Positions 1-64,000 of a stretch of DNA of 64,000 bases are shown piece by piece; the stretch's first letter is position 1, and the number at the start of each line of letters is the position of its first letter. A model generated the notes under the pieces. It saw only the letters and a list, made by a program, of their open reading frames with translations, searched no databases and was not told the DNA's origin. The stretch is from assembly GCF_000172155.1 (NCBI RefSeq), contig NZ_ABIZ01000001.1, positions 2,046,001 to 2,110,000 on the forward strand. The letters are read 5' to 3'. The stretch is from Verrucomicrobium spinosum DSM 4136 = JCM 18804. Lineage in GTDB: Bacteria > Verrucomicrobiota > Verrucomicrobiia > Verrucomicrobiales > Verrucomicrobiaceae. The translations under genes and the position numbers were made by a program.

Positions 1-31
1 TACGCTCGGTCGACCTGTGGCTATTCATGGT

Positions 32-46
32 GAACCCTCCGGGTTC
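32..46. repeat. Small hairpin GAACCC-TCC-GGGTTC
   Basis: A six-base stem with a TCC loop lies in the otherwise featureless first 143 bases. No convincing gene is visible there: the open frame from 27 to 272 runs across the end of the insertion sequence and resembles no family I know. The hairpin may belong to the same intergenic palindrome population as the one at 113-129. Confidence 0.4.
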
Positions 47-112
47 GGGAAATATGGGTATGCTGAGTGATTATGCCATCGGGCAAGGGGCGGACGTGTT
101 CAGAAATGTGGT

Positions 113-129
113 AGAGCCGTCCCGGCTCT
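113..129. repeat. Palindrome AGAGCCG-TCC-CGGCTCT just outside the IS left end
   Basis: Seven-base arms with a three-base loop. It resembles the palindromes at 2241-2259, 32529-32547 and 32574-32594, which share the pattern of a G-rich stem ending in CCG around a three-base loop. It lies 15 bases outside the left inverted repeat of the insertion sequence. Confidence 0.5.
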
Positions 130-143
130 TGGCGGCGCAGCGT

Positions 144-2233
144 CTAGCCCGACTTGGCGGATTGCCGGGGTTGATGATCCTCCAGCCCTTGATTTTGCGA
201 CATTGGGTTCAAAAAGTCTTCACTACATCTTCCGCCATTTCGCGACCTTCCGGGGTCTGCTTCAACCAGTGATTTTGGGCGGGGCCTGTTCAGGCAGCGT
301 GATCTTGAGCTGGTCCAGCAGCAGTTGCAGATCCTTTGAAGGCTGCGTGTGGCGGCTCATCACCACCTCCCTTCCATCAGTTGTGGGCAGATGCACATCG
401 AGCATCTGCACCGTCGCGAACTTCTCCAGCACACTTCGCGGTGTCAGCCCGCTGGCCGTCAGCCTCAAGCGCGCCTTGAGCGTCACCTGCAGGCAGTACG
501 CCAGGAACGACACGAAGAGGTGCGCTTCAATGCGATGGTCCAACTGGTGGTGCACCGGCCGGATCCCCAGATCGTGTTTGAGCTCCTTGAACGCCTGCTC
601 CACCTCCACCAGTTGCAGGTAATACTCCCAGAGCTTCGCGGGATCGGTCTCCGTCAAATTGGTGCGCAGCAGGTAACGCCCCTCCCGCCGCCATCCTTCA
701 CGCAACAGCTTGCGGTCCAGCTCCCAGCTCAGAGTCGCCCGCTGCCGGCCCTTGCCCTTGCTCTTGCTCTTGCTCTGGTCTTTGCCTGTTGCTGGCTGCA
801 ACTGCACGCTGACCTTGACAAAGCGCGCATCCCGCCCCGCCTCCTTTTTGGCGGCACCCAACGCTTCGTACATCGCATCACGGTGCAGGGGGCGCTTGCG
901 CTTGCGCAACCCTTCCAGGGCATCCAGATACTTGCGCAGCCGGCGCCGACGCATCGAGCGTTCCTTGGCCACACGGTCCTGGCTTTGGGCCAGTACATAA
1001 GTCTCCCCTTCATGCGGCAGCAGTTTGACGCGCACCTGGGGGCGGGCCTGCTGCCAGGGTTGCCGGGCCAGTGACTCCTCCAGCTTGCTCAAGCGTCCTT
1101 TGGGCGTGCCCACCAGATAGCTCACCGGCGGAGTGCTCTGCCGCATCTGTTCAAGGGTCTCTTCAGTCGGGATGCCCCGGTCCATGACCCAGATGCGTTG
1201 GGCCTTGCCGTACTGGTCTTCGATCCTGGCCAGGAAGCTCTTGAGGGTGCTCTTGTCGGTGGTGTTGCCCGGCAGCACCTCATAGGCCAGCGGGAAGCCT
1301 TCGGGGGTGACGATGAGGGCAATGACCACCTGCACGCAGTCGCTGCGCTTGTCGCGGCTGTAACCAAAGCGGCGCAGACCGGTGGGGTTGTCCGGCGGGT
1401 TGCTTTCAAAGTAGGTGCTGGTCAGATCATACAGCAGCACCTCATAACGGGCTCCAAACAGGTCGCGCCAGCGCTCGGTGAGATGATCAAACAAGGCACG
1501 CTTGTGGGCCAGGATCTTGTCATGGCATTCGTAGAGACGGTGGATCTCGGCCAGGGCGAAGTCCGCGCCCAGCAGGTCGGCAATGGCCGTCTGGTCAAAC
1601 CAGTGGCGGTGCAGCCGCCATTCGCTGCCCGGTTCGATGAGCCGGTAGAGCACCAGGGTCTGGAGCACCAGATCCCAGCGGGTGCCCTCACGACTGGGCG
1701 GCAGACGTGGTCGCCAGAAGTCAGCCAGGAGCAACTGCTCCCAGAGCAGGCAGGCCAGCCAGCAGGCCCCCCATTGCCGGGGCCGTTCCAGCCGCATGGC
1801 CGCAAGGCGCAGACGCACAATGGGCAACTCATCAACACCGACCTGCTCGGGAGCATGATCTTCGGCAAAGAGGGCCACCTGTTGAGGAGCGCTCTGGTCT
1901 TTGCCGAAGAGTTCAACCGTCTTGCGCCAGGAGGCTTCCTGACGACCATTGAGTTCACCCAGATAAAGGACGTGCCGCTGGACCACCTGCCGGGAACTGA
2001 TCCGCCGGTTTTCGACGATGCTCCAGTAGAGGTGCTCTTTGCCATCCTTGAGCCGTTTGGTGGAACGCAGGAACATGATGGCCCAAGAAGTTAGCCAGCA
2101 AAACGCGCGTGCAACCACCAAGGTCTGCACTACAAGCCGTTTTTGAAACGGACCCTCGCAAAATCAAGGGTTGCAGCTCGATGGCAGGCCCAAAAATGCC
2201 AAAATCGGCCGCGAATCCGCCAAGTTGGGCTAG
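144..2233 (-). mobile_element. IS1634-like insertion sequence with imperfect terminal inverted repeats
   Basis: The outer ends read CTAGCCCGACTTGGCGGATT at 144-163 and, as reverse complement, CTAGCCCAACTTGGCGGATT at 2214-2233 (one mismatch in 20). An inner repeat CCCTTGATTTTGCGA lies at 186-200 and inverted at 2156-2170, followed by TTCAAAAA-like sequence on both sides. A single DDE transposase gene fills the interior. CTAG occurs at both extremities; being palindromic, it could be part of the inverted repeat or a 4-bp target duplication. The element sits between two related palindromes (113-129 and 2241-2259) and next to a decayed membrane-protein gene. It appears complete. Confidence 0.85.
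262..2076 (-). CDS. IS1634-family DDE transposase
   Basis: 604-residue transposase that would cut and join the ends of the surrounding element. The frame stays open upstream to 2130, but the family normally begins with a sequence like MFLRSTKRLKDGKEHLYW, which places the start at 2076. Acidic catalytic positions can be read: D in LLYDLTSTYFES, D in IWVMDRGIPTEE, and E in the YYLQLVEVEQAFKELK block, which is the Y-(2)-R-(3)-E-(6)-K-type signature of IS4/IS1634 enzymes. A lysine-rich low-complexity stretch (KDQSKSKSKGKGRQR) lies between the second D and the E. There is no frameshift or internal stop, so the enzyme is probably functional. Confidence 0.9.
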   Translation of the reverse strand: MFLRSTKRLKDGKEHLYWSIVENRRISSRQVVQRHVLYLGELNGRQEASWRKTVELFGKDQSAPQQVALFAEDHAPEQVGVDELPIVRLRLAAMRLERPRQWGACWLACLLWEQLLLADFWRPRLPPSREGTRWDLVLQTLVLYRLIEPGSEWRLHRHWFDQTAIADLLGADFALAEIHRLYECHDKILAHKRALFDHLTERWRDLFGARYEVLLYDLTSTYFESNPPDNPTGLRRFGYSRDKRSDCVQVVIALIVTPEGFPLAYEVLPGNTTDKSTLKSFLARIEDQYGKAQRIWVMDRGIPTEETLEQMRQSTPPVSYLVGTPKGRLSKLEESLARQPWQQARPQVRVKLLPHEGETYVLAQSQDRVAKERSMRRRRLRKYLDALEGLRKRKRPLHRDAMYEALGAAKKEAGRDARFVKVSVQLQPATGKDQSKSKSKGKGRQRATLSWELDRKLLREGWRREGRYLLRTNLTETDPAKLWEYYLQLVEVEQAFKELKHDLGIRPVHHQLDHRIEAHLFVSFLAYCLQVTLKARLRLTASGLTPRSVLEKFATVQMLDVHLPTTDGREVVMSRHTQPSKDLQLLLDQLKITLPEQAPPKITG

Positions 2234-2240
2234 CAAGAAC

Positions 2241-2259
2241 AAGAACCGAGACGGTTCTT
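2241..2259. repeat. Palindrome AAGAACCG-AGA-CGGTTCTT at the IS right border
   Basis: Perfect eight-base arms with an AGA loop, seven bases beyond the right inverted repeat. The same palindrome with the loop inverted (TCT) occurs at 32529-32547, about 30 kb away, so this is a dispersed intergenic repeat and not part of the insertion sequence. Together with the IS end it accounts for most of the gene-free stretch 2077-2386. Confidence 0.65.
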
Positions 2260-2386
2260 CTACAGTGGCTGTCGCAAGAGCGATGAGGAGTGACATGGCC
2301 TCGCGCCAGGGCCACGAGCTACCTGGCAGTCCGGAGGGCGGTTCGGTCTGCAACGTTTGTCAGGCAGATCAGAATCACGCCGCAGA

Positions 2387-2799
2387 GGCGTAGAGGGTCA
2401 GGATATCCCCCTGAAACAGCAGCACCCCGATGATCAGCAAGGCTGCCATCCGGCGCAGAAGCGCGGGCGCAACCGCCTTGCCGATGTATTCCAGGGAGCA
2501 GGTTGCAGCGTGAAGCTGTAACCGAACAGGAAAGCGAACCAGCGGTAGAACTTGGTCTCGAACAACAGGGCGACGAGCCACCTCGCCCCTTGGCTTCACA
2601 CGTCGGCAAACTGGGGATCGATCACGCCGCTCCCATAGTAGGGCGAAGCAAAGGCCATAATGTTCACCAGCAGGATGCCCGCCAGGACCAGGCCGCGCAG
2701 GGCGTCCAGCTCCTCGATGCGGGTCGAGGACCTGCCGATGGGGTGGCAGCGGGACTGGTGAGAGCGCCTGCCGGAGCTGACAAGGGGACATGCAGCCAT
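2387..2799 (-). pseudogene. Decayed DUF418/YeiB-like membrane protein, N-terminal remnant
   Basis: From 2799 one frame reads RIEELDALRGLVLAGILLVNI followed by a hydrophobic stretch, the start of the DUF418 (YeiB) membrane family. It is broken by an in-frame TGA after FADV near 2596. The same frame then continues with RWLVALLFETKFYRWFAFLFGYSF, after which similarity jumps to another frame reading YIGKAVAPALLRRMAALLIIGVL and GDILTLYA. A nonsense mutation and a small deletion or frameshift are therefore visible, and the rest of the normally about 400-residue protein is absent. The function is lost. The native role of the family is not well defined. Confidence 0.7.
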
Positions 2800-2920
2800 G
2801 TCCCGGACTCAGGTCTGGTGCGCCTTGAAATTGTGTCCATCGGTCACGGCGGGCGATGCGTTGCGGGTTTGCCGTGGGCTACGGGTTGTCCGCCTGGGCC
2901 GGTGATGAAGCGGGGGCATG

Positions 2921-2948
2921 AAAAAAGGGAGTCGCGAGACTCCCTTTT
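2921..2948 (-). terminator. Rho-independent terminator of the pst operon
   Basis: An 11-bp stem (AAAAGGGAGTC / GACTCCCTTTT) with a GCGA tetraloop lies 27 bases beyond the stop codon of the last pstB gene. Read on the minus strand, the stem ends in a run of T. It is a strong intrinsic terminator and marks the 3' end of the phosphate operon. Confidence 0.85.
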
Positions 2949-2974
2949 CCAATTCGATCCTGGTCCGTGTCCGA

Positions 2975-3805
2975 TCAACCCATGCGACCGCTCAGATAGC
3001 GCTCGGTCTGCTCGTTCTCCGGGGTGGAGAAGAGGGTCATGGTGTTGTTGAATTCGATCAACTTGCCCAGATAGAAGAAGGCGGTCTTGTCGGAGACGCG
3101 GACGGCCTGCTCCATGTTGTGGGTGACGATGACAATGGTGTAGTCTTTCTTGAGCTGGTGGATGAGCTCTTCGATCTTGGCCGTGGCGATCGGGTCCAGC
3201 GCGGCACACGGCTCGTCCATGAGCACCACTTCCGGTCTCACGGAAAGGGTGCGGGCGATGCAAAGACGCTGCTGCTGACCCCCGGAGAGGCCGAGGGCGC
3301 TTTCATGAAGGCGGTCCTTCACTTCTTCCCAAAGGGTTGCGGAACGCAGGCTGCGCTCCACGGTCTCAGCGATGAGCTTCTTGTTTTTCATGCCCGCCAC
3401 TTCGAGACCGTAGGCCACATTCTCGAAGATGCTGCGGGGGAAGGGATTGTACTTCTGGAACACCATGCCGACCTTGCGGCGTAACGCGATGACGTCGAGG
3501 TCCGGGTGGTTGATGTCCACATTCCCCAAGGTAATGTTGCCCTTGGTGATGCGGGCACCTTCGATCATGTCGTTGATGCGGTTGATGCAGCGCAGCAGAG
3601 TGGACTTGCCGCAGCCGGACGGGCCGATGAAAGCGGTGACCTCGCGCTGGGCGATGCCCATGTTGACTCCGAAGAGCGTCTGGCGGGCACCATAGGCGAA
3701 ATCCACTTCATTGATCTTCAGCAGCGGCTGCGTGGTCGCGGACGACGCAGCAGCAGTGCTGGCGGAGGAGCTGGACACGGAAGGAGGGGCGACTGTTTGA
3801 GTCAT
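2975..3805 (-). CDS. pstB: Phosphate ABC transporter ATP-binding protein (copy 1)
   Basis: 276-residue ATPase that powers phosphate import through PstCA. Walker [10 protein letters not shown], the Q-loop in [10 protein letters not shown], signature LSGGQQQR and Walker B VVLMDEP are all intact, and the H-loop reads IVTHN. The N-terminus carries an Ala/Ser/Thr-rich leader of about 25 residues before the ATPase core. It is the last gene of the operon, 57 bases after the second pstB. The C-terminus ([16 protein letters not shown]) is typical of PstB. Having two pstB genes in tandem is unusual but known in some bacteria. A dimer partner role for the two copies is inference. Confidence 0.95.
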
Positions 3806-3862
3806 GGGGCAGGGTGGGTTCGCACTCTTTTGCCGGAAATAGGAGGGAGGGCGGCGGAGTGA

Positions 3863-4711
3863 TCAGCTGAACTGACCACGGACGTAGTCTTCCGTTTTCT
3901 TCTGCTGGGGATTGCCGAAGATCTGGTCAGTTTCAGCGAACTCGATGAGTTCTCCCAGATACATGAAGGCGGTGAGTTCCGCCACACGGCGGGCCTGCTG
4001 CATGTTGTGGGTGACGATGACCACGGTGTAGTCTTTCTTCAGATCCACGATGAGTTCTTCCACCTTGAGGGTGGCGATGGGGTCGAGGGCGGAGCAAGGC
4101 TCATCCATGAGCAGCACGTCCGGCTTGACGGCCACGGCGCGGGCGATGCAGAGGCGCTGCATCTGGCCGCCGGAGAGGCCGAAGGCGTTGGTCTTCAGAC
4201 GGTCCTTGCATTCCTCCCAGAGGGCTGCGGCCTTCAGTGCGTACTCGCAGGCGTCATCCAGCTCGGACTTCTTCTTCACACCGTTGATGCGGAGACCGTA
4301 CACGACGTTCTCGTAGATGCTCTTGGGGAAGGGATTGTACTTCTGGAAGACCATGCCCACCTGACGGCGGAGCTGGGTGGTGTCCACATCGGCATCATAG
4401 ATGTTCTTGCCCTTGATGACCACCTCACCGCCGGAGATGTGAGCTCCAGCGATACGGTCGTTGATGCGGTTGAAGCAGCGCAGGAGGGTGGACTTGCCGC
4501 AACCGGAGGGACCAATGAATGCGGTGACCTGGCGGGAAGGGATCTCCATGTTGATGCCATGGAGGGCGCGCTTGGTTCCGTAGTTGAAGTCCATGTTCCG
4601 GACGGAAATCATAGTCTCCCCGGTAGGGGCGGCCTCAGGTGCCTCGACCGATTTCGTTTCGGTAGTTTTAAGAACTTCCACGGCTTTTTGGGGTGGTTCG
4701 GCGGTTACCAT
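3863..4711 (-). CDS. pstB: Phosphate ABC transporter ATP-binding protein (copy 2)
   Basis: 282-residue PstB with Walker [27 protein letters not shown], signature LSGGQMQR, Walker B VLLMDEP and switch His in IVTHNMQQ. The start at 4711 overlaps the end of pstA by 7 bases, so translation is probably coupled. This gives a charged leader of about 33 residues before [12 protein letters not shown], which could be an alternative start. The ATPase core is clearly related to copy 1 throughout but diverges at many positions, so the duplication is old and not a recent tandem copy. Confidence 0.95.
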
Positions 4712-5865
4712 TTGTATTTGGCGCGGAGTTTACGACGGAGCAAGACCGAAGCGGTGGCAAGGGTCATGACGAGAACGAGGAAGACGAAAACGGAGCCATA
4801 CTGGGCGCGCTCCGAGTATTCATTCTGCGGGATGCGGGCGGCCAGGGTGTAGATGTGATAGGGAAGGGCCTGCACGGACTCCGTGAAGACGCCCCCGAAG
4901 CCTGCTTCACCCTGCCAGGGCAGCTTGTCTTTGAAGGCCAGGGCTGCGGTGAACATGATCGGGGCTGTCTCGCCAGCGGCGCGGGCGATGCCCAAGATGC
5001 TGGAGGTCAAGATGCCCGGCATGGCAAAGGGCAGCACGCTGCGCCAGATGGTCTGCCAGCGGGTGGCACCCAGGGCGAGGGAAGTCTCGCGGAAACCCAT
5101 TGGCACCGCGCGGAGGCACTCCTCACTGGCGGTGATGATGACCGGAAGGATGACGAAGGCGAGGGTGAAGGCACCGCTCAGGACGCTCGTGTCCCAGCCC
5201 TGGAAGCTCATCTGGGTGAATCCCAGCGGAATCACCAGCAGGGCCCTATCCAGCGGGGTGTTGGTAAAGACGGGAGCTGCCAGAACGAAGACCCCGAGAC
5301 CAAAGAGGCCGAAGACCACGGAGGGCACGCCAGCGAGGTTCAGGATGGCCAGCCGTACCCACTCAATGAACTTGCCGGGCTTGGCGTACTCGCTGAGGTA
5401 GATCGCTGATGAGATGCCGAGGAAGAGGGCAACCACAATGCAGACCAAGACCAGCAGGAAGGTGCCCACAATGGGGCCGAGGATCCCGCCGCCGGAGTAG
5501 GAGATGGTCTTTTCCTGGCGGAGGTTGTCACCGAGCTGGTGCTTGATGGCATCCGCTCCTTTCGGGTCGGTCTTGTAGATGTGGCCCTGCTTGTCCTCCA
5601 GCACGTGGAGGGTTTCAGGCAGCTTCGTGAGGAACTCCACATTGATGAAAGGGGCTTTGGCCTGGAACAGGATGGGCGAGCCCTTGACAATGATGTGGAG
5701 AAAGATCGCCGCGGTGGCGAACAGGATGAGGTAGGTGGCGCCGCGCAACACGGATCTGACGATGAACTCGTAAGTCTCGAGGTGCGACCTGCGCTTTGCA
5801 AAGGGGTTTTCCAGCAGGGCTGAAGGGGCGGGTGCGTGCATGGGAGCAGGAGAGGGTGGTCTCAA
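4705..5865 (-). CDS. pstA: Phosphate ABC transporter permease PstA
   Basis: 386-residue inner-membrane permease that forms the phosphate channel with PstC. After a cytoplasmic leader and a first membrane segment near residues 38-60 there is a periplasmic insert of about 75 residues (around [14 protein letters not shown]). The six-helix permease core follows, with the ABC-interaction loop at [21 protein letters not shown]. The family is often about 280-300 residues, and the excess is the leader plus the insert. It lies 36 bases after pstC and overlaps pstB copy 2 by 7 bases. Confidence 0.95.
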
Positions 5866-5901
5866 TCTCTGGTATTAGGAAAGAACCAAATCGCTTGGGG
5901 G

Positions 5902-7833
5902 TCAGATCTTGGGAAGCTGGAAGCGCTTCACGACTTTGCGGGAGACGAAGTTGATGAAGAGGGAGATGGTGAAAAGGAGGATGCCCACCATGAAAAGCGC
6001 CTGCCAGTGGGAGCTGCCCTTGGACACCTCACCCAGTTCCTGGGCGATAATGCCTGTGAGGGTGTGGGCTGGCTGAAAGACAGTGCCGATGCCGTCAGAG
6101 AAGTCGGGGATGGCAATTCGGTTGCCTGCGACCAGGAGCACCACCATCGTTTCACCAATGATACGGCCCAAGCCCAGGAGCATCGCGGCAAACACACCGG
6201 AGAGGGAGGCGGGGAAGATCACGCGGAAGACGGTCTGGAGCTTGGTGGCCCCCAGGGCCTCGCTGGCCTCACTGAAGGCACGAGGCACGTTCTGGATGGC
6301 ATCCTCGGCGAGGCTGAACATCGTGGGGATGGCCATGAGCGCGAGCAGCAGGCCGGCGTTGAACATGTTTAGTCGTTCCTGAACCGGGAAACCGGGGATC
6401 CATTGTAACCAGGCCACATTGCTGGTCTCCTTGATGAGGTCGCCCACCACGGAGATGCCGATGAAGCCGAGCACCACGGAGGGGATGGCCTGGATGAATT
6501 CAATGAAGGGCTTGATGAGCTCCTGCTCGCGGGGGGAGGCGAACTGGTTCGTGTAGATCGCGGCAGCCACGCTCAAAGGCAGGGCGATGACCAGGGCGAT
6601 GATGGCGATCATGAGGGAGCCGGTCAGCAGGGGCACCACACCGTAAAAGTCCTGCCAGGAGCTGTTGGTGATCCAGTCGCCGCCGAACAGGAAGGCGGTA
6701 AGGGCTTGAACCATCGGAATGGGCTTGTCCCATTGCCAGGCTTTCATGAGGGCCGGGGACTCTTCAGCATGACTGAGGTGCTTGGGGAGCTGCTTGCGCA
6801 CTTCATTGATGAGTGCGGTGGACTCCTTGGTTTCACCCTTCTGGGGGACCTTTTCCATGGCGGCCCTAATGGCGGCGACATAGGTTGGGACCATGGCCTC
6901 ATACTCGGGAAGCTTGGCCACGATGGGCTCGATCTTGCTCTTGTAGTCGATGGCCTCCAGCGAGGTGGCATCCGCCTCTTTCTGGAAGTTGGCTTTGGCT
7001 TCGGGGGTCTTGGCGGATTCAGCGGCGGCCAGCAACTGGGCCTTGGCGTCTTCTGCCATATGCTGCTGCACAGCGGCCTCTTTTGTGGACTTGGCCAGTT
7101 CGGCGATTCCATCGTGAAGCTCCACGATGGGTTCGGCAGCCTCTTCAAAGGCCTCAACGGCTTCGAGGAAACCCGCGTATTTATCTTTGGCGATGCGGTC
7201 CTGCTCGGCGAACTCGGCGCTCAGGGTCTTGAGGATCGCGGGAAGTTCGGCGGCGTCGGGCTGTAGCGTGCTGAGATCGGAAGCGATCTGGCGGCGTTCT
7301 TCAGCGCTGAACACATCCGGGAAAACCTCTTCAGCCACGGCTTTTGCGTTGGCCTCGTTGAGGGCCTGGCGGGCTTGTGCGAGTTTTTCCGGCGGGGTGC
7401 CGGCAGTTTCGACGGCCTCAGTGACGGCCTCCCTGAGGCGGGCCGTTTTTTCCTCAATCCTGCCTTTGGCCAGGAACAGGGCGTCGCGGCGGACCTGGGC
7501 TTTTTGGGTGAGGGTGGCCGTGTCCGCGTTGACCGCGCGGTTCAGTTTGCTCAGGAGTGCGGTGTTTTCCGTAAGGGGCTTCTGGATGAAGTCGCAGAAC
7601 TCCAGGCCCGCCTGGCGGTACACCTTCAGTTCAAACTGGTAGGTGGGGATGAATCCCGTGCCTTCTTTGAGCAGGGAGTACATGATGAGGAAGAGCGTCA
7701 GGATCGTGACGGCGGCGCTTCCTGTGAAAAAGTGTTTGATCAAGCTTTGGCGGTCCACCCGCAGCCCGAGGAAAGTGGGCGGCTTGATGAGACCTTGAAA
7801 GTCACTGCTGGGGCTGGGCTTGTCCTCGTTCAT
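5902..7833 (-). CDS. pstC: Phosphate ABC transporter permease PstC with a very large periplasmic insert
   Basis: 643 residues, about twice the usual PstC (around 310-330). A first membrane helix (about residues 33-53, AAVTILTLFLIMYSLL) is followed by some 320 residues rich in Ala, Glu, Lys and Gln with heptad-like spacing. This is probably a long coiled-coil or helical-bundle domain exposed to the periplasm. The standard permease core then begins near residue 395 (DFYGVVPLLTGSLMIAIIALV) and carries the EAA-type loop FSEASEALGATKLQTVFRVIFP. The operon position between pstS and pstA fixes the role in phosphate uptake. What the insert does is unknown; contact with PstS or the cell wall is speculation. 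Confidence 0.93.
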   Translation of the reverse strand: MNEDKPSPSSDFQGLIKPPTFLGLRVDRQSLIKHFFTGSAAVTILTLFLIMYSLLKEGTGFIPTYQFELKVYRQAGLEFCDFIQKPLTENTALLSKLNRAVNADTATLTQKAQVRRDALFLAKGRIEEKTARLREAVTEAVETAGTPPEKLAQARQALNEANAKAVAEEVFPDVFSAEERRQIASDLSTLQPDAAELPAILKTLSAEFAEQDRIAKDKYAGFLEAVEAFEEAAEPIVELHDGIAELAKSTKEAAVQQHMAEDAKAQLLAAAESAKTPEAKANFQKEADATSLEAIDYKSKIEPIVAKLPEYEAMVPTYVAAIRAAMEKVPQKGETKESTALINEVRKQLPKHLSHAEESPALMKAWQWDKPIPMVQALTAFLFGGDWITNSSWQDFYGVVPLLTGSLMIAIIALVIALPLSVAAAIYTNQFASPREQELIKPFIEFIQAIPSVVLGFIGISVVGDLIKETSNVAWLQWIPGFPVQERLNMFNAGLLLALMAIPTMFSLAEDAIQNVPRAFSEASEALGATKLQTVFRVIFPASLSGVFAAMLLGLGRIIGETMVVLLVAGNRIAIPDFSDGIGTVFQPAHTLTGIIAQELGEVSKGSSHWQALFMVGILLFTISLFINFVSRKVVKRFQLPKI

Positions 7834-7971
7834 GCGATGTTACGGGCAAAACTTGATCGAAGCTGGGACTGGAAGAGGGAGCTAAGTCTGGTGAGACAAA
7901 AAGCCCGAGGGGAGGCGGCAGATGCTGTCTCCCATCGGGCGAGATTCACGGGATGAGTCTGTTTCGGAGTC

Positions 7972-8778
7972 TTACTTGGCGGGGATGAAGCCCACCAGCT
8001 GGGAGACCTTCTTGCCAGCGTCGCTGTGCACGAAGTCGATGAACTCTTTCACTTTGCCCTGGGGGGCACCGTTCGTGTAGAAGAAGGTGGGGCGGCTGTA
8101 AGCATAGCCTTTCACGTTCTCAGGGGTGGGGGCGGTGCCATCAATGGAGATCGCTTTGACGCCTTTGCCATGAGCGTAGGCGAGGCCCACGTAACCGACG
8201 CCACCGGCGTTGCCAGCCGTTTCGGACACGATCTGCTCGTTGCCAGCCATCTTCTGGCTGCTGGAGGCGTAGTCTTTGCCCTTCATAGCAAGGGACTGCC
8301 AGTCTTTGTAGGTGCCGGAGGAGGTGTTGCGGGTGTACACGGAGATCGGGCCGGGGGTGCCGCCCACTTCGCTCCAGTCTTTAATGGCACCGGTGAAGAT
8401 CCCAGCGATCTGCTTCTTGGTCAGATTGGTCACCGGGTTGTTCTTGTTCACCACAACGGCGATCATGTCCCAGGCCACTTCGTGTTCGGTGAGGAACACG
8501 CCCTTCGTCTTGGCGAAAGTGCGCTCGTCATCCTTCACCTTGCGGGAGGACATGCCGATTTCGGCGGTGCCTGCGGCGAGGTTGGTGAAAGCGGTGGAGG
8601 ATCCTTCAGCCGCGATGTCAAAGCTGACGCCGCCGCCCTGCTTCTTAAACTGTTCTGCCCACTGGGGGACGAGCTTCGCACCCAGCGTGTCGGAGCCGCG
8701 CACGCGCAGCACGCTCTGGGCGTTCAATCCGGCCGTGAACGCGAGGGCCAGCAGCGAGGTGATGATGGTGGATTTCAT
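7972..8778 (-). CDS. pstS: Periplasmic phosphate-binding protein PstS
   Basis: 268-residue secreted phosphate-binding protein. The signal peptide MKSTIITSLLALAFTAGLNAQ is followed by the PstS-like PBP fold. Recognisable phosphate-contact segments are LRVRGSDTLG, AEGSSTAFTNLAAGTAEIGMSSR, NTSSGTYKDW and AGNAGGVGYVGLAY. It is the first gene of the operon, with 138 bases separating it from pstC. A start at 8778 is supported by the signal peptide. phoU, phoB and phoR are not present in this window. Expression under phosphate starvation is expected from the family, but I could not find a convincing Pho box upstream. Confidence 0.93.
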   Translation of the reverse strand: MKSTIITSLLALAFTAGLNAQSVLRVRGSDTLGAKLVPQWAEQFKKQGGGVSFDIAAEGSSTAFTNLAAGTAEIGMSSRKVKDDERTFAKTKGVFLTEHEVAWDMIAVVVNKNNPVTNLTKKQIAGIFTGAIKDWSEVGGTPGPISVYTRNTSSGTYKDWQSLAMKGKDYASSSQKMAGNEQIVSETAGNAGGVGYVGLAYAHGKGVKAISIDGTAPTPENVKGYAYSRPTFFYTNGAPQGKVKEFIDFVHSDAGKKVSQLVGFIPAK

Positions 8779-9257
8779 GTGTTGGTGTGTTCGATTGGGT
8801 TTGCTAACCGGCTTTGAACCGGCTCCTCCACCTTCGGGAACAGCCCCACCTCCAGCAAGGTGGGGTGGGTGAACAAAACGTCACAGGAACATTGGGGGAG
8901 ACTTCCCTCTCAATTCAAGCAGTCTGACTGCATCGCAAAGGGGGGAATTTCCGCGGTTGCAAGTCGTGGGCGCGAAAAGTACTTGTGATGATGGCGGGAT
9001 AATTTGTGCAATTTTGATAATTTTCGCAATACAAGGGTCTCGTTGGCACTCCCATCGGCTTTTTGAAGGGGGAAATGGTAAGATTCGGAACAAAGCCTAC
9101 GGCTGTGGTGGGAGGCGCAGTCGCCCTTGCGGCGGGGCTGCACTGCATAAGCTTGGGGAAAGGGGGGGGCGGGCTAGCTGAGTGGGAGTTCTTGACGAGC
9201 CGCACCTTCGACTCGAACGTGCCGGGTTTGACTCTCTCACGGCCTTCCTGCCTGCTC
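8779..9257. promoter_or_regulatory. Divergent control region between pstS and the PBP gene
   Basis: 479 bases without a credible gene, between the divergent starts of pstS (minus strand) and the penicillin-binding protein (plus strand). Promoters for both must lie here. An AT-rich core at about 8998-9030 stands out from the GC-rich surroundings and is the best place for a promoter. A hairpin with CCCCACCT / AGGTGGGG arms sits at 8844-8865 in the pstS leader. I could not identify a convincing Pho-box direct repeat by eye. Confidence 0.5.
8844..8865 (-). promoter_or_regulatory. Hairpin in the 5' leader of pstS
   Basis: A perfect 8-bp stem (CCCCACCT / AGGTGGGG) around a CCAGCA loop, 66-87 bases upstream of the pstS start codon and so probably within the transcribed leader. 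No T-run follows on either strand, so it is not an obvious terminator. The role is unknown. Confidence 0.4.
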
Positions 9258-11336
9258 ATGTCCCGATTTCGGAACCCTCTCACACTGCTCGCTTTGACGG
9301 TCGCCCCAGTTCTGGGAACCGGCATGCTGGATGCCCAGTCCCCCGTGGCCATGAAGGCCGTGCCTGTGAATGAAGATCCAGGCGACCCGCCCGCGAAGAA
9401 AAAGGAGCTTACGGCTGGATGGAAAACGGAAAGCGAGGCGCGAGCGCTCAATCTGAACATTCCGGCGCCCCGTGGACAGATCGTGGACCGCAATGGCGTC
9501 CCGCTGGCCCAATCCCGGGTGGTGATGTATCTGGCGCTGAACTATCCCTTCCTTGGCAAAGGGGCAACGGACGCTGAAATCGTCGGTTACGGCCGGTCCC
9601 GCATCATGCAGGCCAACTCTCTCCTGGGGAAGCGGTGGGATCTGGCACCGGACAAGCTGCTCTCCCACTACAAGAACCGGCGGTGGCTTCCAATGGTTTT
9701 TTCAACCGTGGACGGCTTGAATGAGGAGATTACCCCCGATCAGCAGAGGAAATTGACGCCGCTGCTCAAGCCGGGCAGCGGAATGCTGCTACAGGCGGCT
9801 TACCTGCGCGTGTACCCCAAAGGGGCCAGCGCCCCGCATGTCATCGGCTTCGTGGGGCGCAAGCGGGCGTTACCCACCACGCCCGCACAGGATGGTGATC
9901 CTATTTTTGAGGAGACGGAAGGTCGAGATGGCCTGGAGAAGTCTTTCGACAAAGATCTGGAGGGCAAGCCCGGGGTGGTGAACGTCCTCTTTAATTCGGA
10001 CGGCTCAAAGGCGACTGAAGAAATGGTGCGCCGTCCCATGCCGGGTAACAACGTGGTCACCACGTTGGACTACAACTTCCAGAAGTACGCTGAAGAAGCC
10101 CTGGCACAGAACACGAAGGGCGGTGCCATGGTGATCATGGATGTGAAGTCTGGCGATGTGCTGGCCCTGGCGTCGTACCCCTTGTTTGACCCCAATCTTT
10201 TCATCCCAGGGATCACCTCAGAGAATTTCCAGCGTTTGAATGAGAACAAGCAGTTGCCGATGCTGGCCCGGGCCTTCCGTGGTGAGTACCCCCCGGCGTC
10301 CACCTTCAAGGTGGTGGTGTCCCTCGCGGCTCTGGAGAGCGGCGTGGTGACGGCCCGTACCGGCTACGACTGCAGCCCCAGTCTCTGGATTGGTGATCGT
10401 TATTTCAAAAACTGGAACCGTGACGGAGAAGGTTACATGAACGTGGTGAGCGCCATCAAGCGCTCGTGCAACACCTGGTTCTACCAGGCGGGCATGGCCA
10501 TTGGGGCCCCGGCCATCTCGGATACAGCCATGCGACTTGGCTTTGGGGAACGCACGGGCATCCCCCTTGCTGCGGAATCGCCCGGTTTCGTCCCTACCGA
10601 CGGGTGGTGGATGGGGCGCTACGGCTCCAAAATGATGAGCGGCGACATCGCAAACTTCTCCATCGGCCAGGGGGCCACGCTGGTGACCCCGCTGCAGACC
10701 GTACAAGCCATGGCAGCGCTCGCTGATGGGGTGAACATGCCCCAGGCGCGGTTGGTGAAGCAGATTCAGGATCCCAATGACCGGGTGGTCCAGGCCTTTG
10801 CGCCTGCCACCCGTCGCCGGGTGGACCTGCGTCAAGACGTGCGTGATTCAGTGGTGAAAGGCATGGTGGCGGTGGTCAACGGCTCTGGTGGCACGGGGCG
10901 TGCTGCGGCGCTTGAGCAGTGCCAGATTGCCGGGAAGACCGGCACCGCACAGTGGAAGCCGGCGGAGGACCGGAATCTCGCCTGGTTCACCGGCTTCCTT
11001 CCTGCAGACAATCCGGTCTATGCGTATGCCGTCATCTATGAAGGGCAGCCCGGTGAAGATGTCAGCGGTGGGCGTAAAGCAGCTCCGATTGTGCATGATG
11101 TGTTTGAGCGCATTCTGAAGGATGGAAATCCTGAGGAGCCTCTTCTGCTGGCTGTACAGGCCGAAGGCTCTGCCAAGGGCATACCTCTCTCTAGCGAGGA
11201 CGAAGAAGTCGAAGGGGGACGCAGCTACGCTGCTGGCTCCGGCCCTGCAGGCGGCGCGCCGCCTCCGCCTCCCCCTCCGCCGCAGGAAGATCGCAAGGGA
11301 TTGGGCGGATTCCTGAGAAAGCTGTTTGGTCGTTGA
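9258..11336 (+). CDS. Class B penicillin-binding protein (PBP2-like transpeptidase)
   Basis: 692-residue D,D-transpeptidase that crosslinks peptidoglycan, probably for elongation or division. The frame is open from 9063, but the first 65 codons look non-coding, and the ATG at 9258 gives a hydrophobic N-terminus (NPLTLLALTVAPVLGTG). The dimerisation domain has PRGQIVDRNGVPLAQS. The transpeptidase motifs are STFK (in PPASTFKVVVSLAAL), SCN (KRSCNTWFYQ) and KTGT (AGKTGTAQWK). The C-terminus is odd: a disordered Gly/Ala-rich tail with eight consecutive prolines ends in a basic amphipathic stretch (GLGGFLRKLFGR). No rodA neighbour is seen, so the symbol is left blank. Confidence 0.9.
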   Translation: MSRFRNPLTLLALTVAPVLGTGMLDAQSPVAMKAVPVNEDPGDPPAKKKELTAGWKTESEARALNLNIPAPRGQIVDRNGVPLAQSRVVMYLALNYPFLGKGATDAEIVGYGRSRIMQANSLLGKRWDLAPDKLLSHYKNRRWLPMVFSTVDGLNEEITPDQQRKLTPLLKPGSGMLLQAAYLRVYPKGASAPHVIGFVGRKRALPTTPAQDGDPIFEETEGRDGLEKSFDKDLEGKPGVVNVLFNSDGSKATEEMVRRPMPGNNVVTTLDYNFQKYAEEALAQNTKGGAMVIMDVKSGDVLALASYPLFDPNLFIPGITSENFQRLNENKQLPMLARAFRGEYPPASTFKVVVSLAALESGVVTARTGYDCSPSLWIGDRYFKNWNRDGEGYMNVVSAIKRSCNTWFYQAGMAIGAPAISDTAMRLGFGERTGIPLAAESPGFVPTDGWWMGRYGSKMMSGDIANFSIGQGATLVTPLQTVQAMAALADGVNMPQARLVKQIQDPNDRVVQAFAPATRRRVDLRQDVRDSVVKGMVAVVNGSGGTGRAAALEQCQIAGKTGTAQWKPAEDRNLAWFTGFLPADNPVYAYAVIYEGQPGEDVSGGRKAAPIVHDVFERILKDGNPEEPLLLAVQAEGSAKGIPLSSEDEEVEGGRSYAAGSGPAGGAPPPPPPPPQEDRKGLGGFLRKLFGR

Positions 11337-11388
11337 TTGCAAGAAGGACAAGCCCAAGCAGGGTTCTGTCACGATTCACCCAGACAGC

Positions 11389-11814
11389 ATGCAACTTCTG
11401 CTCGCCACCCTTTGTGATTTTGCTGCGGACTATCAGGGGAAGCTCTGTATCACAGGGGCTTTCGACACCTTGTGCGCCCCGGAGTTTCCGGTGGTGCATC
11501 CTCAGTGCTCCCTGGCCGTCCGGCTTCTGTTTGAGCCTCGCGATGTTGGGCGTCATCAGATGCGCATTGTGCTACAGGACGAAAGTGGAGCGGAGGTGAT
11601 GCCCCCCTATCCGCCCACGGTGGATGTGGCCTTTCCTCCTGGCGCGGTGCCCTTTGTCACGCGCAACATCGTTCTCAATCTCCAGCGGTTGCGGTTTGAA
11701 AAGACGGGTGTCTATCGTTTCGTGGTCAGCCTGGACGAACAATTGCTCATCACCGTTCCGTTCCGCGTGACCCGGTTTGAAGAAATGCGGGCTTCCAGCG
11801 GACCTGCTGGTTGA
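11389..11814 (+). CDS. Small conserved protein resembling DUF6941
   Basis: 141 residues. The open frame begins at 11326, but homologues I recall begin at MQLLLATLCDFA, so 11389 is chosen. Visible core: ATLCDFAADYQGKLCITGAFDTLCAPEFP and a C-terminal beta-rich half ending LITVPFRVTR. No signal peptide and no membrane segment, so it is probably a cytoplasmic all-beta domain. The function is unknown. It follows the PBP gene by 52 bases on the same strand and may be cotranscribed with it. Confidence 0.7.
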   Translation: MQLLLATLCDFAADYQGKLCITGAFDTLCAPEFPVVHPQCSLAVRLLFEPRDVGRHQMRIVLQDESGAEVMPPYPPTVDVAFPPGAVPFVTRNIVLNLQRLRFEKTGVYRFVVSLDEQLLITVPFRVTRFEEMRASSGPAG

Positions 11815-11912
11815 GGCTGTGGGGATTTCCACCGCCTGAGCCGGTCTCTGTCGCGTAGTTTGTTGCAGGATGCGCCAAAGACTTGCCTGATTCCTGCGTC
11901 ACGATTCCCATC

Positions 11913-12395
11913 ATGTCCTCATCCATCGAGATTCCGCCGCTCACTCTGGAAATCACCCAGGCCCAGTCACCTGTCCGCCAGATATCCGTGTTCCTTCACA
12001 ACCAGGTGGGGGCTCTGCTCTCCCTGGTCAAGCTGCTCAACGATCATGAGATCGAGGTGCTGGGCTTTTCCGTGCAGGACTCAGTCGAGTTGACGCTGGT
12101 CCGCCTGGTGGTCACAGATCCGGAAGGGGCGCACCATACGCTGATGCAGCACGGCCACTCCTGCACCTCCCGCACCATTGTGGTGGTGGAACTGAAGGAG
12201 GGGGTGCATGACCTCGGGCATGCGCTGGCCGCGCTGCTGGGGGCGGAGATCAACATCCATCACACCTATCCGTTGTTGGCTAGAACCCACGGCAAGCCTT
12301 TGCTGGCCTTGTATCTGGATGATGCGGAGGTGGGGGCGGAGGCGCTCAACAAGAGCGGCTTTGTGGTGCTTTCCCAGGGTGATCTGAGCCGCTAG
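11913..12395 (+). CDS. ACT-domain protein
   Basis: 160-residue protein with two predicted ACT-like halves: RQISVFLHNQVGALLSLVKLLNDHEIEVLGFSV followed by a second beta-alpha-beta pattern around NIHHTYPLLARTHGKPLLALYL. ACT domains bind small ligands, usually amino acids, to regulate enzymes. No catalytic domain is attached, so it is a stand-alone regulator of an unidentified partner. The start at MSSSIEIPPL (11913) is preferred over the in-frame ATG at 11883 because conservation begins there. Confidence 0.7.
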   Translation: MSSSIEIPPLTLEITQAQSPVRQISVFLHNQVGALLSLVKLLNDHEIEVLGFSVQDSVELTLVRLVVTDPEGAHHTLMQHGHSCTSRTIVVVELKEGVHDLGHALAALLGAEINIHHTYPLLARTHGKPLLALYLDDAEVGAEALNKSGFVVLSQGDLSR

Positions 12396-12578
12396 ACTCC
12401 GGTTGCCGGGTGGTGGGGTCCTTGCGCACGACTCTCCATGAGTGTCAGAATGTTTGGAATTGCTCAATACGTGACGCAATCGTAACACAGCCTGTCTCGA
12501 CGGTTTTAAGTGTCAACGCCAGTATTGGCGCGCCGAGCCCCCTCGGCGATCAACACACACAACTCCGACAAGACACGC

Positions 12579-13778
12579 ATGAAACTGAAAACATCTCTGT
12601 TCCTGCTTACCGCAGGTCTTCTCTCCAGCGCCCACGCTGGCGAGGTGATGGTCGCCTCCGGAAAGGGCGTTGAGCCCGCGGTGCAACCCGCCGGATCCGA
12701 AAAGTCCATCTACGACAAGATCTGGGGACTGGCCACACTCTACAAGAGCGATGACAATCCGGTGCTTCAGGAGTTCGCTCTCCAGGGCCGTCTTCAACTC
12801 CAGTGGGCCGACGGTTCTTCCGACCAGGGTGACTACGGGACCGCTGACCGTCCGGATGAAGTCCTTTGGGGTGACCTGGAAGTGCGCCGCTGGCGTCTTG
12901 GCTTCAAGTCGAAGTGGTTCCGCCAGTTCAAGCTTGAAGGTCAGATTGACGTCTCGCCGAACTGGGACCCCGAGTTCTACGGCAAGATCTATGATCTGAA
13001 CCTGACCTGGACCCCGTCCGAGGCATTCAACATCGGCATCGGCAAGTACAAGGCGAACTTCTTCTCCGTTGAGCAGGCCACCTCCTCGAAGGAAATCCTT
13101 ACCTTTGAGCGTGCACTCCTTTCGAACACCCTCTTCACCGGCGAGCTCACGGGTGCCCGCGTGAACGGCAAGATTGACAACCTCATCTACACCGCCGGTG
13201 TTTACGCCGGTGATGATCAGCGTGAATTCACTGAATTCGACGCAGGTGTGGTTTACCAGGCCGGCATTGGCTATGACCTCACGAGCGTGACTGGGTTTGA
13301 CAAGACGATCGTCAAGTTCGACTACCAGTACAGCGATGACGCCGCCAACGCTGGTGGCGGTGCGAACTATGAGCACGCCTTCTCATTCAACAGCACCTGG
13401 GAAAAAGGCCGCTTTGGCCTCTTCACGGATGTGCTTGGGGGTACTGGTCGTGGTTCGGTGAGCGACGTTTGGGGTTTCCATGTGATTCCCTCGTACTTCA
13501 TCGCTGATGGTCTGCAGCTGGTGGCCCGCTATCAGTACGCAAGTGGTGACAATGACGGTCTTCGTCTTCAGAGCCGCTATGAGCGCCTTGCCTCCGATCT
13601 TACAGACGGTGGCCGCGGTGACGAATATCAGGCTGTTTACCTTGGCTTGAACTACTACCTCTACGGCCACAAGCTCAAGCTCATGGCTGGTACCGAGTAC
13701 CACAACATGAGTGGCGGTGGAGACGGTGGCGACTTTGACGGCTGGACCACGCTGGTGGGTCTGCGCATGTTCTTCTAA
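12579..13778 (+). CDS. OprP/OprO-like (phosphate-selective) outer-membrane porin
   Basis: 399 residues with a cleavable signal peptide (MKLKTSLFLLTAGLLSSAHA) and a sequence of alternating hydrophobic strands ending in an aromatic residue (GLRMFF), as needed for outer-membrane insertion. The pattern matches the Porin_O_P family: LQGRLQLQWADG near the N-terminus, EVRRWRLGFKSKWF, and FKLEGQIDVSPNW. The family admits phosphate or pyrophosphate in Pseudomonas. Location about 4 kb from a pst operon makes phosphate uptake likely, but selectivity cannot be read from the sequence. ATG 12579 is chosen over the upstream in-frame codon because it starts the signal peptide. Confidence 0.85.
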   Translation: MKLKTSLFLLTAGLLSSAHAGEVMVASGKGVEPAVQPAGSEKSIYDKIWGLATLYKSDDNPVLQEFALQGRLQLQWADGSSDQGDYGTADRPDEVLWGDLEVRRWRLGFKSKWFRQFKLEGQIDVSPNWDPEFYGKIYDLNLTWTPSEAFNIGIGKYKANFFSVEQATSSKEILTFERALLSNTLFTGELTGARVNGKIDNLIYTAGVYAGDDQREFTEFDAGVVYQAGIGYDLTSVTGFDKTIVKFDYQYSDDAANAGGGANYEHAFSFNSTWEKGRFGLFTDVLGGTGRGSVSDVWGFHVIPSYFIADGLQLVARYQYASGDNDGLRLQSRYERLASDLTDGGRGDEYQAVYLGLNYYLYGHKLKLMAGTEYHNMSGGGDGGDFDGWTTLVGLRMFF

Positions 13779-13836
13779 GCTGAACTATTCTAGGGTCAGG
13801 TTGGGTTTGGTTGTTTCCAACTGGGCTTAAAAAAAC

Positions 13837-13877
13837 AAAGGCGTGGTGGCAACACCACGCCTTTCGTGTTTTTAATG
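13837..13877 (+). terminator. Rho-independent terminator after the porin gene
   Basis: A 12-bp perfect stem AAAGGCGTGGTG / CACCACGCCTTT with a GCAA loop (13837-13864) followed by CGTGTTTTT. It ends the porin transcript 58 bases past its stop. Confidence 0.85.
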
Positions 13878-13935
13878 AACCACCTTGACGAAAGCGTTGC
13901 TTGGACGGGAACGCGGGAGATGATAGCGCAGAGGT

Positions 13936-15336
13936 GTGACTTCATCCGCCACCCTGGAAGGGCCCCGTGAGGGGCAGACCCGCAGCCTCCCTGCCTGGAC
14001 GCTGGAGCTGGCTCTGCCTGCCCTGGTGCTTGTGGCGGGTGGTTATGTCATGAACCTAACCGGGGTGGACCTGAAGGTTCAGCGCCTCTTTTATTCAGCC
14101 GAGACGGGCTGGCACCTGGGTGGCAGGTTCCCCTGGCATGCGCTCTACCACTTTGGCACGTTGCCAGCCATGCTGGCGGTGCTGATGGCGCTGGGCGGCC
14201 TGATATTGAAGGTGGGGCGGCGTCTGCCCGCAGAGCGAAACTTCGCCACCGTGTATCTCGCCCTGGTGCTCGCGGTCGGGCCCGGTCTGGTGGCGAACGC
14301 CATCCTCAAGGATCACTGGGGGAGGCCGAGACCGCGTGATGTGGTCGAATTTGGCGGGCGGCACGCTTATGAACCGGCCTGGGTGCGGGATGGGAGGAGC
14401 ACGGGCAAGTCCTTCCCCTGCGGGCACGCCACCATGGGTTTCTTCTTTTTCTCCTACTACTTCATCCACCGGCGCCGGAATGCGCAACTGGCGTGGGCGG
14501 GGTTGGGGGGCGGGCTGGTGCTGGGGTGGCTCATCGGGCTGGCCCGTGCAGTTCAAGGAGGTCACTTTCTCACCGACACCTGGTGGGCGATGGGGCTCAT
14601 GTGGTTCACCTGTGCCGGTCTCTGGACCGGCACCCAGATACTGGAGCGACGGCAGTGGTTCGCCAGGGGTTTTGACTGGCTGTTGAAGCACCCGCGAAGC
14701 GGAGGGGCCGTTGTGGGAGGACTGGTGTGTCTGGCCACGACAGCAGCTCTGCTGGCCACCCCCTACCAGCGCCATCAAGTGGTGACCGGGCCAGACCTCC
14801 CTGTGAAGGGGAATCTGAAACTCTCAGGAACCTTTCAGGAGGGCAACCTGGATATCGTGGCCGGTACCGCGCCCAGAATGTCCGTGGACGCCAGCGGCCA
14901 CGGCATGGTCTGGAGCGTGGTGCTTACCGGCGTGCGGTTGAGGCTGGGGACGGTGCAGGACCTCCCCGAGGTCCGCTATGTCCAGACGCGCAAGGGATGG
15001 TTCACGGAGCTAAACCAGAACCTGAAGCTGGAGTTTCCCCTGGAGCGTGTGTCTGAGGCCGTTTTCACTTTGGATGGGACAGAGGTCCTGCTCAATCCCG
15101 GCAGTGCCACTGTAAGGCAACAGTGGAAGTTTGTCGGGCAAGGGGAGGTGGAACTGGTGGTGCCCCCAGACCGTGAGGTGCTGGTGGTTACGGGTGCCGA
15201 GATCGTGGTGGAAGATGCAACGGGCAAGTTCACTCATGCAGGAGGACGGTGGTTCAAACCTGGCCAGCCTCCTCAACTCCGCCTTCAAGGATCCATGGAG
15301 CGAGGCGTGATCCGGCTTGTCGGGGCGGGCAGATGA
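13936..15336 (+). CDS. PAP2-family membrane phosphatase with an extra C-terminal domain
   Basis: 466 residues, GTG start. The N-terminal about 235 residues are a PAP2 phosphatase: six likely membrane helices with the three acid-phosphatase motifs KDHWGRPRP, SFPCGHATMG and RAVQGGHFLTD. Such enzymes remove phosphate from lipids such as lipid A, undecaprenyl-PP or phosphatidic acid at the outer face of the inner membrane. Residues about 270-466 form a soluble, beta-rich extension not normal for PAP2 proteins, with segments such as GNLKLSGTFQEGNLDIVAG and EVELVVPPDREVLVVTGAEI. The substrate is not inferable. Confidence 0.8.
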   Translation: MTSSATLEGPREGQTRSLPAWTLELALPALVLVAGGYVMNLTGVDLKVQRLFYSAETGWHLGGRFPWHALYHFGTLPAMLAVLMALGGLILKVGRRLPAERNFATVYLALVLAVGPGLVANAILKDHWGRPRPRDVVEFGGRHAYEPAWVRDGRSTGKSFPCGHATMGFFFFSYYFIHRRRNAQLAWAGLGGGLVLGWLIGLARAVQGGHFLTDTWWAMGLMWFTCAGLWTGTQILERRQWFARGFDWLLKHPRSGGAVVGGLVCLATTAALLATPYQRHQVVTGPDLPVKGNLKLSGTFQEGNLDIVAGTAPRMSVDASGHGMVWSVVLTGVRLRLGTVQDLPEVRYVQTRKGWFTELNQNLKLEFPLERVSEAVFTLDGTEVLLNPGSATVRQQWKFVGQGEVELVVPPDREVLVVTGAEIVVEDATGKFTHAGGRWFKPGQPPQLRLQGSMERGVIRLVGAGR

Positions 15337-15353
15337 GATGAAGCAAGCCTGAG

Positions 15354-15572
15354 AACCTGTTTGGATAAAAACATCCGGGTGTGGCAGGTTCAATTAAGGG
15401 AATGAGATCAGAGCGGCTTCGCCGAGCCTGATAACGGCCCCTCCGGGTTGCGGTCCTTTTTAGCCTGGACGGCGTTGCGCATCGATTGTGAATCTCGCTT
15501 CACGCCCTCTTCGCGCTTTGTCCAGACTCAAAGCGCCCGGCAACACACCCTGCGTTATTATCCAAAAAGGTT
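15354..15572. mobile_element. MITE-like non-autonomous element, 219 bp
   Basis: Terminal inverted repeats AACCTGTTTGGATAA (15354-15368) and, inverted, AACCTTTTTGGATAA (15558-15572), 14 of 15 identical. The element is flanked by a 5-bp direct repeat CTGAG (15349-15353 and 15573-15577), the expected target-site duplication. It contains no transposase gene, so it must be mobilised in trans. It fills the gap between the two PAP2 genes (15337-15655), and the apparent N-terminal extension of the downstream open frame (from 15488) is read from this element and is not genuine coding sequence. Confidence 0.8.
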
Positions 15573-15655
15573 CTGAGGTGACGGTAGCTTTGCACAGATG
15601 TTTTCGCGAAGGCATTGGGATTGGCGAGGGTGAGGCCACAGCTTCAACCCATCCC

Positions 15656-16462
15656 ATGAGTTCTTCCATTGCACCCCGCTGCATCCGGCTCAAAAGAGTG
15701 CCGGTGACCCCAAAAATGTGGCCGGACATCCGGCTGCTCTGGCTGGAGATGGTCGGCGTCATTTCCCGGCATCGCTGGAAGATGGTTGTCGCAACGGTCG
15801 TTGTGGTGGGGCTGGTGTTTGCCTTCCTCGTGCCGAGAGATGCGGAGGTGCTCAAGCTGGTGCAGCTCAAGCAGATGCCGAACCGGGAGCTTCGTCAGGA
15901 TCTGAAGGACCTCTCGGGGGAGATCGGGAAGTGGGGCGACTTTGCGGGATACAATCTGGTGCTCGTGATCGGCATCTGGATGGCGGGACGTCTGTTCAAG
16001 TCGCGTTATTTCCAGAGACTGGCCGTGGCCAGCATGCTGTGCGCCATCTTTGCCGGGCTGGTGGCCAATGTCTTCCGCTTCACGGTCGGGCGTCCCCGGC
16101 CCAACGCCATCGCGAAGAAAGGGGTGCCGGACGGCTGGTATGGTCCCCAGGTGAAGTGGGACTTCAACTCCTTCCCCTCCGGTCACACTGCGACCGCATT
16201 TGGCTCCTCGATCCCGCTGGCCGTGGCCATGCCTGTGGTGGGCGTGCCCGCCCTGCTCTGCGCCACCAGCGTCTGCTGGGCCCGCATGTACGGGAATCAG
16301 CACCATCCCTCGGACGTGGCCGTGGCCATCTGGATTGCCACGTTGTTTGGCGTTCCCCTGGGGCTGGCGGTGCGCCGCACCCGGTTCAAGAAAGCGGTCG
16401 GGGATCCCGAAGATGCCGCGGCTTCAGAAATGATAAATGATGAATTGGAAATTAGAAATTAG
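15656..16462 (+). CDS. Second PAP2-family membrane phosphatase
   Basis: 268 residues with PAP2 motifs RFTVGRPRPNAI (motif 1), FNSFPSGHTATAFG (motif 2) and CWARMYGNQHHPSDV (motif 3), and several hydrophobic helices. Motif 1 normally has a Lys seven residues before the RPRP, and here the segment reads ANVFRFTVGRPRP with Arg in that place. The frame is open upstream to 15488, but that part lies in the MITE, so ATG 15656 is used; ATG 15716 is an alternative. It probably dephosphorylates a membrane lipid or polyprenyl pyrophosphate. The neighbouring PAP2 gene belongs to a different subfamily and is not a tandem duplicate. Confidence 0.8.
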   Translation: MSSSIAPRCIRLKRVPVTPKMWPDIRLLWLEMVGVISRHRWKMVVATVVVVGLVFAFLVPRDAEVLKLVQLKQMPNRELRQDLKDLSGEIGKWGDFAGYNLVLVIGIWMAGRLFKSRYFQRLAVASMLCAIFAGLVANVFRFTVGRPRPNAIAKKGVPDGWYGPQVKWDFNSFPSGHTATAFGSSIPLAVAMPVVGVPALLCATSVCWARMYGNQHHPSDVAVAIWIATLFGVPLGLAVRRTRFKKAVGDPEDAAASEMINDELEIRN

Positions 16463-16497
16463 GGATGAGCCGCCGGGTTCTCCGGCCCAAGATCTTC

Positions 16498-18210
16498 TTA
16501 CTTCGGCACGATCAGCCTCAACTCCACCCAACTGCTTCGGGCGAGGTTGTATCCCTCCACATCGACCAGCCGGGCATCAGGCAGACTGGCGGAAACGGCA
16601 TCCACTTCCTTCTGATTGTCCTTGCTGGTGGTGATGGGGCTGCCTGTGCGCCATTGTTTGATTCGGTCGCTCAGGGTCCATTCCCTCCTTAGCATCACGA
16701 CGGCTCCGGCACGGCCTTTGGCCAGGCGTTCCTTCACGCGTTCCATCTTGGAGAGCATGGTCCACTGGCGGTCGGAGTAGAACACCAGGCTCGGTTCTGT
16801 GAACCCCCAGGCGAGGAGATCCTTGTCTCCTGAAACTTGTGCCAGTTCCGGAGCAAGCCGGATGACGGGATGCTCGGTCCGTAGCGCCTTGCCGAAGCAC
16901 ACCAGGCAGGCTGTCGCAAGGACGACAGCCAATCCCATGGCGATACGGTGCCCGCGCTCTGCGGCGATTCCCAGGGCCACGAGAGCCAGCAGCAGACCGG
17001 CGCCCGCCGTGATTGCCCAGCGCAGCGCATTCACCGTCACCCAGGAACCGGACCAGGCCAAGCTGAGGGCAGCCATGGCCACCAGCGACATCAACGCGGC
17101 GTAAACCCAGCCGAACCTTCCCCAGGCGATCCCTTGCTTCGAGGGAGCCGCAGCGAGTGTGGCACCCAATAGCAGGAAGAAGCCCGGGAATCCAGGCATC
17201 ACGTAGTGGGGGAGTTGCGTGGCATAGGCCAGAAAGATCAAATACGGCGCGGTGAACCAGCCCAGCAGCAAGGCGGTCTGGGCATTCCAGGATGCGCGCA
17301 GGTGCTTCCACACCAAGGGCAGAAACGCAATCCAAGGCAGGAGGCTGAGGAAAGCCGTGGCGAAGTAGTAGAAGGGCAGGATGACCCGCCCATTGAAGGC
17401 CTGGGTGCCGCGCTTCACGACGTGTTCTCCCATACCCACCTTCCAGAAAAGTCCATGAGTCTGCATGAGTGCGGGGATGCCCCAGGCGGAGACGATGACC
17501 AATGTCATGAGCAAGCCCCAGCCCATGCCCAGCCGCCGCCATGGTGCCGGTTTGCGCCAGAAAGCGAACCGCCATAGCAACACCGCCAGCACGGGTACGA
17601 GCAGAGCAATGGGGCCCTTGGCCAGGAAGCCAGCGCCGAGCGAGAGCCAGAGCTGCCACCAGGCTGCCGGGAAGCTGCGGCCTGACACCTCCCGCCCGGT
17701 GAGGAGCTCCACCAGGGCGGCCATGGCCAGCGTGACACATAGAACCATGGGCATGTCTGCCACACAGAGCCGCCCGTGAATGAGGGCCTGCAGGCACGTG
17801 AGCCAGCCCACTGACGCCCACCAGCCCGCAGTGAGGCTGAAAAGCCGCTTTCCTGTGCGAAACACCACCATGGCCACCAGCCAGACGGCCACTACGGAAT
17901 GCAGCCGGGCGGCCAGCTCATTGAAGCCAAGCAGAAGGTAGTGCAGACGCATCCACCAGTAAGTGAGCGGCGGCTTGTCGAAACGGTACTCACCATTGAA
18001 ATAGGGGATCAGCCAGGTGTCTCGCTGCATCATCTCCATGGTCGCGTGGGCGAATCTGGGCTCATCGCGGTCCATCAGCGGAATGTCTCCTGTGCCGGGC
18101 AGATAGAGAAGGGCCGTCAGAAGGAGCAGCAGAAGCCACGCGGGAAGGGGGCGCTTCTGAGGAAGGCAGGGGGAGGCGGAAGGAGAGGCAGTCTGCGGAT
18201 CAGCGGTCAT
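16498..18210 (-). CDS. GT39/ArnT-like polyprenyl-phosphate glycosyltransferase
   Basis: 570-residue multi-pass membrane protein with about 12 hydrophobic segments. After the first helix comes the loop DIPLMDRDEPRFAHATMEMM, with the acidic pair and the pattern of the ArnT/PMT superfamily, followed by FDKPPLTYWWMRL (the KPPL motif). These enzymes move a sugar from an undecaprenyl-phosphate carrier to lipid A or a protein in the periplasm. The C-terminal periplasmic part reads VFYSDRQWTMLSKMERVKERL. MTADPQ at 18210 is preferred over the 18264 start. It stands alone between convergent and divergent neighbours, with no arn operon nearby, so the acceptor is unknown. Confidence 0.82.
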   Translation of the reverse strand: MTADPQTASPSASPCLPQKRPLPAWLLLLLLTALLYLPGTGDIPLMDRDEPRFAHATMEMMQRDTWLIPYFNGEYRFDKPPLTYWWMRLHYLLLGFNELAARLHSVVAVWLVAMVVFRTGKRLFSLTAGWWASVGWLTCLQALIHGRLCVADMPMVLCVTLAMAALVELLTGREVSGRSFPAAWWQLWLSLGAGFLAKGPIALLVPVLAVLLWRFAFWRKPAPWRRLGMGWGLLMTLVIVSAWGIPALMQTHGLFWKVGMGEHVVKRGTQAFNGRVILPFYYFATAFLSLLPWIAFLPLVWKHLRASWNAQTALLLGWFTAPYLIFLAYATQLPHYVMPGFPGFFLLLGATLAAAPSKQGIAWGRFGWVYAALMSLVAMAALSLAWSGSWVTVNALRWAITAGAGLLLALVALGIAAERGHRIAMGLAVVLATACLVCFGKALRTEHPVIRLAPELAQVSGDKDLLAWGFTEPSLVFYSDRQWTMLSKMERVKERLAKGRAGAVVMLRREWTLSDRIKQWRTGSPITTSKDNQKEVDAVSASLPDARLVDVEGYNLARSSWVELRLIVPK

Positions 18211-18305
18211 GGGTGCGTACCGTCGCCTCTCGACCTGAAACCCTTGCTCCGTCCATGAGGGCAAAGCAAAGATCTTGTGACATGGCGGAGCCCCTCGTGG
18301 TCAGG

Positions 18306-18340
18306 CACAAAAAAACCGCCCCCTGAGAGTGGGGGCGGTT
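18306..18340 (-). terminator. Rho-independent terminator of the small cytochrome gene
   Basis: A 10-bp stem AACCGCCCCC / GGGGGCGGTT around a 7-base loop, with a run of A on the plus strand (18309-18315) that becomes a T-run on the minus strand. It lies 31 bases past the stop of the cytochrome gene. Confidence 0.85.
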
Positions 18341-18371
18341 GGGAGTGACTGGCAAATTTCTGACTGGTAGC

Positions 18372-18719
18372 TTAGCCCTTGTGGACGCTGTGGCAGGCCT
18401 TGCAGTTGCCGGCGGTTTGCAATTCCTGCAGAGCACCGGGCTTTTTGGCCGCGACGTCTTCGGTGGCTTTGACCAGCTTGTCGGTCTTTTCCTTCCAACT
18501 GGCCGCATCACCCTTCTCAGGAGACTCGGCAGGGAGGGATTTCACATACTTCAGCAGCTTTTGGGCATCTTCATCAGAGCCCTTGCCGGTGGCTACCTTC
18601 TTGTAAAGGCTGGTTTCGCCTTTCATGGCCTCCTTCATGGTGGTGGAGATGTCCGCGAAGGCCGGGGCGGCGAGAGCAAGGCTGAGCAAGCAGGCAAGAT
18701 TGAATGGGATCGATTTCAT
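18372..18719 (-). CDS. Small secreted c-type cytochrome (haem motif at the C-terminus)
   Basis: 115 residues with a signal peptide (MKSIPFNLACLLSLALAAPAFA) and a haem-binding CKACH motif nine residues from the C-terminus. An all-helical, Lys-rich body precedes it. A C-terminal CXXCH in a helical protein recalls cytochrome c' class II, although the protein is shorter than usual. It is a periplasmic electron carrier with an unknown partner. The start 18719 is set by the signal peptide, since the open frame reaches 18767. It is monocistronic with its own terminator and transcribed divergently from the antiporter gene. Confidence 0.75.
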   Translation of the reverse strand: MKSIPFNLACLLSLALAAPAFADISTTMKEAMKGETSLYKKVATGKGSDEDAQKLLKYVKSLPAESPEKGDAASWKEKTDKLVKATEDVAAKKPGALQELQTAGNCKACHSVHKG

Positions 18720-18927
18720 GGAGTTGCAGATGTCCCAGAGGAGCAGCCCAGGGAATTTGAGGCGCAATTACAGGCAAAAACGCAAATGGAAGCAAGAAAA
18801 ACTCCACGAGGCAAAGAGATTATGTTCTTTCGGAAAAGAATGGAGAAATTTGGCTATGCGATAGGTGGAAATTTTCCCAAGTCGCCCTCACGGGTTGCCT
18901 CGCCAGCTCAACTGGGTATGGAAGACG

Positions 18928-20685
18928 ATGCCCCACAACCTTGATCTCATCCTGACACTGACGGGAGGGTTGACCGCTGCGTTGGCCCTGGGTTTCATCA
19001 CCCAAAAGCTCAGATTGTCTCCGATTGTCGGCTACCTGTTAGCTGGCATTCTGGTAGGCCCTTTTACTCCAGGCTTTGTTGCGGACAATGACATCGCGAC
19101 GCAGTTCGCGGAGCTCGGTGTCATTCTGCTCATGTTTGGCGTGGGTCTGCACTTTCATCTCAAGGATTTGCTGGCAGTGCGGAAGGTGGCCATCCCTGGG
19201 GCCGTGGCGCAAATTGCCGCTGCCACCGCGCTTGGCGCGATCGTCACCCACTTCTTTGGCTGGTCGATTGAGGCGGGCATTGTCTTTGGGATGGCCATTT
19301 CTGTGGCGAGCACGGTAGTGCTGACCCGCGTGCTCTCGGACAACCGGGCTTTGCATACCCCCAGCGGGCACATCGCCATTGGCTGGCTCATTGTGGAGGA
19401 TCTGTTCACCATTCTCGTGCTGGTGCTCCTGCCAGCGATCTTCGGCAACCCGGGAGACGCGCAGGGTGCAGGGCACGGTGCAGAGGGAGGCAATGTGTGG
19501 CTGACCATGGGCGTGGCCATGTTCAAGCTGGGGCTGTTGTGTGTGTTCACCCTGGTGGCCGGGCAGAAGATCATTCCGTGGTTCCTGGGGTATGTGGCCA
19601 AGACGGGTGCGCGGGATCTCTTCACGCTGACTGTGCTGGTGCTGGCGCTCGGCATTGCTGTGGGTTCCGCCAAGTTCTTCGGGGCTTCCATGGCCCTTGG
19701 GGCGTTCCTGGCTGGTATGGTGGTGGGGCAGTCGGAGTTCAGTGGTCGGGCGGCTTCGGAAGCGCTTCCCATGCGGGATGCGTTTGCGGTGCTCTTCTTT
19801 GTGTCTGTGGGCATGTTATTTGACCCTGGGGCGCTGAAGACAGGCTGGCCGCTGATGCTGGCCACCTTGGGCATTGTCATCATCGGGAAGCCCCTTGCGG
19901 CATTGGCGGTGGTCCTGTTCTTCAAGAAGCCCCTCTCCTCTGCTCTCTCCATCTCAGTGGCGCTGGCTCAGATTGGGGAGTTCTCTTTCATCCTGGCGGC
20001 ATTGGGCACCTCAATGAAGATTCTCCCACCGGAAGCGACCAACGCCCTGGTGCTCACCTCCGTGATTTCCATTACCTTGAACCCGCTCATGTACAAGGGG
20101 ATCGCTCCCTTGGTGAAGTGGCTGGAAAGCAAGGGGTGGGCACGTCCGGCCCGTCCGGCGGATATGCAGAACGCTCTGGAACTGGATGATACCGTCCACC
20201 GTGTGGTGGTGGTGGGCTTCGGCCCGGTGGGGCGCACGCTCAGCCGCATCCTGGAAGACAATGGCTTCCGCCCCGTGATCGTGGAGATGAATATCGAGAC
20301 GGTGCGCAAGTTGCTGGCCGAGGGCAAACCGGCTGTGTACGGCGATGCCGCGCAGCGGGAGATCCTGCACCACGCCGGCATCGAGAAGGCGGAAGGTCTG
20401 ATCATCGCCGCCTCTGGCGTTCCGGCCAAAGAGATTGTCGAGGCCGCCCGCGATCTCAATCCCAAAATCCGCATCCTGACCCGCACCTCCTATCTCAACC
20501 AAGCAGAGGCTTTGCGCCAGTGTGGAGCGAATGCCGTGTTCACCAGTGAAGGGGAAATCGCCCTGGCCATGACGGACTACCTGCTGGAAGAGATGGGGGC
20601 CACGGACGAAATGATCGACCGCGAACGCGACCGGGTGCGTGAAGAGCTGTTCACTGCACCCGAGCCCAAGACTGCGGCATCCTGA
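18928..20685 (+). CDS. CPA2-type cation:proton antiporter with RCK domain (Kef/YbaL-like)
   Basis: 585 residues. The first about 400 are 12-13 membrane helices of the Na/H exchanger fold: LSPIVGYLLAGILVGPFTPGFV near the start, SVASTVVLTRVL, and LGAFLAGMVVGQSEFSGRA. A cytoplasmic TrkA-N (RCK) domain follows from about residue 430, with the nucleotide-binding GFGPVGRTLSRIL and a later IVEMN. YbaL and KefB/C have this architecture, so gating by nucleotide or glutathione is possible. It exports K+ or Na+ against protons. ATG 18928 is chosen because it starts the first hydrophobic segment. No KefF/G-like ancillary subunit is seen. Confidence 0.87.
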   Translation: MPHNLDLILTLTGGLTAALALGFITQKLRLSPIVGYLLAGILVGPFTPGFVADNDIATQFAELGVILLMFGVGLHFHLKDLLAVRKVAIPGAVAQIAAATALGAIVTHFFGWSIEAGIVFGMAISVASTVVLTRVLSDNRALHTPSGHIAIGWLIVEDLFTILVLVLLPAIFGNPGDAQGAGHGAEGGNVWLTMGVAMFKLGLLCVFTLVAGQKIIPWFLGYVAKTGARDLFTLTVLVLALGIAVGSAKFFGASMALGAFLAGMVVGQSEFSGRAASEALPMRDAFAVLFFVSVGMLFDPGALKTGWPLMLATLGIVIIGKPLAALAVVLFFKKPLSSALSISVALAQIGEFSFILAALGTSMKILPPEATNALVLTSVISITLNPLMYKGIAPLVKWLESKGWARPARPADMQNALELDDTVHRVVVVGFGPVGRTLSRILEDNGFRPVIVEMNIETVRKLLAEGKPAVYGDAAQREILHHAGIEKAEGLIIAASGVPAKEIVEAARDLNPKIRILTRTSYLNQAEALRQCGANAVFTSEGEIALAMTDYLLEEMGATDEMIDRERDRVREELFTAPEPKTAAS

Positions 20686-20701
20686 CAGAGACACCTTGAG
20701 G

Positions 20702-20732
20702 GCCAGGAACCCGTTGATCGCGGGTGCCTGGC
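20702..20732. terminator. Hairpin between convergent antiporter and secreted-protein genes
   Basis: Interrupted stem GCCAGG-ACCCG / CGGGT-CCTGGC, 17 bases past the antiporter stop and 32 bases before the end of the convergent gene. There is no strong T-run, so intrinsic termination is uncertain. Confidence 0.45.
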
Positions 20733-20763
20733 ACCATCATTCACACAGGCAGGCGAGGGAGGC

Positions 20764-21579
20764 CTACCGGTTGATCTTGATCACACCATTGCCGACCTTG
20801 ATGGTGCCTGAGATGGTGGGGCGGCGAGGGAGCTGAATGAAGGGGGGGCAAGGTGCTTGCGGACGGGAGTAGTAGTATCCGCTGCCGTAGTATGGGTAGG
20901 CATACCCGTAGTCGTAGTTGTACCCGGCACCATAGCCATAACCAGGGTACCACGGATAGGCGTAGCCGTTGTCCCGGCTGAGATAGCGCCGGTTCCGGTT
21001 GGATTCAGGCGAATACACCTCCGTGATGGGGGCGACTGTGGGGACTGCGGATTCCCCCTGCATCACCGCCGAGGCGGGTGCTGGAGAGCCCAGCTTAGGA
21101 GTGGGGTCTCCCGGCATGGCCGCCAGTGGTTGGGTTGGCTGGCCTGCGGAACGGGCGGAGTCGCGACGGGCTTGATCACGATCTGCCTGATCCTGAAGCC
21201 GTTTCTTCTCCTCCGCCATCAGCCCGGCCATCATGGTGCGCTCTTCCCGTTCGCGCTTTTCTTTGAGGCTGCGAACCCGGGCCACTTCCTGGTCTCTTTT
21301 TTCCTGTTCCGCCCGGGCGAACTCGCGCGCCTTCATCGGGTCGTAGTTGAACTTCTTCTGTAGATCGGGCGAAAGGAGGTCCAGGCCGATTTTTGTCACC
21401 CCCTGTTCGTGCATGACGGTCACTGTCTCTGGCGTGACTTTCACCACCCGGCAGCCGTAGTAGGTGTCACCGAAATTAGTGGTCAGTTTGAAGGGCTGGC
21501 CGGTGAAGTCCGCCAGGTCGCCTGCGGGTGCAGAGGCGGCGAGCACTCCAGATAGGAGGACCAGGAGGGTGGTTTTCAT
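20764..21579 (-). CDS. Secreted protein with helical middle and Tyr/Gly-rich tail
   Basis: 271 residues, signal peptide MKTTLLVLLSGVLAASAPAG. The N-terminal globular part reads FKLTTNFGDTYYGCRVVKVTPETVTVMHEQ, a small beta domain. A long charged helix or coiled coil then spans about residues 85-140 (REFARAEQEKRDQEVARVRS). A Pro/Ala linker and a stretch of alternating Tyr, Gly, Pro and Ala at about residues 205-240 follow, and the C-terminus is basic (GTIKVGNGVIKINR). I do not recognise a named family. The gene is 31 bases downstream of the L,D-transpeptidase gene and may share its transcript, which would suggest an envelope role. Confidence 0.65.
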   Translation of the reverse strand: MKTTLLVLLSGVLAASAPAGDLADFTGQPFKLTTNFGDTYYGCRVVKVTPETVTVMHEQGVTKIGLDLLSPDLQKKFNYDPMKAREFARAEQEKRDQEVARVRSLKEKREREERTMMAGLMAEEKKRLQDQADRDQARRDSARSAGQPTQPLAAMPGDPTPKLGSPAPASAVMQGESAVPTVAPITEVYSPESNRNRRYLSRDNGYAYPWYPGYGYGAGYNYDYGYAYPYYGSGYYYSRPQAPCPPFIQLPRRPTISGTIKVGNGVIKINR

Positions 21580-21610
21580 GCATCCATTCAATCAAATTCG
21601 GGGATTTTGG

Positions 21611-22564
21611 TCAAGACGGTTGAGAGGTGCCCACCGGGGTGACCCGGTAGCGTTTTTCTTCCACCTTGATGATTGGGGGCTGCTGGGTGGATTCAAAGGC
21701 GGTGTAGCCCGGGCGGAGATCGAGCCAGAACTTCAGCAGTGACGGATGCTCCTCCCCTGCTTGGAGGAGCCGCTCGGAGGTCATGCGGAAGGGGAACACA
21801 TGCACGCCAAAGGAGGATTGCCCTCTTTTTAAAGCGGCCTCAGCCATGAGGTAAATCTCCTCAATGACGGGATCGGTCATGGCGAAGCAGCCGATCGAAA
21901 CGGCCTTGCCATGCACCATGATGAAGCTGCCTGTGCGCTGGTGAGCCTGGTCAAAGGCATTGGGGTACCCGATATTGAAGGAGAGGTGGTAGCTGCTGCG
22001 GGGATTCAGGGACTTGGTCGTGACCTGGTAGAATCCCTCCGGTGCCTGACGATCGCCTTCCTTGGTCTTGGGGCCCAGCTCGCCGGACATGGCTGCGATG
22101 GGCCAGGTCTTCCACTTGCGGAAGGCAGGGGCTGACTTCGCCTTGATCCAGAGTTCGAGTTCCAACGTCTCCTTGAACACTCGGATGAAGATAGGATCAC
22201 CCAGGGCAAACCCCTGACGGCGCAACTCTTCTGTCAGGCCAGGGGTGCGAAGCTTACGCACCTCCCCCAACCGCTCCTCTGGTGGCACGGAGTCCGGCAC
22301 GCTGGGCGTCAGCGGTGGCGTAGGCTGTGGAGCAGGCGGGGTGGGCGTCGGTACGGGCATAGGAGGTGCCGGGGTGGGAGGCGCGGGCGCAGGCATGGGC
22401 GTGGGGGCCGGAGTCACGGGTGGGGGCGGGGCGGGAGGAGCCGTCTCGATGGGAGCGGGCGTCACCTTGACCGGAGGTGCCGGCTCTTCCTGTCCGCAGG
22501 AGGCGAGAAGGCAGGCCAGAAGGAGGGTGCAAACAGCAGTGGCTGAAGGGGTGGGCCAAACCAT
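21611..22564 (-). CDS. L,D-transpeptidase (YkuD) lipoprotein with proline-rich linker
   Basis: 317 residues. The lipobox LLASC near residue 23 predicts a lipid anchor. A linker of about 70 residues made almost only of Pro, Ala, Thr and Val follows, then the YkuD catalytic domain. The active-site block is FIMVHGKAVSIGCFAM, with the conserved His in HG and the SxGC cysteine. YkuD enzymes form meso-DAP crosslinks or attach lipoproteins to peptidoglycan, and this one is of the ErfK/YafK type. The linker may let the enzyme reach the wall from its membrane anchor. Confidence 0.83.
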   Translation of the reverse strand: MVWPTPSATAVCTLLLACLLASCGQEEPAPPVKVTPAPIETAPPAPPPPVTPAPTPMPAPAPPTPAPPMPVPTPTPPAPQPTPPLTPSVPDSVPPEERLGEVRKLRTPGLTEELRRQGFALGDPIFIRVFKETLELELWIKAKSAPAFRKWKTWPIAAMSGELGPKTKEGDRQAPEGFYQVTTKSLNPRSSYHLSFNIGYPNAFDQAHQRTGSFIMVHGKAVSIGCFAMTDPVIEEIYLMAEAALKRGQSSFGVHVFPFRMTSERLLQAGEEHPSLLKFWLDLRPGYTAFESTQQPPIIKVEEKRYRVTPVGTSQPS

Positions 22565-22698
22565 GGTGATCGGAAAATGCTGGGATCATTTTGTGCCTGC
22601 CAAACGACATCGTGATGATGGCCGAGTCCACTCGGACCTTGTCAGTGAGACGAGCTGAGCAGATGTTTGGTTCACTTCTCACGCCCCCAAAAATCGCC

Positions 22699-23310
22699 AT
22701 GGACTGCCGCGCCTCACGCACCCAGGATCCCGATGACTGGATCGCCACCTGTCCAGGATTCACCCGCGAGATTTGCGAAGAGCTGCGTGATCTGATTTTC
22801 CGCTGGGAACCGGATTTGAAGGAGGGCATCAACTCCAACATGCTCTGCTTCTCAGGTCGAAAGCGGGTCTGTGCGCTGGGAGCCTTCAACGATCACGTGG
22901 AGATCGCTTTTTTTCGCGGTGGAGAAGTGGCCGATCCCGCTGGCCTGTTCAATCACGGGCTGGAGAGTCTCTCCATCCGGGGCATCAAGCTGAAGGAGCT
23001 GTCTGAGGTGCCCAAGCCCGCCTTGAGGGCCATGCTGCATGCGGCAGTGGCCGTGGATCGGAGCCCAGTGGTTCTGCCTCCTCCGAAGGTGAAGCGTGAG
23101 CCCTGGCCCATGCCAGCGGTGCTTGATGCGGCGCTCAAGAAGCACGGGAAAGCTGCCGCATTCTTTGAGAGCCTGAAGCCTACGTACCAGCGGGAGTACA
23201 TGGTCTGGATCAGCACGGCCAAACGGCAAGAGACGCTGGAAAAGCGCCTGGCGGAGACGCTGAGCGCACTTTCCGCCGGGAAAAAGTGGGCTCAGCGAAA
23301 AGAAGCCTGA
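22699..23310 (+). CDS. DUF1801 protein with YdeI/OmdA-like C-terminus
   Basis: 203 residues. The N-terminal half (EICEELRDLIFRWEPDLKEGI, then CALGAFNDHVEIAFFRG) matches the DUF1801 fold. The C-terminal half (LDAALKKHGKAAAFFESL, then YQREYMVWISTAKRQETLEKRL) matches the YdeI/OmdA helical domain, which some literature links to bacteriocin or peptide stress. The biochemical function is unknown. The open frame extends to 22591, but conservation begins at MDCRASRTQDPDDW. Cytoplasmic, with no signal peptide. Confidence 0.72.
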   Translation: MDCRASRTQDPDDWIATCPGFTREICEELRDLIFRWEPDLKEGINSNMLCFSGRKRVCALGAFNDHVEIAFFRGGEVADPAGLFNHGLESLSIRGIKLKELSEVPKPALRAMLHAAVAVDRSPVVLPPPKVKREPWPMPAVLDAALKKHGKAAAFFESLKPTYQREYMVWISTAKRQETLEKRLAETLSALSAGKKWAQRKEA

Positions 23311-23319
23311 CCTTGCCTG

Positions 23320-24759
23320 TCAGAAGTCGAGCAGGATCTCCGCGCGCCGGTTGCGGGAGCGTCCTTCAGGATTGTCGGAGCCGTCCGGGTTGGCGTTGGG
23401 GCTGAGGGGCAATGCCTTGCCAAAACCCACCGTTTCCACCTGGAGAGGGGGCACGCCCTGATCCAGGAAATACTGTTTCACGGCTGCTGCCCGACGCTGG
23501 GAAAGGGCCACATTGTACTGGTCGCTGCCCTTGGCATCTGTGTGGCCGCCGATCTTGAGATTCTTGCTGGGGCTGGCCTTCAAGATGGAGGCCACAATGT
23601 TGAGCTGCGCCTGGGCTCGCGGATGCAGCACCGCCTGATCGTACTCGAAGTAGAGGGCGATGCTCTCGCCGCCTTTCGGGTTCTGCACCAGGGGAGTGTA
23701 GGGTATGCCGACCATGGCAGAGGATCGGGCATTGTCGGCCAGCAGGCGTGACAGGTTCAGCCCGATGATGCGCCAACCGCTGGCGAGTTTCTCCATCTCC
23801 AGGCCAAACTCGGTCTCTTCTTTGTAAATTTCGGAACGCACCTTGGCGATGACCCAGCTAGAGGTCTCCGTTGATACGGTGGCGACCATAGGCTTGTGAT
23901 CCTGCAGGGAGTATTTGCCATCTTCGAAGGCGATGCAAAGGCCGGCCAGTTTCACCGGGGGGATCTTGCTCTCATCCACATATGAGCGTGCCGTCTCGTA
24001 GTCGAGCCTAAGCAGGGCGCGGACAAAATTGCTGGCATGGGTGATGGCGTCTGGCTCGGTGTCCACCACGAAGAGGGACTGGCCGGTGCCGCCAGGAAGG
24101 GGAGGGCCGCCGGCGGGGTTGATCATGGGAGCACCGGGAGGGATGACGGCGGCCACGGCGAGTTCGAGTTCCTTGGGCAGACGCAGCTTGTGCACGCGCC
24201 AGCCCATGTTCGGGTCCTTAACGACGTCGATCTGAAGATTGAGATCCGGAGCCCCCTGGGTGCCGGTGAGCGGTATGGAGAGGCGGACCACGCCTTCGCT
24301 CTGGCCCAGGGTTTGCACCAGGCTCAAGGCACCACCTTTGTAGCCCAGCTCCTTGATCTTTTCCATCACGGCCAGGCTCGCTGCGGCTTGGGAGGGGTCT
24401 CCCGCCGCCACCAGTCCGGCGGCTGACTTCAAATCGCCTTCCGCCAAATTTTGAGTGAGCTGTTGAGCGAGGTCCTGAGGCCGGGCAAAGCCGAGGGTCT
24501 TGGGAGGGGCGGCTTTCTTTGATGGGGGTACCTCCGCACCGGGCCCTGAAGTGGTCTTGGGGGCGGGCGATGGAGGAGCTTCTGCGGCCGGTTGGGTGCT
24601 GGATTGCGGGTCAGGAGCGGGCTTCTCTTTTTCGACCCACTTTTTAGTGAATAGAAAAAACACGGCGGCACTCATTGCCAGTGCCACGATGATAATCAAG
24701 AGCGGCCCGAACGCGCCACCATGGGCGCGAGAACGGATGGAGTAACGGGCGTTGGACAT
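23320..24759 (-). CDS. OmpA-domain protein with an N-terminal membrane anchor
   Basis: 479 residues. One membrane helix near residues 19-37 (FGPLLIIIVALAMSAAVFF) and a Pro/Ala-rich spacer lead to a mixed central region of unknown fold. A C-terminal OmpA peptidoglycan-binding domain starts near residue 365 (IALYFEYDQAVLHPRAQAQL, GHTDAKGSDQYNVALSQRRA, RSRNRRAEILLDF). Conserved Asp and Arg residues for meso-DAP binding are present. It probably links the inner membrane to the cell wall. Residues 255-345 may be a NTF2-like or DUF domain. The end is 9 bases from the convergent DUF1801 gene. The start could also be 24765. Confidence 0.8.
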   Translation of the reverse strand: MSNARYSIRSRAHGGAFGPLLIIIVALAMSAAVFFLFTKKWVEKEKPAPDPQSSTQPAAEAPPSPAPKTTSGPGAEVPPSKKAAPPKTLGFARPQDLAQQLTQNLAEGDLKSAAGLVAAGDPSQAAASLAVMEKIKELGYKGGALSLVQTLGQSEGVVRLSIPLTGTQGAPDLNLQIDVVKDPNMGWRVHKLRLPKELELAVAAVIPPGAPMINPAGGPPLPGGTGQSLFVVDTEPDAITHASNFVRALLRLDYETARSYVDESKIPPVKLAGLCIAFEDGKYSLQDHKPMVATVSTETSSWVIAKVRSEIYKEETEFGLEMEKLASGWRIIGLNLSRLLADNARSSAMVGIPYTPLVQNPKGGESIALYFEYDQAVLHPRAQAQLNIVASILKASPSKNLKIGGHTDAKGSDQYNVALSQRRAAAVKQYFLDQGVPPLQVETVGFGKALPLSPNANPDGSDNPEGRSRNRRAEILLDF

Positions 24760-24830
24760 AAGCATGTAATGTTCCAACCTTTCGCCCATTGCAACAGCCG
24801 GAGGCGCGTTTGTCGAGCCAGGACTGTTCC

Positions 24831-25994
24831 TCAGTTGGTTGCAGGTCGCGGGGCGATTTCGGCTTTGATGTTCAGGATGCGTCCGTCGCGGACCACAATC
24901 ATGGGAATCTCCTGCCCGGGGCGCGCCTTGGCAATCATCAGCATCAGTTCATCCACAGAGTTGAAGGTGCGTGGACCGAACTGCATGATGACATCCCCCA
25001 CCTGGATGCCAGCCTTGGCAGCGGGGGACTCCGGGTTCACCGTCTCCACCATCGCACCCAGCGTGGTGCCCAGGGCGGAATCCACCGCCACGGGTTCAGG
25101 ACTTACCTCGATGCCGAGGAAGCCCAGCACCGGAGCCCCCCGGTTCATGATGGCTTGAAACGATTCCTTCACATCATTGGCCGGGACGGCGAGCCCCACC
25201 CCCTGCCAGGCCTGGTTGGTCACGGCTCCGCGGGTGAAGATGGCCACGTTGATGCCGATGATGTCACCATAGATGTTGACGAGGGGCCCGCCAGAGTTCC
25301 CGGGGTTGATGACCGTGTCGGTCTGGAGCAGGGCGTTGGACGTGTCGCTGAAGCGACGCTGTGTGGCGCTGATGATGCCCTGGGTCACGGTGCCGGTGAG
25401 GCCGAAGGGGTTGCCCACGGCAAAGACGATTTGTCCGGCGCGTGCCTCGTCCGAATTGGCAAAGTTCAGCGCAGGAAAGTTGTTTCCGCCACCCAGGATC
25501 TTGAGCACTGCAATGTCCCGCTGGCTGTCAGCGCCGATGATCTCCGTCTTGTAGGACTTGCGGTCGTTGGTGGTGATCTTGATCTGTGTGGCCCCTTTGA
25601 TCACATGGTAGTTGGTGATGACGTGACCTTCTTTGCTGACGATGACGCCGGAGCCCAGGCCGGGCGACACATCGTTGCGGTAGCCGCGCAAGTAGCCAAA
25701 GATGTCTCTGACAGCCACCCGGCTGATGGTGGCGGTGTCGATGCTCACCACGGAGGGCAGGACCGACCCGGCGAGTTTGGCCGACTCTTCACTGAGCCTG
25801 GCCAGACCCGGGACATCTGCAGCCGTCAGTCGTGCAGCGGGGGGGCTGGTAAACTTCTCGGGAGTGGTGGTGTTGGTCTGAATGTAGTCGAACACGCTCT
25901 CACCACCCTGACGTGCCTGCCACTGCCGATACAGCCAGGTGGCGGCGAAAAAGATGATGATGACAAGAAGGATGCGGCGGAATTGTTCGAGCAT
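24831..25994 (-). CDS. DegS/HtrA-like S1C serine protease
   Basis: 387 residues with an N-terminal membrane anchor (RRILLVIIIFFAATWLYR), a trypsin-like protease domain and one PDZ domain, the layout of DegS. The catalytic triad is His in VITNYHVIKG, Asp in SQRDIAVLKIL and Ser in INPGNSGGPLVN. The PDZ domain begins about residue 285 (VLGFLGIEVSP, AAKAGIQVGDVIMQF). It faces the periplasm and probably handles misfolded envelope proteins or cleaves an anti-sigma factor. The gene is 71 bases upstream of the OmpA-domain gene on the same strand and may be cotranscribed with it. Confidence 0.9.
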   Translation of the reverse strand: MLEQFRRILLVIIIFFAATWLYRQWQARQGGESVFDYIQTNTTTPEKFTSPPAARLTAADVPGLARLSEESAKLAGSVLPSVVSIDTATISRVAVRDIFGYLRGYRNDVSPGLGSGVIVSKEGHVITNYHVIKGATQIKITTNDRKSYKTEIIGADSQRDIAVLKILGGGNNFPALNFANSDEARAGQIVFAVGNPFGLTGTVTQGIISATQRRFSDTSNALLQTDTVINPGNSGGPLVNIYGDIIGINVAIFTRGAVTNQAWQGVGLAVPANDVKESFQAIMNRGAPVLGFLGIEVSPEPVAVDSALGTTLGAMVETVNPESPAAKAGIQVGDVIMQFGPRTFNSVDELMLMIAKARPGQEIPMIVVRDGRILNIKAEIAPRPATN

Positions 25995-26125
25995 GTCTCA
26001 GAGAGGTACGGCAGCCAGGTTGGGAGGGATGGCCCCGGGATGTTCTTCCCTTGGAAGGGGATGGACCGGGGATGTTAGATTTTTTTCGCAGTTCGGGAAC
26101 TTGGGAACGGTGGTGAAATGGAGGG

Positions 26126-28861
26126 TTACTGCATGGTGCCCTCGCCAAAGACCTCCTCGCCGACCATCGCGCGCAGGTGGGCATGCTCCGGGTGGAGGAG
26201 TTCGGGGTCTCCCTTGAGGGTGCGCTCAGCCAGACGGCGAGCCGTTGTGACCAGGCGGGTGTCGGCGAGCAGCGAGCCGAAGCGCAACGGGGACTGGCCG
26301 CTCTGGGCGCTGCCGAGCACATCCCCCGGGCCTCGTCTGGCCAGGTCTTCTTCTGCAATCTTGAAGCCATCCGTGGTTTCCTCAAGCAGCTTGAGCCGCG
26401 CCATGGCCTCTTTGTCCCCTTTGGGAACGAAGAGAATGGCATATGACGTGTGTGCGCCACGACCAATGCGACCGCGAAGCTGGTGCAGCTGGGCCAGACC
26501 AAACCGGCCGGAGTCGTGGATGATCATGACCGTGGCATTGGGGACATCCACGCCCACCTCGATGACCGTGGTGCTGACCAGCACCTTGACGCTGCCTTCC
26601 CGGAACTGCCGCATCACCGCCTCCTTGGCCTCGGTGTCCATGCGGCCATGCAGCAGGCCAGTGGCATGCGGGGCCAGTCGTTTGGTCCACTCTTCCAGCC
26701 CGGTGGTCGCGGCCCCGGCATCGAGTTTTTCTGACTCTTCGATCAAGGGATAGACAATGTAGCACTGCCGTCCTTCTTCGAGACGGGTCAGAACAAATTT
26801 CGTGACCTCTTCCACCTTGGTGACTTCCCGCACGGCGGTGATGATTTTGCCGCGCTCTTTGGGCCGTTGGTCGATGGTCGAGACATCCAGGTCTCCGTAG
26901 AGGGTAAGCGTCAGGGTTCGAGGAATGGGAGTCGCGGTCATCACCAGCACGTCCGGTGCCTCCCCCTGGGCGATGAGGCGGGCCCGTTGGGCCACGCCAA
27001 ACTTGTGCTGCTCATCGATGACCACGAGGCCCAGGCGGGGCAGGTTGCCCGCGCTGCGCTCATAGAGCAGCGCATGGGTGCCGATGACGATGTCGGGTCC
27101 GCGATCGGCTGCAGGGATCTGGGGAGCGCACGCTTCCAGCGTGCTGCATTCCGCATCCTGCGGAATGTCGTCCGGTGTCCACAGCCACGGGTAGGGTTCG
27201 TTATCTGCCACCGCGCCCGAGCGAGTGGGGTTGGTGACGATGTAGGTGAATTTTTCCTGGAGGTCGGATTCGGAGCGGATGAGGCGGTCGTAGGATTCCT
27301 TTTCCCAAACTGGATCGGTCGATTTTTCCAGCTTGTTGATCTCGTTTGCCGTGAAGGACTTGATGGAGTGAGTGATTCCGCCCAGTGAGTGGAAGGTGGC
27401 GTTTCCTTCATCATCCCAAGACTCTGGAAGCGGTTCGAGCAGGGCATGCACGTGATCAGGCATGACGACGACCGCGAAGAGATTGTATCGGATTCTGTTG
27501 AAGTATCGAAAGGCGCTCGCGACGCAATCGCGCGCCTGTGGAGACAGCTGGCGATGGTCACGGGTACTCCATGTGAGCATGTACTTGCCCCAGGGACGTT
27601 CGATATGGGGCATGCGACGCTTGTGGTAAATGGGTTCGCTTGTCCCGCTGGCGTGTGTAGTCGGCAGGATGCCGACTACGGCACGCTGGAAGCGTGCGCT
27701 CCCCAATACGTCGGCTTTTGACGTTTCAGGCTGGGAATCCAGCACCTTGTCCGCTGTGCGCAGCGCCACGCGGATGCCGAGGGGCTCCAGCCAGCGGCGG
27801 GCGTTTTCATAGTGCTGCTCCGCGAGGATCTGGGTGGGGGCCATGAGTGCCCCCTGCCGACCGGCCTCCACGGCCATGAGCATGGCGGCCAGGGCGACCA
27901 CAGTCTTGCCGCTGCCCACATCGCCATGCAGGAGCCGGTTCATGGGCTGGGGCAGGGCCATGTCTGCCAGGATTTCCTCAAGCGAGCGGCTCTGGGCTCC
28001 CGTCATCTGGAACGGCAGAGTTTCCAGGAACGCGGTCAGCAGCCGTCCTTCTGCCCGCTGGGCGGTGCCACCATGATGCTTGAACTGCAACTTCCTCCGC
28101 ACGGCCCGGAGCTGCATGAGGTAAAACTCCTCCAGCGCCAGATAGCGCTGGGACTTGGTGAGTTCATCGAACCCCTCCGGGTGGTGCAGGGTGCGCAGGG
28201 CGGTGGCGCGGGTCATCCCGGCGAAGTCTCCACCCGCCTTGGGCCGGGGGAGGATGTCCGGCAGGGCGACGGCGGGGAGATGCTCCATCACCTGCCAGGT
28301 GGTGCGGCGCAGGGGCTTCTGCTTCAGTCCGCCGCGCAGGCGGTACACGGGAACGATGCGGGAGGCGTGGATGCCGGCCTCGTCATCGTCATCATCGCCA
28401 CGGAGGATCTCATACTCCGGGTGGTCCATGAGGAGTCGGTCCTTTATTTCCTTGATCTTGCCGTACACCATGAGCTCCATGTCCACCGCCAGGACCTTTT
28501 GCAGGTACACCATGCCGAACCACCGCAACGTGAGCTGCTGGTGCAGGGGATTGGACTCTGCCGCCTCCACCACCGTTTCAAATACGCCGCCGCGCTGGCC
28601 AAAACGCAACACACGCGTCTTTAGCACCCTCACATGGTGGCACACGGGCGTCTCGCTGGGGCCGAACCCTTTGAAGTCCATGCGCCGCCGGTCTTCGTGG
28701 CGGGCCGGGAAATGCAGGACCAGGCTTCCCACGGTGGTGAGTCCCTCCTTGGCGAGCATGCGCACGGCTGCGGGACGCAGTCCCTCCACCTGATCAAGCG
28801 GGGTCTCGATGCTGATGACGCTGGCGGCGGAACTCATTGGGGGACTGGAGGGTGTTGTCAT
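26126..28861 (-). CDS. recG: RecG ATP-dependent DNA helicase carrying an in-frame RAYT insertion
   Basis: 911 residues, against about 690-700 for normal RecG. The helicase parts are intact: Walker A HGDVGSGKT (about residue 312-320), APTQILAEQHYE, motif II DEQH in LVVIDEQHKFG (about 615), TATPIPRTLTLTLYGDLD, STTVIEVGVDVPNATVMIIHD and QLRGRIGRG. RecG reverses stalled replication forks and branch-migrates Holliday junctions. Between GIRVALRTADKV and PDIVIGTHALLYE about 195 residues are foreign (about 387-580): a REP-associated tyrosine transposase and two REP sequences read through without a stop. Removing them leaves about 717 residues. Start 28861 (MTTPSSPP) is preferred, and the frame is open to 28936. 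Confidence 0.93.
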   Translation of the reverse strand: MTTPSSPPMSSAASVISIETPLDQVEGLRPAAVRMLAKEGLTTVGSLVLHFPARHEDRRRMDFKGFGPSETPVCHHVRVLKTRVLRFGQRGGVFETVVEAAESNPLHQQLTLRWFGMVYLQKVLAVDMELMVYGKIKEIKDRLLMDHPEYEILRGDDDDDEAGIHASRIVPVYRLRGGLKQKPLRRTTWQVMEHLPAVALPDILPRPKAGGDFAGMTRATALRTLHHPEGFDELTKSQRYLALEEFYLMQLRAVRRKLQFKHHGGTAQRAEGRLLTAFLETLPFQMTGAQSRSLEEILADMALPQPMNRLLHGDVGSGKTVVALAAMLMAVEAGRQGALMAPTQILAEQHYENARRWLEPLGIRVALRTADKVLDSQPETSKADVLGSARFQRAVVGILPTTHASGTSEPIYHKRRMPHIERPWGKYMLTWSTRDHRQLSPQARDCVASAFRYFNRIRYNLFAVVVMPDHVHALLEPLPESWDDEGNATFHSLGGITHSIKSFTANEINKLEKSTDPVWEKESYDRLIRSESDLQEKFTYIVTNPTRSGAVADNEPYPWLWTPDDIPQDAECSTLEACAPQIPAADRGPDIVIGTHALLYERSAGNLPRLGLVVIDEQHKFGVAQRARLIAQGEAPDVLVMTATPIPRTLTLTLYGDLDVSTIDQRPKERGKIITAVREVTKVEEVTKFVLTRLEEGRQCYIVYPLIEESEKLDAGAATTGLEEWTKRLAPHATGLLHGRMDTEAKEAVMRQFREGSVKVLVSTTVIEVGVDVPNATVMIIHDSGRFGLAQLHQLRGRIGRGAHTSYAILFVPKGDKEAMARLKLLEETTDGFKIAEEDLARRGPGDVLGSAQSGQSPLRFGSLLADTRLVTTARRLAERTLKGDPELLHPEHAHLRAMVGEEVFGEGTMQ
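27121..27167 (+). repeat. REP sequence, copy 1, at the lower-coordinate end of the RAYT unit
   Basis: Two adjacent hairpins preceded by GGAG (27123-27126), the tetranucleotide typical of REPs: GCACGC-TTCCA-GCGTGC at 27128-27144 and CATTCCGCA-TCC-TGCGGAATG at 27147-27167. In the recG frame it codes for ECSTLEACAPQ on the minus strand. Confidence 0.85.
27658..27704 (-). repeat. REP sequence, copy 2, at the upper-coordinate end of the RAYT unit
   Basis: Mirror image of the first copy: GCACGC-hairpin at 27681-27697 and, on this strand, TAGTCGGCA-TCC-TGCCGACTA at 27658-27678. The first hairpin is identical to copy 1. The second differs at three stem positions, and each change is compensated on the opposite arm. 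In recG it codes for GSARFQRAVVGILPTT. Confidence 0.85.
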
Positions 28862-28941
28862 GGCTCTGGCCGGGCGGGAATGCAAGCAGCGGACCGGGCA
28901 TCCTGCATTGACACCGGAACGCCTGCCTGCTCCCATGAGGC

Positions 28942-29892
28942 ATGGCTGCCCTTACCTCCGGACTCGTACTTGATGCCATCAGCGCAGAGCATGACACCGG
29001 AGGTGGGCACCCGGAGTCGCCCCAGCGCTACCAGGCGGTGGCCCGGGCACTCACCACTGCGGGCCTGACCAAAACGATGACGGCCATCACTTCCCGGCCG
29101 GCCACTGACGACGAAATCCTGCTCTGCCATACCCGTGAGTACCTGGAAACTGCCAAGCGCGACGTCGCAGGGGGCAGGAGTGATCTCAGCACTGGCGACA
29201 CCGCGATCTGCCCGCGCTCCCTGGAGGTGGCGCGCCACGCCACCGGTAGCGTGGTGGAGGCGGTGGATGCCGTCATGACCGGGAAGCTCAAGAACGCATT
29301 TTGCGCCGTGCGACCTCCTGGGCATCATGCCCGCCCTGCGCAGGGGATGGGATTCTGCTTGTTCAACAACATCGCCGTTGGAGCCCGGGTGGCCCAGAAG
29401 AAGCACGGGGCCGGCCGGGTCTTGATCGTGGACTGGGATGTGCACCACGGCAACGGTACGCAGGATATCTTCTATGCAGATGGGAGTGTGATCTTTGCCA
29501 GCACCCACCAGGCTCCCTGGTATCCCTACACAGGGTGGGCGGAGGAGAAAGGCGAGGGGAAAGGCAAGGGAATGATCCTGAATTTCCCATTCCCGGCGGG
29601 AGCGGGCTATGGCGAGATCGGTGGAGCGCTGGAGCACCACATTTTGCAGGAAGCCGCCCGGCTCAAGCCGGATCTCGTGATGATCTCAGCAGGGTTTGAC
29701 TCCCGGGTGGATGATCCTCTGGGGCAGTTTCAGCTCACCGATGCGAATTTTGCCGCGCTCACCAAGACCCTCATGAGGTTCGCGGATGAGCACTGCTCCG
29801 GAAGGCTGGTTTCCGTACTGGAGGGGGGCTACAATCTTGATGGTTTGGGAAAAGCGGTGACCGCCCATGTGACCGCTCTATCCGGGGGTTGA
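28942..29892 (+). CDS. Histone-deacetylase-superfamily amidohydrolase
   Basis: 316 residues of the class II HDAC / acetoin utilisation / acetylpolyamine amidohydrolase fold. The active-site motifs are complete: RPPGHHARPAQGMGFCLFNN (catalytic His pair), DWDVHHGNGTQDIFY (zinc Asp and His), SAGFDSRVDDPLG (second zinc Asp) and LEGGYNLDGLGKAV. It is a zinc enzyme that removes acetyl groups, probably from a small molecule or protein lysine in the cytoplasm. It starts 80 bases from the divergent recG start. The substrate is unknown. Confidence 0.9.
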   Translation: MAALTSGLVLDAISAEHDTGGGHPESPQRYQAVARALTTAGLTKTMTAITSRPATDDEILLCHTREYLETAKRDVAGGRSDLSTGDTAICPRSLEVARHATGSVVEAVDAVMTGKLKNAFCAVRPPGHHARPAQGMGFCLFNNIAVGARVAQKKHGAGRVLIVDWDVHHGNGTQDIFYADGSVIFASTHQAPWYPYTGWAEEKGEGKGKGMILNFPFPAGAGYGEIGGALEHHILQEAARLKPDLVMISAGFDSRVDDPLGQFQLTDANFAALTKTLMRFADEHCSGRLVSVLEGGYNLDGLGKAVTAHVTALSGG

Positions 29893-29954
29893 TGGCTCCG
29901 CCTTTTGGGTTCATGGGAGGGGCGGCATCTGCAAACTCCCCCCTCTAAACACGC

Positions 29955-31247
29955 TTGAACTACGCGGAACTCGACAAGGCTTACACCTGGCATCCTTTCA
30001 CCCCCATGCGCGACTGGTGCGCGGCGGAGCATGAGCCCCTCATGCTCTGTAGCGGAGAGGGGTGCTACCTGGTGGATCAGCATGGCAACCGCTATCTGGA
30101 TGGGAACGCCTCCATCTGGACCAACATCCACGGGCACTGCCACCCGCGCATCAACGAGGCCATCAAGGCGCAGCTTGATCGCGTGGCGCACACTTCCTAC
30201 CTTGGTTTTGGCAATCCGCCGGCGGCGCAGCTTGCCAGTGAACTCGTGGGGTTCTTCCCCGATGGCGGGCTGGAGAAGGTCTTTTTCTCGGACAACGGTT
30301 CCACAGCTATCGAGGCCGCCGTGCGGATGTCGCTCCAGTTCTGGAGGCAGAACGGTCAGCCTGGTCGGGACGTCATTTTGGCTTTCGATTCAGCCTATCA
30401 TGGCGATACCCTGGGCGCGGCGAGTTTGGGCGGGATCCCACTTTTCAAGGGGAGTGCCAACCAGTTTGGTTATGTGGTACAGCGGGTACGAACGTTTGAG
30501 GACCTGGCAGCTCTCCCGGCTGATGATGTTCAGCACATCGCGGCGGTCATCATTGAGCCGCTGGTTCAGGGGGTGAACACCATGCGTCTCTGGCCCAAGG
30601 GCATGCTGAAGGCCCTGGAAACCTGGTGCCGGGGGCAGGGGATCTTCCTCATTCTGGACGAAGTGATGACGGGGTTCGGCCGCACTGGCACGATGTTCGC
30701 GTGCCAGCAGGAGAAAGTGGTGCCGGACTTCCTCTGTATGGCCAAGGGGCTCTCCGGTGGGTATCTGCCGCTGGCGGCCACTCTGGTGAATCAACGCGTG
30801 TATGAAGGCTTCCTGGGTGCTCCCTCAGAGGGGCGGACCTTTTTCTACGGGCACAGCTTCACCGGCAATCAATTGGGGTGCGCTGCGGCGCTCGCCAGTC
30901 TGGGCATCTTCCGGGAGGAGAAGGTGCTTGAGCAGCTGCCTGCCAAGATGAAAGTGTTCGAGCGCCTCCTCCAAGGACTGACTGGCCTGCCCCATGTCGC
31001 GGAGATCCGCCGCTGCGGTTTGATCGCGGGTATCGAGCTGGTAAAACAGCGTTCTCCACGATTGGATTACGATGCAGTGGAGCAGGTGGGCACCCGTGTG
31101 TGCCTGGCTGCCCGCAAACATGGGCTGCTGACACGCCCCATTGCCAACACCATCGTGCTCATGCCTCCGCTTTGCGTGGTGGAGTCTGAACTGAAGACGA
31201 TGGTGAAGGCTGTGCGACTGGCTATCGGGGAAGTGTGTGGGGGGTGA
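29955..31247 (+). CDS. bioA: Adenosylmethionine-8-amino-7-oxononanoate aminotransferase
   Basis: 430-residue PLP enzyme of biotin synthesis, making 7,8-diaminopelargonate. Family marks: AYTWHPFTPMRDW at the N-terminus, DGNASIWTNIHGHCHPRI, FFSDNGSTAIEAAVRM, AYHGDTLGAASLGG, LILDEVMTGFGRTG and the PLP lysine in MAKGLSGGYLPLAAT. The start is a TTG at 29955, because no ATG or GTG precedes the conserved WHPFT motif. No other bio genes are visible here, so the pathway is scattered. It lies 62 bases after the HDAC-like gene on the same strand. Confidence 0.92.
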   Translation: MNYAELDKAYTWHPFTPMRDWCAAEHEPLMLCSGEGCYLVDQHGNRYLDGNASIWTNIHGHCHPRINEAIKAQLDRVAHTSYLGFGNPPAAQLASELVGFFPDGGLEKVFFSDNGSTAIEAAVRMSLQFWRQNGQPGRDVILAFDSAYHGDTLGAASLGGIPLFKGSANQFGYVVQRVRTFEDLAALPADDVQHIAAVIIEPLVQGVNTMRLWPKGMLKALETWCRGQGIFLILDEVMTGFGRTGTMFACQQEKVVPDFLCMAKGLSGGYLPLAATLVNQRVYEGFLGAPSEGRTFFYGHSFTGNQLGCAAALASLGIFREEKVLEQLPAKMKVFERLLQGLTGLPHVAEIRRCGLIAGIELVKQRSPRLDYDAVEQVGTRVCLAARKHGLLTRPIANTIVLMPPLCVVESELKTMVKAVRLAIGEVCGG

Positions 31248-31348
31248 GGACTGGGGGGCGGCGGAATAGGAGAATTCGGCCTAATAAGTTGGGCGTACCG
31301 GGCGTTGAAGGCGGTCGTACTCCTCATTTGTCTAGAGCTATTGCCCGC

Positions 31349-32416
31349 ATGAACCGCCCCCTTGCTTCCCTCCTAATCGTTGGAATCCCACTTGCTCTTT
31401 CCGCGTGCGGCAAGAGCGAAGCCACTGTCGGCAAAGCGACTCCGGAGGTGGTGCAGCAGGAGTCAAAGGAGGCTGTTGCCGCTGCTCCCACAGAGACCGT
31501 GAAGCCGGAAGAGGCTCTGAAGACGGATCCGTCCCTGGCGATGGCTCCTGCCCCCGCTCCTCAGCCTGCCTCGCCCTACGCGGTGACTGATTCGCTCTCC
31601 GGTCTTGGAGATTTTGGCAGTGGGGAGCCCATTGAGCGGCAGGATCTTCCTGAGCGCGGGGTGATGTCCTTCAAAGTGTCCAAAGATCAGAGCACCTTTG
31701 CTCCTATGGAGCACTGGGAGCAATACAACTTCCCGTTCCAGTCAAAGCGCTGGGGACGCTACAGCGTCCGGATCTCGTATTCGCTCAAGTCTTCCACGCT
31801 GGGCGTACAGTTCAAATTCGGCGATCTCCGCCTTAAGAAGACCCTGGTGAGCACCAGTGGCGCGACGAAGCGACTCTATATCGGCGACATCTACATCCCG
31901 CAGGGCGGTGACCAGTTCATGGCGTTCTACACTCCCAATGGCGTGGCGTGGTCCACGTTCGTCTTGGAAGAAGTTGCGCTGGTCCCCACCCAGGAGGGTG
32001 AAGAGGTGAAACCGACCGAAGACGGCTCTCTCCAGTTGCTGGCCAAAGATGCCACGACTTGGAGCGAAAACATGCGCTATGAACCCAAGCCTGAGAAGAA
32101 TTGCCTCGGCTTCTGGACCGAGAAGGAAGACTTTGCCGAGTGGGAGTTCACGGTGGACAAGGCCGGCAAATACAATGTGACCGTGCACCAGGGCTGCGGA
32201 GCTGGGGGCGGCAGCGAGGTGGCCATCCAGCTTGGCGAACAGGCGCTCACCTTCAAAGTGCAGGACACTGGCGGCTTCCAGAAGTGGGCTCCCGTGAATG
32301 TGGGTGAACTTGAGATCAAAGAACCCGGCACCTATCGCCTGGCGGTGAAGCCCCAGAGCAAAAATGGCGGGGCCATCATGGATGTGCAGAAGATCGTTCT
32401 CGCGCCTGTCTCGTGA
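31349..32416 (+). CDS. Lipoprotein with two beta-sandwich modules
   Basis: 355 residues. The lipobox LALSAC at about residue 20 gives a lipid anchor, then an Ala/Pro/Glu-rich spacer of about 70 residues. Two similar modules follow, each about 130 residues and rich in Trp, Phe and Tyr: EHWEQYNFPFQSKRWGRYSVRISY and FAEWEFTVDKAGKYNVTVHQGCG. The second resembles the DUF5077 or CBM-like modules seen on glycosidases. No catalytic domain is present, so carbohydrate or wall binding at the cell surface is possible but unproven. Start 31349 is set by the signal sequence. Confidence 0.65.
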   Translation: MNRPLASLLIVGIPLALSACGKSEATVGKATPEVVQQESKEAVAAAPTETVKPEEALKTDPSLAMAPAPAPQPASPYAVTDSLSGLGDFGSGEPIERQDLPERGVMSFKVSKDQSTFAPMEHWEQYNFPFQSKRWGRYSVRISYSLKSSTLGVQFKFGDLRLKKTLVSTSGATKRLYIGDIYIPQGGDQFMAFYTPNGVAWSTFVLEEVALVPTQEGEEVKPTEDGSLQLLAKDATTWSENMRYEPKPEKNCLGFWTEKEDFAEWEFTVDKAGKYNVTVHQGCGAGGGSEVAIQLGEQALTFKVQDTGGFQKWAPVNVGELEIKEPGTYRLAVKPQSKNGGAIMDVQKIVLAPVS

Positions 32417-32528
32417 GTTGGGGAGGAGTGTTGCCGGACCCGCAATGGCGGGTCTGGGGTTTCTGGCGAGAGCTCTTTGACGGATCGGCCGGAGTTCCCT
32501 GAGTGGGGTGCCAGCGTCAGCAAGGTGG

Positions 32529-32547
32529 AAGAACCGTCTCGGTTCTT
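32529..32547. repeat. Palindrome AAGAACCG-TCT-CGGTTCTT
   Basis: Perfect 8-base arms with a TCT loop, the same sequence as 2241-2259 read on the other strand. Located in the 238-base gap 32417-32654. Confidence 0.7.
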
Positions 32548-32573
32548 GCTTCCGCGAGATCCAGTTTGTGCAT

Positions 32574-32594
32574 AAAGGGCCGAGACGGCTCTTT
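32574..32594 (+). terminator. Palindrome of the same family acting as a terminator
   Basis: AAAGGGCCG-AGA-CGGCTCTTT, with one G-T pair, followed by TTCTTT. The related stem plus a T-run makes a likely terminator for the lipoprotein gene ending at 32416. The remaining 60 bases up to 32654 hold nothing recognisable. Confidence 0.55.
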
Positions 32595-32654
32595 TTCTTT
32601 ACCAAGGCTTCGCTGCCAGTCGAAGTACGCCAGCGGAGCGACTGGCCTCCCTCC

Positions 32655-33782
32655 TTAGCCCTTCTTCTTCGTGGAGACCTTCCGGCTCTCCTCTTCCTTC
32701 GCCGGCGCAGGGGCCACAAAATCTCCGGAGACCAGGTCCAGTAAGCGTTTGCCTGCGGCGGTGAGGGTGCCTTTTTCTCCGCTGCCTGCGATGTAACCGC
32801 GGGTGTAGTAACCGTGGGGCATGCCGCGATCCTTCACCCACGTGATCTGAGCCCTGACCACAGCAAGCGAGCTGGGCTGGACGCGGATGGGCAGACCAGA
32901 GTCGCCGAAGGTGATCTCCCAGGAGGCGGAGGGGGAGGCGGGCGAGTCGGCAAGCCAAGGGTAGTGGCTCAGCAGTTCCAGGTCCCCTTTGCGTGGTATC
33001 ACAGCTTTCCAGGTGGGCTCTGTGTTGCGGACAAAGGTGGCAATGGTAAGGCCCGGGTCTTTCTGATGTGCCAGATAGAAGCCAGCGATGTTGATCCCCG
33101 TCAGGTTGATTCCGTTGTAGATGCCGTGCTTGTTGGGGCTGGGGCGGAAGTTCTGGGCGTGCCAGTCATCGAAACGGCTGCTCAGCATGAGGTTGAGCTC
33201 CAGGTGGACGTGGGCCCGCTTCTGGTTCAGCCCGCTGCCTGTGTAGCCCATGACGCCCAAGGGCGTGCCGAGGTGGACTTCCTGACCTGCCTGCACGCCT
33301 ATCTTGCTGAGATGGGCATAGAGGGAGAAGAAGGAACCGTCTGGAGTGTCGTGCTGCACCACCACGTAGCGACCGTAGTTGCTGGCCCCGGCGAGCAGGG
33401 AGCAGTGCACCACTTTACCAGGGGAGATGGCGCGGACTTCATCGGTGGGATCGCCTGCGGCATCCCGTTTTGTCGGAGCAATGTCAATGCCCTCATGGAA
33501 GGCCATCAACACCATCTCCCCACCATGTCTGACCGGTCCCCGGACGTAGCCGTACTGGCCGCCTTCCCAAGGAGTGGAGACCTGATTCTCAAAAATCCGG
33601 TCCACATACATGTAGAAGGAGGCGTTGTCCCCGCGCAGCAGCGCATCGTTGTCCGTGGGCAGGCCGAGCGGGAACGAGGCTGCTGGAGGGGGGGGCGGCG
33701 TCCCCAACGTCGATGGGGCTTGAGCGGTCAAGCTGGCAGTGGCGGCCAGCAGGCAGGCAACGGCGGGGACGATCCGGATCAT
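32655..33782 (-). CDS. M23-family (LytM) metallopeptidase
   Basis: 375 residues with a signal peptide ending near ASLTAQA. The M23 domain starts near residue 85 and contains the zinc ligands His and Asp in AFHEGIDIAPT and HxH in KRAHVHLELN, with the usual YAHLSKIGVQAGQEV block between them. Such enzymes cut peptide crosslinks or oligoglycine in peptidoglycan, or serve as inactive activators. The active-site residues are present here. Residues 230-340 are an unrecognised C-terminal domain, and the tail is Lys-rich. Start at 33782 from the signal peptide. Confidence 0.83.
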   Translation of the reverse strand: MIRIVPAVACLLAATASLTAQAPSTLGTPPPPPAASFPLGLPTDNDALLRGDNASFYMYVDRIFENQVSTPWEGGQYGYVRGPVRHGGEMVLMAFHEGIDIAPTKRDAAGDPTDEVRAISPGKVVHCSLLAGASNYGRYVVVQHDTPDGSFFSLYAHLSKIGVQAGQEVHLGTPLGVMGYTGSGLNQKRAHVHLELNLMLSSRFDDWHAQNFRPSPNKHGIYNGINLTGINIAGFYLAHQKDPGLTIATFVRNTEPTWKAVIPRKGDLELLSHYPWLADSPASPSASWEITFGDSGLPIRVQPSSLAVVRAQITWVKDRGMPHGYYTRGYIAGSGEKGTLTAAGKRLLDLVSGDFVAPAPAKEEESRKVSTKKKG

Positions 33783-33821
33783 GCTGCGAAGACGGGTGTG
33801 CGGGCTTTTTTATGGCTGAAA

Positions 33822-34580
33822 CTAGCGCTGGGGCAACAGCGGCTCGGTGGGGACGGTGGGGATGGGATTTGACGGAGGGATGTACGGCTCAGGGGCACCG
33901 GGGCGCACGGGCGTGGGAGCCATGGTGGGGGCGGCTCCTTCCACAGGGATGCGGCTCGTCGTCGGAGCTACCGGCAGGCTGGGGACTTCAGGTTCCGTGG
34001 AACGGCCTTCCTTGCGGGCTTTTTCCTTCGCTTTTTCCTCGGCCTTATGGGCTTCGTAGGCGTCTTTGCGCTCGCGTTTGCCCACAGGAGCCATTTCCAT
34101 GTTCTTGTTCATGCTGGGCGGGCCGCCGGGTTTGATGCGAGGGGTCTTCTTGTCCATCTGTGCGATGATCTCAGGGGTGAATCCCTTCCAGATGGTGATC
34201 ATTCCATCCGTGACCGGATCATCCATGACCACAAAGTCCACCGGCTTGCCATTTACCATGGCGATCAGGTATTCCCCCTTGCGACCACGGGTGATGATTT
34301 CCAGCGATCCCTTGCCCCGGAAATCGAGCTGGAGTGCGCATCCCTGGGTACCGTCATCTGCAGGAAAGGGATGGAAGGCCACCACGTTCTCCTGGGAGAT
34401 CTCTGGAATGAGCTTGAACAGCATCCGCTGACCGCCCATGTCGAGCGGGAAGTAGGTCTTGGGGGGGTCCTGCTCCGAAGCCTGGGCATGGAAGGTGATC
34501 GAGTACGGGATCTTCTTGCTCATCCCCATGAGGAAGGGGGCGAGGAGCAGAGCAAGCAGGAAAGGGACAAGGCGCTTCAT
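33822..34580 (-). CDS. Secreted protein with a SecD-P1-like core and Pro-rich tail
   Basis: 252 residues. A signal peptide (MKRLVPFLLALLLAPFLMG) precedes a globular domain of about 125 residues. Its second half, ALQLDFRGKGSLEIITRGRK then LIAMVNGKPVDFVVMDDPV and MITIWKGFTPE, follows the pattern of the P1 head of SecD (beta strands around LxxxTxxxxGxxLAI and FT.E). No membrane helices follow, so it is not SecD. A charged helix (DAYEAHKAEEKAKEKARKEG) and a Pro-rich C-terminus complete it. The function is unknown. It is 39 bases upstream of the M23 peptidase on the same strand, so the two may be cotranscribed. Confidence 0.6.
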   Translation of the reverse strand: MKRLVPFLLALLLAPFLMGMSKKIPYSITFHAQASEQDPPKTYFPLDMGGQRMLFKLIPEISQENVVAFHPFPADDGTQGCALQLDFRGKGSLEIITRGRKGEYLIAMVNGKPVDFVVMDDPVTDGMITIWKGFTPEIIAQMDKKTPRIKPGGPPSMNKNMEMAPVGKRERKDAYEAHKAEEKAKEKARKEGRSTEPEVPSLPVAPTTSRIPVEGAAPTMAPTPVRPGAPEPYIPPSNPIPTVPTEPLLPQR

Positions 34581-34683
34581 GGCGGAGATTCAAACGGCAG
34601 CGGGCGGAGAATGCAAGAGGGGAGTCGCGGGCGGGGAGCGGCAAATATTGACCAATGGCTGGCGATTTGGTTCGCTTTGATCC

Positions 34684-36996
34684 ATGCACTTCCATTTTGG
34701 CTGGATTCCGGTGTGCGTCACCCTGGCGGGCCCGATTTTTGGGCAGGAACCGTTGGCTGGCACGTCCCCCCTGGAGGAGGCAACCGGGGAGGCCCGATCA
34801 GCTTCGATGGTGGCGGACATTGATGGGTTTGCCATGCGCCTCATTCAGGAGGCAGAGGGAAAGCGAGCAGATCTCTGGAAGCGGGACCTGAGTTCTGCCA
34901 AGGCTTACGAGGCCTCGGTAGAGCCCCAGCGGGCCCGTTTGGCGACGATCCTGGGAGTAAACAAACTGGACGTCCGCGTGCCGATGGTGGGGCTGGAGTA
35001 CCTGAGCTCATCGGTGCATGAACTGCGTCTGGCGGACGCGGCAAAGTATGGGGTGCACGCCGTGCGTTGGCCAGTGCTGAACGGCGTAAATGGGGAGGGC
35101 ATCTACCTCAAACAACGGGGCGAGACGACCGCGTGCATCGTCCTCCTGCCGGATGCTGATCAGACTCCCGAGGAGCTGGCCGGGCTGGTGCAGGGCAAAG
35201 AGGCTCTTGGCCAGGCGGCCCATGAACTGGGCCTGGCAGGGTGTGATGTGGTCATCCCGGCGCTGATCAACCGGCAGTCGGATTTTTCCGGCAATCCCGA
35301 GCTGGGCCTGCGTACCGACCAGTCGCACCGGGAGTGGATCTACCGGCAGACATTCGAGCTGGGGCGGAATGTGGGGGGCTACGAGCTCCACAAAGTCCTG
35401 GCGCTGGTGGAGTGGATGAGCGCACGGAAGGTGCCAGTGGGCGTCGCTGGCTATGGCGAAGGCGGACGGCTGGCGCTGATGGCGGCTGCACTCGACAAGC
35501 GGATCGATGCGACGCTGGTGAGCGGGGCTTGGGAGGAGTTGGAAGAGACCTGGCAACGCCCGCTGGAGCGGAACGGCTTTGGGCTGGTGAAGGAGTTTGG
35601 CGAGGCCGAAATCGCCGGTCTGGTGATGCCTCGTCCCCTCATCATCGCCCACGGCCAATATGCCGCCCTCCCTGCCCCGGTGGAGCCAGCTGTGGGTGTG
35701 AGGAAAAACGCCGCCCCTGGCACTCTGACCCCACCTGATGAGGAATCCGTGAGAAAAGGGATCAAGCGGGCCCGCCAACTGGTGGGGGACAAGTTGACCG
35801 AGCATCTCCGGCTCGTGATCGCCGACGAAGGGGAGCTGGCGATCTTTCCCGTGGAGGCTGTAGGCTGGCTCCGCAAAGCGTTGCGCCTGGGCAAGCTGGA
35901 CGCCCCTTCTGAACTGCGCATTCGGCGCGGGTCTCTGCCAGATGATAGAGCGCGGCAACAGCGTCTGGTGAGCGAGCTGGTGGATCACGCCCGGCGGGCG
36001 CTTCAGGTCTGCGAGCGCCAGCGGAACACTCTGGTGTGGAAGCCGCTGGCTGCCGCCAAGACCGACGTAGAGCGGTCGGTTGCCACGGCGAAGCTGCGGG
36101 AGAGTTTTTGGGAGGAGTCGATTGGGCGTCTGCCTGATCCTGCGGGGCCACCCGCCGCCCGGAGCCGCGTTCTGGATCAGAACTCCGAGTTCGTGACTCA
36201 TGAGGTGATGCTGGAGGTCTGGCCCGGCGTGCCGGCCTGGGGTTATTTGCTTGTACCGAAGGGCATCAAGGAAGGCGGGCGGCGCCCGGTGGTGGTCTGT
36301 CAGCACGGATTGGAAGGCCTGCCGGAAGATGTGGTGAATGAGGCCCCTTCAGCCAGAGCCTACGGGGCCTACAAAGGCTTTGCCGCCACTCTGGCCCGCA
36401 AGGGCTATGTCGTGTTTGCTCCGCATAACTTCTACCGCGGCAAGGATCACTTTCGGGTCATTCAGCGGAAGCTCAATCTCGTGGGGCTGAGCCTGTTTTC
36501 CGTCATCATCGGGCAGCATCAACAGACGCTCGAGTGGCTGAAGACGCAGCCCTTTGTGGATGGGGGGCGAATCGCCTTCTACGGCCTCAGCTACGGCGGC
36601 AAGTCGGCCATGCGCATCCCCGCGGTGCTGCCGGATTATGCCCTCTCCATCTGCTCGGGTGACTTCAATGAGTGGGTGCGAAAGTGCGCCACGGTGGACC
36701 TGCCTTTGAGCTATGTTTACAGCGGCGAGTATGAGATCTGGGAATGGAATCTTGGCAACACCTTCAACTATGCCGAGATGGCGGCGCTGATCGCACCCCG
36801 CCCCTTCATGGTGGAGCGCGGCCACGACGATGGCGTGGGCCTGGATGAATGGGTGGCCTATGAGTACGCCAAGGTCTTCCGGTATTACAACAAGCTGGGA
36901 CTGGGGGAGAAGTCTCGGATCGAGTATTTTAATGGTCCGCACACCATTCATGGGGTGGGGACGTTTGAGTTTCTGGAGCGACACTTGGGACGGTGA
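34684..36996 (+). CDS. Secreted protein with two alpha/beta-hydrolase domains, the first degenerate
   Basis: 770 residues with an N-terminal signal (FGWIPVCVTLAGPIFGQ). The first hydrolase-like domain (about residues 110-400) has VAGYGEGGRLAL where a nucleophile elbow would need GxSxG, so the serine is replaced by Gly. The second (about 500-770) is complete: FYGLSYGGKSAM (nucleophile Ser), RGHDDGVGLDEW (Asp) and NGPHTIHGVGTFEF (His). The second half resembles secreted acetylxylan/dienelactone-type esterases. It probably cleaves ester groups from environmental polysaccharides, with the first domain as a scaffold or binding module. Confidence 0.78.
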   Translation: MHFHFGWIPVCVTLAGPIFGQEPLAGTSPLEEATGEARSASMVADIDGFAMRLIQEAEGKRADLWKRDLSSAKAYEASVEPQRARLATILGVNKLDVRVPMVGLEYLSSSVHELRLADAAKYGVHAVRWPVLNGVNGEGIYLKQRGETTACIVLLPDADQTPEELAGLVQGKEALGQAAHELGLAGCDVVIPALINRQSDFSGNPELGLRTDQSHREWIYRQTFELGRNVGGYELHKVLALVEWMSARKVPVGVAGYGEGGRLALMAAALDKRIDATLVSGAWEELEETWQRPLERNGFGLVKEFGEAEIAGLVMPRPLIIAHGQYAALPAPVEPAVGVRKNAAPGTLTPPDEESVRKGIKRARQLVGDKLTEHLRLVIADEGELAIFPVEAVGWLRKALRLGKLDAPSELRIRRGSLPDDRARQQRLVSELVDHARRALQVCERQRNTLVWKPLAAAKTDVERSVATAKLRESFWEESIGRLPDPAGPPAARSRVLDQNSEFVTHEVMLEVWPGVPAWGYLLVPKGIKEGGRRPVVVCQHGLEGLPEDVVNEAPSARAYGAYKGFAATLARKGYVVFAPHNFYRGKDHFRVIQRKLNLVGLSLFSVIIGQHQQTLEWLKTQPFVDGGRIAFYGLSYGGKSAMRIPAVLPDYALSICSGDFNEWVRKCATVDLPLSYVYSGEYEIWEWNLGNTFNYAEMAALIAPRPFMVERGHDDGVGLDEWVAYEYAKVFRYYNKLGLGEKSRIEYFNGPHTIHGVGTFEFLERHLGR

Positions 36997-37064
36997 GCCG
37001 GTAGCCGGTGCGGGTTCGAGGTAATCCAATGTGGAAGAGTGGGTCATGGCTGGTAGAGCGGTGA

Positions 37065-37131
37065 CCGCCTAAAGGCGGAACTCCAACCATGAAATGGGAG
37101 CGGAGAGGGTTGGAGTTCCGCCTTTAGGCGG
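37065..37131. repeat. REPIN-like inverted REP doublet
   Basis: Two 24-base arms, perfectly complementary, separated by 19 bases (arms 37065-37088 and 37108-37131). Each arm contains its own small hairpin, CCGCC-TAAA-GGCGG, next to a GGAGTT / AACTCC element that includes the GGAG tetranucleotide. This occupies most of the 234-base gap between the hydrolase and the SGNH gene and looks like a doublet of REP units. Confidence 0.75.
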
Positions 37132-37230
37132 GTCAGTGGGTCTTGTGCGCTTCTCCTGCAAGATGGTGGTCAACTGATGGCGTTTTGGTTGAAGCTCAGT
37201 ACAGGAGCTGCTTCTGTTTTCCACCTCCCC

Positions 37231-38415
37231 ATGAATCGCCGATCTTTCATCACGACCACTCTCTCCCTCTCCACTGTCCCACTCATGGCCCAAAAAGGGG
37301 CGACGGTGATTTCACCTGAGGGAGCGAAGTCCGCGACAATCACCTCAGAGCCGGTGCCCAGCACCAGCCCGGCGCAGCCTGCCAAGCCCGCGGCCAAGCC
37401 TTTGACCTGGCACGATGCCGCTCCGTATCTGGAAGGGCGGGGCTGGCCGGATGAGGCCCGCAAGCGGTACTATGATCGCTTCCCTTCTGTAGCGGAAGGC
37501 AAGGTGACGGACACGGTGTGGAATCTGAGCCGCGACAGCGCGGGCATGCTGGTGCGCTTCAAAAGCAACGCCACGAACATCCAGGTGCGGTACAAATTGC
37601 TCAAGGCCAACCTGGCCTTGCCGCACATGCCGGCCACCGGAGTGAGCGGCGTGGATCTCTATGCCAAGGCTGAAGATGGCAAGTGGCGCTGGGTGGGGGT
37701 AAGCAAGCCGGACAAACAGGAGCTTCAGGCGGATCTCACAGGCACCATCAAAGGGGACGCCCGGGAGTGGATGCTGTATCTGCCGCTCTTCAACGGCGTG
37801 GAGAAGCTGGAGATCGGCGTGAGTGAAGGGGCCACCTTTGAGGGGCAGACGGCGCGGCCAAAGCCGGTGGTGTTCTACGGCACCTCCATCACGCACGGGG
37901 CCTGTGCCTCACGGCCCGGCATGGTGCACACTGCCATTCTCGGGCGTCGGTTGGACCGGCACGTCATGAACCTCGGCTTCTCCGGCAACGGCAAAATGGA
38001 TGCGGCCGTGGGGGATCAATTGGTGAAGCTCGATCCCGCGGTGTATGTCATCGACTGCAACCCGAACATGGGAGCAGAACTGATCCGCGAGCGTTGTGTC
38101 CCGCTCGTCAAGCAACTGCGCGCTGCCCGGCCCAAGACCCCGATTGTGCTGGTGGAAGACCGCCGCAACACGAACTCATGGATCCATCCCGAGCGTGCCA
38201 AATACCACACGGACAACCACGCGGCGCTCAAGGAGGCCTTCGACAAGCTCAAGGCCGAAAACGTGACGGCACTCTTCTACATCCCGGGGGACAATCTGCT
38301 GGGAGAGGATGCGGACGGCTCGACGGATGGCTCGCACCCGAGCGATCTGGGATTCTTCCGCCAGGCGGATGCCTTTGAGCCGGTATTGCGGGAGGCGCTG
38401 AAGGCCGCAGAGTAG
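37231..38415 (+). CDS. Secreted SGNH/GDSL hydrolase with GxDLY-type N-terminal domain
   Basis: 394 residues. MNRRSFITTTLSLSTVPLMAQ is a signal peptide with a twin-arginine-like NRRSF. The N-terminal beta domain contains GVSGVDLYAKAEDGKWRWVGV, the GxDLY signature. The SGNH core has the blocks VVFYGTSITHG (Ser nucleophile), GFSGNG (Gly), and DGSHPSDLG (Asp and His). Such proteins are carbohydrate esterases acting on environmental or wall glycans. It follows the alpha/beta hydrolase gene after the REP doublet. ATG 37231 is preferred to 37177 because it starts the signal peptide. Confidence 0.85.
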   Translation: MNRRSFITTTLSLSTVPLMAQKGATVISPEGAKSATITSEPVPSTSPAQPAKPAAKPLTWHDAAPYLEGRGWPDEARKRYYDRFPSVAEGKVTDTVWNLSRDSAGMLVRFKSNATNIQVRYKLLKANLALPHMPATGVSGVDLYAKAEDGKWRWVGVSKPDKQELQADLTGTIKGDAREWMLYLPLFNGVEKLEIGVSEGATFEGQTARPKPVVFYGTSITHGACASRPGMVHTAILGRRLDRHVMNLGFSGNGKMDAAVGDQLVKLDPAVYVIDCNPNMGAELIRERCVPLVKQLRAARPKTPIVLVEDRRNTNSWIHPERAKYHTDNHAALKEAFDKLKAENVTALFYIPGDNLLGEDADGSTDGSHPSDLGFFRQADAFEPVLREALKAAE

Positions 38416-38422
38416 CGGCCTT
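38401..38422 (+). terminator. Hairpin over the SGNH stop codon
   Basis: AAGGCCGC-AGAGTA-GCGGCCTT: an 8-bp stem whose right arm begins with the last base of the stop codon (38413-38415). It is followed by TTCCTCTGGTT, a weak T-rich tail. It probably acts as a terminator between this gene and the convergent small gene. Confidence 0.5.
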
Positions 38423-38442
38423 CCTCTGGTTGACCCTTTTCG

Positions 38443-38685
38443 TCAGGCGGCGGTGTCCCAGGACTGCGCCTGGCGAATCCATTCGCGTACCGTGTCCAGT
38501 GTGGGCAGCTTCCGCACCAGACGCTGTTCGGAGTTTACCTCCTCCATCCAGCGCAACAGCTTCTCTGGCTGGTTCTTTGCCAGATCTGTGGGCGAGGTGA
38601 TGCCGGAGGCGCTGAGCAGGGAGGCGAAAGACTTTTCGGTGGCCGGGAGGATCTGGGTCAGGGGCGTGATGTTGTTGGTCGTCAT
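38443..38685 (-). CDS. Small helix-hairpin-helix-like protein (DUF4332-type)
   Basis: 80 residues, all helical by pattern: KSFASLLSASGITSPTDLAK, then KLLRWMEEVNSEQRLVRKLP and VREWIRQAQSW. The arrangement of short helices with ITSPTDLA resembles the helix-hairpin-helix repeats of DUF4332 proteins, some of which bind DNA non-specifically. No signal peptide. The function is unknown. ATG 38685 is preferred over 38691, which would add only two residues. Confidence 0.6.
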   Translation of the reverse strand: MTTNNITPLTQILPATEKSFASLLSASGITSPTDLAKNQPEKLLRWMEEVNSEQRLVRKLPTLDTVREWIRQAQSWDTAA

Positions 38686-38850
38686 GTCCAAGGGGTAAAG
38701 GAGGGGTAATGGCCTCCCCTTTTAGCCACGGTCACGGCCCCTGTATGTAAAATTGGGTCCCATCCAAAATAGGGGGGCACCTTAAGTCCATGCTCCTCTT
38801 TCAGGGTTGCGAGTGACCAGGATCTGGGTATCAACCTCAGTTTCAAATCC

Positions 38851-40089
38851 ATGCCCGCTCCCAGCCACCGCCGCCCCATCCGTCCCCGTCAAGTTCCCAC
38901 CGGAAGCGAAGGCTGGTCCATGCCCTGGGTGCAGATCAAGTACTACAATTTTCACCCGAATTTCTTCCCGAACATGATCATGGCGGCTTCGCCCGATGCG
39001 AAGCGCGGCGATACGGTCACGGTGTATGACAAAGAGGGCAAGCCTTTTGGGCACGGCTTCTTCAGTCCCGGAGCCCGGGTGCCGCTGCGCGTGTTCCGGC
39101 ACGGCGCGGAGCCTCTTGATCCCGATCATTTTACCAAGGCGTTGCGCCAGGCGGTGGACCTGCGTCTGAAGACCTTGGGCCTGCCTCAGCAGACGGATGC
39201 CTTCCGCGTGGTGCATGCGGATGCCGATGGCATCCCAGGACTGATGGTGGACAAGTTCGGTGAAGTGCTGGCGGTCGAGTTGAGCAATGCCTCGGCCCTC
39301 CAGCGCGCAGGGGAGTGGATTCCCCTTCTGCATGAACTGCTGGGCACGACCCGGGCGGTGGTGCATTTCGACGATGCCCCAATCCGTGCCGAAGGGCTGG
39401 TGCCGCACCAAGTTCTGGAACAGGTCAGTCAACTCAGCGCTCCGGAGGCGGGCACGAAAATCATAGAGAACGGCATGCGGTTCCATGTGAACTTTGCCGA
39501 AGGCCACAAGACGGGTTTCTTCTGTGATCAGCGGAACAACCGGGCTCAACTGGGCCGGTGGGTGAAGGACTGCCGTGTGCTGGATGTCTGCTGCTACTCC
39601 GGCGGCTTCTCCGTGGCGGCCAAGCTGGGCGGTGCGGCAGAGGTCATCGGCGTGGATCTGGATGAGAAGGCGGTGGAACAGGCCAGGAAAAATGCCAACC
39701 TGAACCAGCAGCGCATCGATTTTGTGCATGCCGATGCCTTTACCTACATGCGGCAGATGCAGAGGAATGGGGCCACGTGGGATGCGGTGGTGCTGGATCC
39801 GCCCAAGCTGGTGCACTCCCGCGAGGGGTTCGAGGAAGGCAAGGCCAGATACCATGACCTCAACAAGCTGGCCCTTTCCCTGGTGGCCAGGGGCGGGCTC
39901 TTCGTGACCTGCTCCTGCTCCGGGCTCATGCCGGTGGAGCAGTTCGAGGAACTTGTGATCGGCATCGCCCACCGCAATGGGCGCAAGTTGCAGATTCTCG
40001 ACCGCACCGGCGCAGGCCCGGATCATCCGGTCATGTCCAACTGCCCGGAGAGCCGCTACCTTAAGACCCTGTGGGCACGGGTGTGGTAG
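38851..40089 (+). CDS. RlmI-type class I SAM-dependent rRNA (cytosine) methyltransferase
   Basis: 412 residues. The N-terminal PUA-like domain ends near residue 75, followed by a central domain (VVHADADGIPGLMVDKF). The C-terminal Rossmann methyltransferase contains EGHKTGFFCDQRNNR, VLDVCCYSGGFSVAA (SAM loop), EVIGVDLDEKAVEQARKNA, the catalytic-type DPPK (VVLDPPKLVHS) and the CSCS motif. In E. coli RlmI makes m5C1962 of 23S rRNA. The exact target base is inferred from the family only. Confidence 0.85.
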   Translation: MPAPSHRRPIRPRQVPTGSEGWSMPWVQIKYYNFHPNFFPNMIMAASPDAKRGDTVTVYDKEGKPFGHGFFSPGARVPLRVFRHGAEPLDPDHFTKALRQAVDLRLKTLGLPQQTDAFRVVHADADGIPGLMVDKFGEVLAVELSNASALQRAGEWIPLLHELLGTTRAVVHFDDAPIRAEGLVPHQVLEQVSQLSAPEAGTKIIENGMRFHVNFAEGHKTGFFCDQRNNRAQLGRWVKDCRVLDVCCYSGGFSVAAKLGGAAEVIGVDLDEKAVEQARKNANLNQQRIDFVHADAFTYMRQMQRNGATWDAVVLDPPKLVHSREGFEEGKARYHDLNKLALSLVARGGLFVTCSCSGLMPVEQFEELVIGIAHRNGRKLQILDRTGAGPDHPVMSNCPESRYLKTLWARVW

Positions 40090-40285
40090 GATGCCATGTG
40101 TGCGGCCCAGGCGGGGCGAGATCGGTGTGAAGAGATTGAGGGCTCTATGCTCTCGCAGATGGGCTTGGGTCCCATGTCTTGGACGCTTCGCCCCCGGAGA
40201 AGGTTTCACGACAGGGGGTGAAATTCACAACCGTCGGGACTCTTGTTAATTTTTTTTACGAATAAATAGTGTGTAGAGCAACCGG

Positions 40286-40306
40286 CCTGATGTGCGGGAC
40301 ATCAGG
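40286..40306. promoter_or_regulatory. Hairpin and AT-rich promoter-like stretch upstream of the PA14-like remnant
   Basis: The gap 40090-40375 contains an AT-rich block around 40245-40272, unusual in this GC-rich region, followed by CCTGATGT-GCGGG-ACATCAGG (8-bp stem) and a smaller TCATGC / GCATGA hairpin at 40328-40343. It is likely the promoter and leader of the truncated secreted gene. Confidence 0.4.
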
Positions 40307-40375
40307 ATGGTGTTGGGGACTTGGGTTCATGCGCGTGCATGAGCTTCTGCGGCCCTGGCACTGAACGCTCTCATC

Positions 40376-40705
40376 ATGAAACTCCCTCCGTTTGCGCTAA
40401 AGCATTTTGCTGCTGCACTGCTTTCACTATGGATCGCACCCACCCTGGCCTGGAGCCAGGGCGGGTTGACGTTGGAACGCTGGTCGGGCGTGGAAGGCCC
40501 CCATCTGGGAGGGTTGACCAGCGTGCTCAGTTCCCAGGCACCTGCCTTGAGTTCCTTTCAGGCGGGTTCAGCAGCGATGTTGTGCTCGCTTCCCTACCGC
40601 CTCGACGCTGGGGCCAGACTGCGAGGCACGCTGACGATCCCGACGGAAGAAGTACGAAAAGACAGGCTATTACGAAGGAAGGAAGTTGACTGCGCAGTCT
40701 TTTAA
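40376..40705 (+). pseudogene. Truncated secreted protein with PA14-like start
   Basis: 109 residues remain: a signal peptide (KHFAAALLSLWIAPTLAWS), then QGGLTLERWSGVEGPHLGGLTS, and a fragment LDAGARLRGTLTIPT that matches the first strands of a PA14 carbohydrate-binding domain. After that the frame degenerates and stops at 40705, where a full PA14 would need another hundred residues. No continuation is seen on the far side of the following RAYT gene. The remnant is probably left by loss of the remainder, perhaps linked to the RAYT neighbour. Confidence 0.6.
40688..40699. repeat. Perfect 12-bp palindrome GACTGCGCAGTC
   Basis: Directly upstream of the RAYT gene and followed by TTTT. It may be a REP-type recognition site or a weak terminator for the truncated gene. 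No second copy was found in the window. Confidence 0.4.
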
Positions 40706-40720
40706 GGCGATGGGGACCTC

Positions 40721-41776
40721 ATGGCTTCGCCTCGATACTTTGCCGATCAGATGGTTCCGGTTGCGTACTACCACTGCATTTCTCGGGTGGTGGAGCGGCG
40801 GCTGGCGTTTGGGCCGGAGGAGAAGGAGCAGTTTGTGCGTTTGATGCGGGCCTATGAGGGGTTCTGTCAGGTGCGGGTGTTGTCCTATTGTGTGATGTCC
40901 AACCACTTCCACATCATGGTGGAAGTCAGGAAGCGGCCTGAAGGGGAGGTGTATTCGGATGAATGGCTGCTCAAGCAGGCGGCGTTGATCTATTCCCAAC
41001 CGGCGGTGCGGATGCTCAAGGAGACGCTGGAAACCTTTCGCAGCCAGGGGCATGACGCGGCGGCCGAGGAGCTCAAGGAAAGATACCTGGGCCGGATGTG
41101 GGATGTGAGCCAGTTCATGAAGGAACTCAAACAGCGCTTCAGCTTGTGGTTCAACAAGAGGGAGAATCGCAAGGGCACCCTCTGGGAGGAGCGCTTCACC
41201 AGTGTGCTGCTGGAAGGTGAGCTGGCCACGCTCTCGGTGATGAGTGCCTACATTGATCTCAATCCGGTGCGAGCGGGACTGGTGGAGGATCCCAAGGACT
41301 ACCGGTGGTGCAGCTATGCGGAGGCGGTAGCGGGTGGACGCAAGGCGTTGTCAGCCCTGTACACGATCACGAATGAGCACCGGGCGCATGAGCGGAACCA
41401 GCCAGGGGGCTCGCAACGGATCCCCAGTGCGGCCAAGATCCTTTCCGGCTACCGGGTATGGCTCTTTGGCCAGGGGGAGGAGGTTCGAGACGGTCACGGT
41501 TCGGACAGCCGGGTGCTGCGCAAGGGGATCAAGCGTGAGGTGGTGGAGCAGGTGCGCACTGAAGACGGCAAGATGACGCTCGCGGAGACGCTGCGTCATC
41601 GGGTGACGTACTTCACGCTAGGTGTGGCCTTGGGAAGCCGGGGGTTTGTGGATGAGTTCTTTGAGGCACGGCGAGAACAGTTTGATGCCCGCCGCCAACG
41701 AGGTGCCCGCCCCATGAAGGGCGGGAGTTTTGCCGGAATGTTCGCCTTTCGAGCGCCGAGAGTCGGGGTGGTGTGA
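40721..41776 (+). CDS. RAYT-like (REP-associated) transposase
   Basis: 351 residues. The HUH motif lies in YCVMSNHFHIMVEVR. The family's C-terminal block is seen at RENRKGTLWEERFTSVLLEG then YIDLNPVRAGLV. In typical RAYTs the residue a few positions after LW...R is a catalytic tyrosine; here the equivalent segment is RFTSVL with no Tyr, so activity is uncertain. The C-terminal 130 residues (from about 220) are an extension found in larger family members, and this protein differs clearly from the RAYT in recG. Such proteins act on REP DNA, often as domesticated single-copy genes. Confidence 0.8.
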   Translation: MASPRYFADQMVPVAYYHCISRVVERRLAFGPEEKEQFVRLMRAYEGFCQVRVLSYCVMSNHFHIMVEVRKRPEGEVYSDEWLLKQAALIYSQPAVRMLKETLETFRSQGHDAAAEELKERYLGRMWDVSQFMKELKQRFSLWFNKRENRKGTLWEERFTSVLLEGELATLSVMSAYIDLNPVRAGLVEDPKDYRWCSYAEAVAGGRKALSALYTITNEHRAHERNQPGGSQRIPSAAKILSGYRVWLFGQGEEVRDGHGSDSRVLRKGIKREVVEQVRTEDGKMTLAETLRHRVTYFTLGVALGSRGFVDEFFEARREQFDARRQRGARPMKGGSFAGMFAFRAPRVGVV

Positions 41777-42111
41777 CGGCAATAAGTGGTGCCGCAAAGA
41801 AGGGTGACCGGTATAAACGGGAATAGGGACAAATGAGCATTGAGCCCTTGGTGAATCTGTGGACTCGTATCCATGAAGAGCGCTGATTTGCTGCCCGGAA
41901 CGCAGTGAGTAAGTACGCCGAATGGCGTGAAATGCGACAGAGGTTGGAGGCATGCCTCGAATGATGATTTGGATTGTGAGTTTCTCTTTCTGGATTTTGG
42001 CGTATAGTCTGTCTTTTCGTATTTGCATCTAACCCATTGCCCCTCTTTCGCATCGGGACGCTGACGTTGGCAGGGGGGCAGCGTGCCGCTTTCCTCGAAG
42101 CTGGGCGACCG
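41777..42111. other. Gene-free stretch between the RAYT and the glycosyltransferase
   Basis: 335 bases with no credible gene. A perfect palindrome GAGGCATGCCTC sits at 41947-41958, and an AT-rich block lies around 41965-42030. Nothing else is recognised, and it may hold debris from insertion or deletion next to the RAYT. Confidence 0.5.
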
Positions 42112-43941
42112 TCAGTCGGGGGGATTGGCGGCGTCGTTGTCCTGACGACTTTTTGGGGCAAGATGCAGGAGGATGTTCTTCATGAGTTCCCGATCACGAA
42201 CCAGTGTGTCCAGGATTTCGCCGTGGTAGTTGCTGACACGTGCCTTGACCTCCCCGAGGTCGTGAAGCGTGGCGGAGTGGATTTTGCTCTGGATTTGGAC
42301 GAGTCGCTCAAGGGTTTGTAGATAGGCTTCCACCTGGGGAGGCACCTTGCTGGGAGACAGGGCTTTTCTTTGCTGGCGGGCCGCTTTTTCCAGGCCTTTG
42401 GCCTCCTTGATGAACTGGTAGGCTTTTTCCCGCCCGCTCTTTCTGGACGCCGAGGCGGAGTCAGACGCATGCGTGCCCTCAGCGCCTGACGGATCAGGAC
42501 TTGAGGGGGCTTCAAGAGGGTGGGGCTTTTTTGCTCGAACCGGAGATGAAATGACCTGGGTCATCAGTTCAAGCAGGCGGGCGGCGACCGCATCGATGCC
42601 ATGGCGGTTGCGGATGGTCGCCTGGCCGAGGAGCCCCTTTTTGAGAGCCAGATCCGGATTGGCATACACCTCCTTCATGGCTGCGGCCGCGGTCGGGATG
42701 TCGGCTTCCGCCCAGATATGATTGGGGGGATACGGGAGAGCACCGGCCCCCACTGCGACGATTTGATAAGGGATCAGCCACGAGTTCTCAGGGGTCATGA
42801 ACTCCAGATTGCCGGAATATCCGGTGGCGATGCAGGGCTTGCCCAGGGACATGCACTCCATCAAGGTGAGCCCCAGGCCCTCGGAACGATGGAGGGAGAC
42901 ATAGCAGTTGGCCCGCGCCATGAGGGAATTGCGCTGGACTGGAGTCATCCAGCCGTCCAGAAAAAGTATGTCCGGCCGATGGCGATATCGGGTGGTTAGT
43001 TCCAGCCATTCCAGCTCATGGTGCGATTGGCCCGCGATGCTCTTGATCACACAGAGGGGGCCGTCGGGGGAGGGGGAGGGAAACGCACGAATGAAAGACT
43101 CGCAGACCGCATGGGGGTTCTTGCGCCGCGTGACGCTGCGGAAGTCAAAGCTGAAGAGAAAGACAAACCGGTCATTCTGGAGGGGCGCTGGTAGTTCCAG
43201 GGAATCTGGAACTGCGAGCGGCTTCATCAGATGGGGGAACTTGCGCACCGGCACCGGAGCGGTACGGGACAGGTTGTCGGCGATGAACTGGCTGGTGACC
43301 CAGACTTCATCGACCCACTGGTATCCATCGAGATGAGCCTTGGGGGGCTCCTGCTCTGTCTCCCAGTACCACACACCGACGATGCGGCGGTTTTGGAGCC
43401 AACTGCCGGGGAGGCTCTCCCCAATGATGTTGTAGGCATCTCCGTTCCATGAAATGATGCTGAGAGGGGCGCGTGGCGGGGCGGAATGGCCTTCGGGCAA
43501 AGCAAATCTCTTCGACAGCGGCATCCTGCCGGGAGAGAGAGGCAGGTCCAGCACCTCATAAGGGATCTGCATGTGGCGGACGGCTTCGACCATCTCCCTT
43601 CCACACTCGCAGAGGGCTGTCTGTCCGGCATAGTCTCCCATGAGATGCACCCCCAGGTCAGCCAGCAGAGGGTGAAGCGGGGATACGGTGGCTGGCTGCA
43701 TGGGGGTCGTCGGATGGTGCCCAGGAAGAAAACCTGAACGAGGACCAAGCATGGCCAGTGGTCGCCCGGCGTCAAGAGCGGGGCCTGAAGGGGTGATGGT
43801 CGGAGGTGACTGGGGATCCAACCGTCTGCGGCGTCCGGAGACGGGCGACTGAGCGGGGCTGGGAACCCCCGCCTCCTTTACTGATGGGAGGTCGTCAGGG
43901 GTGAGTTCGTGGGCTGGGTGCGTGCGGTCTTGCCCCAGCAT
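42112..43941 (-). CDS. Family 4 glycosyltransferase with C-terminal coiled coil
   Basis: 609 residues in the longest frame. The GT-B glycosyltransferase part spans about residues 90-470: IISWNGDAYNIIG, RIVGVWYWETEQ, FVFLFSFDFRSVTRRKNP, and the nucleotide-sugar block NCYVSLHRSEGLGLTLMECMSLGKPCIATGYSGN. Residues about 500-590 are a charged coiled coil. The start is uncertain: 43941 has GGGG six bases upstream but lies in the tandem-repeat array; 43752 and 43701 are internal ATGs with poorer ribosome-binding sites, and conservation begins near residue 90. It probably adds a sugar to a surface polysaccharide. Confidence 0.78.
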   Translation of the reverse strand: MLGQDRTHPAHELTPDDLPSVKEAGVPSPAQSPVSGRRRRLDPQSPPTITPSGPALDAGRPLAMLGPRSGFLPGHHPTTPMQPATVSPLHPLLADLGVHLMGDYAGQTALCECGREMVEAVRHMQIPYEVLDLPLSPGRMPLSKRFALPEGHSAPPRAPLSIISWNGDAYNIIGESLPGSWLQNRRIVGVWYWETEQEPPKAHLDGYQWVDEVWVTSQFIADNLSRTAPVPVRKFPHLMKPLAVPDSLELPAPLQNDRFVFLFSFDFRSVTRRKNPHAVCESFIRAFPSPSPDGPLCVIKSIAGQSHHELEWLELTTRYRHRPDILFLDGWMTPVQRNSLMARANCYVSLHRSEGLGLTLMECMSLGKPCIATGYSGNLEFMTPENSWLIPYQIVAVGAGALPYPPNHIWAEADIPTAAAAMKEVYANPDLALKKGLLGQATIRNRHGIDAVAARLLELMTQVISSPVRAKKPHPLEAPSSPDPSGAEGTHASDSASASRKSGREKAYQFIKEAKGLEKAARQQRKALSPSKVPPQVEAYLQTLERLVQIQSKIHSATLHDLGEVKARVSNYHGEILDTLVRDRELMKNILLHLAPKSRQDNDAANPPD

Positions 43942-44497
43942 GTTCGACCCCAGGTAAAGGAGGCGGGATCTCCGGTCCCGCGGGGGAGCGGAGGGGGTAG
44001 GTGGGCTGAGTTGATTGAGAATTTGGCTGTCTGCTGCGTCAGGAGACGGGCGACTGAGCGGGGCTGGGAACCGCCGCCTCCTTTGTGGAGGGGGCGGTCG
44101 TCAGGGGTGAGTTCGTGGGCTGGGTGCGTGCGGTCTTGCCCCAGCATGTTCGTCCCCAGGTAAAGGAGGCGGGATCTCCGGTCCCGCGGGGGAGCGGAGG
44201 GGGTAGGTGGGCTGAGGTGATTGAGAATTTGGCTGTCTGCTGCGTCAGGAGACGGGCGACTGAGCGGGGCTGGGAACCGCCGCCTCCTTTGTGGAGGGGG
44301 CGGTCGTCAGGGGTGAGTTCGTGGGCTGGGTGCGTGCGGTCTTGCCCCAGCACGTTCGACCCCAGGTAAAGGAGGCGGGATCTCCGGTCCCGCGGGGGGA
44401 GCGGAGGGCGTAGGTGGGTTGAGGTGATTGAGAATTTGGCTGTCTGCGGCGTCAGGAGACGGGCGACTAAGCGGGCCTTCGAACCCCCGCCTCCTTT
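43824..44497. repeat. Tandem array of about 207-bp units (three full, one partial)
   Basis: The marker ACGGGCGACT starts at 43841, 44045, 44252 and 44459, giving units of 204, 207 and 207 bases plus a partial fourth. Units are nearly identical. Each contains a REP-like hairpin preceded by GGAG (GCGGGA-TCTCCGG-TCCCGC) and, inverted, CCGCCTCCTTT. Unit lengths are multiples of 3, and each unit holds a copy of the ATG (GTG in the last) that begins the glycosyltransferase open frame. The array fills the gap between the VCBS and glycosyltransferase genes. Confidence 0.88.
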
Positions 44498-44512
44498 GTT
44501 GAGCAGTTGCCA

Positions 44513-45694
44513 CTACGGCGTCTCGTTCCAATAGATCTTGACGTTCTTGGTCCGACGTCCAGCGGCGATGATGTCGGGCTTTTTGTCGCCATCGAGATCG
44601 GCCACGGCGAGGTCTTCGCAAGCCATCTGGTTGTCGTCGATGCTGTAGTCCTTCCACGCTGACCCAGTTGCGTCTGGTACCCACATCTTGATGCCCACGC
44701 GGGCCAGTTTGTTGGCATTGGCGCGCCAGCCGGCGACGATCTGGTTGCGGCCCAGACCGAGGAGGTCGGCACAGGCGAGGGCATGGCCGTCGTCGAGGGT
44801 GGTGGTGAGGGCGGTGCGCACGGGTGCGGCATCGCCAGTAGCGGGGACGCTGTAAACGGCTAGGTCTGTGCCGTGCATAGGTTCAATCGATGCCACAAAG
44901 GTGGACGTCCCCAGCTTGCCTTCCCGCACTTCGCCGGCTCCTTTGAGCGGCCCGCCAGCCTCGTGCTTCACCCGGTGCACCTTCTTCCAGTCAGTGTCGG
45001 AGGGGGTGAGCCATTCAATCCCCTCCTTGCCGCCCAGTCGCAGGCGCTCGAAAGGCTCACCGGGATACTGCACCACATCGAAGTTGTGGGTCATGTGCAG
45101 GTCTCCGGACACAAGCTCGGTCTTCCATTCGGCTTTGGGATCGGCGGGCTTCTGATAGGCCAGGACCTTCACGCCCTCGCCTTCACCATTCTTGTTGCCG
45201 CGTCCGTGAAGCGGCACCACCAGCAGGTCATAGCGATCAGGGCTGCGTTTCACCCACTTCATGCGATGGGTGGTGGGTTCATGAGTCAATTTTACCGGCT
45301 CCCACTTCTGGGTGCGGTCGGCCGGAGGAATGAGGTAAAACACGGCCCCGCTGTTGACGGTGTCGGAAGGGTTCCACTCTGCGCCCACGGCGATCTCGCA
45401 TTTGCCATCGCCATCGATGTCCCGGGCGGCGATGCAGACGTTGTCTTTGGCGGTCAGGTTCTCGGCAATGACATGCTTTTTCCAGGAGGGATTTTCGTAC
45501 CAGACGAAGGCGGTTTTGTCTGCCAGCAGGATGTCAGGCTTGCCATCGCCCTGCACATCCGCAATGGCGAGGCCGTAGCCGATCTGGATCTGGTTGTCGA
45601 TCTCCTGGGCTTTGAACACCGGAGTCTTGTCCTGTGCAAAGGTGGAAAGACAGGAGGTGCCGAGGAGGAGGGCGAGCGTGGAAAGTGCGTTCAT
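44513..45694 (-). CDS. Secreted FG-GAP/VCBS-repeat protein
   Basis: 393 residues with a signal peptide (MNALSTLALLLGTSCLSTFAQ). Repeated calcium-binding-like motifs of the beta-propeller type are visible: IADVQGDGKPDILLAD, ARDIDGDGKCEIAVGA, and VADLDGDKKPDIIAAG. These are integrin-like FG-GAP/VCBS repeats forming a seven-bladed propeller at the cell surface or outside the cell. The function is unknown. ATG 45694 gives the signal peptide, and the frame runs open to 45802. It is divergent from the neighbouring esterase gene. Confidence 0.8.
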   Translation of the reverse strand: MNALSTLALLLGTSCLSTFAQDKTPVFKAQEIDNQIQIGYGLAIADVQGDGKPDILLADKTAFVWYENPSWKKHVIAENLTAKDNVCIAARDIDGDGKCEIAVGAEWNPSDTVNSGAVFYLIPPADRTQKWEPVKLTHEPTTHRMKWVKRSPDRYDLLVVPLHGRGNKNGEGEGVKVLAYQKPADPKAEWKTELVSGDLHMTHNFDVVQYPGEPFERLRLGGKEGIEWLTPSDTDWKKVHRVKHEAGGPLKGAGEVREGKLGTSTFVASIEPMHGTDLAVYSVPATGDAAPVRTALTTTLDDGHALACADLLGLGRNQIVAGWRANANKLARVGIKMWVPDATGSAWKDYSIDDNQMACEDLAVADLDGDKKPDIIAAGRRTKNVKIYWNETP

Positions 45695-45781
45695 GAGGAG
45701 GCCGGGCAAGGGTTGCCTAAGAGCGTGGAAGCTGACGTAACGGGTCATGCTGCAAAAACCTGTCGGGCATCGCGTAATTGA

Positions 45782-46927
45782 ATGGTGAAACGAGTTCCCC
45801 ATCTAGCAATCAAGACAGGTGTGATGGTCGCGGCAGTCGGAGTACTGCTGGGCCGGACTTCAGCAAAGGCGGCAGACGATCTTCCCAAAGAGCTGGCCCC
45901 GTACTTCACCCCACCGGCTGAGTACGCCGACAAAGTGACGCCGGGCCCCCACCTGGTGGATCTGGGTTCTGGCAAGACCCCGCAATCCAAGGAAGACTGG
46001 GCCATCCGCCGCAGTGAGATCCTTAAGACCTGGCAGGGCTTCATGGGGGAGTGGCCGCCGGTGCTGGAGGACCCGAAGCTGGAGATCCTGGAGACGACCC
46101 GGCGCGAGGACTTCACCCAGCACCGCATCCGCCTGGAGATTGCTCCTGGCCAGACGGGGGAGGGTTATCTCCTCATCCCTGATGGCAAGGGGCCTTTCCC
46201 CGCCGTGTACGTCCCATTTTATGATCCGGAAACCAGCATCGGTCTGGGGAAGATGCCCCTGCGGGACTTTGCGTATCAGCTCACGAAGCGGGGATTTGTG
46301 AGCCTGAGCATGGGGGCGCCCGGGGGCGACGCCCGCAAGCCGGTGTTGTCCGACGGCGCGAAATGCCAGCCGCTCTCCTATCTCGGCTATCTGTCTGCCA
46401 ATGCCTGGCAGGCCCTGGCGGACCGCCCGGAGGTGGATCGCAAGCGCATTGGCGTGATGGGGCACTCCTACGGCGGCAAGTGGGCCATGTTTGGCTCCTG
46501 CCTGTGGGAGAAGTTTGCCTGTGCCGTGTGGTCGGATCCCGGGATCGTGTTTGATGAGGCCCGCCCGAGCATCAACTACTGGGAGCCCTGGTACCTGGGC
46601 TATGAGCCAGGCTATACGCGCGAGCGGGGCCTGATCACCGCGCAAAGTCCCCGGACGGGGCCTTACAAGCAGATCATGGAGCAGGGCCGCAGCTTGAGCG
46701 AGTTTCAGATGCTGATGGCCCCCCGGCCCTTTTTGGTTTCCGGTGGCTCAGAGGACTTTGCTGCACGATGGCTGGATCTGAACCGGGTTCGTGAAGCTTA
46801 CACGGTGCTGAAGGTGCCGGTGCTGGCAGGCATGCACAACCGGCCTCTGCATGGACCCACGGAGGAATCCAACGCTCTTGCGTACCGGTTTATGGAGTGG
46901 GCGCTCAAGGAGCGGCCCATTGAGTAA
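45782..46927 (+). CDS. Secreted alpha/beta hydrolase (acetylxylan/glucuronyl-esterase type)
   Basis: 381 residues with a hydrophobic N-terminus (AIKTGVMVAAVGVLLGRTSAKA). The catalytic elements are GVMGHSYGGKWAMFG (Ser), SGGSEDFAARW (Asp) and GMHNRPLHGPTEES (His). The N-terminal segment LPKELAPYFTPPAEYADKV and the insertion around SINYWEPWYLGYE match secreted carbohydrate esterases of the CE15/acetylxylan type. Substrate inferred as plant or algal polysaccharide esters. The next gene is convergent, with a shared hairpin between them. Confidence 0.8.
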   Translation: MVKRVPHLAIKTGVMVAAVGVLLGRTSAKAADDLPKELAPYFTPPAEYADKVTPGPHLVDLGSGKTPQSKEDWAIRRSEILKTWQGFMGEWPPVLEDPKLEILETTRREDFTQHRIRLEIAPGQTGEGYLLIPDGKGPFPAVYVPFYDPETSIGLGKMPLRDFAYQLTKRGFVSLSMGAPGGDARKPVLSDGAKCQPLSYLGYLSANAWQALADRPEVDRKRIGVMGHSYGGKWAMFGSCLWEKFACAVWSDPGIVFDEARPSINYWEPWYLGYEPGYTRERGLITAQSPRTGPYKQIMEQGRSLSEFQMLMAPRPFLVSGGSEDFAARWLDLNRVREAYTVLKVPVLAGMHNRPLHGPTEESNALAYRFMEWALKERPIE

Positions 46928-46942
46928 AGGGGGCACAAAAAG

Positions 46943-46971
46943 GCCCGTAACCCCAATGCGGGGTTACGGGC
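46943..46971. terminator. Bidirectional terminator between esterase and DedA genes
   Basis: 12-bp stem GCCCGTAACCCC / GGGGTTACGGGC with a five-base loop. On the minus strand it is followed by CTTTTTGTG, and on the plus strand by TCTTGAA. It lies between the convergent genes ending at 46927 and 46999. Confidence 0.8.
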
Positions 46972-46998
46972 TCTTGAAGGGCTCAACGAACCGGCAAA

Positions 46999-47691
46999 TC
47001 AGGCAGCCGGTTCGGCATCATTGGCAGCCGCCGCAGTGGTGGCTGCTTCTTTGCGGGCCTTCCACCACTCAAAGGCGATGGGCAGCAGGGAGACGACGAT
47101 GATCAGAATGATGGTGGCCTCGAAGTTCTTCTTGATGATCGGGATCGTGCCCAGGAAGTAACCCGCGAGGGTGAGGCTAACCACCCAGATGATCGCGCCC
47201 AGAATGTTAAAGTAGGCAAAGGAGCTGTACTTCATGCGGCCGATGCCAGCGACGAAGGGGGCGAAGGTGCGAACGATGGGGACAAAGCGTGCCAGGATGA
47301 TGGCCTTGCCGCCGTGTTTGTCATAGAATTGCTGGGCCTTGATGAGGTAGTCCTTGCGGAGCAGACGGCCGCTCTCCCGGCTGAAGACGGCGGGGCCGAG
47401 TCTTCGCCCGATGGCGTAGTTCACGGCGTCTCCCAAGACACCAGCCACAATCATGAGCGGGATCACGTACTCAAGCCGCAGGCTGTTCGTGAAGGCATCA
47501 TTGGCTGCCACGGCTCCCACGGCGAAGAGGAGGGAGTCACCCGGCAGGAACGGGGTCACCACCAGACCGGTCTCGCAGAAGATGATGAGGAACAGAAGGC
47601 CGTAGATCCAAATGCCGTGCTGGCTGATGAAATCCGGGAGGCTTTCATCCAGGTGCATGACGAAGTGCAGGAACTGCTTGAGTAACTCCAT
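46999..47691 (-). CDS. DedA-family inner-membrane protein
   Basis: 230 residues. The DedA/SNARE-associated fold shows in ETGLVVTPFLPGDSLLFAVGA, GDAVNYAIGRRLGPAVFSRE, and FVPIVRTFAPFVAGIGRM with re-entrant helices and the conserved RFxPxxR. DedA proteins transport or flip membrane lipids such as undecaprenyl phosphate and affect membrane potential and resistance to peptides. The C-terminus has an Ala-rich stretch. Closest in look to YqjA/YghB-type members. Confidence 0.88.
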   Translation of the reverse strand: MELLKQFLHFVMHLDESLPDFISQHGIWIYGLLFLIIFCETGLVVTPFLPGDSLLFAVGAVAANDAFTNSLRLEYVIPLMIVAGVLGDAVNYAIGRRLGPAVFSRESGRLLRKDYLIKAQQFYDKHGGKAIILARFVPIVRTFAPFVAGIGRMKYSSFAYFNILGAIIWVVSLTLAGYFLGTIPIIKKNFEATIILIIVVSLLPIAFEWWKARKEAATTAAAANDAEPAA

Positions 47692-47760
47692 AGGCGAAGA
47701 GCCTACACCACCCCCAGCGGGCGGGGAAACGAAAAAGGCCTCTTTTGCGTGACGGGCCTG

Positions 47761-48369
47761 TCACGCCGGGGTGCCCGGCCAGGCCCGCAGTTCCGCCTCC
47801 AGAGCGGCATGCCGGTCGTGGTGGTAGTGATGGCTGACGAATCCGAGGCGCTGTCCCGTCGCGATATTGTCCTCCAGATCATCGATATAGAACGTGCGGG
47901 CGGGATCGAGTCCGTACGCAGCCACCGCCTGCTGGAAGATCGCGTCGTGGGGCTTCATGCACCGCGCTTCATGGGAGTAGATCCCCCCTGCGAAGTGCCG
48001 GAATACAGGGAATTTGGCAAAGAGCCACTCCTTGTGCAGACCGCTGGTGTTGGAGAGGAGGTACAGAGGTACCTGCCCGGACAGTTCCTCCACGAGAGCG
48101 ATCATGGGGGCGTTTTCCGTAAAGATGTCTCCCCAGGCCGTGACAAATTCCTCCCGAGTGCCATGAAAGCCGATAAGGCGGGTGCTCTCGCGGATGAAGT
48201 CGTCATCGCTGATTCGGCCTGACTCCAGATCATCCTTGAACGGCCGGAGCCGGGCGAGCACTTCGGCTTCAGTGGCATCGCTCAGTTCTGCGAATCGGCG
48301 TGCGGCAGGGGTGAAATCAAAATGGACCAGCACATTGCCGATGTCGAAGAGCAGGGCGGAGTCGGGCAT
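47761..48369 (-). CDS. HAD-superfamily hydrolase
   Basis: 202 residues. Motifs: LLFDIGNVLVHF (nucleophile Asp), YLLSNTSGLHKEWL (motif II), the Lys in CMKPHDAIF, and FYIDDLEDNIATG (motif IV acids). A helical cap of type C1 lies between motifs I and II, as in phosphoglycolate phosphatase-like and haloacid dehalogenase enzymes. It dephosphorylates a small molecule. The start at MPDSALLFDIGNV (48369) lies 9 bases beyond the end of the preceding glycosyltransferase gene, giving a compact pair. The open frame to 48543 overlaps that gene and is not used. Confidence 0.82.
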   Translation of the reverse strand: MPDSALLFDIGNVLVHFDFTPAARRFAELSDATEAEVLARLRPFKDDLESGRISDDDFIRESTRLIGFHGTREEFVTAWGDIFTENAPMIALVEELSGQVPLYLLSNTSGLHKEWLFAKFPVFRHFAGGIYSHEARCMKPHDAIFQQAVAAYGLDPARTFYIDDLEDNIATGQRLGFVSHHYHHDRHAALEAELRAWPGTPA

Positions 48370-48377
48370 GGCTTGGG

Positions 48378-49475
48378 TCACGGAGCGTGGGCGATCACCC
48401 AAGAGGCGATTTTCAAGGCGGCATCCGGCTCGCTGAGCGCCTTCATGTTGGCCTTCATCCGCCGTGCTTCCGAGCGATTGTTGGCCAGGAGCCGGGCGGC
48501 TTCTTTGCCAGTCTGTTCCGGGGTGGTGGTGGTCACGCCACACTCGTGTTTGGTCAGCAGCTCGGCGTTGCCTTCCTCCTGGCCGGGTACGACGTAGTCG
48601 ATGATGGCCGGGCAGGTGGCGGCGAGGGACTCGTGCAGGATGGCCCCGCCTGCCTTGCAGATGACGAAGTCATGAGTCTGCAGGAGCCGGGGGATGCGGT
48701 TGGTCCAGCCAATGATCTCCACGGAGCCATCTGGGACGGAGTCCACAAACTGGGTCACCACGTGATAGAGCCGGGAGGCGTGTTTGCCGACCGGCAGGGT
48801 CAGCTTGGTGCCGGCGAGCAGCAGCGGGCGCAGGGAGGTCAGCGTGCGCTGCACGTGCTTCAGCCCCGTGGAGGGCAGGTAGAGGATCTTCCCATGGGGA
48901 GAGGCGCACTCTTCAGGCGTGGGCTGGTCCAGGAAGTCGAGGCTCACGGGAAAGCCTGCCACATGAATCTCATCCGCCGCCCGGCAAAGCCGGAGGGCGC
49001 TCTGCCGGGAGTCTTCATCCGCGACGAAATAGGCGTCACTGGGGGCGATGAACCAGATGGGGTGGATGCTGATTGAGTCCGTGATGACCGTGTAGATCGG
49101 CGGAGTGGAGATCCCGGTGGCCTGAATCTGCTTGAGCAGTTTTGGATAGATCGGGTAGGTGCAAACGATCGCGCGGGGGCGGTGCTTTTTCAGCAGACCC
49201 GCCAGCGCTTTGCGGAGGCCGGCGAGAATGTCGGGGCTCCCGTCAAAGCTCACTTTTGCAGAGCGACCGTAGATCCAGGCCCACACAGAGGGGGCACGGG
49301 TGATGAGCATCTGGTAGTTCTCCTTCATCACGGGAGAGAGAACTGGATGCGCGATGTCGAACAAATCCACCACCAGGGCCTCTTCATGGGGCGCAAGACG
49401 GCGCAAACCGCCCGCCACGTTGCGTGCCGCTGTGTTGTGTCCGTCGCCGAAGCCTGCCGTAAGGATAAGTATCAC
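48378..49475 (-). CDS. MGDG-synthase-like glycosyltransferase (family 28)
   Basis: 365 residues. The N-terminus has ILILTAGFGDGHNTAARNVA, characteristic of the MGDG synthase family (PF06925), and the C-terminal GT28 half has FVICKAGGAILHESLAATCPAIIDYVVPGQEEGN. These enzymes transfer a sugar from UDP or GDP to diacylglycerol, making glycolipids at the inner membrane. Homologues exist in bacteria as UgtP or MGDG synthases. It is closely paired with the HAD hydrolase gene. Acceptor not certain. Confidence 0.8.
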   Translation of the reverse strand: MILILTAGFGDGHNTAARNVAGGLRRLAPHEEALVVDLFDIAHPVLSPVMKENYQMLITRAPSVWAWIYGRSAKVSFDGSPDILAGLRKALAGLLKKHRPRAIVCTYPIYPKLLKQIQATGISTPPIYTVITDSISIHPIWFIAPSDAYFVADEDSRQSALRLCRAADEIHVAGFPVSLDFLDQPTPEECASPHGKILYLPSTGLKHVQRTLTSLRPLLLAGTKLTLPVGKHASRLYHVVTQFVDSVPDGSVEIIGWTNRIPRLLQTHDFVICKAGGAILHESLAATCPAIIDYVVPGQEEGNAELLTKHECGVTTTTPEQTGKEAARLLANNRSEARRMKANMKALSEPDAALKIASWVIAHAP

Positions 49476-49595
49476 GTGAGAGAGCCGATCTAGTAGCCGT
49501 CATGCAGACAAGCGCGAACAGAAAATCACATTTCTGTCACGCGCGATGTTTTTGTCCATTTCAGCCCCTCCAGGCGGGGGCTGACAGGGTGGGAA

Positions 49596-50069
49596 TCAGT
49601 CTTCAGTGAGGTCGTCGTCCCCTTTGTGAATCTCATCCAGCGGGAGCCGTCCGTTGAGGGTGTCATCGATCACTTCGCGGAACACCACGTGAATGTCGTC
49701 ATGCTTGCGGGAGAGGCGTTTTCCCTTAAGCCGCGCAATGGAAGGGAGCGCCACGACGGCTCGAAGAAGCTTCTTCACATCGTACTCCGTGCGCTGCACC
49801 TCGCGGCCGGTCGGGTAGATGTCCACCCCGATTTTCTCCAGAATTTCCAGGCCCTGCCCGGTGATGTGGAAGTCATCCATTGCCTCGGCCTTGGAGATGT
49901 GGGTGTTGTCGGGGATGCTGCTTTCGATCCAGGTGAGCCATTCTTCCACCGCCTTCAGCCAGCGATCAAATTCCGCCACTTTCCCGGGCAGATCGGGATG
50001 GCGTTCGAAGGCTCGTCGATAGCCGCGTTTGGAGGTGTTGTCCGGGGAGGTGGAGGAGGGGTTCATCAA
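49596..50069 (-). CDS. Uncharacterised helical protein
   Basis: 157 residues, no signal peptide or membrane segment. Mostly helical: FDRWLKAVEEWLTWIESSIP then SKAEAMDDFHITGQGLEILEK and DVKKLLRAVVALPSIARLKG, with an acidic C-terminus (IHKGDDDLTED). I do not recognise a domain. ATG 50069 or 50066 may start it. It stands alone after the MGDG-like gene with a 120-base gap. Confidence 0.55.
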   Translation of the reverse strand: MMNPSSTSPDNTSKRGYRRAFERHPDLPGKVAEFDRWLKAVEEWLTWIESSIPDNTHISKAEAMDDFHITGQGLEILEKIGVDIYPTGREVQRTEYDVKKLLRAVVALPSIARLKGKRLSRKHDDIHVVFREVIDDTLNGRLPLDEIHKGDDDLTED

Positions 50070-50296
50070 AAGGGCGGCTCGTTGTTTCGAGGGTGGAATA
50101 ATTATGAGAATGGCGTTTTGGTCAATGTGATACCGGATGATGCTTCACCCAATGGTGGTGCAAAAAGCAGGAAGAGGGCCGGGTGCAGGGCGAGGGTGAA
50201 AGAAAAACTCCCGCTGTCACAAGAGTTTTTTTCTCCACATGCAGAGCGTGGTGACCTGCGTTCGCAGGAGAGAACCCTCCATCCACCCGTTATCCC

Positions 50297-51145
50297 ATGA
50301 AACCCTTATCGCTGTTGTCCCTGATGTTCTCGAACCGAAGCAAGTCCCTGTGGCGGGGGCTCCTGGCCCTGGTGCTCGCGGCCGCGGGGAGCCAGTGTGC
50401 TTCACCGGTATCTTCCTCATCCGATGGTACCTTGGGAGGGAGCGCGCGTACAGCCTCCACCCCGGCAGAAATGCGGCGTCCCGGGCTGGGTACCGGCTTT
50501 GGAGAGGCGCGCTGGTCTGAGGTGGACAGCACGACTTTTCGCCGATCCAGCTCCACCCCTGATGCGACCACGAAGGTTTTCTACAACGACCGGCAGGGAG
50601 TGCAGGCGGCGGCGGGGTATGGCGGTGACAAGTTCAATGACTACAAGCAGGTGGCCGGCGGCTTGGTTTCCTTTGGTTTGAAAAGTGAGGGTGGGTGGCT
50701 ACGTGGGGTGGAGAGCGGTGGAGAGGTGTATGTGATGGGTGAGCCCGGGGACCGCTATGACATCCTGCTGAGAAACGAGTCCCACCGCCGGATCGAGGTG
50801 GTGGTGTCGGTGGATGGGCTGGACGTCCTGGATGGCCGGCCCGCATCCGTGCAGAAGCGTGGCTATGTGATCCCGGCACAAGGCTCCGTCCGCATCGAAG
50901 GCTGGCGTACCTCCATGAACCAAGTGGCGGCCTTCCGGTTTGCCAATGTGCGGAACTCCTATGCGGCGCTGAAACACGGGAACACGAAAAACGTGGGGGT
51001 GATCGGCGTGGCGGTGTTCACGGAAGATCATCCTCGTGCGGTGGTTGTGGAACCTTCACCTGGTCTCTGGAGAACGGGCGATGTGCAGCGCCGACGCGAT
51101 GCGAATCCCTTCCCAGCGAGCAGTCGTTGGGCGACGCCTCCCTGA
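50297..51145 (+). CDS. Secreted or lipoprotein with a conserved beta domain
   Basis: 282 residues. The N-terminus is hydrophobic with a possible lipobox (LVLAAAGSQCASP). The C-terminal half carries a conserved pattern: GDRYDILLRNESHRRIEVVV, SVDGLDVLDGRPAS, and RIEGWRTSMNQVAAFRFANV. This beta-sandwich family is widespread in bacterial envelope proteins but has no established function that I know. The first half is Ser/Thr/Gly-rich and probably unstructured. ATG 50297 is used; a later Met (SLMFSNRS) is possible. Confidence 0.65.
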   Translation: MKPLSLLSLMFSNRSKSLWRGLLALVLAAAGSQCASPVSSSSDGTLGGSARTASTPAEMRRPGLGTGFGEARWSEVDSTTFRRSSSTPDATTKVFYNDRQGVQAAAGYGGDKFNDYKQVAGGLVSFGLKSEGGWLRGVESGGEVYVMGEPGDRYDILLRNESHRRIEVVVSVDGLDVLDGRPASVQKRGYVIPAQGSVRIEGWRTSMNQVAAFRFANVRNSYAALKHGNTKNVGVIGVAVFTEDHPRAVVVEPSPGLWRTGDVQRRRDANPFPASSRWATPP

Positions 51146-51228
51146 TCCTGGCTCTGCTGCTGACCATGAGGGCCAAGAATCACCCGCTTGGCCTTGCAAG
51201 TTCCTGGTCTGGGTCTTGAGTTCCCGTT

Positions 51229-52122
51229 ATGAGAATTGGCATCACGGGTGGGTTGGGATTCATCGGCACCGCTGTAGGGCGTGAAGCCCGGCAGCGTGGT
51301 CATCAGGTGGTGGTCTATTCGCGCAAGCCTCAGGCCCCGCCTGACTGGGCGGTGGAGCGCAGGGTGCTGGACATGGCCGAGAAGCCGGTTCTGAACCTCA
51401 GCGGTCTGGATGCTGTGGTCCATCTGGCTGGGGAGAGCGTGATGGGCTACTGGACCGACTCTAAAAAACAGCGGATTCGCGAGAGCCGCATCCCGGTGAC
51501 AAAAGCTGTGGTAGAGGCCATGAAGTCCTGCCCTGACGGTCCCAAGGTGCTCCTCTGCGCCTCCGGAACCGGAGCCTATGGGAACCGCGGAGACGAGGTG
51601 CTCACAGAGGAGTCGCCCATGGGGGCAGGCTTTCTGGCAGAGGTCTGCCGGGACTGGGAGAAGGCAGCCAGAGAAGCGAACCAGATCCCCGGAGCCCGGG
51701 TGGCTCTGCTACGCACCGGCATGGTGCTGGGGCAGGGCGGGGCAGCCTGGCCCATGCTAAAAAAGATCTTCAGCCTGCGTCTGGGCAGCCGCCTGGGGGA
51801 TGGAAAGCAATGGGTGCCCTGGATCCATCTGGACGACGAGGTGGGCCTCATCCTGCACCTGCTGGAGCACCCGGAGTGCGAAGGGCCTTTCAATCTCTCC
51901 GCCCCGAATCCCGTGACCAATGCAGAGATGACGCAGCAGATCGCCAGCGTGCTCGGGAAGACCACGTTCATCCCCACCCCTGCCTTCGGCATGAAACTGC
52001 TCATGGGGGAGCTGGCCTCTGTGGTGCTGGAGAGCCAGCGGGCGGTGCCCCAGGCGGCGCTTGACAGTGGCTACGTCTTCAAGCACTCGCAGTTCCGCGA
52101 GGCTGTGGCTTCGCTCGTTTGA
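51229..52122 (+). CDS. TIGR01777/SDR39U1-like NAD(P)-dependent epimerase
   Basis: 297 residues. The Rossmann start GITGGLGFIGTAV binds NAD(P). Family features: AVVHLAGESVMGYWTDSKK, YGNRGDEVLTEES, FLAEVCRDWEKAAREAN and VPWIHLDDEVGLIL. Family members include YfcH and human SDR39U1, with no known substrate. No catalytic YxxxK tetrad of classical SDRs is evident. It lies 83 bases after the beta-domain protein and 45 bases before a HAD-like gene on the same strand. Confidence 0.85.
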   Translation: MRIGITGGLGFIGTAVGREARQRGHQVVVYSRKPQAPPDWAVERRVLDMAEKPVLNLSGLDAVVHLAGESVMGYWTDSKKQRIRESRIPVTKAVVEAMKSCPDGPKVLLCASGTGAYGNRGDEVLTEESPMGAGFLAEVCRDWEKAAREANQIPGARVALLRTGMVLGQGGAAWPMLKKIFSLRLGSRLGDGKQWVPWIHLDDEVGLILHLLEHPECEGPFNLSAPNPVTNAEMTQQIASVLGKTTFIPTPAFGMKLLMGELASVVLESQRAVPQAALDSGYVFKHSQFREAVASLV

Positions 52123-52167
52123 CTCCTTTGACCCGCGTTCCGTTTTCCTCCCCCTCACTCCTTCCTC

Positions 52168-53046
52168 ATGGCAGCCGCACAGACCACTATTGGCCTTGTT
52201 TACGACTATGATCAGACCCTCAGCCCGTACTACATGACGGATGAGGTCGTGTTCCCGCACTTCGGCATCCATGTGGAGCAGTTCTGGAAGAAGGCCCATG
52301 CCCTGGTGAGGGAGGATGGCTTCGACAATGAGCTGGCCTACCTTAAAGTCATGCTGGACTGCCTGACTCCCGTCAGGCCTTCCAATGCGGAACTGCGTGC
52401 TCTGGGGTCCAAGCTGCATTTCTACCCCGGGCTGCCGGACATGTTCCAGGAGATGAACGGCGTGCTGCGCCCGGAACACAAGACCATGGGCATCAAGCTG
52501 GAGCACTACATCATCTCCTCAGGTCTCAAGGAGTTGATCGAAGGCAGCGCGCTGCGACCGCATGTGAATGCCGTGTTTGGGTGTGAATTCTCTGAAGACC
52601 GCGAGGGCCGCATCAACTTCCCCAAGCGGGTCATCGGTCACACCACGAAGACGCAGTACCTCTTCCGCATCAATAAAGGCATGCTGGAACCGGGCGATGA
52701 TGTGAACGACCATATGCCGTCGGACATGCGCCCCATACCGTTCCAGCACATGATCTACATTGGTGACGGCCCCACAGATGTGCCGTGCTTCACCCTCATG
52801 CGCAAGTATGGCGGCAACGCGGTGGCGGTGTACAACCCGGCGGACACCACCCGCAGCAGCTTCCGCAAGTGTTACCAGCTCACGGCCCATGCCGACCGGG
52901 TGAAGTACATCGCGCCCAGCGACTACCGCGCTGGCAGCCACCTCCGCCTGCTGCTGGAGGAGATGGTTTTGGAAATAGCGGATGGCATGCTCCGGCGGAA
53001 GCGGTTTGAGATCGAGAGCTCCACGGTGAGTGCTCCGGGATTCTAG
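52168..53046 (+). CDS. HAD-superfamily hydrolase with GDGPTD motif
   Basis: 292 residues. Motif I is LVYDYDQTLSPYY (DxD), motif II YIISSGLKELIEG, and motif IV MIYIGDGPTDVPCF. A large insertion lies between I and II (ELAYLKVMLDCLTPVRPSNA), fitting a phosphoserine-phosphatase-like cap. It probably dephosphorylates a phosphate ester in the cytoplasm. Adjacent to the epimerase gene; the two may form an operon. Confidence 0.8.
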   Translation: MAAAQTTIGLVYDYDQTLSPYYMTDEVVFPHFGIHVEQFWKKAHALVREDGFDNELAYLKVMLDCLTPVRPSNAELRALGSKLHFYPGLPDMFQEMNGVLRPEHKTMGIKLEHYIISSGLKELIEGSALRPHVNAVFGCEFSEDREGRINFPKRVIGHTTKTQYLFRINKGMLEPGDDVNDHMPSDMRPIPFQHMIYIGDGPTDVPCFTLMRKYGGNAVAVYNPADTTRSSFRKCYQLTAHADRVKYIAPSDYRAGSHLRLLLEEMVLEIADGMLRRKRFEIESSTVSAPGF

Positions 53047-53078
53047 CCAATTCTGAATTACAAATTAGGAATGATAAA

Positions 53079-53504
53079 TTAGGTTCCAGTGGGCTGGTTG
53101 AGGGCGGCGTTCATGAGAGGAACGTCGATGTAGGGCGAGAACTTGGTGATCTTGCCCTCCTCCACCTGCCAGACGTGCACGACGGGGACCTCGAAGCTGG
53201 CACCGTTGGCGTTCACGGTGCCGCGGGTGGTGCCGATGGCGACGATGCACTCCCCGGCGTCGATGTAGCGCTCTACGGTCACCTGGGAGTCGATGTGCTG
53301 GAGGAGAATGCCAAAGAAGCGGCTGAAACCCTCCAGTCCCTCAAAGGTGCCACCCCAGGGGAGTTGGGCGCACTGGGTGATGATGGCGTGCGAGCCCAGG
53401 AGACTGGCCACCGTGGCGACATCACGGTGCTCAAACGCGGCGTACAGCTTCTGGACAAGCTCCAGAGCTGGCGAGGGGGGCGAAGGGACGGAGTTTTTTT
53501 CCAT
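53079..53504 (-). CDS. SnoaL/NTF2-like protein
   Basis: 141 residues of the NTF2-like fold: ALELVQKLYAAFEHRDVATVASLLG at the N-terminus, GLEGFSRFFGILLQHIDSQV and VPVVHVWQVEEGKITKFSPYID at the C-terminus. Such proteins bind small ligands in a cone-shaped pocket, and some are isomerases. No catalytic residues can be assigned. The start is MEKNSVPSPP at 53504 in place of the upstream in-frame Met at 53543. Confidence 0.75.
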   Translation of the reverse strand: MEKNSVPSPPSPALELVQKLYAAFEHRDVATVASLLGSHAIITQCAQLPWGGTFEGLEGFSRFFGILLQHIDSQVTVERYIDAGECIVAIGTTRGTVNANGASFEVPVVHVWQVEEGKITKFSPYIDVPLMNAALNQPTGT

Positions 53505-53685
53505 GGTTGGGGCCTTTATCCCGGTTTCCCACTGGGGATGCAAGCGTGGGTTTACTTCGTGTGAACGATGTCATCACCAGAGGAAGATGCAGGCAGGCAA
53601 ACACTCGCTTGCACGGACGCCTGCTCCACTCTAAGAAGCGCGGCTCAGCTTTGCGCATTTTCCGGATTTCCCCAGTCATCGATTC

Positions 53686-55068
53686 ATGAGTCAGACCAAG
53701 CACTTTCACTTCATCGGTATTTGCGGTACCGCCATGGGATCAGCCGCGGCCGCTTTCCGCCAGCTGGGACACAAGATCACGGGTTCTGACAATGCGGTGT
53801 ATCCGCCCATGTCAACGATGCTGGAGAGCCATGGCATTGAGATCGCCAGTGGGTACAAGGCGGAAAATCTGCCTGATGAGGCGGACATGTATGTGGTGGG
53901 AAATGCGGTCTCCCGCGGCAATCCCGAGGTGGAGGCCCTCCTGGAGTGCAAGCTGCCCTATACCTCCCTCCCGGAGCTGCTGAAATGGGAGGTCATGCAG
54001 GGGAAGAGGAACTTTGTCGTGTCTGGCACCCACGGAAAAACCACGACGACCTCCATCCTCACGTGGTTGCTGGAGCACGCGGGAAGGAATCCCGGTTATC
54101 TCATTGGTGGGGTGCCGGACAATTTCGACGTGGGGGCCCGATACACGGAATCAGAATATTTTGTCATTGAAGGGGATGAGTACGACACCGCCTTCTTCGA
54201 CAAGCGGTCCAAGTTTCTGCATTACCTGCCGGAAGCGGTGATCGTGAACAACATCGAGTTCGATCACGCGGACATTTTTAACACGCTGGATGACATTTTG
54301 CTGACCTTCAGCCGGCTTCTGCGGGTGGTGCCGCGCAACGGCAAGGTGTTTCTGAACGGGGATGAGGGGAACTGTCGCAAACTGCTGGAGGCCTGCCCGG
54401 CCCCGGCCGTGACAGTGGGCACCGGGGAGGATTGCGAAGTGCGCCTGCGCGTGACCTCTGCGGCACCGGAGCACACGGACTTTGAGCTCAATGGCGTGGC
54501 CTTCCGCCTGCCGATGGTGGGGGAATTCAACGCCCGCAACGCCGCGATGGCCATCTGTGTGGCCCGTTTTGCCGGTCTAACTGACCATGAGATCCGCGCG
54601 GCCCTGCTGGAGTTCCGCGGGGTGAAACGCCGCCAGACGGAGCGCGGTCAGGTGCATGGCATCACGATCATTGACGACTTTGGCCACCATCCCACCGCCA
54701 TCCGGGAGACGCTGCGGGGCTTGCGTCAGAAGTATCCCCACAGCCGCCTTTGGGCGTTGTTTGAGCCGCGGTCCAACACCAGCCGCCGCAACACCTTGCA
54801 GGGTGAGCTGATAGACGCGCTCAAGGAGGCGGATGGGAGCATCATCGCGGCGGTGAACATGCCGGAAAAAGTGCCCGCCGGGCAGCTCCTGGACGTGGAT
54901 GCCGTGGCCGCGGCCGTCAGCGCCTCCGGGCGACCGAGCTACCACGAGCGGAATGTGGACGCCATCATTGAGCGCCTGAAGCCTCTGGCCAAGGAGGGCG
55001 ATGTGGTGATCGTCTTCAGCAATGGCGGGTTTGAGGGCATCCATGGCAAACTGATGGATCGGCTCTGA
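53686..55068 (+). CDS. mpl: UDP-N-acetylmuramate:L-alanyl-gamma-D-glutamyl-meso-diaminopimelate ligase
   Basis: 460 residues of the Mur ligase family, matching Mpl in its opening HFHFIGICGTAMGSAAAAF and the ATP loop VSGTHGKTTTTSIL. Further marks are EGDEYDTAFFDKRSKF, NNIEFDHADIFNTLDDI, and FGHHPTAIRETLRGL. Mpl joins recycled murein tripeptide to UDP-MurNAc, bypassing MurC-E in peptidoglycan recycling. The next gene on the strand is an M14 peptidase that might trim the same muropeptides. Confidence 0.92.
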   Translation: MSQTKHFHFIGICGTAMGSAAAAFRQLGHKITGSDNAVYPPMSTMLESHGIEIASGYKAENLPDEADMYVVGNAVSRGNPEVEALLECKLPYTSLPELLKWEVMQGKRNFVVSGTHGKTTTTSILTWLLEHAGRNPGYLIGGVPDNFDVGARYTESEYFVIEGDEYDTAFFDKRSKFLHYLPEAVIVNNIEFDHADIFNTLDDILLTFSRLLRVVPRNGKVFLNGDEGNCRKLLEACPAPAVTVGTGEDCEVRLRVTSAAPEHTDFELNGVAFRLPMVGEFNARNAAMAICVARFAGLTDHEIRAALLEFRGVKRRQTERGQVHGITIIDDFGHHPTAIRETLRGLRQKYPHSRLWALFEPRSNTSRRNTLQGELIDALKEADGSIIAAVNMPEKVPAGQLLDVDAVAAAVSASGRPSYHERNVDAIIERLKPLAKEGDVVIVFSNGGFEGIHGKLMDRL

Positions 55069-55144
55069 GAGGCGCGTTTTGCAGGTCGGCGGCCCTCCGC
55101 AGACGTAGTGAAATGCAGCCTTGAAAACTGCCACGACCCCCACG

Positions 55145-55915
55145 ATGCCCGTCCACCCTCTGGCCAACCACCGAGCCCATGACTACCGGGCTCTGGTGAG
55201 GGAGTGGCGGGTGCTGGCGAAGGAGGCGGGTTTGAAGATGCAGGCGTTCGCCCGGGTCGGGGGGCAGTTGCCCGTGTATGTCCTCCGAACCAAGGATGCG
55301 GCCAATGATCGGCGTCCGACCATCTACCTCTCGGCTGGCATTCATGGCGATGAGGCCGCTGCCCCCTGGGGGCTGCTGGACTGGGCGAGGGAGAATGTAG
55401 CCCTGCTCAGGGAGGGCCGGTTTCTCATCTTTCCGGTGCTGAATCCGCATGGTCTGATCCTCAATACCCGGGCCGACCAGGACGGGGCGGATCTGAACCG
55501 GAGCTTCAATGTGCCGGAGCACCCCCTGATCACTGTCTGGCGGCAACTCGTGGAGGGGCGCGAGTTTTCGCTGGCTCTCTGTCTGCATGAGGACTATGAC
55601 GGGCAGGGCTGCTACCTGTATGAACTGAACCCGCGCGGCCCGGTGGTGGGGCATGCGATCTTGAACGACTGCTCACTCGTCCTGCCCATCGATCAGCGAA
55701 AGCGGATCGATGGGCGTGCTGCCAAGGGCGGCCTGATCGTGCGTCGGATGTTGCCGGAAATGCCTGGCCATCCCGAAGCCATTGTGTTGCATTTGATGGG
55801 TACACCGCTCACACTTACCTTCGAATCCCCCTCGGAGTTTTCCCTGCATGACCGTATCGAAGCGCAAAAGACCTTCATCCGGTCCGCCCTGGAGCACGGC
55901 CTCCGCCGTGGCTGA
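55145..55915 (+). CDS. M14-family zinc carboxypeptidase or amidase
   Basis: 256 residues. Zinc ligands are HGDE (LSAGIHGDEAAAP) and the His in ALCLHEDYDGQGCYLYE; the signature NPHGLILNTRADQDGADLNRSFN and the catalytic Glu in LTFESPSEF follow. The fold matches the succinylglutamate desuccinylase/M14 group that includes MpaA, the murein peptide amidase that cuts the D-Glu-meso-DAP bond. Placement 76 bases after mpl supports a muropeptide role, but the substrate is inferred. The frame is open with a TTG at 55121; ATG 55145 is used. Confidence 0.78.
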   Translation: MPVHPLANHRAHDYRALVREWRVLAKEAGLKMQAFARVGGQLPVYVLRTKDAANDRRPTIYLSAGIHGDEAAAPWGLLDWARENVALLREGRFLIFPVLNPHGLILNTRADQDGADLNRSFNVPEHPLITVWRQLVEGREFSLALCLHEDYDGQGCYLYELNPRGPVVGHAILNDCSLVLPIDQRKRIDGRAAKGGLIVRRMLPEMPGHPEAIVLHLMGTPLTLTFESPSEFSLHDRIEAQKTFIRSALEHGLRRG

Positions 55916-56924
55916 CCTGCCAGCTGCCAGTGCCCATGAATCCAAACTGCAGGCGTTTTGCTCCTTCTGGTGCGGCATGTTCTGCCTGCTGCTGGCCAGT
56001 TGCGGGAGCCCCGGGGCGGCCCGTCAGATGAAGCCTGAACTGGGAGCCCAGACCTGGCGGAGCTACGACGGGAAGGTCATGCCCTGGCGGGATGGCAAGC
56101 CGGTCAAGGGCGGCAAGCCCAAGGCGGTGGTCATCACCGTGCACGGGCTGAGCGGGGCCGCGCTGGATTTCTGGATGCTGCGGGATGCCTGGCCGGAGCT
56201 GGGCATGGCCGTGTACGGGATGGAAATGCGGGGACAGGGGAACGACCCGGACCGTCGCCGCCGGGGAGACATCTCCTCCGCCGAGGTCTGGCAGAAGGAT
56301 CTGCTCACTTTTCACCGTCTGGTGCGGGAGCGGCATCCCGGGGTGCCCATCATCTGGTATGCGGAAAGTCTGGGCACGCTGATCGCTCTGCACACGGTGA
56401 CGGACCAGATGCGTGACCCCGCAGAGCTCCCTGCGGGACTGGTGCTATCCTCACCCGCGGCGGGACTGCGCCTGCGGCCCAAAGGGGCGCGGGCCACCCT
56501 GCTGTACTCCGCCATTGCCATGACCCCTTGGATCAAGGTGAACCTGGAACGGCTGGGCGGGGTGGATGACCGGCAGATCCGGGTGACGCATGACACCACC
56601 CATGGGGCCCAGATGGCCATCACCTCCCACTACGTGTCCCACTTCACCCTCCGGCTGCTGGGAGAGGTGGATGGCATGATGCGGACTGCTCCCCAGGCAG
56701 CCACTCAACTGCAAGTGCCGGTGCTGGTGCTGGCGAGTCCGAACGACGTGATCGCCAGTGAAGAGCAGATCCAGATCTTCTACGACCAGATCGGCAGTGC
56801 GGACAAAACGATCCGCTGGTACCGCCAGTCCTACCACCTGCTCCTGCATGACGCCCAGCGTCAGGAGGTGCTGGAGGATGCCACGAACTGGGTGAAACGT
56901 CACACGCAGGAGCGACAGAGATGA
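55848..56924 (+). CDS. Alpha/beta hydrolase (lysophospholipase-like) lipoprotein
   Basis: 358 residues in the longest frame, overlapping the preceding M14 gene by 68 bases. A lipobox-like segment MFCLLLASC (Met at 55977) suggests a shorter product beginning there. The serine hydrolase core has ITVHGLSGAALDFWML, YGMEMRGQGNDPDRRRRGD, the nucleophile in IIWYAESLGTLIAL, the Asp in LVLASPNDVIASEEQ and His in SYHLLLHDAQR. It resembles monoglyceride lipases and lysophospholipases. It is probably attached to the membrane and acts on lipids. Confidence 0.75.
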   Translation: MTVSKRKRPSSGPPWSTASAVADLPAASAHESKLQAFCSFWCGMFCLLLASCGSPGAARQMKPELGAQTWRSYDGKVMPWRDGKPVKGGKPKAVVITVHGLSGAALDFWMLRDAWPELGMAVYGMEMRGQGNDPDRRRRGDISSAEVWQKDLLTFHRLVRERHPGVPIIWYAESLGTLIALHTVTDQMRDPAELPAGLVLSSPAAGLRLRPKGARATLLYSAIAMTPWIKVNLERLGGVDDRQIRVTHDTTHGAQMAITSHYVSHFTLRLLGEVDGMMRTAPQAATQLQVPVLVLASPNDVIASEEQIQIFYDQIGSADKTIRWYRQSYHLLLHDAQRQEVLEDATNWVKRHTQERQR

Positions 56925-56967
56925 TCGGGGGGATTTGAAGCAGCTGGGCGTGGATCAAGTAAAAAGC

Positions 56968-56999
56968 GGCTCTGTCCAGCCAACTATCCAGACAGAGCC
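56968..56999 (-). terminator. Terminator after the response-regulator gene
   Basis: GGCTCTGTC / GACAGAGCC stem (9 bp) with a 14-base loop, then, on the minus strand, a T-run complementary to AAAAA at 56961-56965. It ends the two-component operon and separates it from the convergent hydrolase gene. Confidence 0.75.
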
Positions 57000-57008
57000 A
57001 CGGGGTTG

Positions 57009-57716
57009 CTAATCAGTGCCGAGTTTTTGACGCTCAGCCCAGCGCACGGCATAGCGGAGGACGGAGGCACCGTCTTCCAGCTTGAGCTTTTCGCGGATGT
57101 GGGCGCGGTGCACTTCCACTGTCTTGACGCTGATGTTCAGGGCATCGCCAATCTGCTGGGTGCTTTTGCCCTCACTGATGAGCTGGAAGACCTCGAACTC
57201 GCGATCGCTCAGGCGCTGTACGCCATCCACGGGGCGGGCGGCACCGCGACCGGAGAAGGCTTCCATGATCTGGGCGCTCATGGCCGGGCTGACGTAGCGG
57301 CCGCCTTCCAGGACATTGCGGATGGCCTGGAGGAGGGTGGTGCTCTCTGCGTCCTTCATGACATAGCCACGGGCTCCCGCCTTCAGCACCCGCTGGGCGT
57401 AGAAGCTCTCATCATGCATGGAGATGACGAGGATGGGCAGGTCGGGATGGAGGGCGAGGGCGTCCTTGATAAGCTCCAGGCCGTTGCGTCCGGGCAGGGA
57501 GATGTCCACCGCCAGCATGTCCGGCTTGCCCTGCTCCAGCTGCTGTAGTGCGTCCTGCGTATTGCTTGCTGTCCAGTAGCAGCAGAGGTCTGGCTGGCTC
57601 TCCACCAGCTTCTGCAGCCCGTCTCGCAGCATGGTGTGATCGTCCACAAAGGCGATCTTTTTCTTGTCGGAGTGGGGATCGTCAGGGTCGGTGTATGGCT
57701 TGCTCATGGCGGTCAT
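57009..57716 (-). CDS. NarL/LuxR-type response regulator
   Basis: 235 residues. The receiver domain has the acidic pair FVDDHT, the phospho-acceptor Asp in LAVDISLPGRNG, the Thr/Ser switch ISMHDE and Lys in VMKDAE. The C-terminal LuxR helix-turn-helix is LSDREFEVFQLISEGKSTQQIGDALNISVKTVEVHR. It receives phosphate from the adjacent kinase and regulates transcription. The start at 57716 overlaps the stop of the kinase by one base, so the pair is translationally coupled. The regulon is unknown. Confidence 0.92.
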   Translation of the reverse strand: MTAMSKPYTDPDDPHSDKKKIAFVDDHTMLRDGLQKLVESQPDLCCYWTASNTQDALQQLEQGKPDMLAVDISLPGRNGLELIKDALALHPDLPILVISMHDESFYAQRVLKAGARGYVMKDAESTTLLQAIRNVLEGGRYVSPAMSAQIMEAFSGRGAARPVDGVQRLSDREFEVFQLISEGKSTQQIGDALNISVKTVEVHRAHIREKLKLEDGASVLRYAVRWAERQKLGTD

Positions 57717-59461
57717 TAGTTGGGATTGCAGGTGGAATGGGAGGCGATGACCACAGCGGCGGTGCCCCGGATTCCGTCTTTGCGCGGAGAAATGCGTACG
57801 TTTGCCCCGATCGCATTGACGCGATAATGGATAATTTTTAAACCCATGCCCGTTCTATTCTCCGGAGTGTCGCGAAATTCCACTCCGTCATTCAAAACCT
57901 CGATTTTCACGGATTCGGTGTTCATTTCGAGGCGGATGTCGATTCGGGTGGCATTGCCATGGCGGGCGGCGTTGTTAACAAGTTCCTGGGATATGCGGTA
58001 TAAGTTTACCGCAGCGTTGGGGTTGTCCACCATCACAGAATGCGGACAATAAAAGAAGCACGGGATTTCATACATGGACTCGACATTCTTCGTGAGCTTG
58101 GCGAGGGCACCCATGAGGCCGTCGCCCTCCAGGTCCACCGGGGCCAGGCCGCGGGCGATATTCCGGCACACGGAGGTGGCCTCTGCGATCTGGCTGCTGA
58201 TTTCTGACGCCTGGGCCAGATTGGGGGGCAACTGGCGGCGGAGGCGGTCGGTGAAGAGCTCACACTTGAGCTTGATGGCGGCCAGCCGCTGGCAGAGATC
58301 ATCATGCAGATCGTGGCCGATGTTGCGCCGCTCGCGCTCGCTCACATTGAGCATTTGTTGCTCTGAGGCCTTGCGGTCGGTGACATCCCGGCACAGCGCA
58401 GCCACGCGGTGCACCTCGCCCGCGGCGTTCTTGACGGGGAAGAGGCGGCCCTCAATCCAGCGGATGGAGCCGTCGGGATGGCGGATGCGGTACTCGCACT
58501 GGGTCATGGTGGCCCCATGCATGAGCGGGTCCATGGAGTGGTCCAGCATCTCTACATACTCCTCAAGCACGTAGTCCCTCCAGCTTTCCGGGTCCTCCAT
58601 GAGCCGGTGGATGCTGCGGCCCCACATGGTCTCATAGGCGGGGTTCACGTAGATGACTTTCCGGTCCCGGGTGAAGATGAAGAAAAGGTCCCCGACGTTG
58701 TCGGCAAGCTGGTGAAAGCGGTCCTGGTTCTCGCGCAAGGCGCGGCTCAGCTCGGCGAACTCATCGCCGCCTGAGAGGGGCTCGGGCAGGGCGGTGCCGG
58801 CCTCAGTGATGCGCGCATTTTCGAGCAACTGGCGGGTGCGCCGGGTGAAGAACTGGTGCAGCCCCAGCCACAGGAGCAGGCAGGCCGCGGCATGCACACC
58901 GGCGGAGACAAGGCCCTGGCTGCGGGCGCTGCGGTAGGCAATGGCCACTGCTTTGGTGAGATCATGCTCCACGATCACGAGCCACTGGAGGGGGTCATCC
59001 GACTCACTGGGCAGCGGGCGCACGGCGTAGGCGGCCTGTTTGTGATCGGTGCTGAAGGCGGGGGCGCGGTCCCGGGCCGCGCGGAGGGCCAACGCCATCG
59101 CCTGTGGAGGCAGGCTAGAGGCGGCGGGTTGACCCAGCCAGCCTTCCTGGGTCTGGGTGGTGAAGACGATGGTTTGGTCTTGATTGCAGATGACGGCCCA
59201 GTGCACGCGGGGATCCCGCCCCAGGAAGGCCAGCTCCCGCTTGAGGTCGGCCTCACTGGTGCCCTGCCGGGAGGAGACCATCTCCGCCAGACGCGCTGCG
59301 GTCCGCTCCGCTTGATCGATGACCCGGTCCTCCGCAAGGCGCAGATCACTCCGGAGAAGCAACCACGTGTTGAGCGTAACAAACCCGAGACTGAAGACCA
59401 GCATCAGCAGTGGGATGCTGATGCGGAGCGGCGGCGGAAATCGCTGCCAGAATGACGTCAT
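57716..59461 (-). CDS. PAS-domain sensor histidine kinase (NarX/DegS type)
   Basis: 581 residues. Two membrane helices (about 12-32 and 180-205) enclose a periplasmic sensor of about 150 residues. A PAS domain follows (about 240-355, RKVIYVNPAYETMWGRS), then a HisKA_3 dimerisation helix with the phospho-His in RRNIGHDLHDDLCQRL, and a HATPase domain (about 480-575) with NAAVNLYRISQELVNNAARH and GMGLKIIHYRVNAIGA. It autophosphorylates and hands phosphate to the downstream regulator. The stimulus is unknown. MTSFWQRF at 59461 is preferred to the Met at 59479. Confidence 0.9.
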   Translation of the reverse strand: MTSFWQRFPPPLRISIPLLMLVFSLGFVTLNTWLLLRSDLRLAEDRVIDQAERTAARLAEMVSSRQGTSEADLKRELAFLGRDPRVHWAVICNQDQTIVFTTQTQEGWLGQPAASSLPPQAMALALRAARDRAPAFSTDHKQAAYAVRPLPSESDDPLQWLVIVEHDLTKAVAIAYRSARSQGLVSAGVHAAACLLLWLGLHQFFTRRTRQLLENARITEAGTALPEPLSGGDEFAELSRALRENQDRFHQLADNVGDLFFIFTRDRKVIYVNPAYETMWGRSIHRLMEDPESWRDYVLEEYVEMLDHSMDPLMHGATMTQCEYRIRHPDGSIRWIEGRLFPVKNAAGEVHRVAALCRDVTDRKASEQQMLNVSERERRNIGHDLHDDLCQRLAAIKLKCELFTDRLRRQLPPNLAQASEISSQIAEATSVCRNIARGLAPVDLEGDGLMGALAKLTKNVESMYEIPCFFYCPHSVMVDNPNAAVNLYRISQELVNNAARHGNATRIDIRLEMNTESVKIEVLNDGVEFRDTPENRTGMGLKIIHYRVNAIGANVRISPRKDGIRGTAAVVIASHSTCNPN

Positions 59462-59557
59462 GCTCCAAGAACAACGCAAGCAAGGACAAAACGCAAGTGC
59501 GGATTGTCAGGGCTGCTGCTGAAAGTCGATGAAACAATGCCCCCGGTGAGGTCCCTG

Positions 59558-60466
59558 CTAGGGCTTGCTGCCGACGGGGGCGGTGATCCATGCGGCGCGG
59601 GTGTTGGTCTTGCGTTTGTAGATTTTGTCCCCGGCACAGACGAAGAGCCAGTCCCGGCCGGGGCCGGCGAACTCCACGCTGACGATCTTGGCCCCCGCGT
59701 AGGGCGGAGCGATGGTGCCGGAGAGACGGCCCATGGCATCGAAGACCTGGATGCCGAGCTCGGTGGTGACATAGTAGCGGCCTTTTTCGTCGGTGGTGGC
59801 CCCGTCACCCAGGGCCTCACCCTTGGCATTGTTGGGCGAGACGAGCATCGTCATGTAGGGAGCCCCGCCCTTGAGCGTGCCATCAGGCTGAATCTGCCAG
59901 GCCCAGACCTTGCTGCCACCATGCTCAGACACGGCCAGCGTGTTCTGATCGGCGGAGAGGGTGATGCCGTTGGGCCGGAGCACGTGGCCTTCATCCGCCA
60001 CGAAGGCTTTGCCGTCGGGTGTGATGCAGTGAATGCGCTTCGTCGGAGTTTCTGTGAAGTAAACGTACCCTCTGGCAGTGACGATAAGATCATTGGGCTT
60101 CACGTCCTTGACCAGCTCCTTCACGGTGCCGTCCTTCTCAAAGACCACGACCTTGCCAGCCTTGTTCTGGCAGGCGTAGAGGCGGCCTTCCGGGCCCGTG
60201 GCCAGGCCGCTGATGCCAGGCTGGTTGTCGATAAGGAGGCTGACTTTGCCATCCTGGCCCAGCTGATAGATGCCCTTGCCGGCCTTCACATCCGTGAAGA
60301 GGAGATTGCCCGCGGTATCGGAGGCCAGGCCATCTGTGAAGGCATAGCCCGTGACGGCCTCCTGCCAGCCTTCGCCGGGCAGGAGATTGTCATGAAGGGA
60401 GGTGTCCTGGGCGGCGAGTCCAGCGAATGGGGCAAGCAGCAGGGCGGCGACGAGAAATTGTTTCAT
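59558..60466 (-). CDS. SMP-30/gluconolactonase-like secreted protein
   Basis: 302 residues with a signal peptide (MKQFLVAALLLAPFAGLAAQ) and a six-bladed propeller pattern: NLLFTDVKAGKGIYQLGQDG, YVYFTETPTKRIHCITPDG, and LRPNGITLSADQNTLAVSEHG. The family hydrolyses sugar lactones with a calcium ion bound by Glu, Asn and Asp residues. It is probably periplasmic or secreted. It lies 49 bases downstream of a family-related esterase gene on the same strand. Confidence 0.83.
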   Translation of the reverse strand: MKQFLVAALLLAPFAGLAAQDTSLHDNLLPGEGWQEAVTGYAFTDGLASDTAGNLLFTDVKAGKGIYQLGQDGKVSLLIDNQPGISGLATGPEGRLYACQNKAGKVVVFEKDGTVKELVKDVKPNDLIVTARGYVYFTETPTKRIHCITPDGKAFVADEGHVLRPNGITLSADQNTLAVSEHGGSKVWAWQIQPDGTLKGGAPYMTMLVSPNNAKGEALGDGATTDEKGRYYVTTELGIQVFDAMGRLSGTIAPPYAGAKIVSVEFAGPGRDWLFVCAGDKIYKRKTNTRAAWITAPVGSKP

Positions 60467-60515
60467 AAAGCCTTGGTAAAATGAGGACGTGAGCAGGGAA
60501 GGGGGGGCAAAACGG

Positions 60516-61382
60516 CTATTGCTTGCGCCAGAGCCACTGCATGGCCTCCGGGAAGATGGAGCCGCCGTGCTTGCTGTTGTGCTGCCCGTCGCCGTACTCG
60601 AACTTCACGTCGTACTTCATGAAGGTGAGGGAGGCCAACATCATCTGGTTGGCCAGGGGCCAGTTGCCATAGGGATTGTCCAGATCATTGGCCCCGTCCT
60701 GGAGGAAGATGCGCAGGGGTTTGCGCTCGGTGACGCGGATCAGGTACGGGTAGGCATGGCCACCGGCCAGGTCCACATAGCTGCCAATGGTGGAGAAGAC
60801 CTTGCGGAACTTGTCCGGCCGTTCCCACGCGACGGTGAAGGCGCAGATGGCCCCGCTACTGGCCCCGCCGATGGCCCACTGCTCTGGATCATCCACCAGC
60901 TTGTACTGCTTCTGCACTTCGGGGATGATTTCATCGAGCAGGAACTTTGAATACGTGTTGCCCAGGGTGTTGTATTCCTTGCCACGGTTGTTGGACTTCC
61001 ACGCGCTCTGGGGCTTCTCAGGGCCCAGATGGCCAGGGTTGATGAAAATCCCGATGGTGGGCGGCATGGCACCAGAGGCGATGAGGTTGTCGAAGACGGT
61101 GGGCACGCGCCAGTTGCCCTTGGCGTTCACATAGTCGTGCCCGTCCTGAAAGACCATGAGCGCGGCGGGCTTCTCCGGGGTGTACTGGGCGGGTGCATAG
61201 ACCCACCAGTCCCGTGTGGTGCCAGCGTACACCTTGGAGTTCCACGTGGGCATCTGAGTCAGGGTGCCTTTGGGCACGCCCGGCTTCTCCAGCGCCAGGT
61301 CGCCGATCTTGTAGTCATCAATGGCAGAGGCCTGCGAGGCGAGGAGCAGGACGGAGAGGAGGACGGGAAGGCGCATGCGCAT
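60516..61382 (-). CDS. Secreted enterochelin-esterase-like hydrolase
   Basis: 288 residues with a signal peptide (LPVLLSVLLLASQASA). The esterase fold of the Fes/esterase D family shows WWVYAPAQYTPEKPAALMVFQDGHDYV, the nucleophile in WAIGGASSGAICAF, the acid in FLQDGANDLDNPYGNWPLAN and His in GDGQHNSKHGGSIFPEAMQWLW. It probably cleaves ester bonds in siderophores or polysaccharides. It is 49 bases upstream of the SMP-30 gene. A paralogue of this enzyme starts beyond the right edge, ending at 63579. Confidence 0.83.
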   Translation of the reverse strand: MRMRLPVLLSVLLLASQASAIDDYKIGDLALEKPGVPKGTLTQMPTWNSKVYAGTTRDWWVYAPAQYTPEKPAALMVFQDGHDYVNAKGNWRVPTVFDNLIASGAMPPTIGIFINPGHLGPEKPQSAWKSNNRGKEYNTLGNTYSKFLLDEIIPEVQKQYKLVDDPEQWAIGGASSGAICAFTVAWERPDKFRKVFSTIGSYVDLAGGHAYPYLIRVTERKPLRIFLQDGANDLDNPYGNWPLANQMMLASLTFMKYDVKFEYGDGQHNSKHGGSIFPEAMQWLWRKQ

Positions 61383-61421
61383 GGTGGCTGCTATCAACGC
61401 CCGGCGGGCGGAAAATGTTTC

Positions 61422-62060
61422 CTACGATCGCCTCGTGCACTGGCCCCCGGCGATCTCGAGCACTTCGTCGCACAACATCTCGATCTCATCCCGGGCATGG
61501 CTGACGTAGATCATCGGGATGGAGAACTCGCGGCGGACGGCCTGGAGATAAGGGAGCACGCGCTGACGCAGCCTTTGATCGAGGCTGGAGAGAGGCTCAT
61601 CCATGAGCAGGATGGCCGGGGAGGCGAGGAGGGCGCGGCCCAGGGCAACGCGTTGTTTCTCCCCACCGCTGAGGTGATGCACCCGACGGTCCAGGAGCGG
61701 GGCGAGTTCGAGGATTTCCACCACCTTGAGGCTGGAAATGGGGCCGCCTGGAGCGTGGCCGAACTCCAGATTGGCCCGCGCATTGAGGTGCGGGAACAGG
61801 GCGAGATCCTGGGGGACGTAGCCCACATGACGCTTCTCTGGGGCCAGGTGCCGACGGGTCGCGGCGTCATCGAGGACGCGACCATGCAGTTGAACGCGAC
61901 CTGCGGAAGGGCGGCGCAGACCCGCGACGACCTCAAGCAGGGAGGTTTTGCCCGCGCCGGAAGGGCCGAAGAGGCCAGTGACTGGGGCAGCGAGCTCCAC
62001 ATTCACCTCAAGGGCGAAGTCGGCCAGGGGAAGGCGCAGGTTTGCCAGGACCAGGCTCAT
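61422..62060 (-). CDS. modC: Molybdate-type ABC transporter ATP-binding protein, without MOP/TOBE domain
   Basis: 212 residues. Walker A GPSGAGKTS, Q-loop YVPQDLALFPHLN, signature HLSGGEKQRVALG, Walker B ILLMDEP and switch His in YVSHARDE are intact. ModC normally continues for about 140 residues with a MOP/TOBE domain that senses molybdate; here the protein stops after the ATPase. The start overlaps the end of modB by 4 bases (ATGA). Tungstate is also possible as substrate. Confidence 0.85.
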   Translation of the reverse strand: MSLVLANLRLPLADFALEVNVELAAPVTGLFGPSGAGKTSLLEVVAGLRRPSAGRVQLHGRVLDDAATRRHLAPEKRHVGYVPQDLALFPHLNARANLEFGHAPGGPISSLKVVEILELAPLLDRRVHHLSGGEKQRVALGRALLASPAILLMDEPLSSLDQRLRQRVLPYLQAVRREFSIPMIYVSHARDEIEMLCDEVLEIAGGQCTRRS

Positions 62061-62728
62061 GAGGGCTGTTTCCGGCGGGTGAGGAGTTCACTGATCCAAA
62101 GGGCGGCGAAGGCCAGCACCACGGAGATGCCCAGGAGCTTCATCGCGTGGGCGTCCTGGCCGGTCTGCACGAGTTGGTAGATCGAGAGGGAGAGCGTGGA
62201 GGTCTTGCCCGAGATGTAGCCAGCCACCATGATGGTGGCACCGAACTCGCCCAGCGCCCGGGCGAAGGACAGGACGACTCCCGCAGCCAGACCGCGCCGG
62301 GCCAGCGGGAGGGTAACGGTCCAGAAGACATTCCACGGGCCGCGCCCCAAGGTGCGGGCGATGCCTTCCAGCCGCACGGGCACCCCTTCAAAGGCGGTGC
62401 GGAGGCTGCGGACGAGCAGGGGGAAGGACATGACGGCGAGGGCGACCACCACGGCCTTCCAGGTGAAGACAATCTCCCAGCCAAAGGTGTTGTACAGCCA
62501 GCCGCCGACGGGGCCGCGTCGGCCGAGCAGCTTGAGCAGGACCAGCCCGGTGGCCACAGGGGGCACGACCAGAGGCAGGGCCACCAGGGTCTCCACGAGC
62601 GTCTTCCCCGGCCAGCGCTTCCGTGCCAGCAGCCAGGCCAGTGCAGCCCCAGGGGGGAGGATGAGCGCCACCGCCGCTGCCGCCGTCCAGAGGGTGAGCC
62701 AGAGGGTCTGCCAGTCGTCAGGGGTCAT
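62057..62728 (-). CDS. modB: Molybdate-type ABC transporter permease
   Basis: 223 residues with five to six membrane helices and the binding-protein-dependent permease loop EGIARTLGRGPWNVFWTVTLP. Markers of ModB: WLLARKRWPGKTLVETLVALPLVVPPVATGL and GVVLSFARALGEFGATIMVAGYISGKTSTLSL. It forms the membrane channel with ModC. No modA gene is adjacent; upstream lies a divergent DUF4412 gene, so the periplasmic binding protein must be elsewhere. Confidence 0.9.
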   Translation of the reverse strand: MTPDDWQTLWLTLWTAAAAVALILPPGAALAWLLARKRWPGKTLVETLVALPLVVPPVATGLVLLKLLGRRGPVGGWLYNTFGWEIVFTWKAVVVALAVMSFPLLVRSLRTAFEGVPVRLEGIARTLGRGPWNVFWTVTLPLARRGLAAGVVLSFARALGEFGATIMVAGYISGKTSTLSLSIYQLVQTGQDAHAMKLLGISVVLAFAALWISELLTRRKQPS

Positions 62729-62862
62729 GAATGAGGTGGAATCGCGGAAGGAGCCGGGCTTTAAGTCCCTAAGGCTCGATCAGGGGGCTGTCAATTCTGC
62801 CCGGGCGCTCCGGGATGGTCCTTGACCTGCCGGGCAATGCAGACTTGCTTGCCACCCCTCCC

Positions 62863-63489
62863 ATGAAACCGCTTTCCTTCCTCGCCGCCCTCCTTCTTAC
62901 GCTTGTGCCTGCCACGGGGCGTGCGGATCTGACTCTGGTGCAAAAGTCCAACGCCCCAGGGGCAAAGAATCCCCTGGTGATGAAGGTGAAGGGCGGCAAG
63001 ATCCGGATCGACTTCGGCAGTGACCAGACCAACATGGTGGACACGGCGACCGGGGAGATGATCGTGCTCAATCATCTGACCAAGAAGATGACCAAGTCCA
63101 ACTACAAGACTGGGCCCATGGCTGTGGAGATTGCCAGAAACCTGGCGTCCGCCAAGTTGCACCGGCCTCTTAGTACGGGCAAGACGGAGAAGGTGGGGGC
63201 ATACGACTGTGATATTCACGAATGGGATTTTGGCGGCGGGATCAAGAGCAAGCTCTGGGTCGCGAAGAACTATCCCAACTATGAGGCGATCAAGGCGGAC
63301 CTGGCCACCATGAGCGCCCTGGGGGGCGCGAATGTGCTGACCGATATCAATGGCATGGTGGTGAAGAACCACATCGATCTCGGCGGTGCCACCGCCACGA
63401 CGACTCTGGAGGAGGCCAAGATCGATCCACTGCCAGACACCGACTTCGTGGTGCCTGCGGGCTATGTGCTGGAGGAAGGGAAGAAGTAA
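62863..63489 (+). CDS. DUF4412 secreted protein
   Basis: 208 residues, signal peptide MKPLSFLAALLLTLVPATGRA. The beta-rich body has the DUF4412 look: MKVKGGKIRIDFGSDQTNMVD, IVLNHLTKKMTKSNYKT, and YDCDIHEWDFGGGIKSKLWVA. The family is found as periplasmic proteins, and its fold resembles LolA/LolB-like lipid-binding barrels, though function is unproven. ATG 62863 is preferred over the open frame to 62815. Confidence 0.68.
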   Translation: MKPLSFLAALLLTLVPATGRADLTLVQKSNAPGAKNPLVMKVKGGKIRIDFGSDQTNMVDTATGEMIVLNHLTKKMTKSNYKTGPMAVEIARNLASAKLHRPLSTGKTEKVGAYDCDIHEWDFGGGIKSKLWVAKNYPNYEAIKADLATMSALGGANVLTDINGMVVKNHIDLGGATATTTLEEAKIDPLPDTDFVVPAGYVLEEGKK

Positions 63490-63515
63490 GCAAATCTGAG
63501 TGCAGGCCAAAGAAA

Positions 63516-63543
63516 ACCGGGCTGCCCTGGAGGACGGCCCGGT
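63516..63543. terminator. Hairpin between convergent DUF4412 and esterase genes
   Basis: ACCGGGC / GCCCGGT (7 bp) with a 14-base loop, next to AGAAAA on the minus-strand exit side. Probably a bidirectional terminator. Confidence 0.6.
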
Positions 63544-63578
63544 CTTGCTGAAGGAGTCAAAGGTGAAAGACGGCGGGC

Positions 63579-64000
63579 CTATTTGGCCGGAACGGGTGCT
63601 GCGGTCGTCTTGGCCGCGGGCTCAGCTGGACTGGCGGTGCCTGCATGGCCCGCCTGCCAGAGCCAGCGTAGGGTATCAGGAAACAAAGAGGCGCCGTGCT
63701 TGCCGTTGTGGGTGCCTTCTCCCAGGACGAACTGATAGTTCCAGTCCGCGAACTTGAGCGCGGCGGCCATATCCTGATTGGCCAGAGGCCAGTTGCCAAA
63801 CTGGTTGTCCAGGTCATTCTTGCCGTCCTGGAGGAACACGCGAATCTTGCGGCGGGATTCCAGGAGCTTCTGGAGTTCGGGCGTGTTGTAGGTGTTCTTG
63901 GCCACCTCCAGATTGGTCTTGCGGATGAGGGCCGGGTAGATGTAACCGCCGCGGATGTTCGTGAAGCTGCCGATGTGGCTGATCACTTTGCGGAAGGCAT
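63579..64000 (-). CDS. Partial enterochelin-esterase-like hydrolase (5' end beyond the window)
   Basis: The last 140 residues are visible, and the frame stays open to the right edge ([18 protein letters not shown]). The segment [25 protein letters not shown] and the His region [25 protein letters not shown] align with the complete paralogue ending at 60516, so this is a second member of the same family. The nucleophile Ser lies off the edge. The C-terminus has an added Ala/Pro-rich tail. It is convergent with the DUF4412 gene. Confidence 0.8.

Follow-up and report, generated by a model that had tools for sequence, protein, structure and literature searches.

The window analysed here, a stretch of 64,000 nucleotides from the genome of Verrucomicrobium spinosum DSM 4136, carries on its reverse strand a recG gene whose frame is interrupted, but not closed, by a RAYT (REP-associated tyrosine transposase) unit. 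The presence of an in-frame RAYT nested in a loop of recG, originally predicted from the DNA of this locus alone, is confirmed (Table 1).

Table 1. The recG locus and the parts of its nested RAYT unit (positions in the window; residues of the recG product)
Feature	Position	Strand	Basis
recG open frame	26126..28936	(-)	936 aa from first ATG; RAYT unit interrupts in frame
RecG N-terminal part (wedge, Walker A GDVGSGKT, motif Ia)	27722..28936	(-)	profile matches; motifs read from translation
Linker, residues 401-444, holding the left-end peptide, pLDDT below 50	27605..27736	(-)	structure model
Left (5') end: GGGGAGC tag, 7-bp hairpin (TCC loop), 2 nt, 9-bp hairpin; translated LGSARFQRAVVGILP...	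27658..27706	(-)	inverted repeats, folds
RAYT domain, residues 444-584	27185..27607	(-)	NF047646; TnpArep 4er8 profile match; folded block in model
HUH motif (HVH)	27446..27454	(-)	both H invariant in 19/19 aligned nested copies
Catalytic tyrosine (YIVTNP)	27242..27244	(-)	invariant in 19/19
Right (3') end: inverted double hairpin ending GCTCCCC; translated ...DAECSTLEACAPQ	27120..27170	(-)	inverted repeats, folds
RecG C-terminal part (DEQHKFG, TATPIPRT, QLRGRIGRG, domain 3)	26129..27103	(-)	profile matches; motifs read from translation

The recG frame had been announced as open over 911 codons. It is indeed open, but this length corresponds to a start at an internal ATG, at residue 26, and not to the first one. 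The profile NF008168 (RecG) matches the window protein in two stretches with 743.2 bits, over its cut-off of 718; the other RecG models listed for this protein score under their own cut-offs, and Pfam gives matches to the wedge, DEAD, Helicase_C and domain 3. With NF008168 over its cut-off and the motifs legible in the translation, the helicase motifs are intact, as had been claimed. The possibility had also been raised that a second intact recG lies elsewhere. No second RecG was found in the V. spinosum genome, where the next-best matches are two pieces within a single frame of 1155 aa, which presumably encodes Mfd.

The RAYT unit had been placed at 27121-27704, with an HUH motif, a catalytic tyrosine and both REP ends and without a stop codon of its own. 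This description holds: the motifs are present, and inverted arms of 45 nt that are 89% complementary (27120-27164 and 27661-27705) span 27120-27705. Each arm contains two hairpins (z about -5), and none of 200 shuffles was as good in any of three folds. The HUH motif reads PDHVH and the tyrosine, Y136 in the numbering of A1, a profile made from 19 nested copies, is invariant in the A1 alignment. Residues 444-584 match NF047646 (REP_Tyr_transpos) with an E-value of 1.8e-22 and 79.8 bits, the curated cut-off being 80; a copy nested in MetH (L187) obtains 80.5 bits. A near-exact search of the V. spinosum genome (G000) recovered four copies of the outer hairpin with at most one mismatch, two of which are the recG ends, and no large REP population was seen by this search.

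In an AF2 model of the window RecG (mean pLDDT 76.5, pTM 0.63), both RecG parts are mostly above pLDDT 70 and the insert core is folded at about residues 445-590, between low-confidence stretches at 401-444 and 590-610. Since the core lies between such stretches, the peptides encoded by the hairpin ends look like tethers in this model. Its best PDB match with Foldseek is RecG (1gm5, E 8.7e-38). When the profile of the nested family is compared with PDB sequences, the sole match at E <= 0.001 is TnpArep (4er8, E 2.5e-6).

The usual view of RAYTs is that of domesticated genes standing alone. A search with only the RAYT as query was made in 10 genomes of the V. spinosum family and in 10 of the class (from families f14, f45, f42 and f23). 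The 7 top hits of the former set and the 12 top hits of the latter lie in frames of 827-1513 aa. None of the other 67 rows exceeds 72 bits; frames of 129-300 aa account for 54 of these rows, and of the 13 situated in longer frames some are likewise nested. The class and the phylum were then searched with A1, the best 9-10 candidates per genome being scored. For the class, with a sample of 384 genomes, 36 genomes yielded a total of 44 matches at E <= 1e-38 (best 10 candidates each). All 44 are inside stop-free frames of 698-1513 aa and none is a separate gene; one of them is partial, at a contig end. The idea that RAYTs usually stand alone, stated in the original prediction, agrees with most other RAYT hits of these genomes but not with the nested subfamily. 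In the same way, a sample of 387 genomes of the phylum yielded 8 matches of at least 199 bits, each within a frame of 730-1316 aa, after which the scores drop to 116.

The hosts of the 44 strong matches of the class are recG (14), alaS (21, in 20 genomes), thrS (5) and metH (4). Thus, in the genomes sampled, the nested RAYT subfamily is found only inside four housekeeping genes, and the occurrence of the same in-frame unit in genes other than recG, envisaged from the start, is established for alaS, thrS and metH. The last three hosts were named by NCBIfam and the recG hosts by alignment and motifs, that of the window also by NCBIfam; for L212, L258 and L265, at contig ends, a single host side is in frame. 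Two RAYTs can even be held by one host gene, as seen in one alaS (L262) and one metH (L255). The survey covers Verrucomicrobiota, and many carriers are MAGs or drafts; in IMG/VR, no viral carrier of a nested RAYT was confirmed. Besides this subfamily, other RAYT subfamilies nest too, in ValRS, LeuRS, CarB, ClpB, IspG and the C-part of MetH.

Comparison with the RecG of relatives reveals that the same loop carries an in-frame RAYT in many other genomes. This is the case for 7 of the 80 top-scoring RecG loci kept from a contig collection (L009-L015, MAGs labelled Spartobacteria, Chthoniobacterales or Verrucomicrobia), a proportion that is no rate because these loci were ranked by score. Within the order, a RecG match at E <= 1e-60 is obtained in 352 of 386 genomes. 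The recG insert is carried by at least 13 of the 386, V. spinosum included, all in family f1. In the class sample of 384 genomes, 30 reach E <= 1e-130 with their RecG match, and 14 of these carry it.

Two sisters of V. spinosum lack the RAYT, namely G021, whose RecG pieces are 94 and 96% identical to those of the window, and G136 (90 and 94%). Their loops are not simple empty sites: that of G021 retains in frame an exact 3' end of the element and that of G136 holds a decayed piece of this end, so that a pristine site is less probable than a loss or than an insertion next to an older REP. A 5'-type end is present in the RecG loop of G179, which belongs to the same genus. More generally, RecG loops without RAYT vary in length from 37 to 101 aa, and relic ends, defined by a tag and no fewer than 6 of 7 stem pairs, occur in 5 of 95 of them versus 5 of 905 control windows.

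Among the hosts, both AlaRS and ThrRS are essential enzymes. No second alaS was found in 18 of 18 genomes checked (out of 20 with an interrupted alaS, G621 and G650 being left out), nor a second full thrS in 5 of 5; these genomes are mostly drafts, 85-100% complete, and their incompleteness could conceal a second copy of the host gene. Every TIGR00344 match at E <= 1e-20 in the 18 genomes is a piece of the one interrupted alaS; in G446, this gene continues from one contig to another, the break falling at the element. V. spinosum itself, searched alongside, has an uninterrupted alaS, and G638 has an extra thrS fragment of 112 positions besides its single thrS. Since both enzymes are essential and no second copy was seen, the interrupted proteins must work or be matured; judging from the sequences, the chimeric AlaRS and ThrRS presumably work. 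The dN/dS of the hosts upstream of the insert is 0.06-0.31 (11 pairs).

Conservation extends to the transposase and its ends. Of the 37 distinct nested copies examined, all 37 retain an intact HxH motif and the tyrosine of YxxNP. Among 31 within-clade recG pairs, the 14 with a computable dS give a RAYT dN/dS of 0.02-0.12, as expected under purifying selection; dS is saturated or high nearly throughout, 13 of these 14 pairs having dS above 1, and the clearest pair (L095/L097) shows a dS of 0.51 and a dN/dS of 0.02. The stems of the outer hairpins vary with compensation: 170 of 196 cells are Watson-Crick in 28 distinct hairpins, versus a maximum of 134 in 1000 shuffles that ignore relatedness. 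A double hairpin is detected at the left end in 43 of 59 nested copies (threshold of the script) and an inverted repeat between the flanks at E <= 0.05 in 56 of 59. The end tag is mostly GGG[GT]AG[CG], with stems of about 7 bp and about 9 bp.

The way in which the element is read differs between its two ends. In 57 of 59 copies, the 15 codons that precede the LPH motif contain no in-frame ATG (GTG and TTG being uncounted). The phase of the 5' end agrees in 30 of the 33 copies that could be placed (4 of 37 could not), the anchor patterns differing slightly in length. The phase of the 3' end splits 20/8/5 among the 33 placed copies, which does not support a frame-neutral cassette whose length is always a multiple of three. 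As the 3' end is read in three phases, the in-frame exit would be reached case by case.

The nested subfamily forms one clade relative to hand-picked stand-alone rows, with a support of 100/100 (four such rows) or 100/99 (three). In the tree of 59 nested and 3 stand-alone rows, the seven host/site labels, stand-alone included, require 14 changes, for a minimum of 6 and a shuffled mean of 30. Going by these phylogenies, RAYTs are clustered by host, yet without one origin each. AU tests reject a single recG clade (28 rows, p 0.0006), a single alaS clade (6 rows, p 1.5e-5) and one clade of 11 f14-like recG rows (p 0.0009; a group named after the tree was seen). A single recG insertion followed by vertical inheritance alone is thereby rejected (p 0.0006 and p 0.0009). 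For genus g3 of family f1, one old insertion with several losses is the simplest reading. On a quick RecG tree of 124 rows, from which the loop was removed and in which 29 rows have a RAYT (L230 repeating the gene of the window), RAYT presence requires 21 changes, 17 of them forced by starred branches, for a shuffled mean of 26.3.

Some near neighbours in RecG carry RAYTs of different clades. For example, the RAYT dN is 0.43 for a host dN of 0.06 in L009/L123, and 0.41 for 0.09 in L010/L120; in the metH pair L187/L257, these values are 0.17 and 0.08. Such same-site replacement could be due to recombination of host genes and not to fresh insertion. In other pairs, RAYT and host have diverged similarly (0.11 and 0.15 in L262/L245, 0.18 and 0.19 in L264/L243, 0.27 and 0.27 in L125/L132), which fits a unit inherited vertically for long, nothing in these pairs pointing to a recent transfer. 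For the two alaS pairs L262/L245 and L264/L243, a recent exchange between distant hosts is dismissed, as host dN upstream of the insert (0.15 and 0.19) is near the RAYT values. Taken with the changes in presence and the relic ends, the clade mismatches fit a turnover made of gain, replacement and in-frame loss, with more than one origin at a site.

Various other explanations can be proposed for the recG insert. An assembly or annotation artefact might be feared, as many other carriers are drafts or MAGs and the alaS of G446 breaks precisely at the element. It is hardly credible, because the same in-frame unit recurs in the same RecG loop of many genomes, and because the V. spinosum genome is a single contig of 8.22 Mb (8,220,857 bases), as is that of G590, a carrier of the alaS insert; the insert is thus not put down to an assembly error. 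The original prediction hesitated between two functional readings. According to one of them, a single RecG polypeptide would combine fork remodelling with an activity on REP single-stranded DNA. A domesticated RecG-RAYT enzyme, kept for coupling fork remodelling with the cleavage of REP-like hairpins, would agree with a RAYT dN/dS that is low and comparable to the RecG value, and with nine rows of one family-f1 clade that look vertically kept. However, the same subfamily nests likewise in AlaRS, ThrRS and MetH, which makes a function specific to RecG distinctly unlikely; furthermore, the many changes in RAYT presence on the RecG tree and the near sisters that live without RAYT (RecG pieces 94-96% and 90-94% identical) argue against it.

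The other reading, a tolerated and inert passenger, is disfavoured. Old insertions that were accepted in a loop and are now without function or mobility would account for the relic ends, for the wide variation in length (37-101 aa) tolerated in loops without RAYT and for the several pairs with similar RAYT and host divergence. Such decay is very unlikely in view of the catalytic residues, intact in 37 of 37 copies, of the dN/dS of 0.02-0.12, albeit with dS above 1 in 13 of the 14 pairs, and of the compensated outer stems (relatedness being ignored in that count). Finally, the RAYT could be removed in the manner of an intein, either by being spliced or cleaved out after translation or by a ribosome that skips it at the hairpins. 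The host range, intein-like and made of hosts without a second copy, and the strong hairpins at both junctions are compatible with this. Nevertheless, no intein or Hint family is found among the hits listed for the window protein (Pfam and the best 25 of 41 NCBIfam hits). The element has no Rfam match up to E 1, which also speaks against a known RNA element, and a ribosomal bypass would not need continuity of the reading frame on both sides. Removal of this kind therefore appears rather unlikely.

The reading that we favour, with a probability of roughly 70%, is that of a mobile RAYT subfamily that resides in loops of sole-copy host proteins as a translated, tethered domain and is repeatedly gained, replaced and lost in frame. 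The ribosome would read through the double-hairpin ends, which would become flexible linkers around the HUH/Y1 transposase core, so that the ends would serve both as DNA substrate of the transposase and as linker coding sequence. The host protein would thus include the unit as a tethered domain, the core of which would fold on the tethers while the host enzyme retains its function. Tethered in this way, it would have its expression assured and could hardly be deleted without harm to the host. Selection on the transposase would keep the unit, which would occasionally be lost by an in-frame deletion leaving one end behind, and then be regained or replaced, often at the same site. Translation as one chain, activity and transposition of the enzyme, its mode of insertion and a benefit for the host are what we infer here. 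A bolder version, to which we give about even chances, is that of an autonomous mobile HUH transposase whose sole habitat is inside sole-copy housekeeping proteins, and which would home into fixed loops of AlaRS, ThrRS, MetH and RecG without any splicing, its hairpin ends being the linkers.

A subfamily living inside conserved enzymes would show that a transposase can persist by being co-translated with a sole-copy gene from which its removal is hard. Among the issues that it makes testable are the way in which an HUH transposase moves while embedded in a protein, the question whether host enzyme activity is fully preserved and the reason why these few loops are chosen. Moreover, RAYT units mark insertion-tolerant sites in tRNA synthetases and helicases.

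Nested RAYTs share with the REPtron/RAYT (TnpA-REP) system and with IS200/IS605-like Y1 HUH transposases the HUH motif and the tyrosine, a match just short of the NF047646 cut-off (79.8 bits, cut-off 80), the match to 4er8 and inverted hairpin ends. They differ from REPtrons in having no stop and mostly no start of their own, in being nested in conserved genes (44 of 44 strong hits of the class), in bearing two hairpins per end and in being accompanied by no large REP population, according to the near-exact search of the V. spinosum genome. They also resemble intragenic REPs, many of which occupy genes for replication or repair (for instance uvrA in the verrucomicrobial O. terrae), and the Rickettsia palindromic elements (RPEs), since palindromes are translated in frame in repair, replication and tRNA synthetase genes, as far as the available part of Di Nocera 2013 (PMC3733652) describes them. 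However, intragenic REPs there encode 20-30 aa (dimers or groups) or 43-82 aa (larger clusters) and no transposase, whereas a whole transposase with its ends is nested here; the same part of that paper contains no description of a RAYT inside a gene. It does describe TIRYT, a RAYT-like gene with terminal inverted repeats, some with the motif GGGGWSAS, from which nested RAYTs are distinguished by an end motif that is mostly GGGGAGC or GGGTAGS and by ends that are hairpins. A survey of the wider family (PMC6006769) set aside a small number of surprisingly long proteins in each subclass, taking them for gene fusions or annotation errors, and these would be the very class found here. No report of an in-frame nested RAYT appeared among the best-ranked papers of the open literature, which lacks most subscription papers, and an intein-like way of life of a transposase seems not to have been described before.

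Inteins with homing endonucleases reside in frame in conserved, often sole-copy proteins and are patchily present. Nested RAYTs do likewise at recurrent sites, and two copies can occur in one host protein (L262 and L255). From the sequences compared, they behave as inteins do in lying in frame in apparently sole-copy conserved genes, where they are gained and lost. Unlike for inteins, no splicing domain is found, the insert probably stays in the protein and the enzyme is an HUH transposase. If true, the reading as an autonomous element would mean that an intein-like niche has been reached by a transposase, which is expressed and protected by its host enzyme.

In-frame nesting, in which the reading frame of the host gene remains unbroken, is also seen for RAYTs that match more weakly and lie outside the subfamily of the recG insert. 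Eight such loci (L189, L192, L197, L205, L216, L217, L225 and L226, with coordinates covering whole frames) involve ValRS, two CarB proteins with the RAYT in roughly matching positions, ClpB, IspG, the C-terminal part of MetH (twice) and LeuRS. Nesting is less clear for RAYTs sharing one frame with TsaC, adenosine deaminase or RecF: the RAYT lies behind the matched TsaC domain, and RecF lies upstream of the RAYT.

Other RAYTs share a frame with a DrmD-like SNF2 helicase or a BREX PglX-like methyltransferase, both scoring below the cut-offs of their respective models. In V. spinosum itself and two sister genomes (loci L157 and L156), a RAYT and a downstream protein that looks Nudix-like by eye form a single open frame; in the V. 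spinosum frame (L006), only the RAYT is named by NCBIfam.

In many pairs of nested RAYTs (e.g., L092/L096, L095/L097 and L239/L247), synonymous divergence is higher in the RAYT than in the host gene. Besides its RAYT, the alaS gene of genome G675 carries an apparent second in-frame insert, consisting of REP only.

Coordinates of RAYT-containing frames and of the apparent REP-only insert
Feature	Location	Remark
RAYT with TsaC, adenosine deaminase, RecF	L196:1165-2913, L223:610-2391, L200:85-3291	
RAYT with DrmD-like helicase or PglX-like methyltransferase	L215:439-3348, L222:1-3306	
RAYT/Nudix-like frame	L006:769-2364 (V. spinosum genome, G000:6166171-6166467)	Nudix-like part judged by eye
Apparent REP-only insert in AlaRS (L188)	near TIGR00344 position 530	sequence GRVGVPPAGLGILPERSSE...
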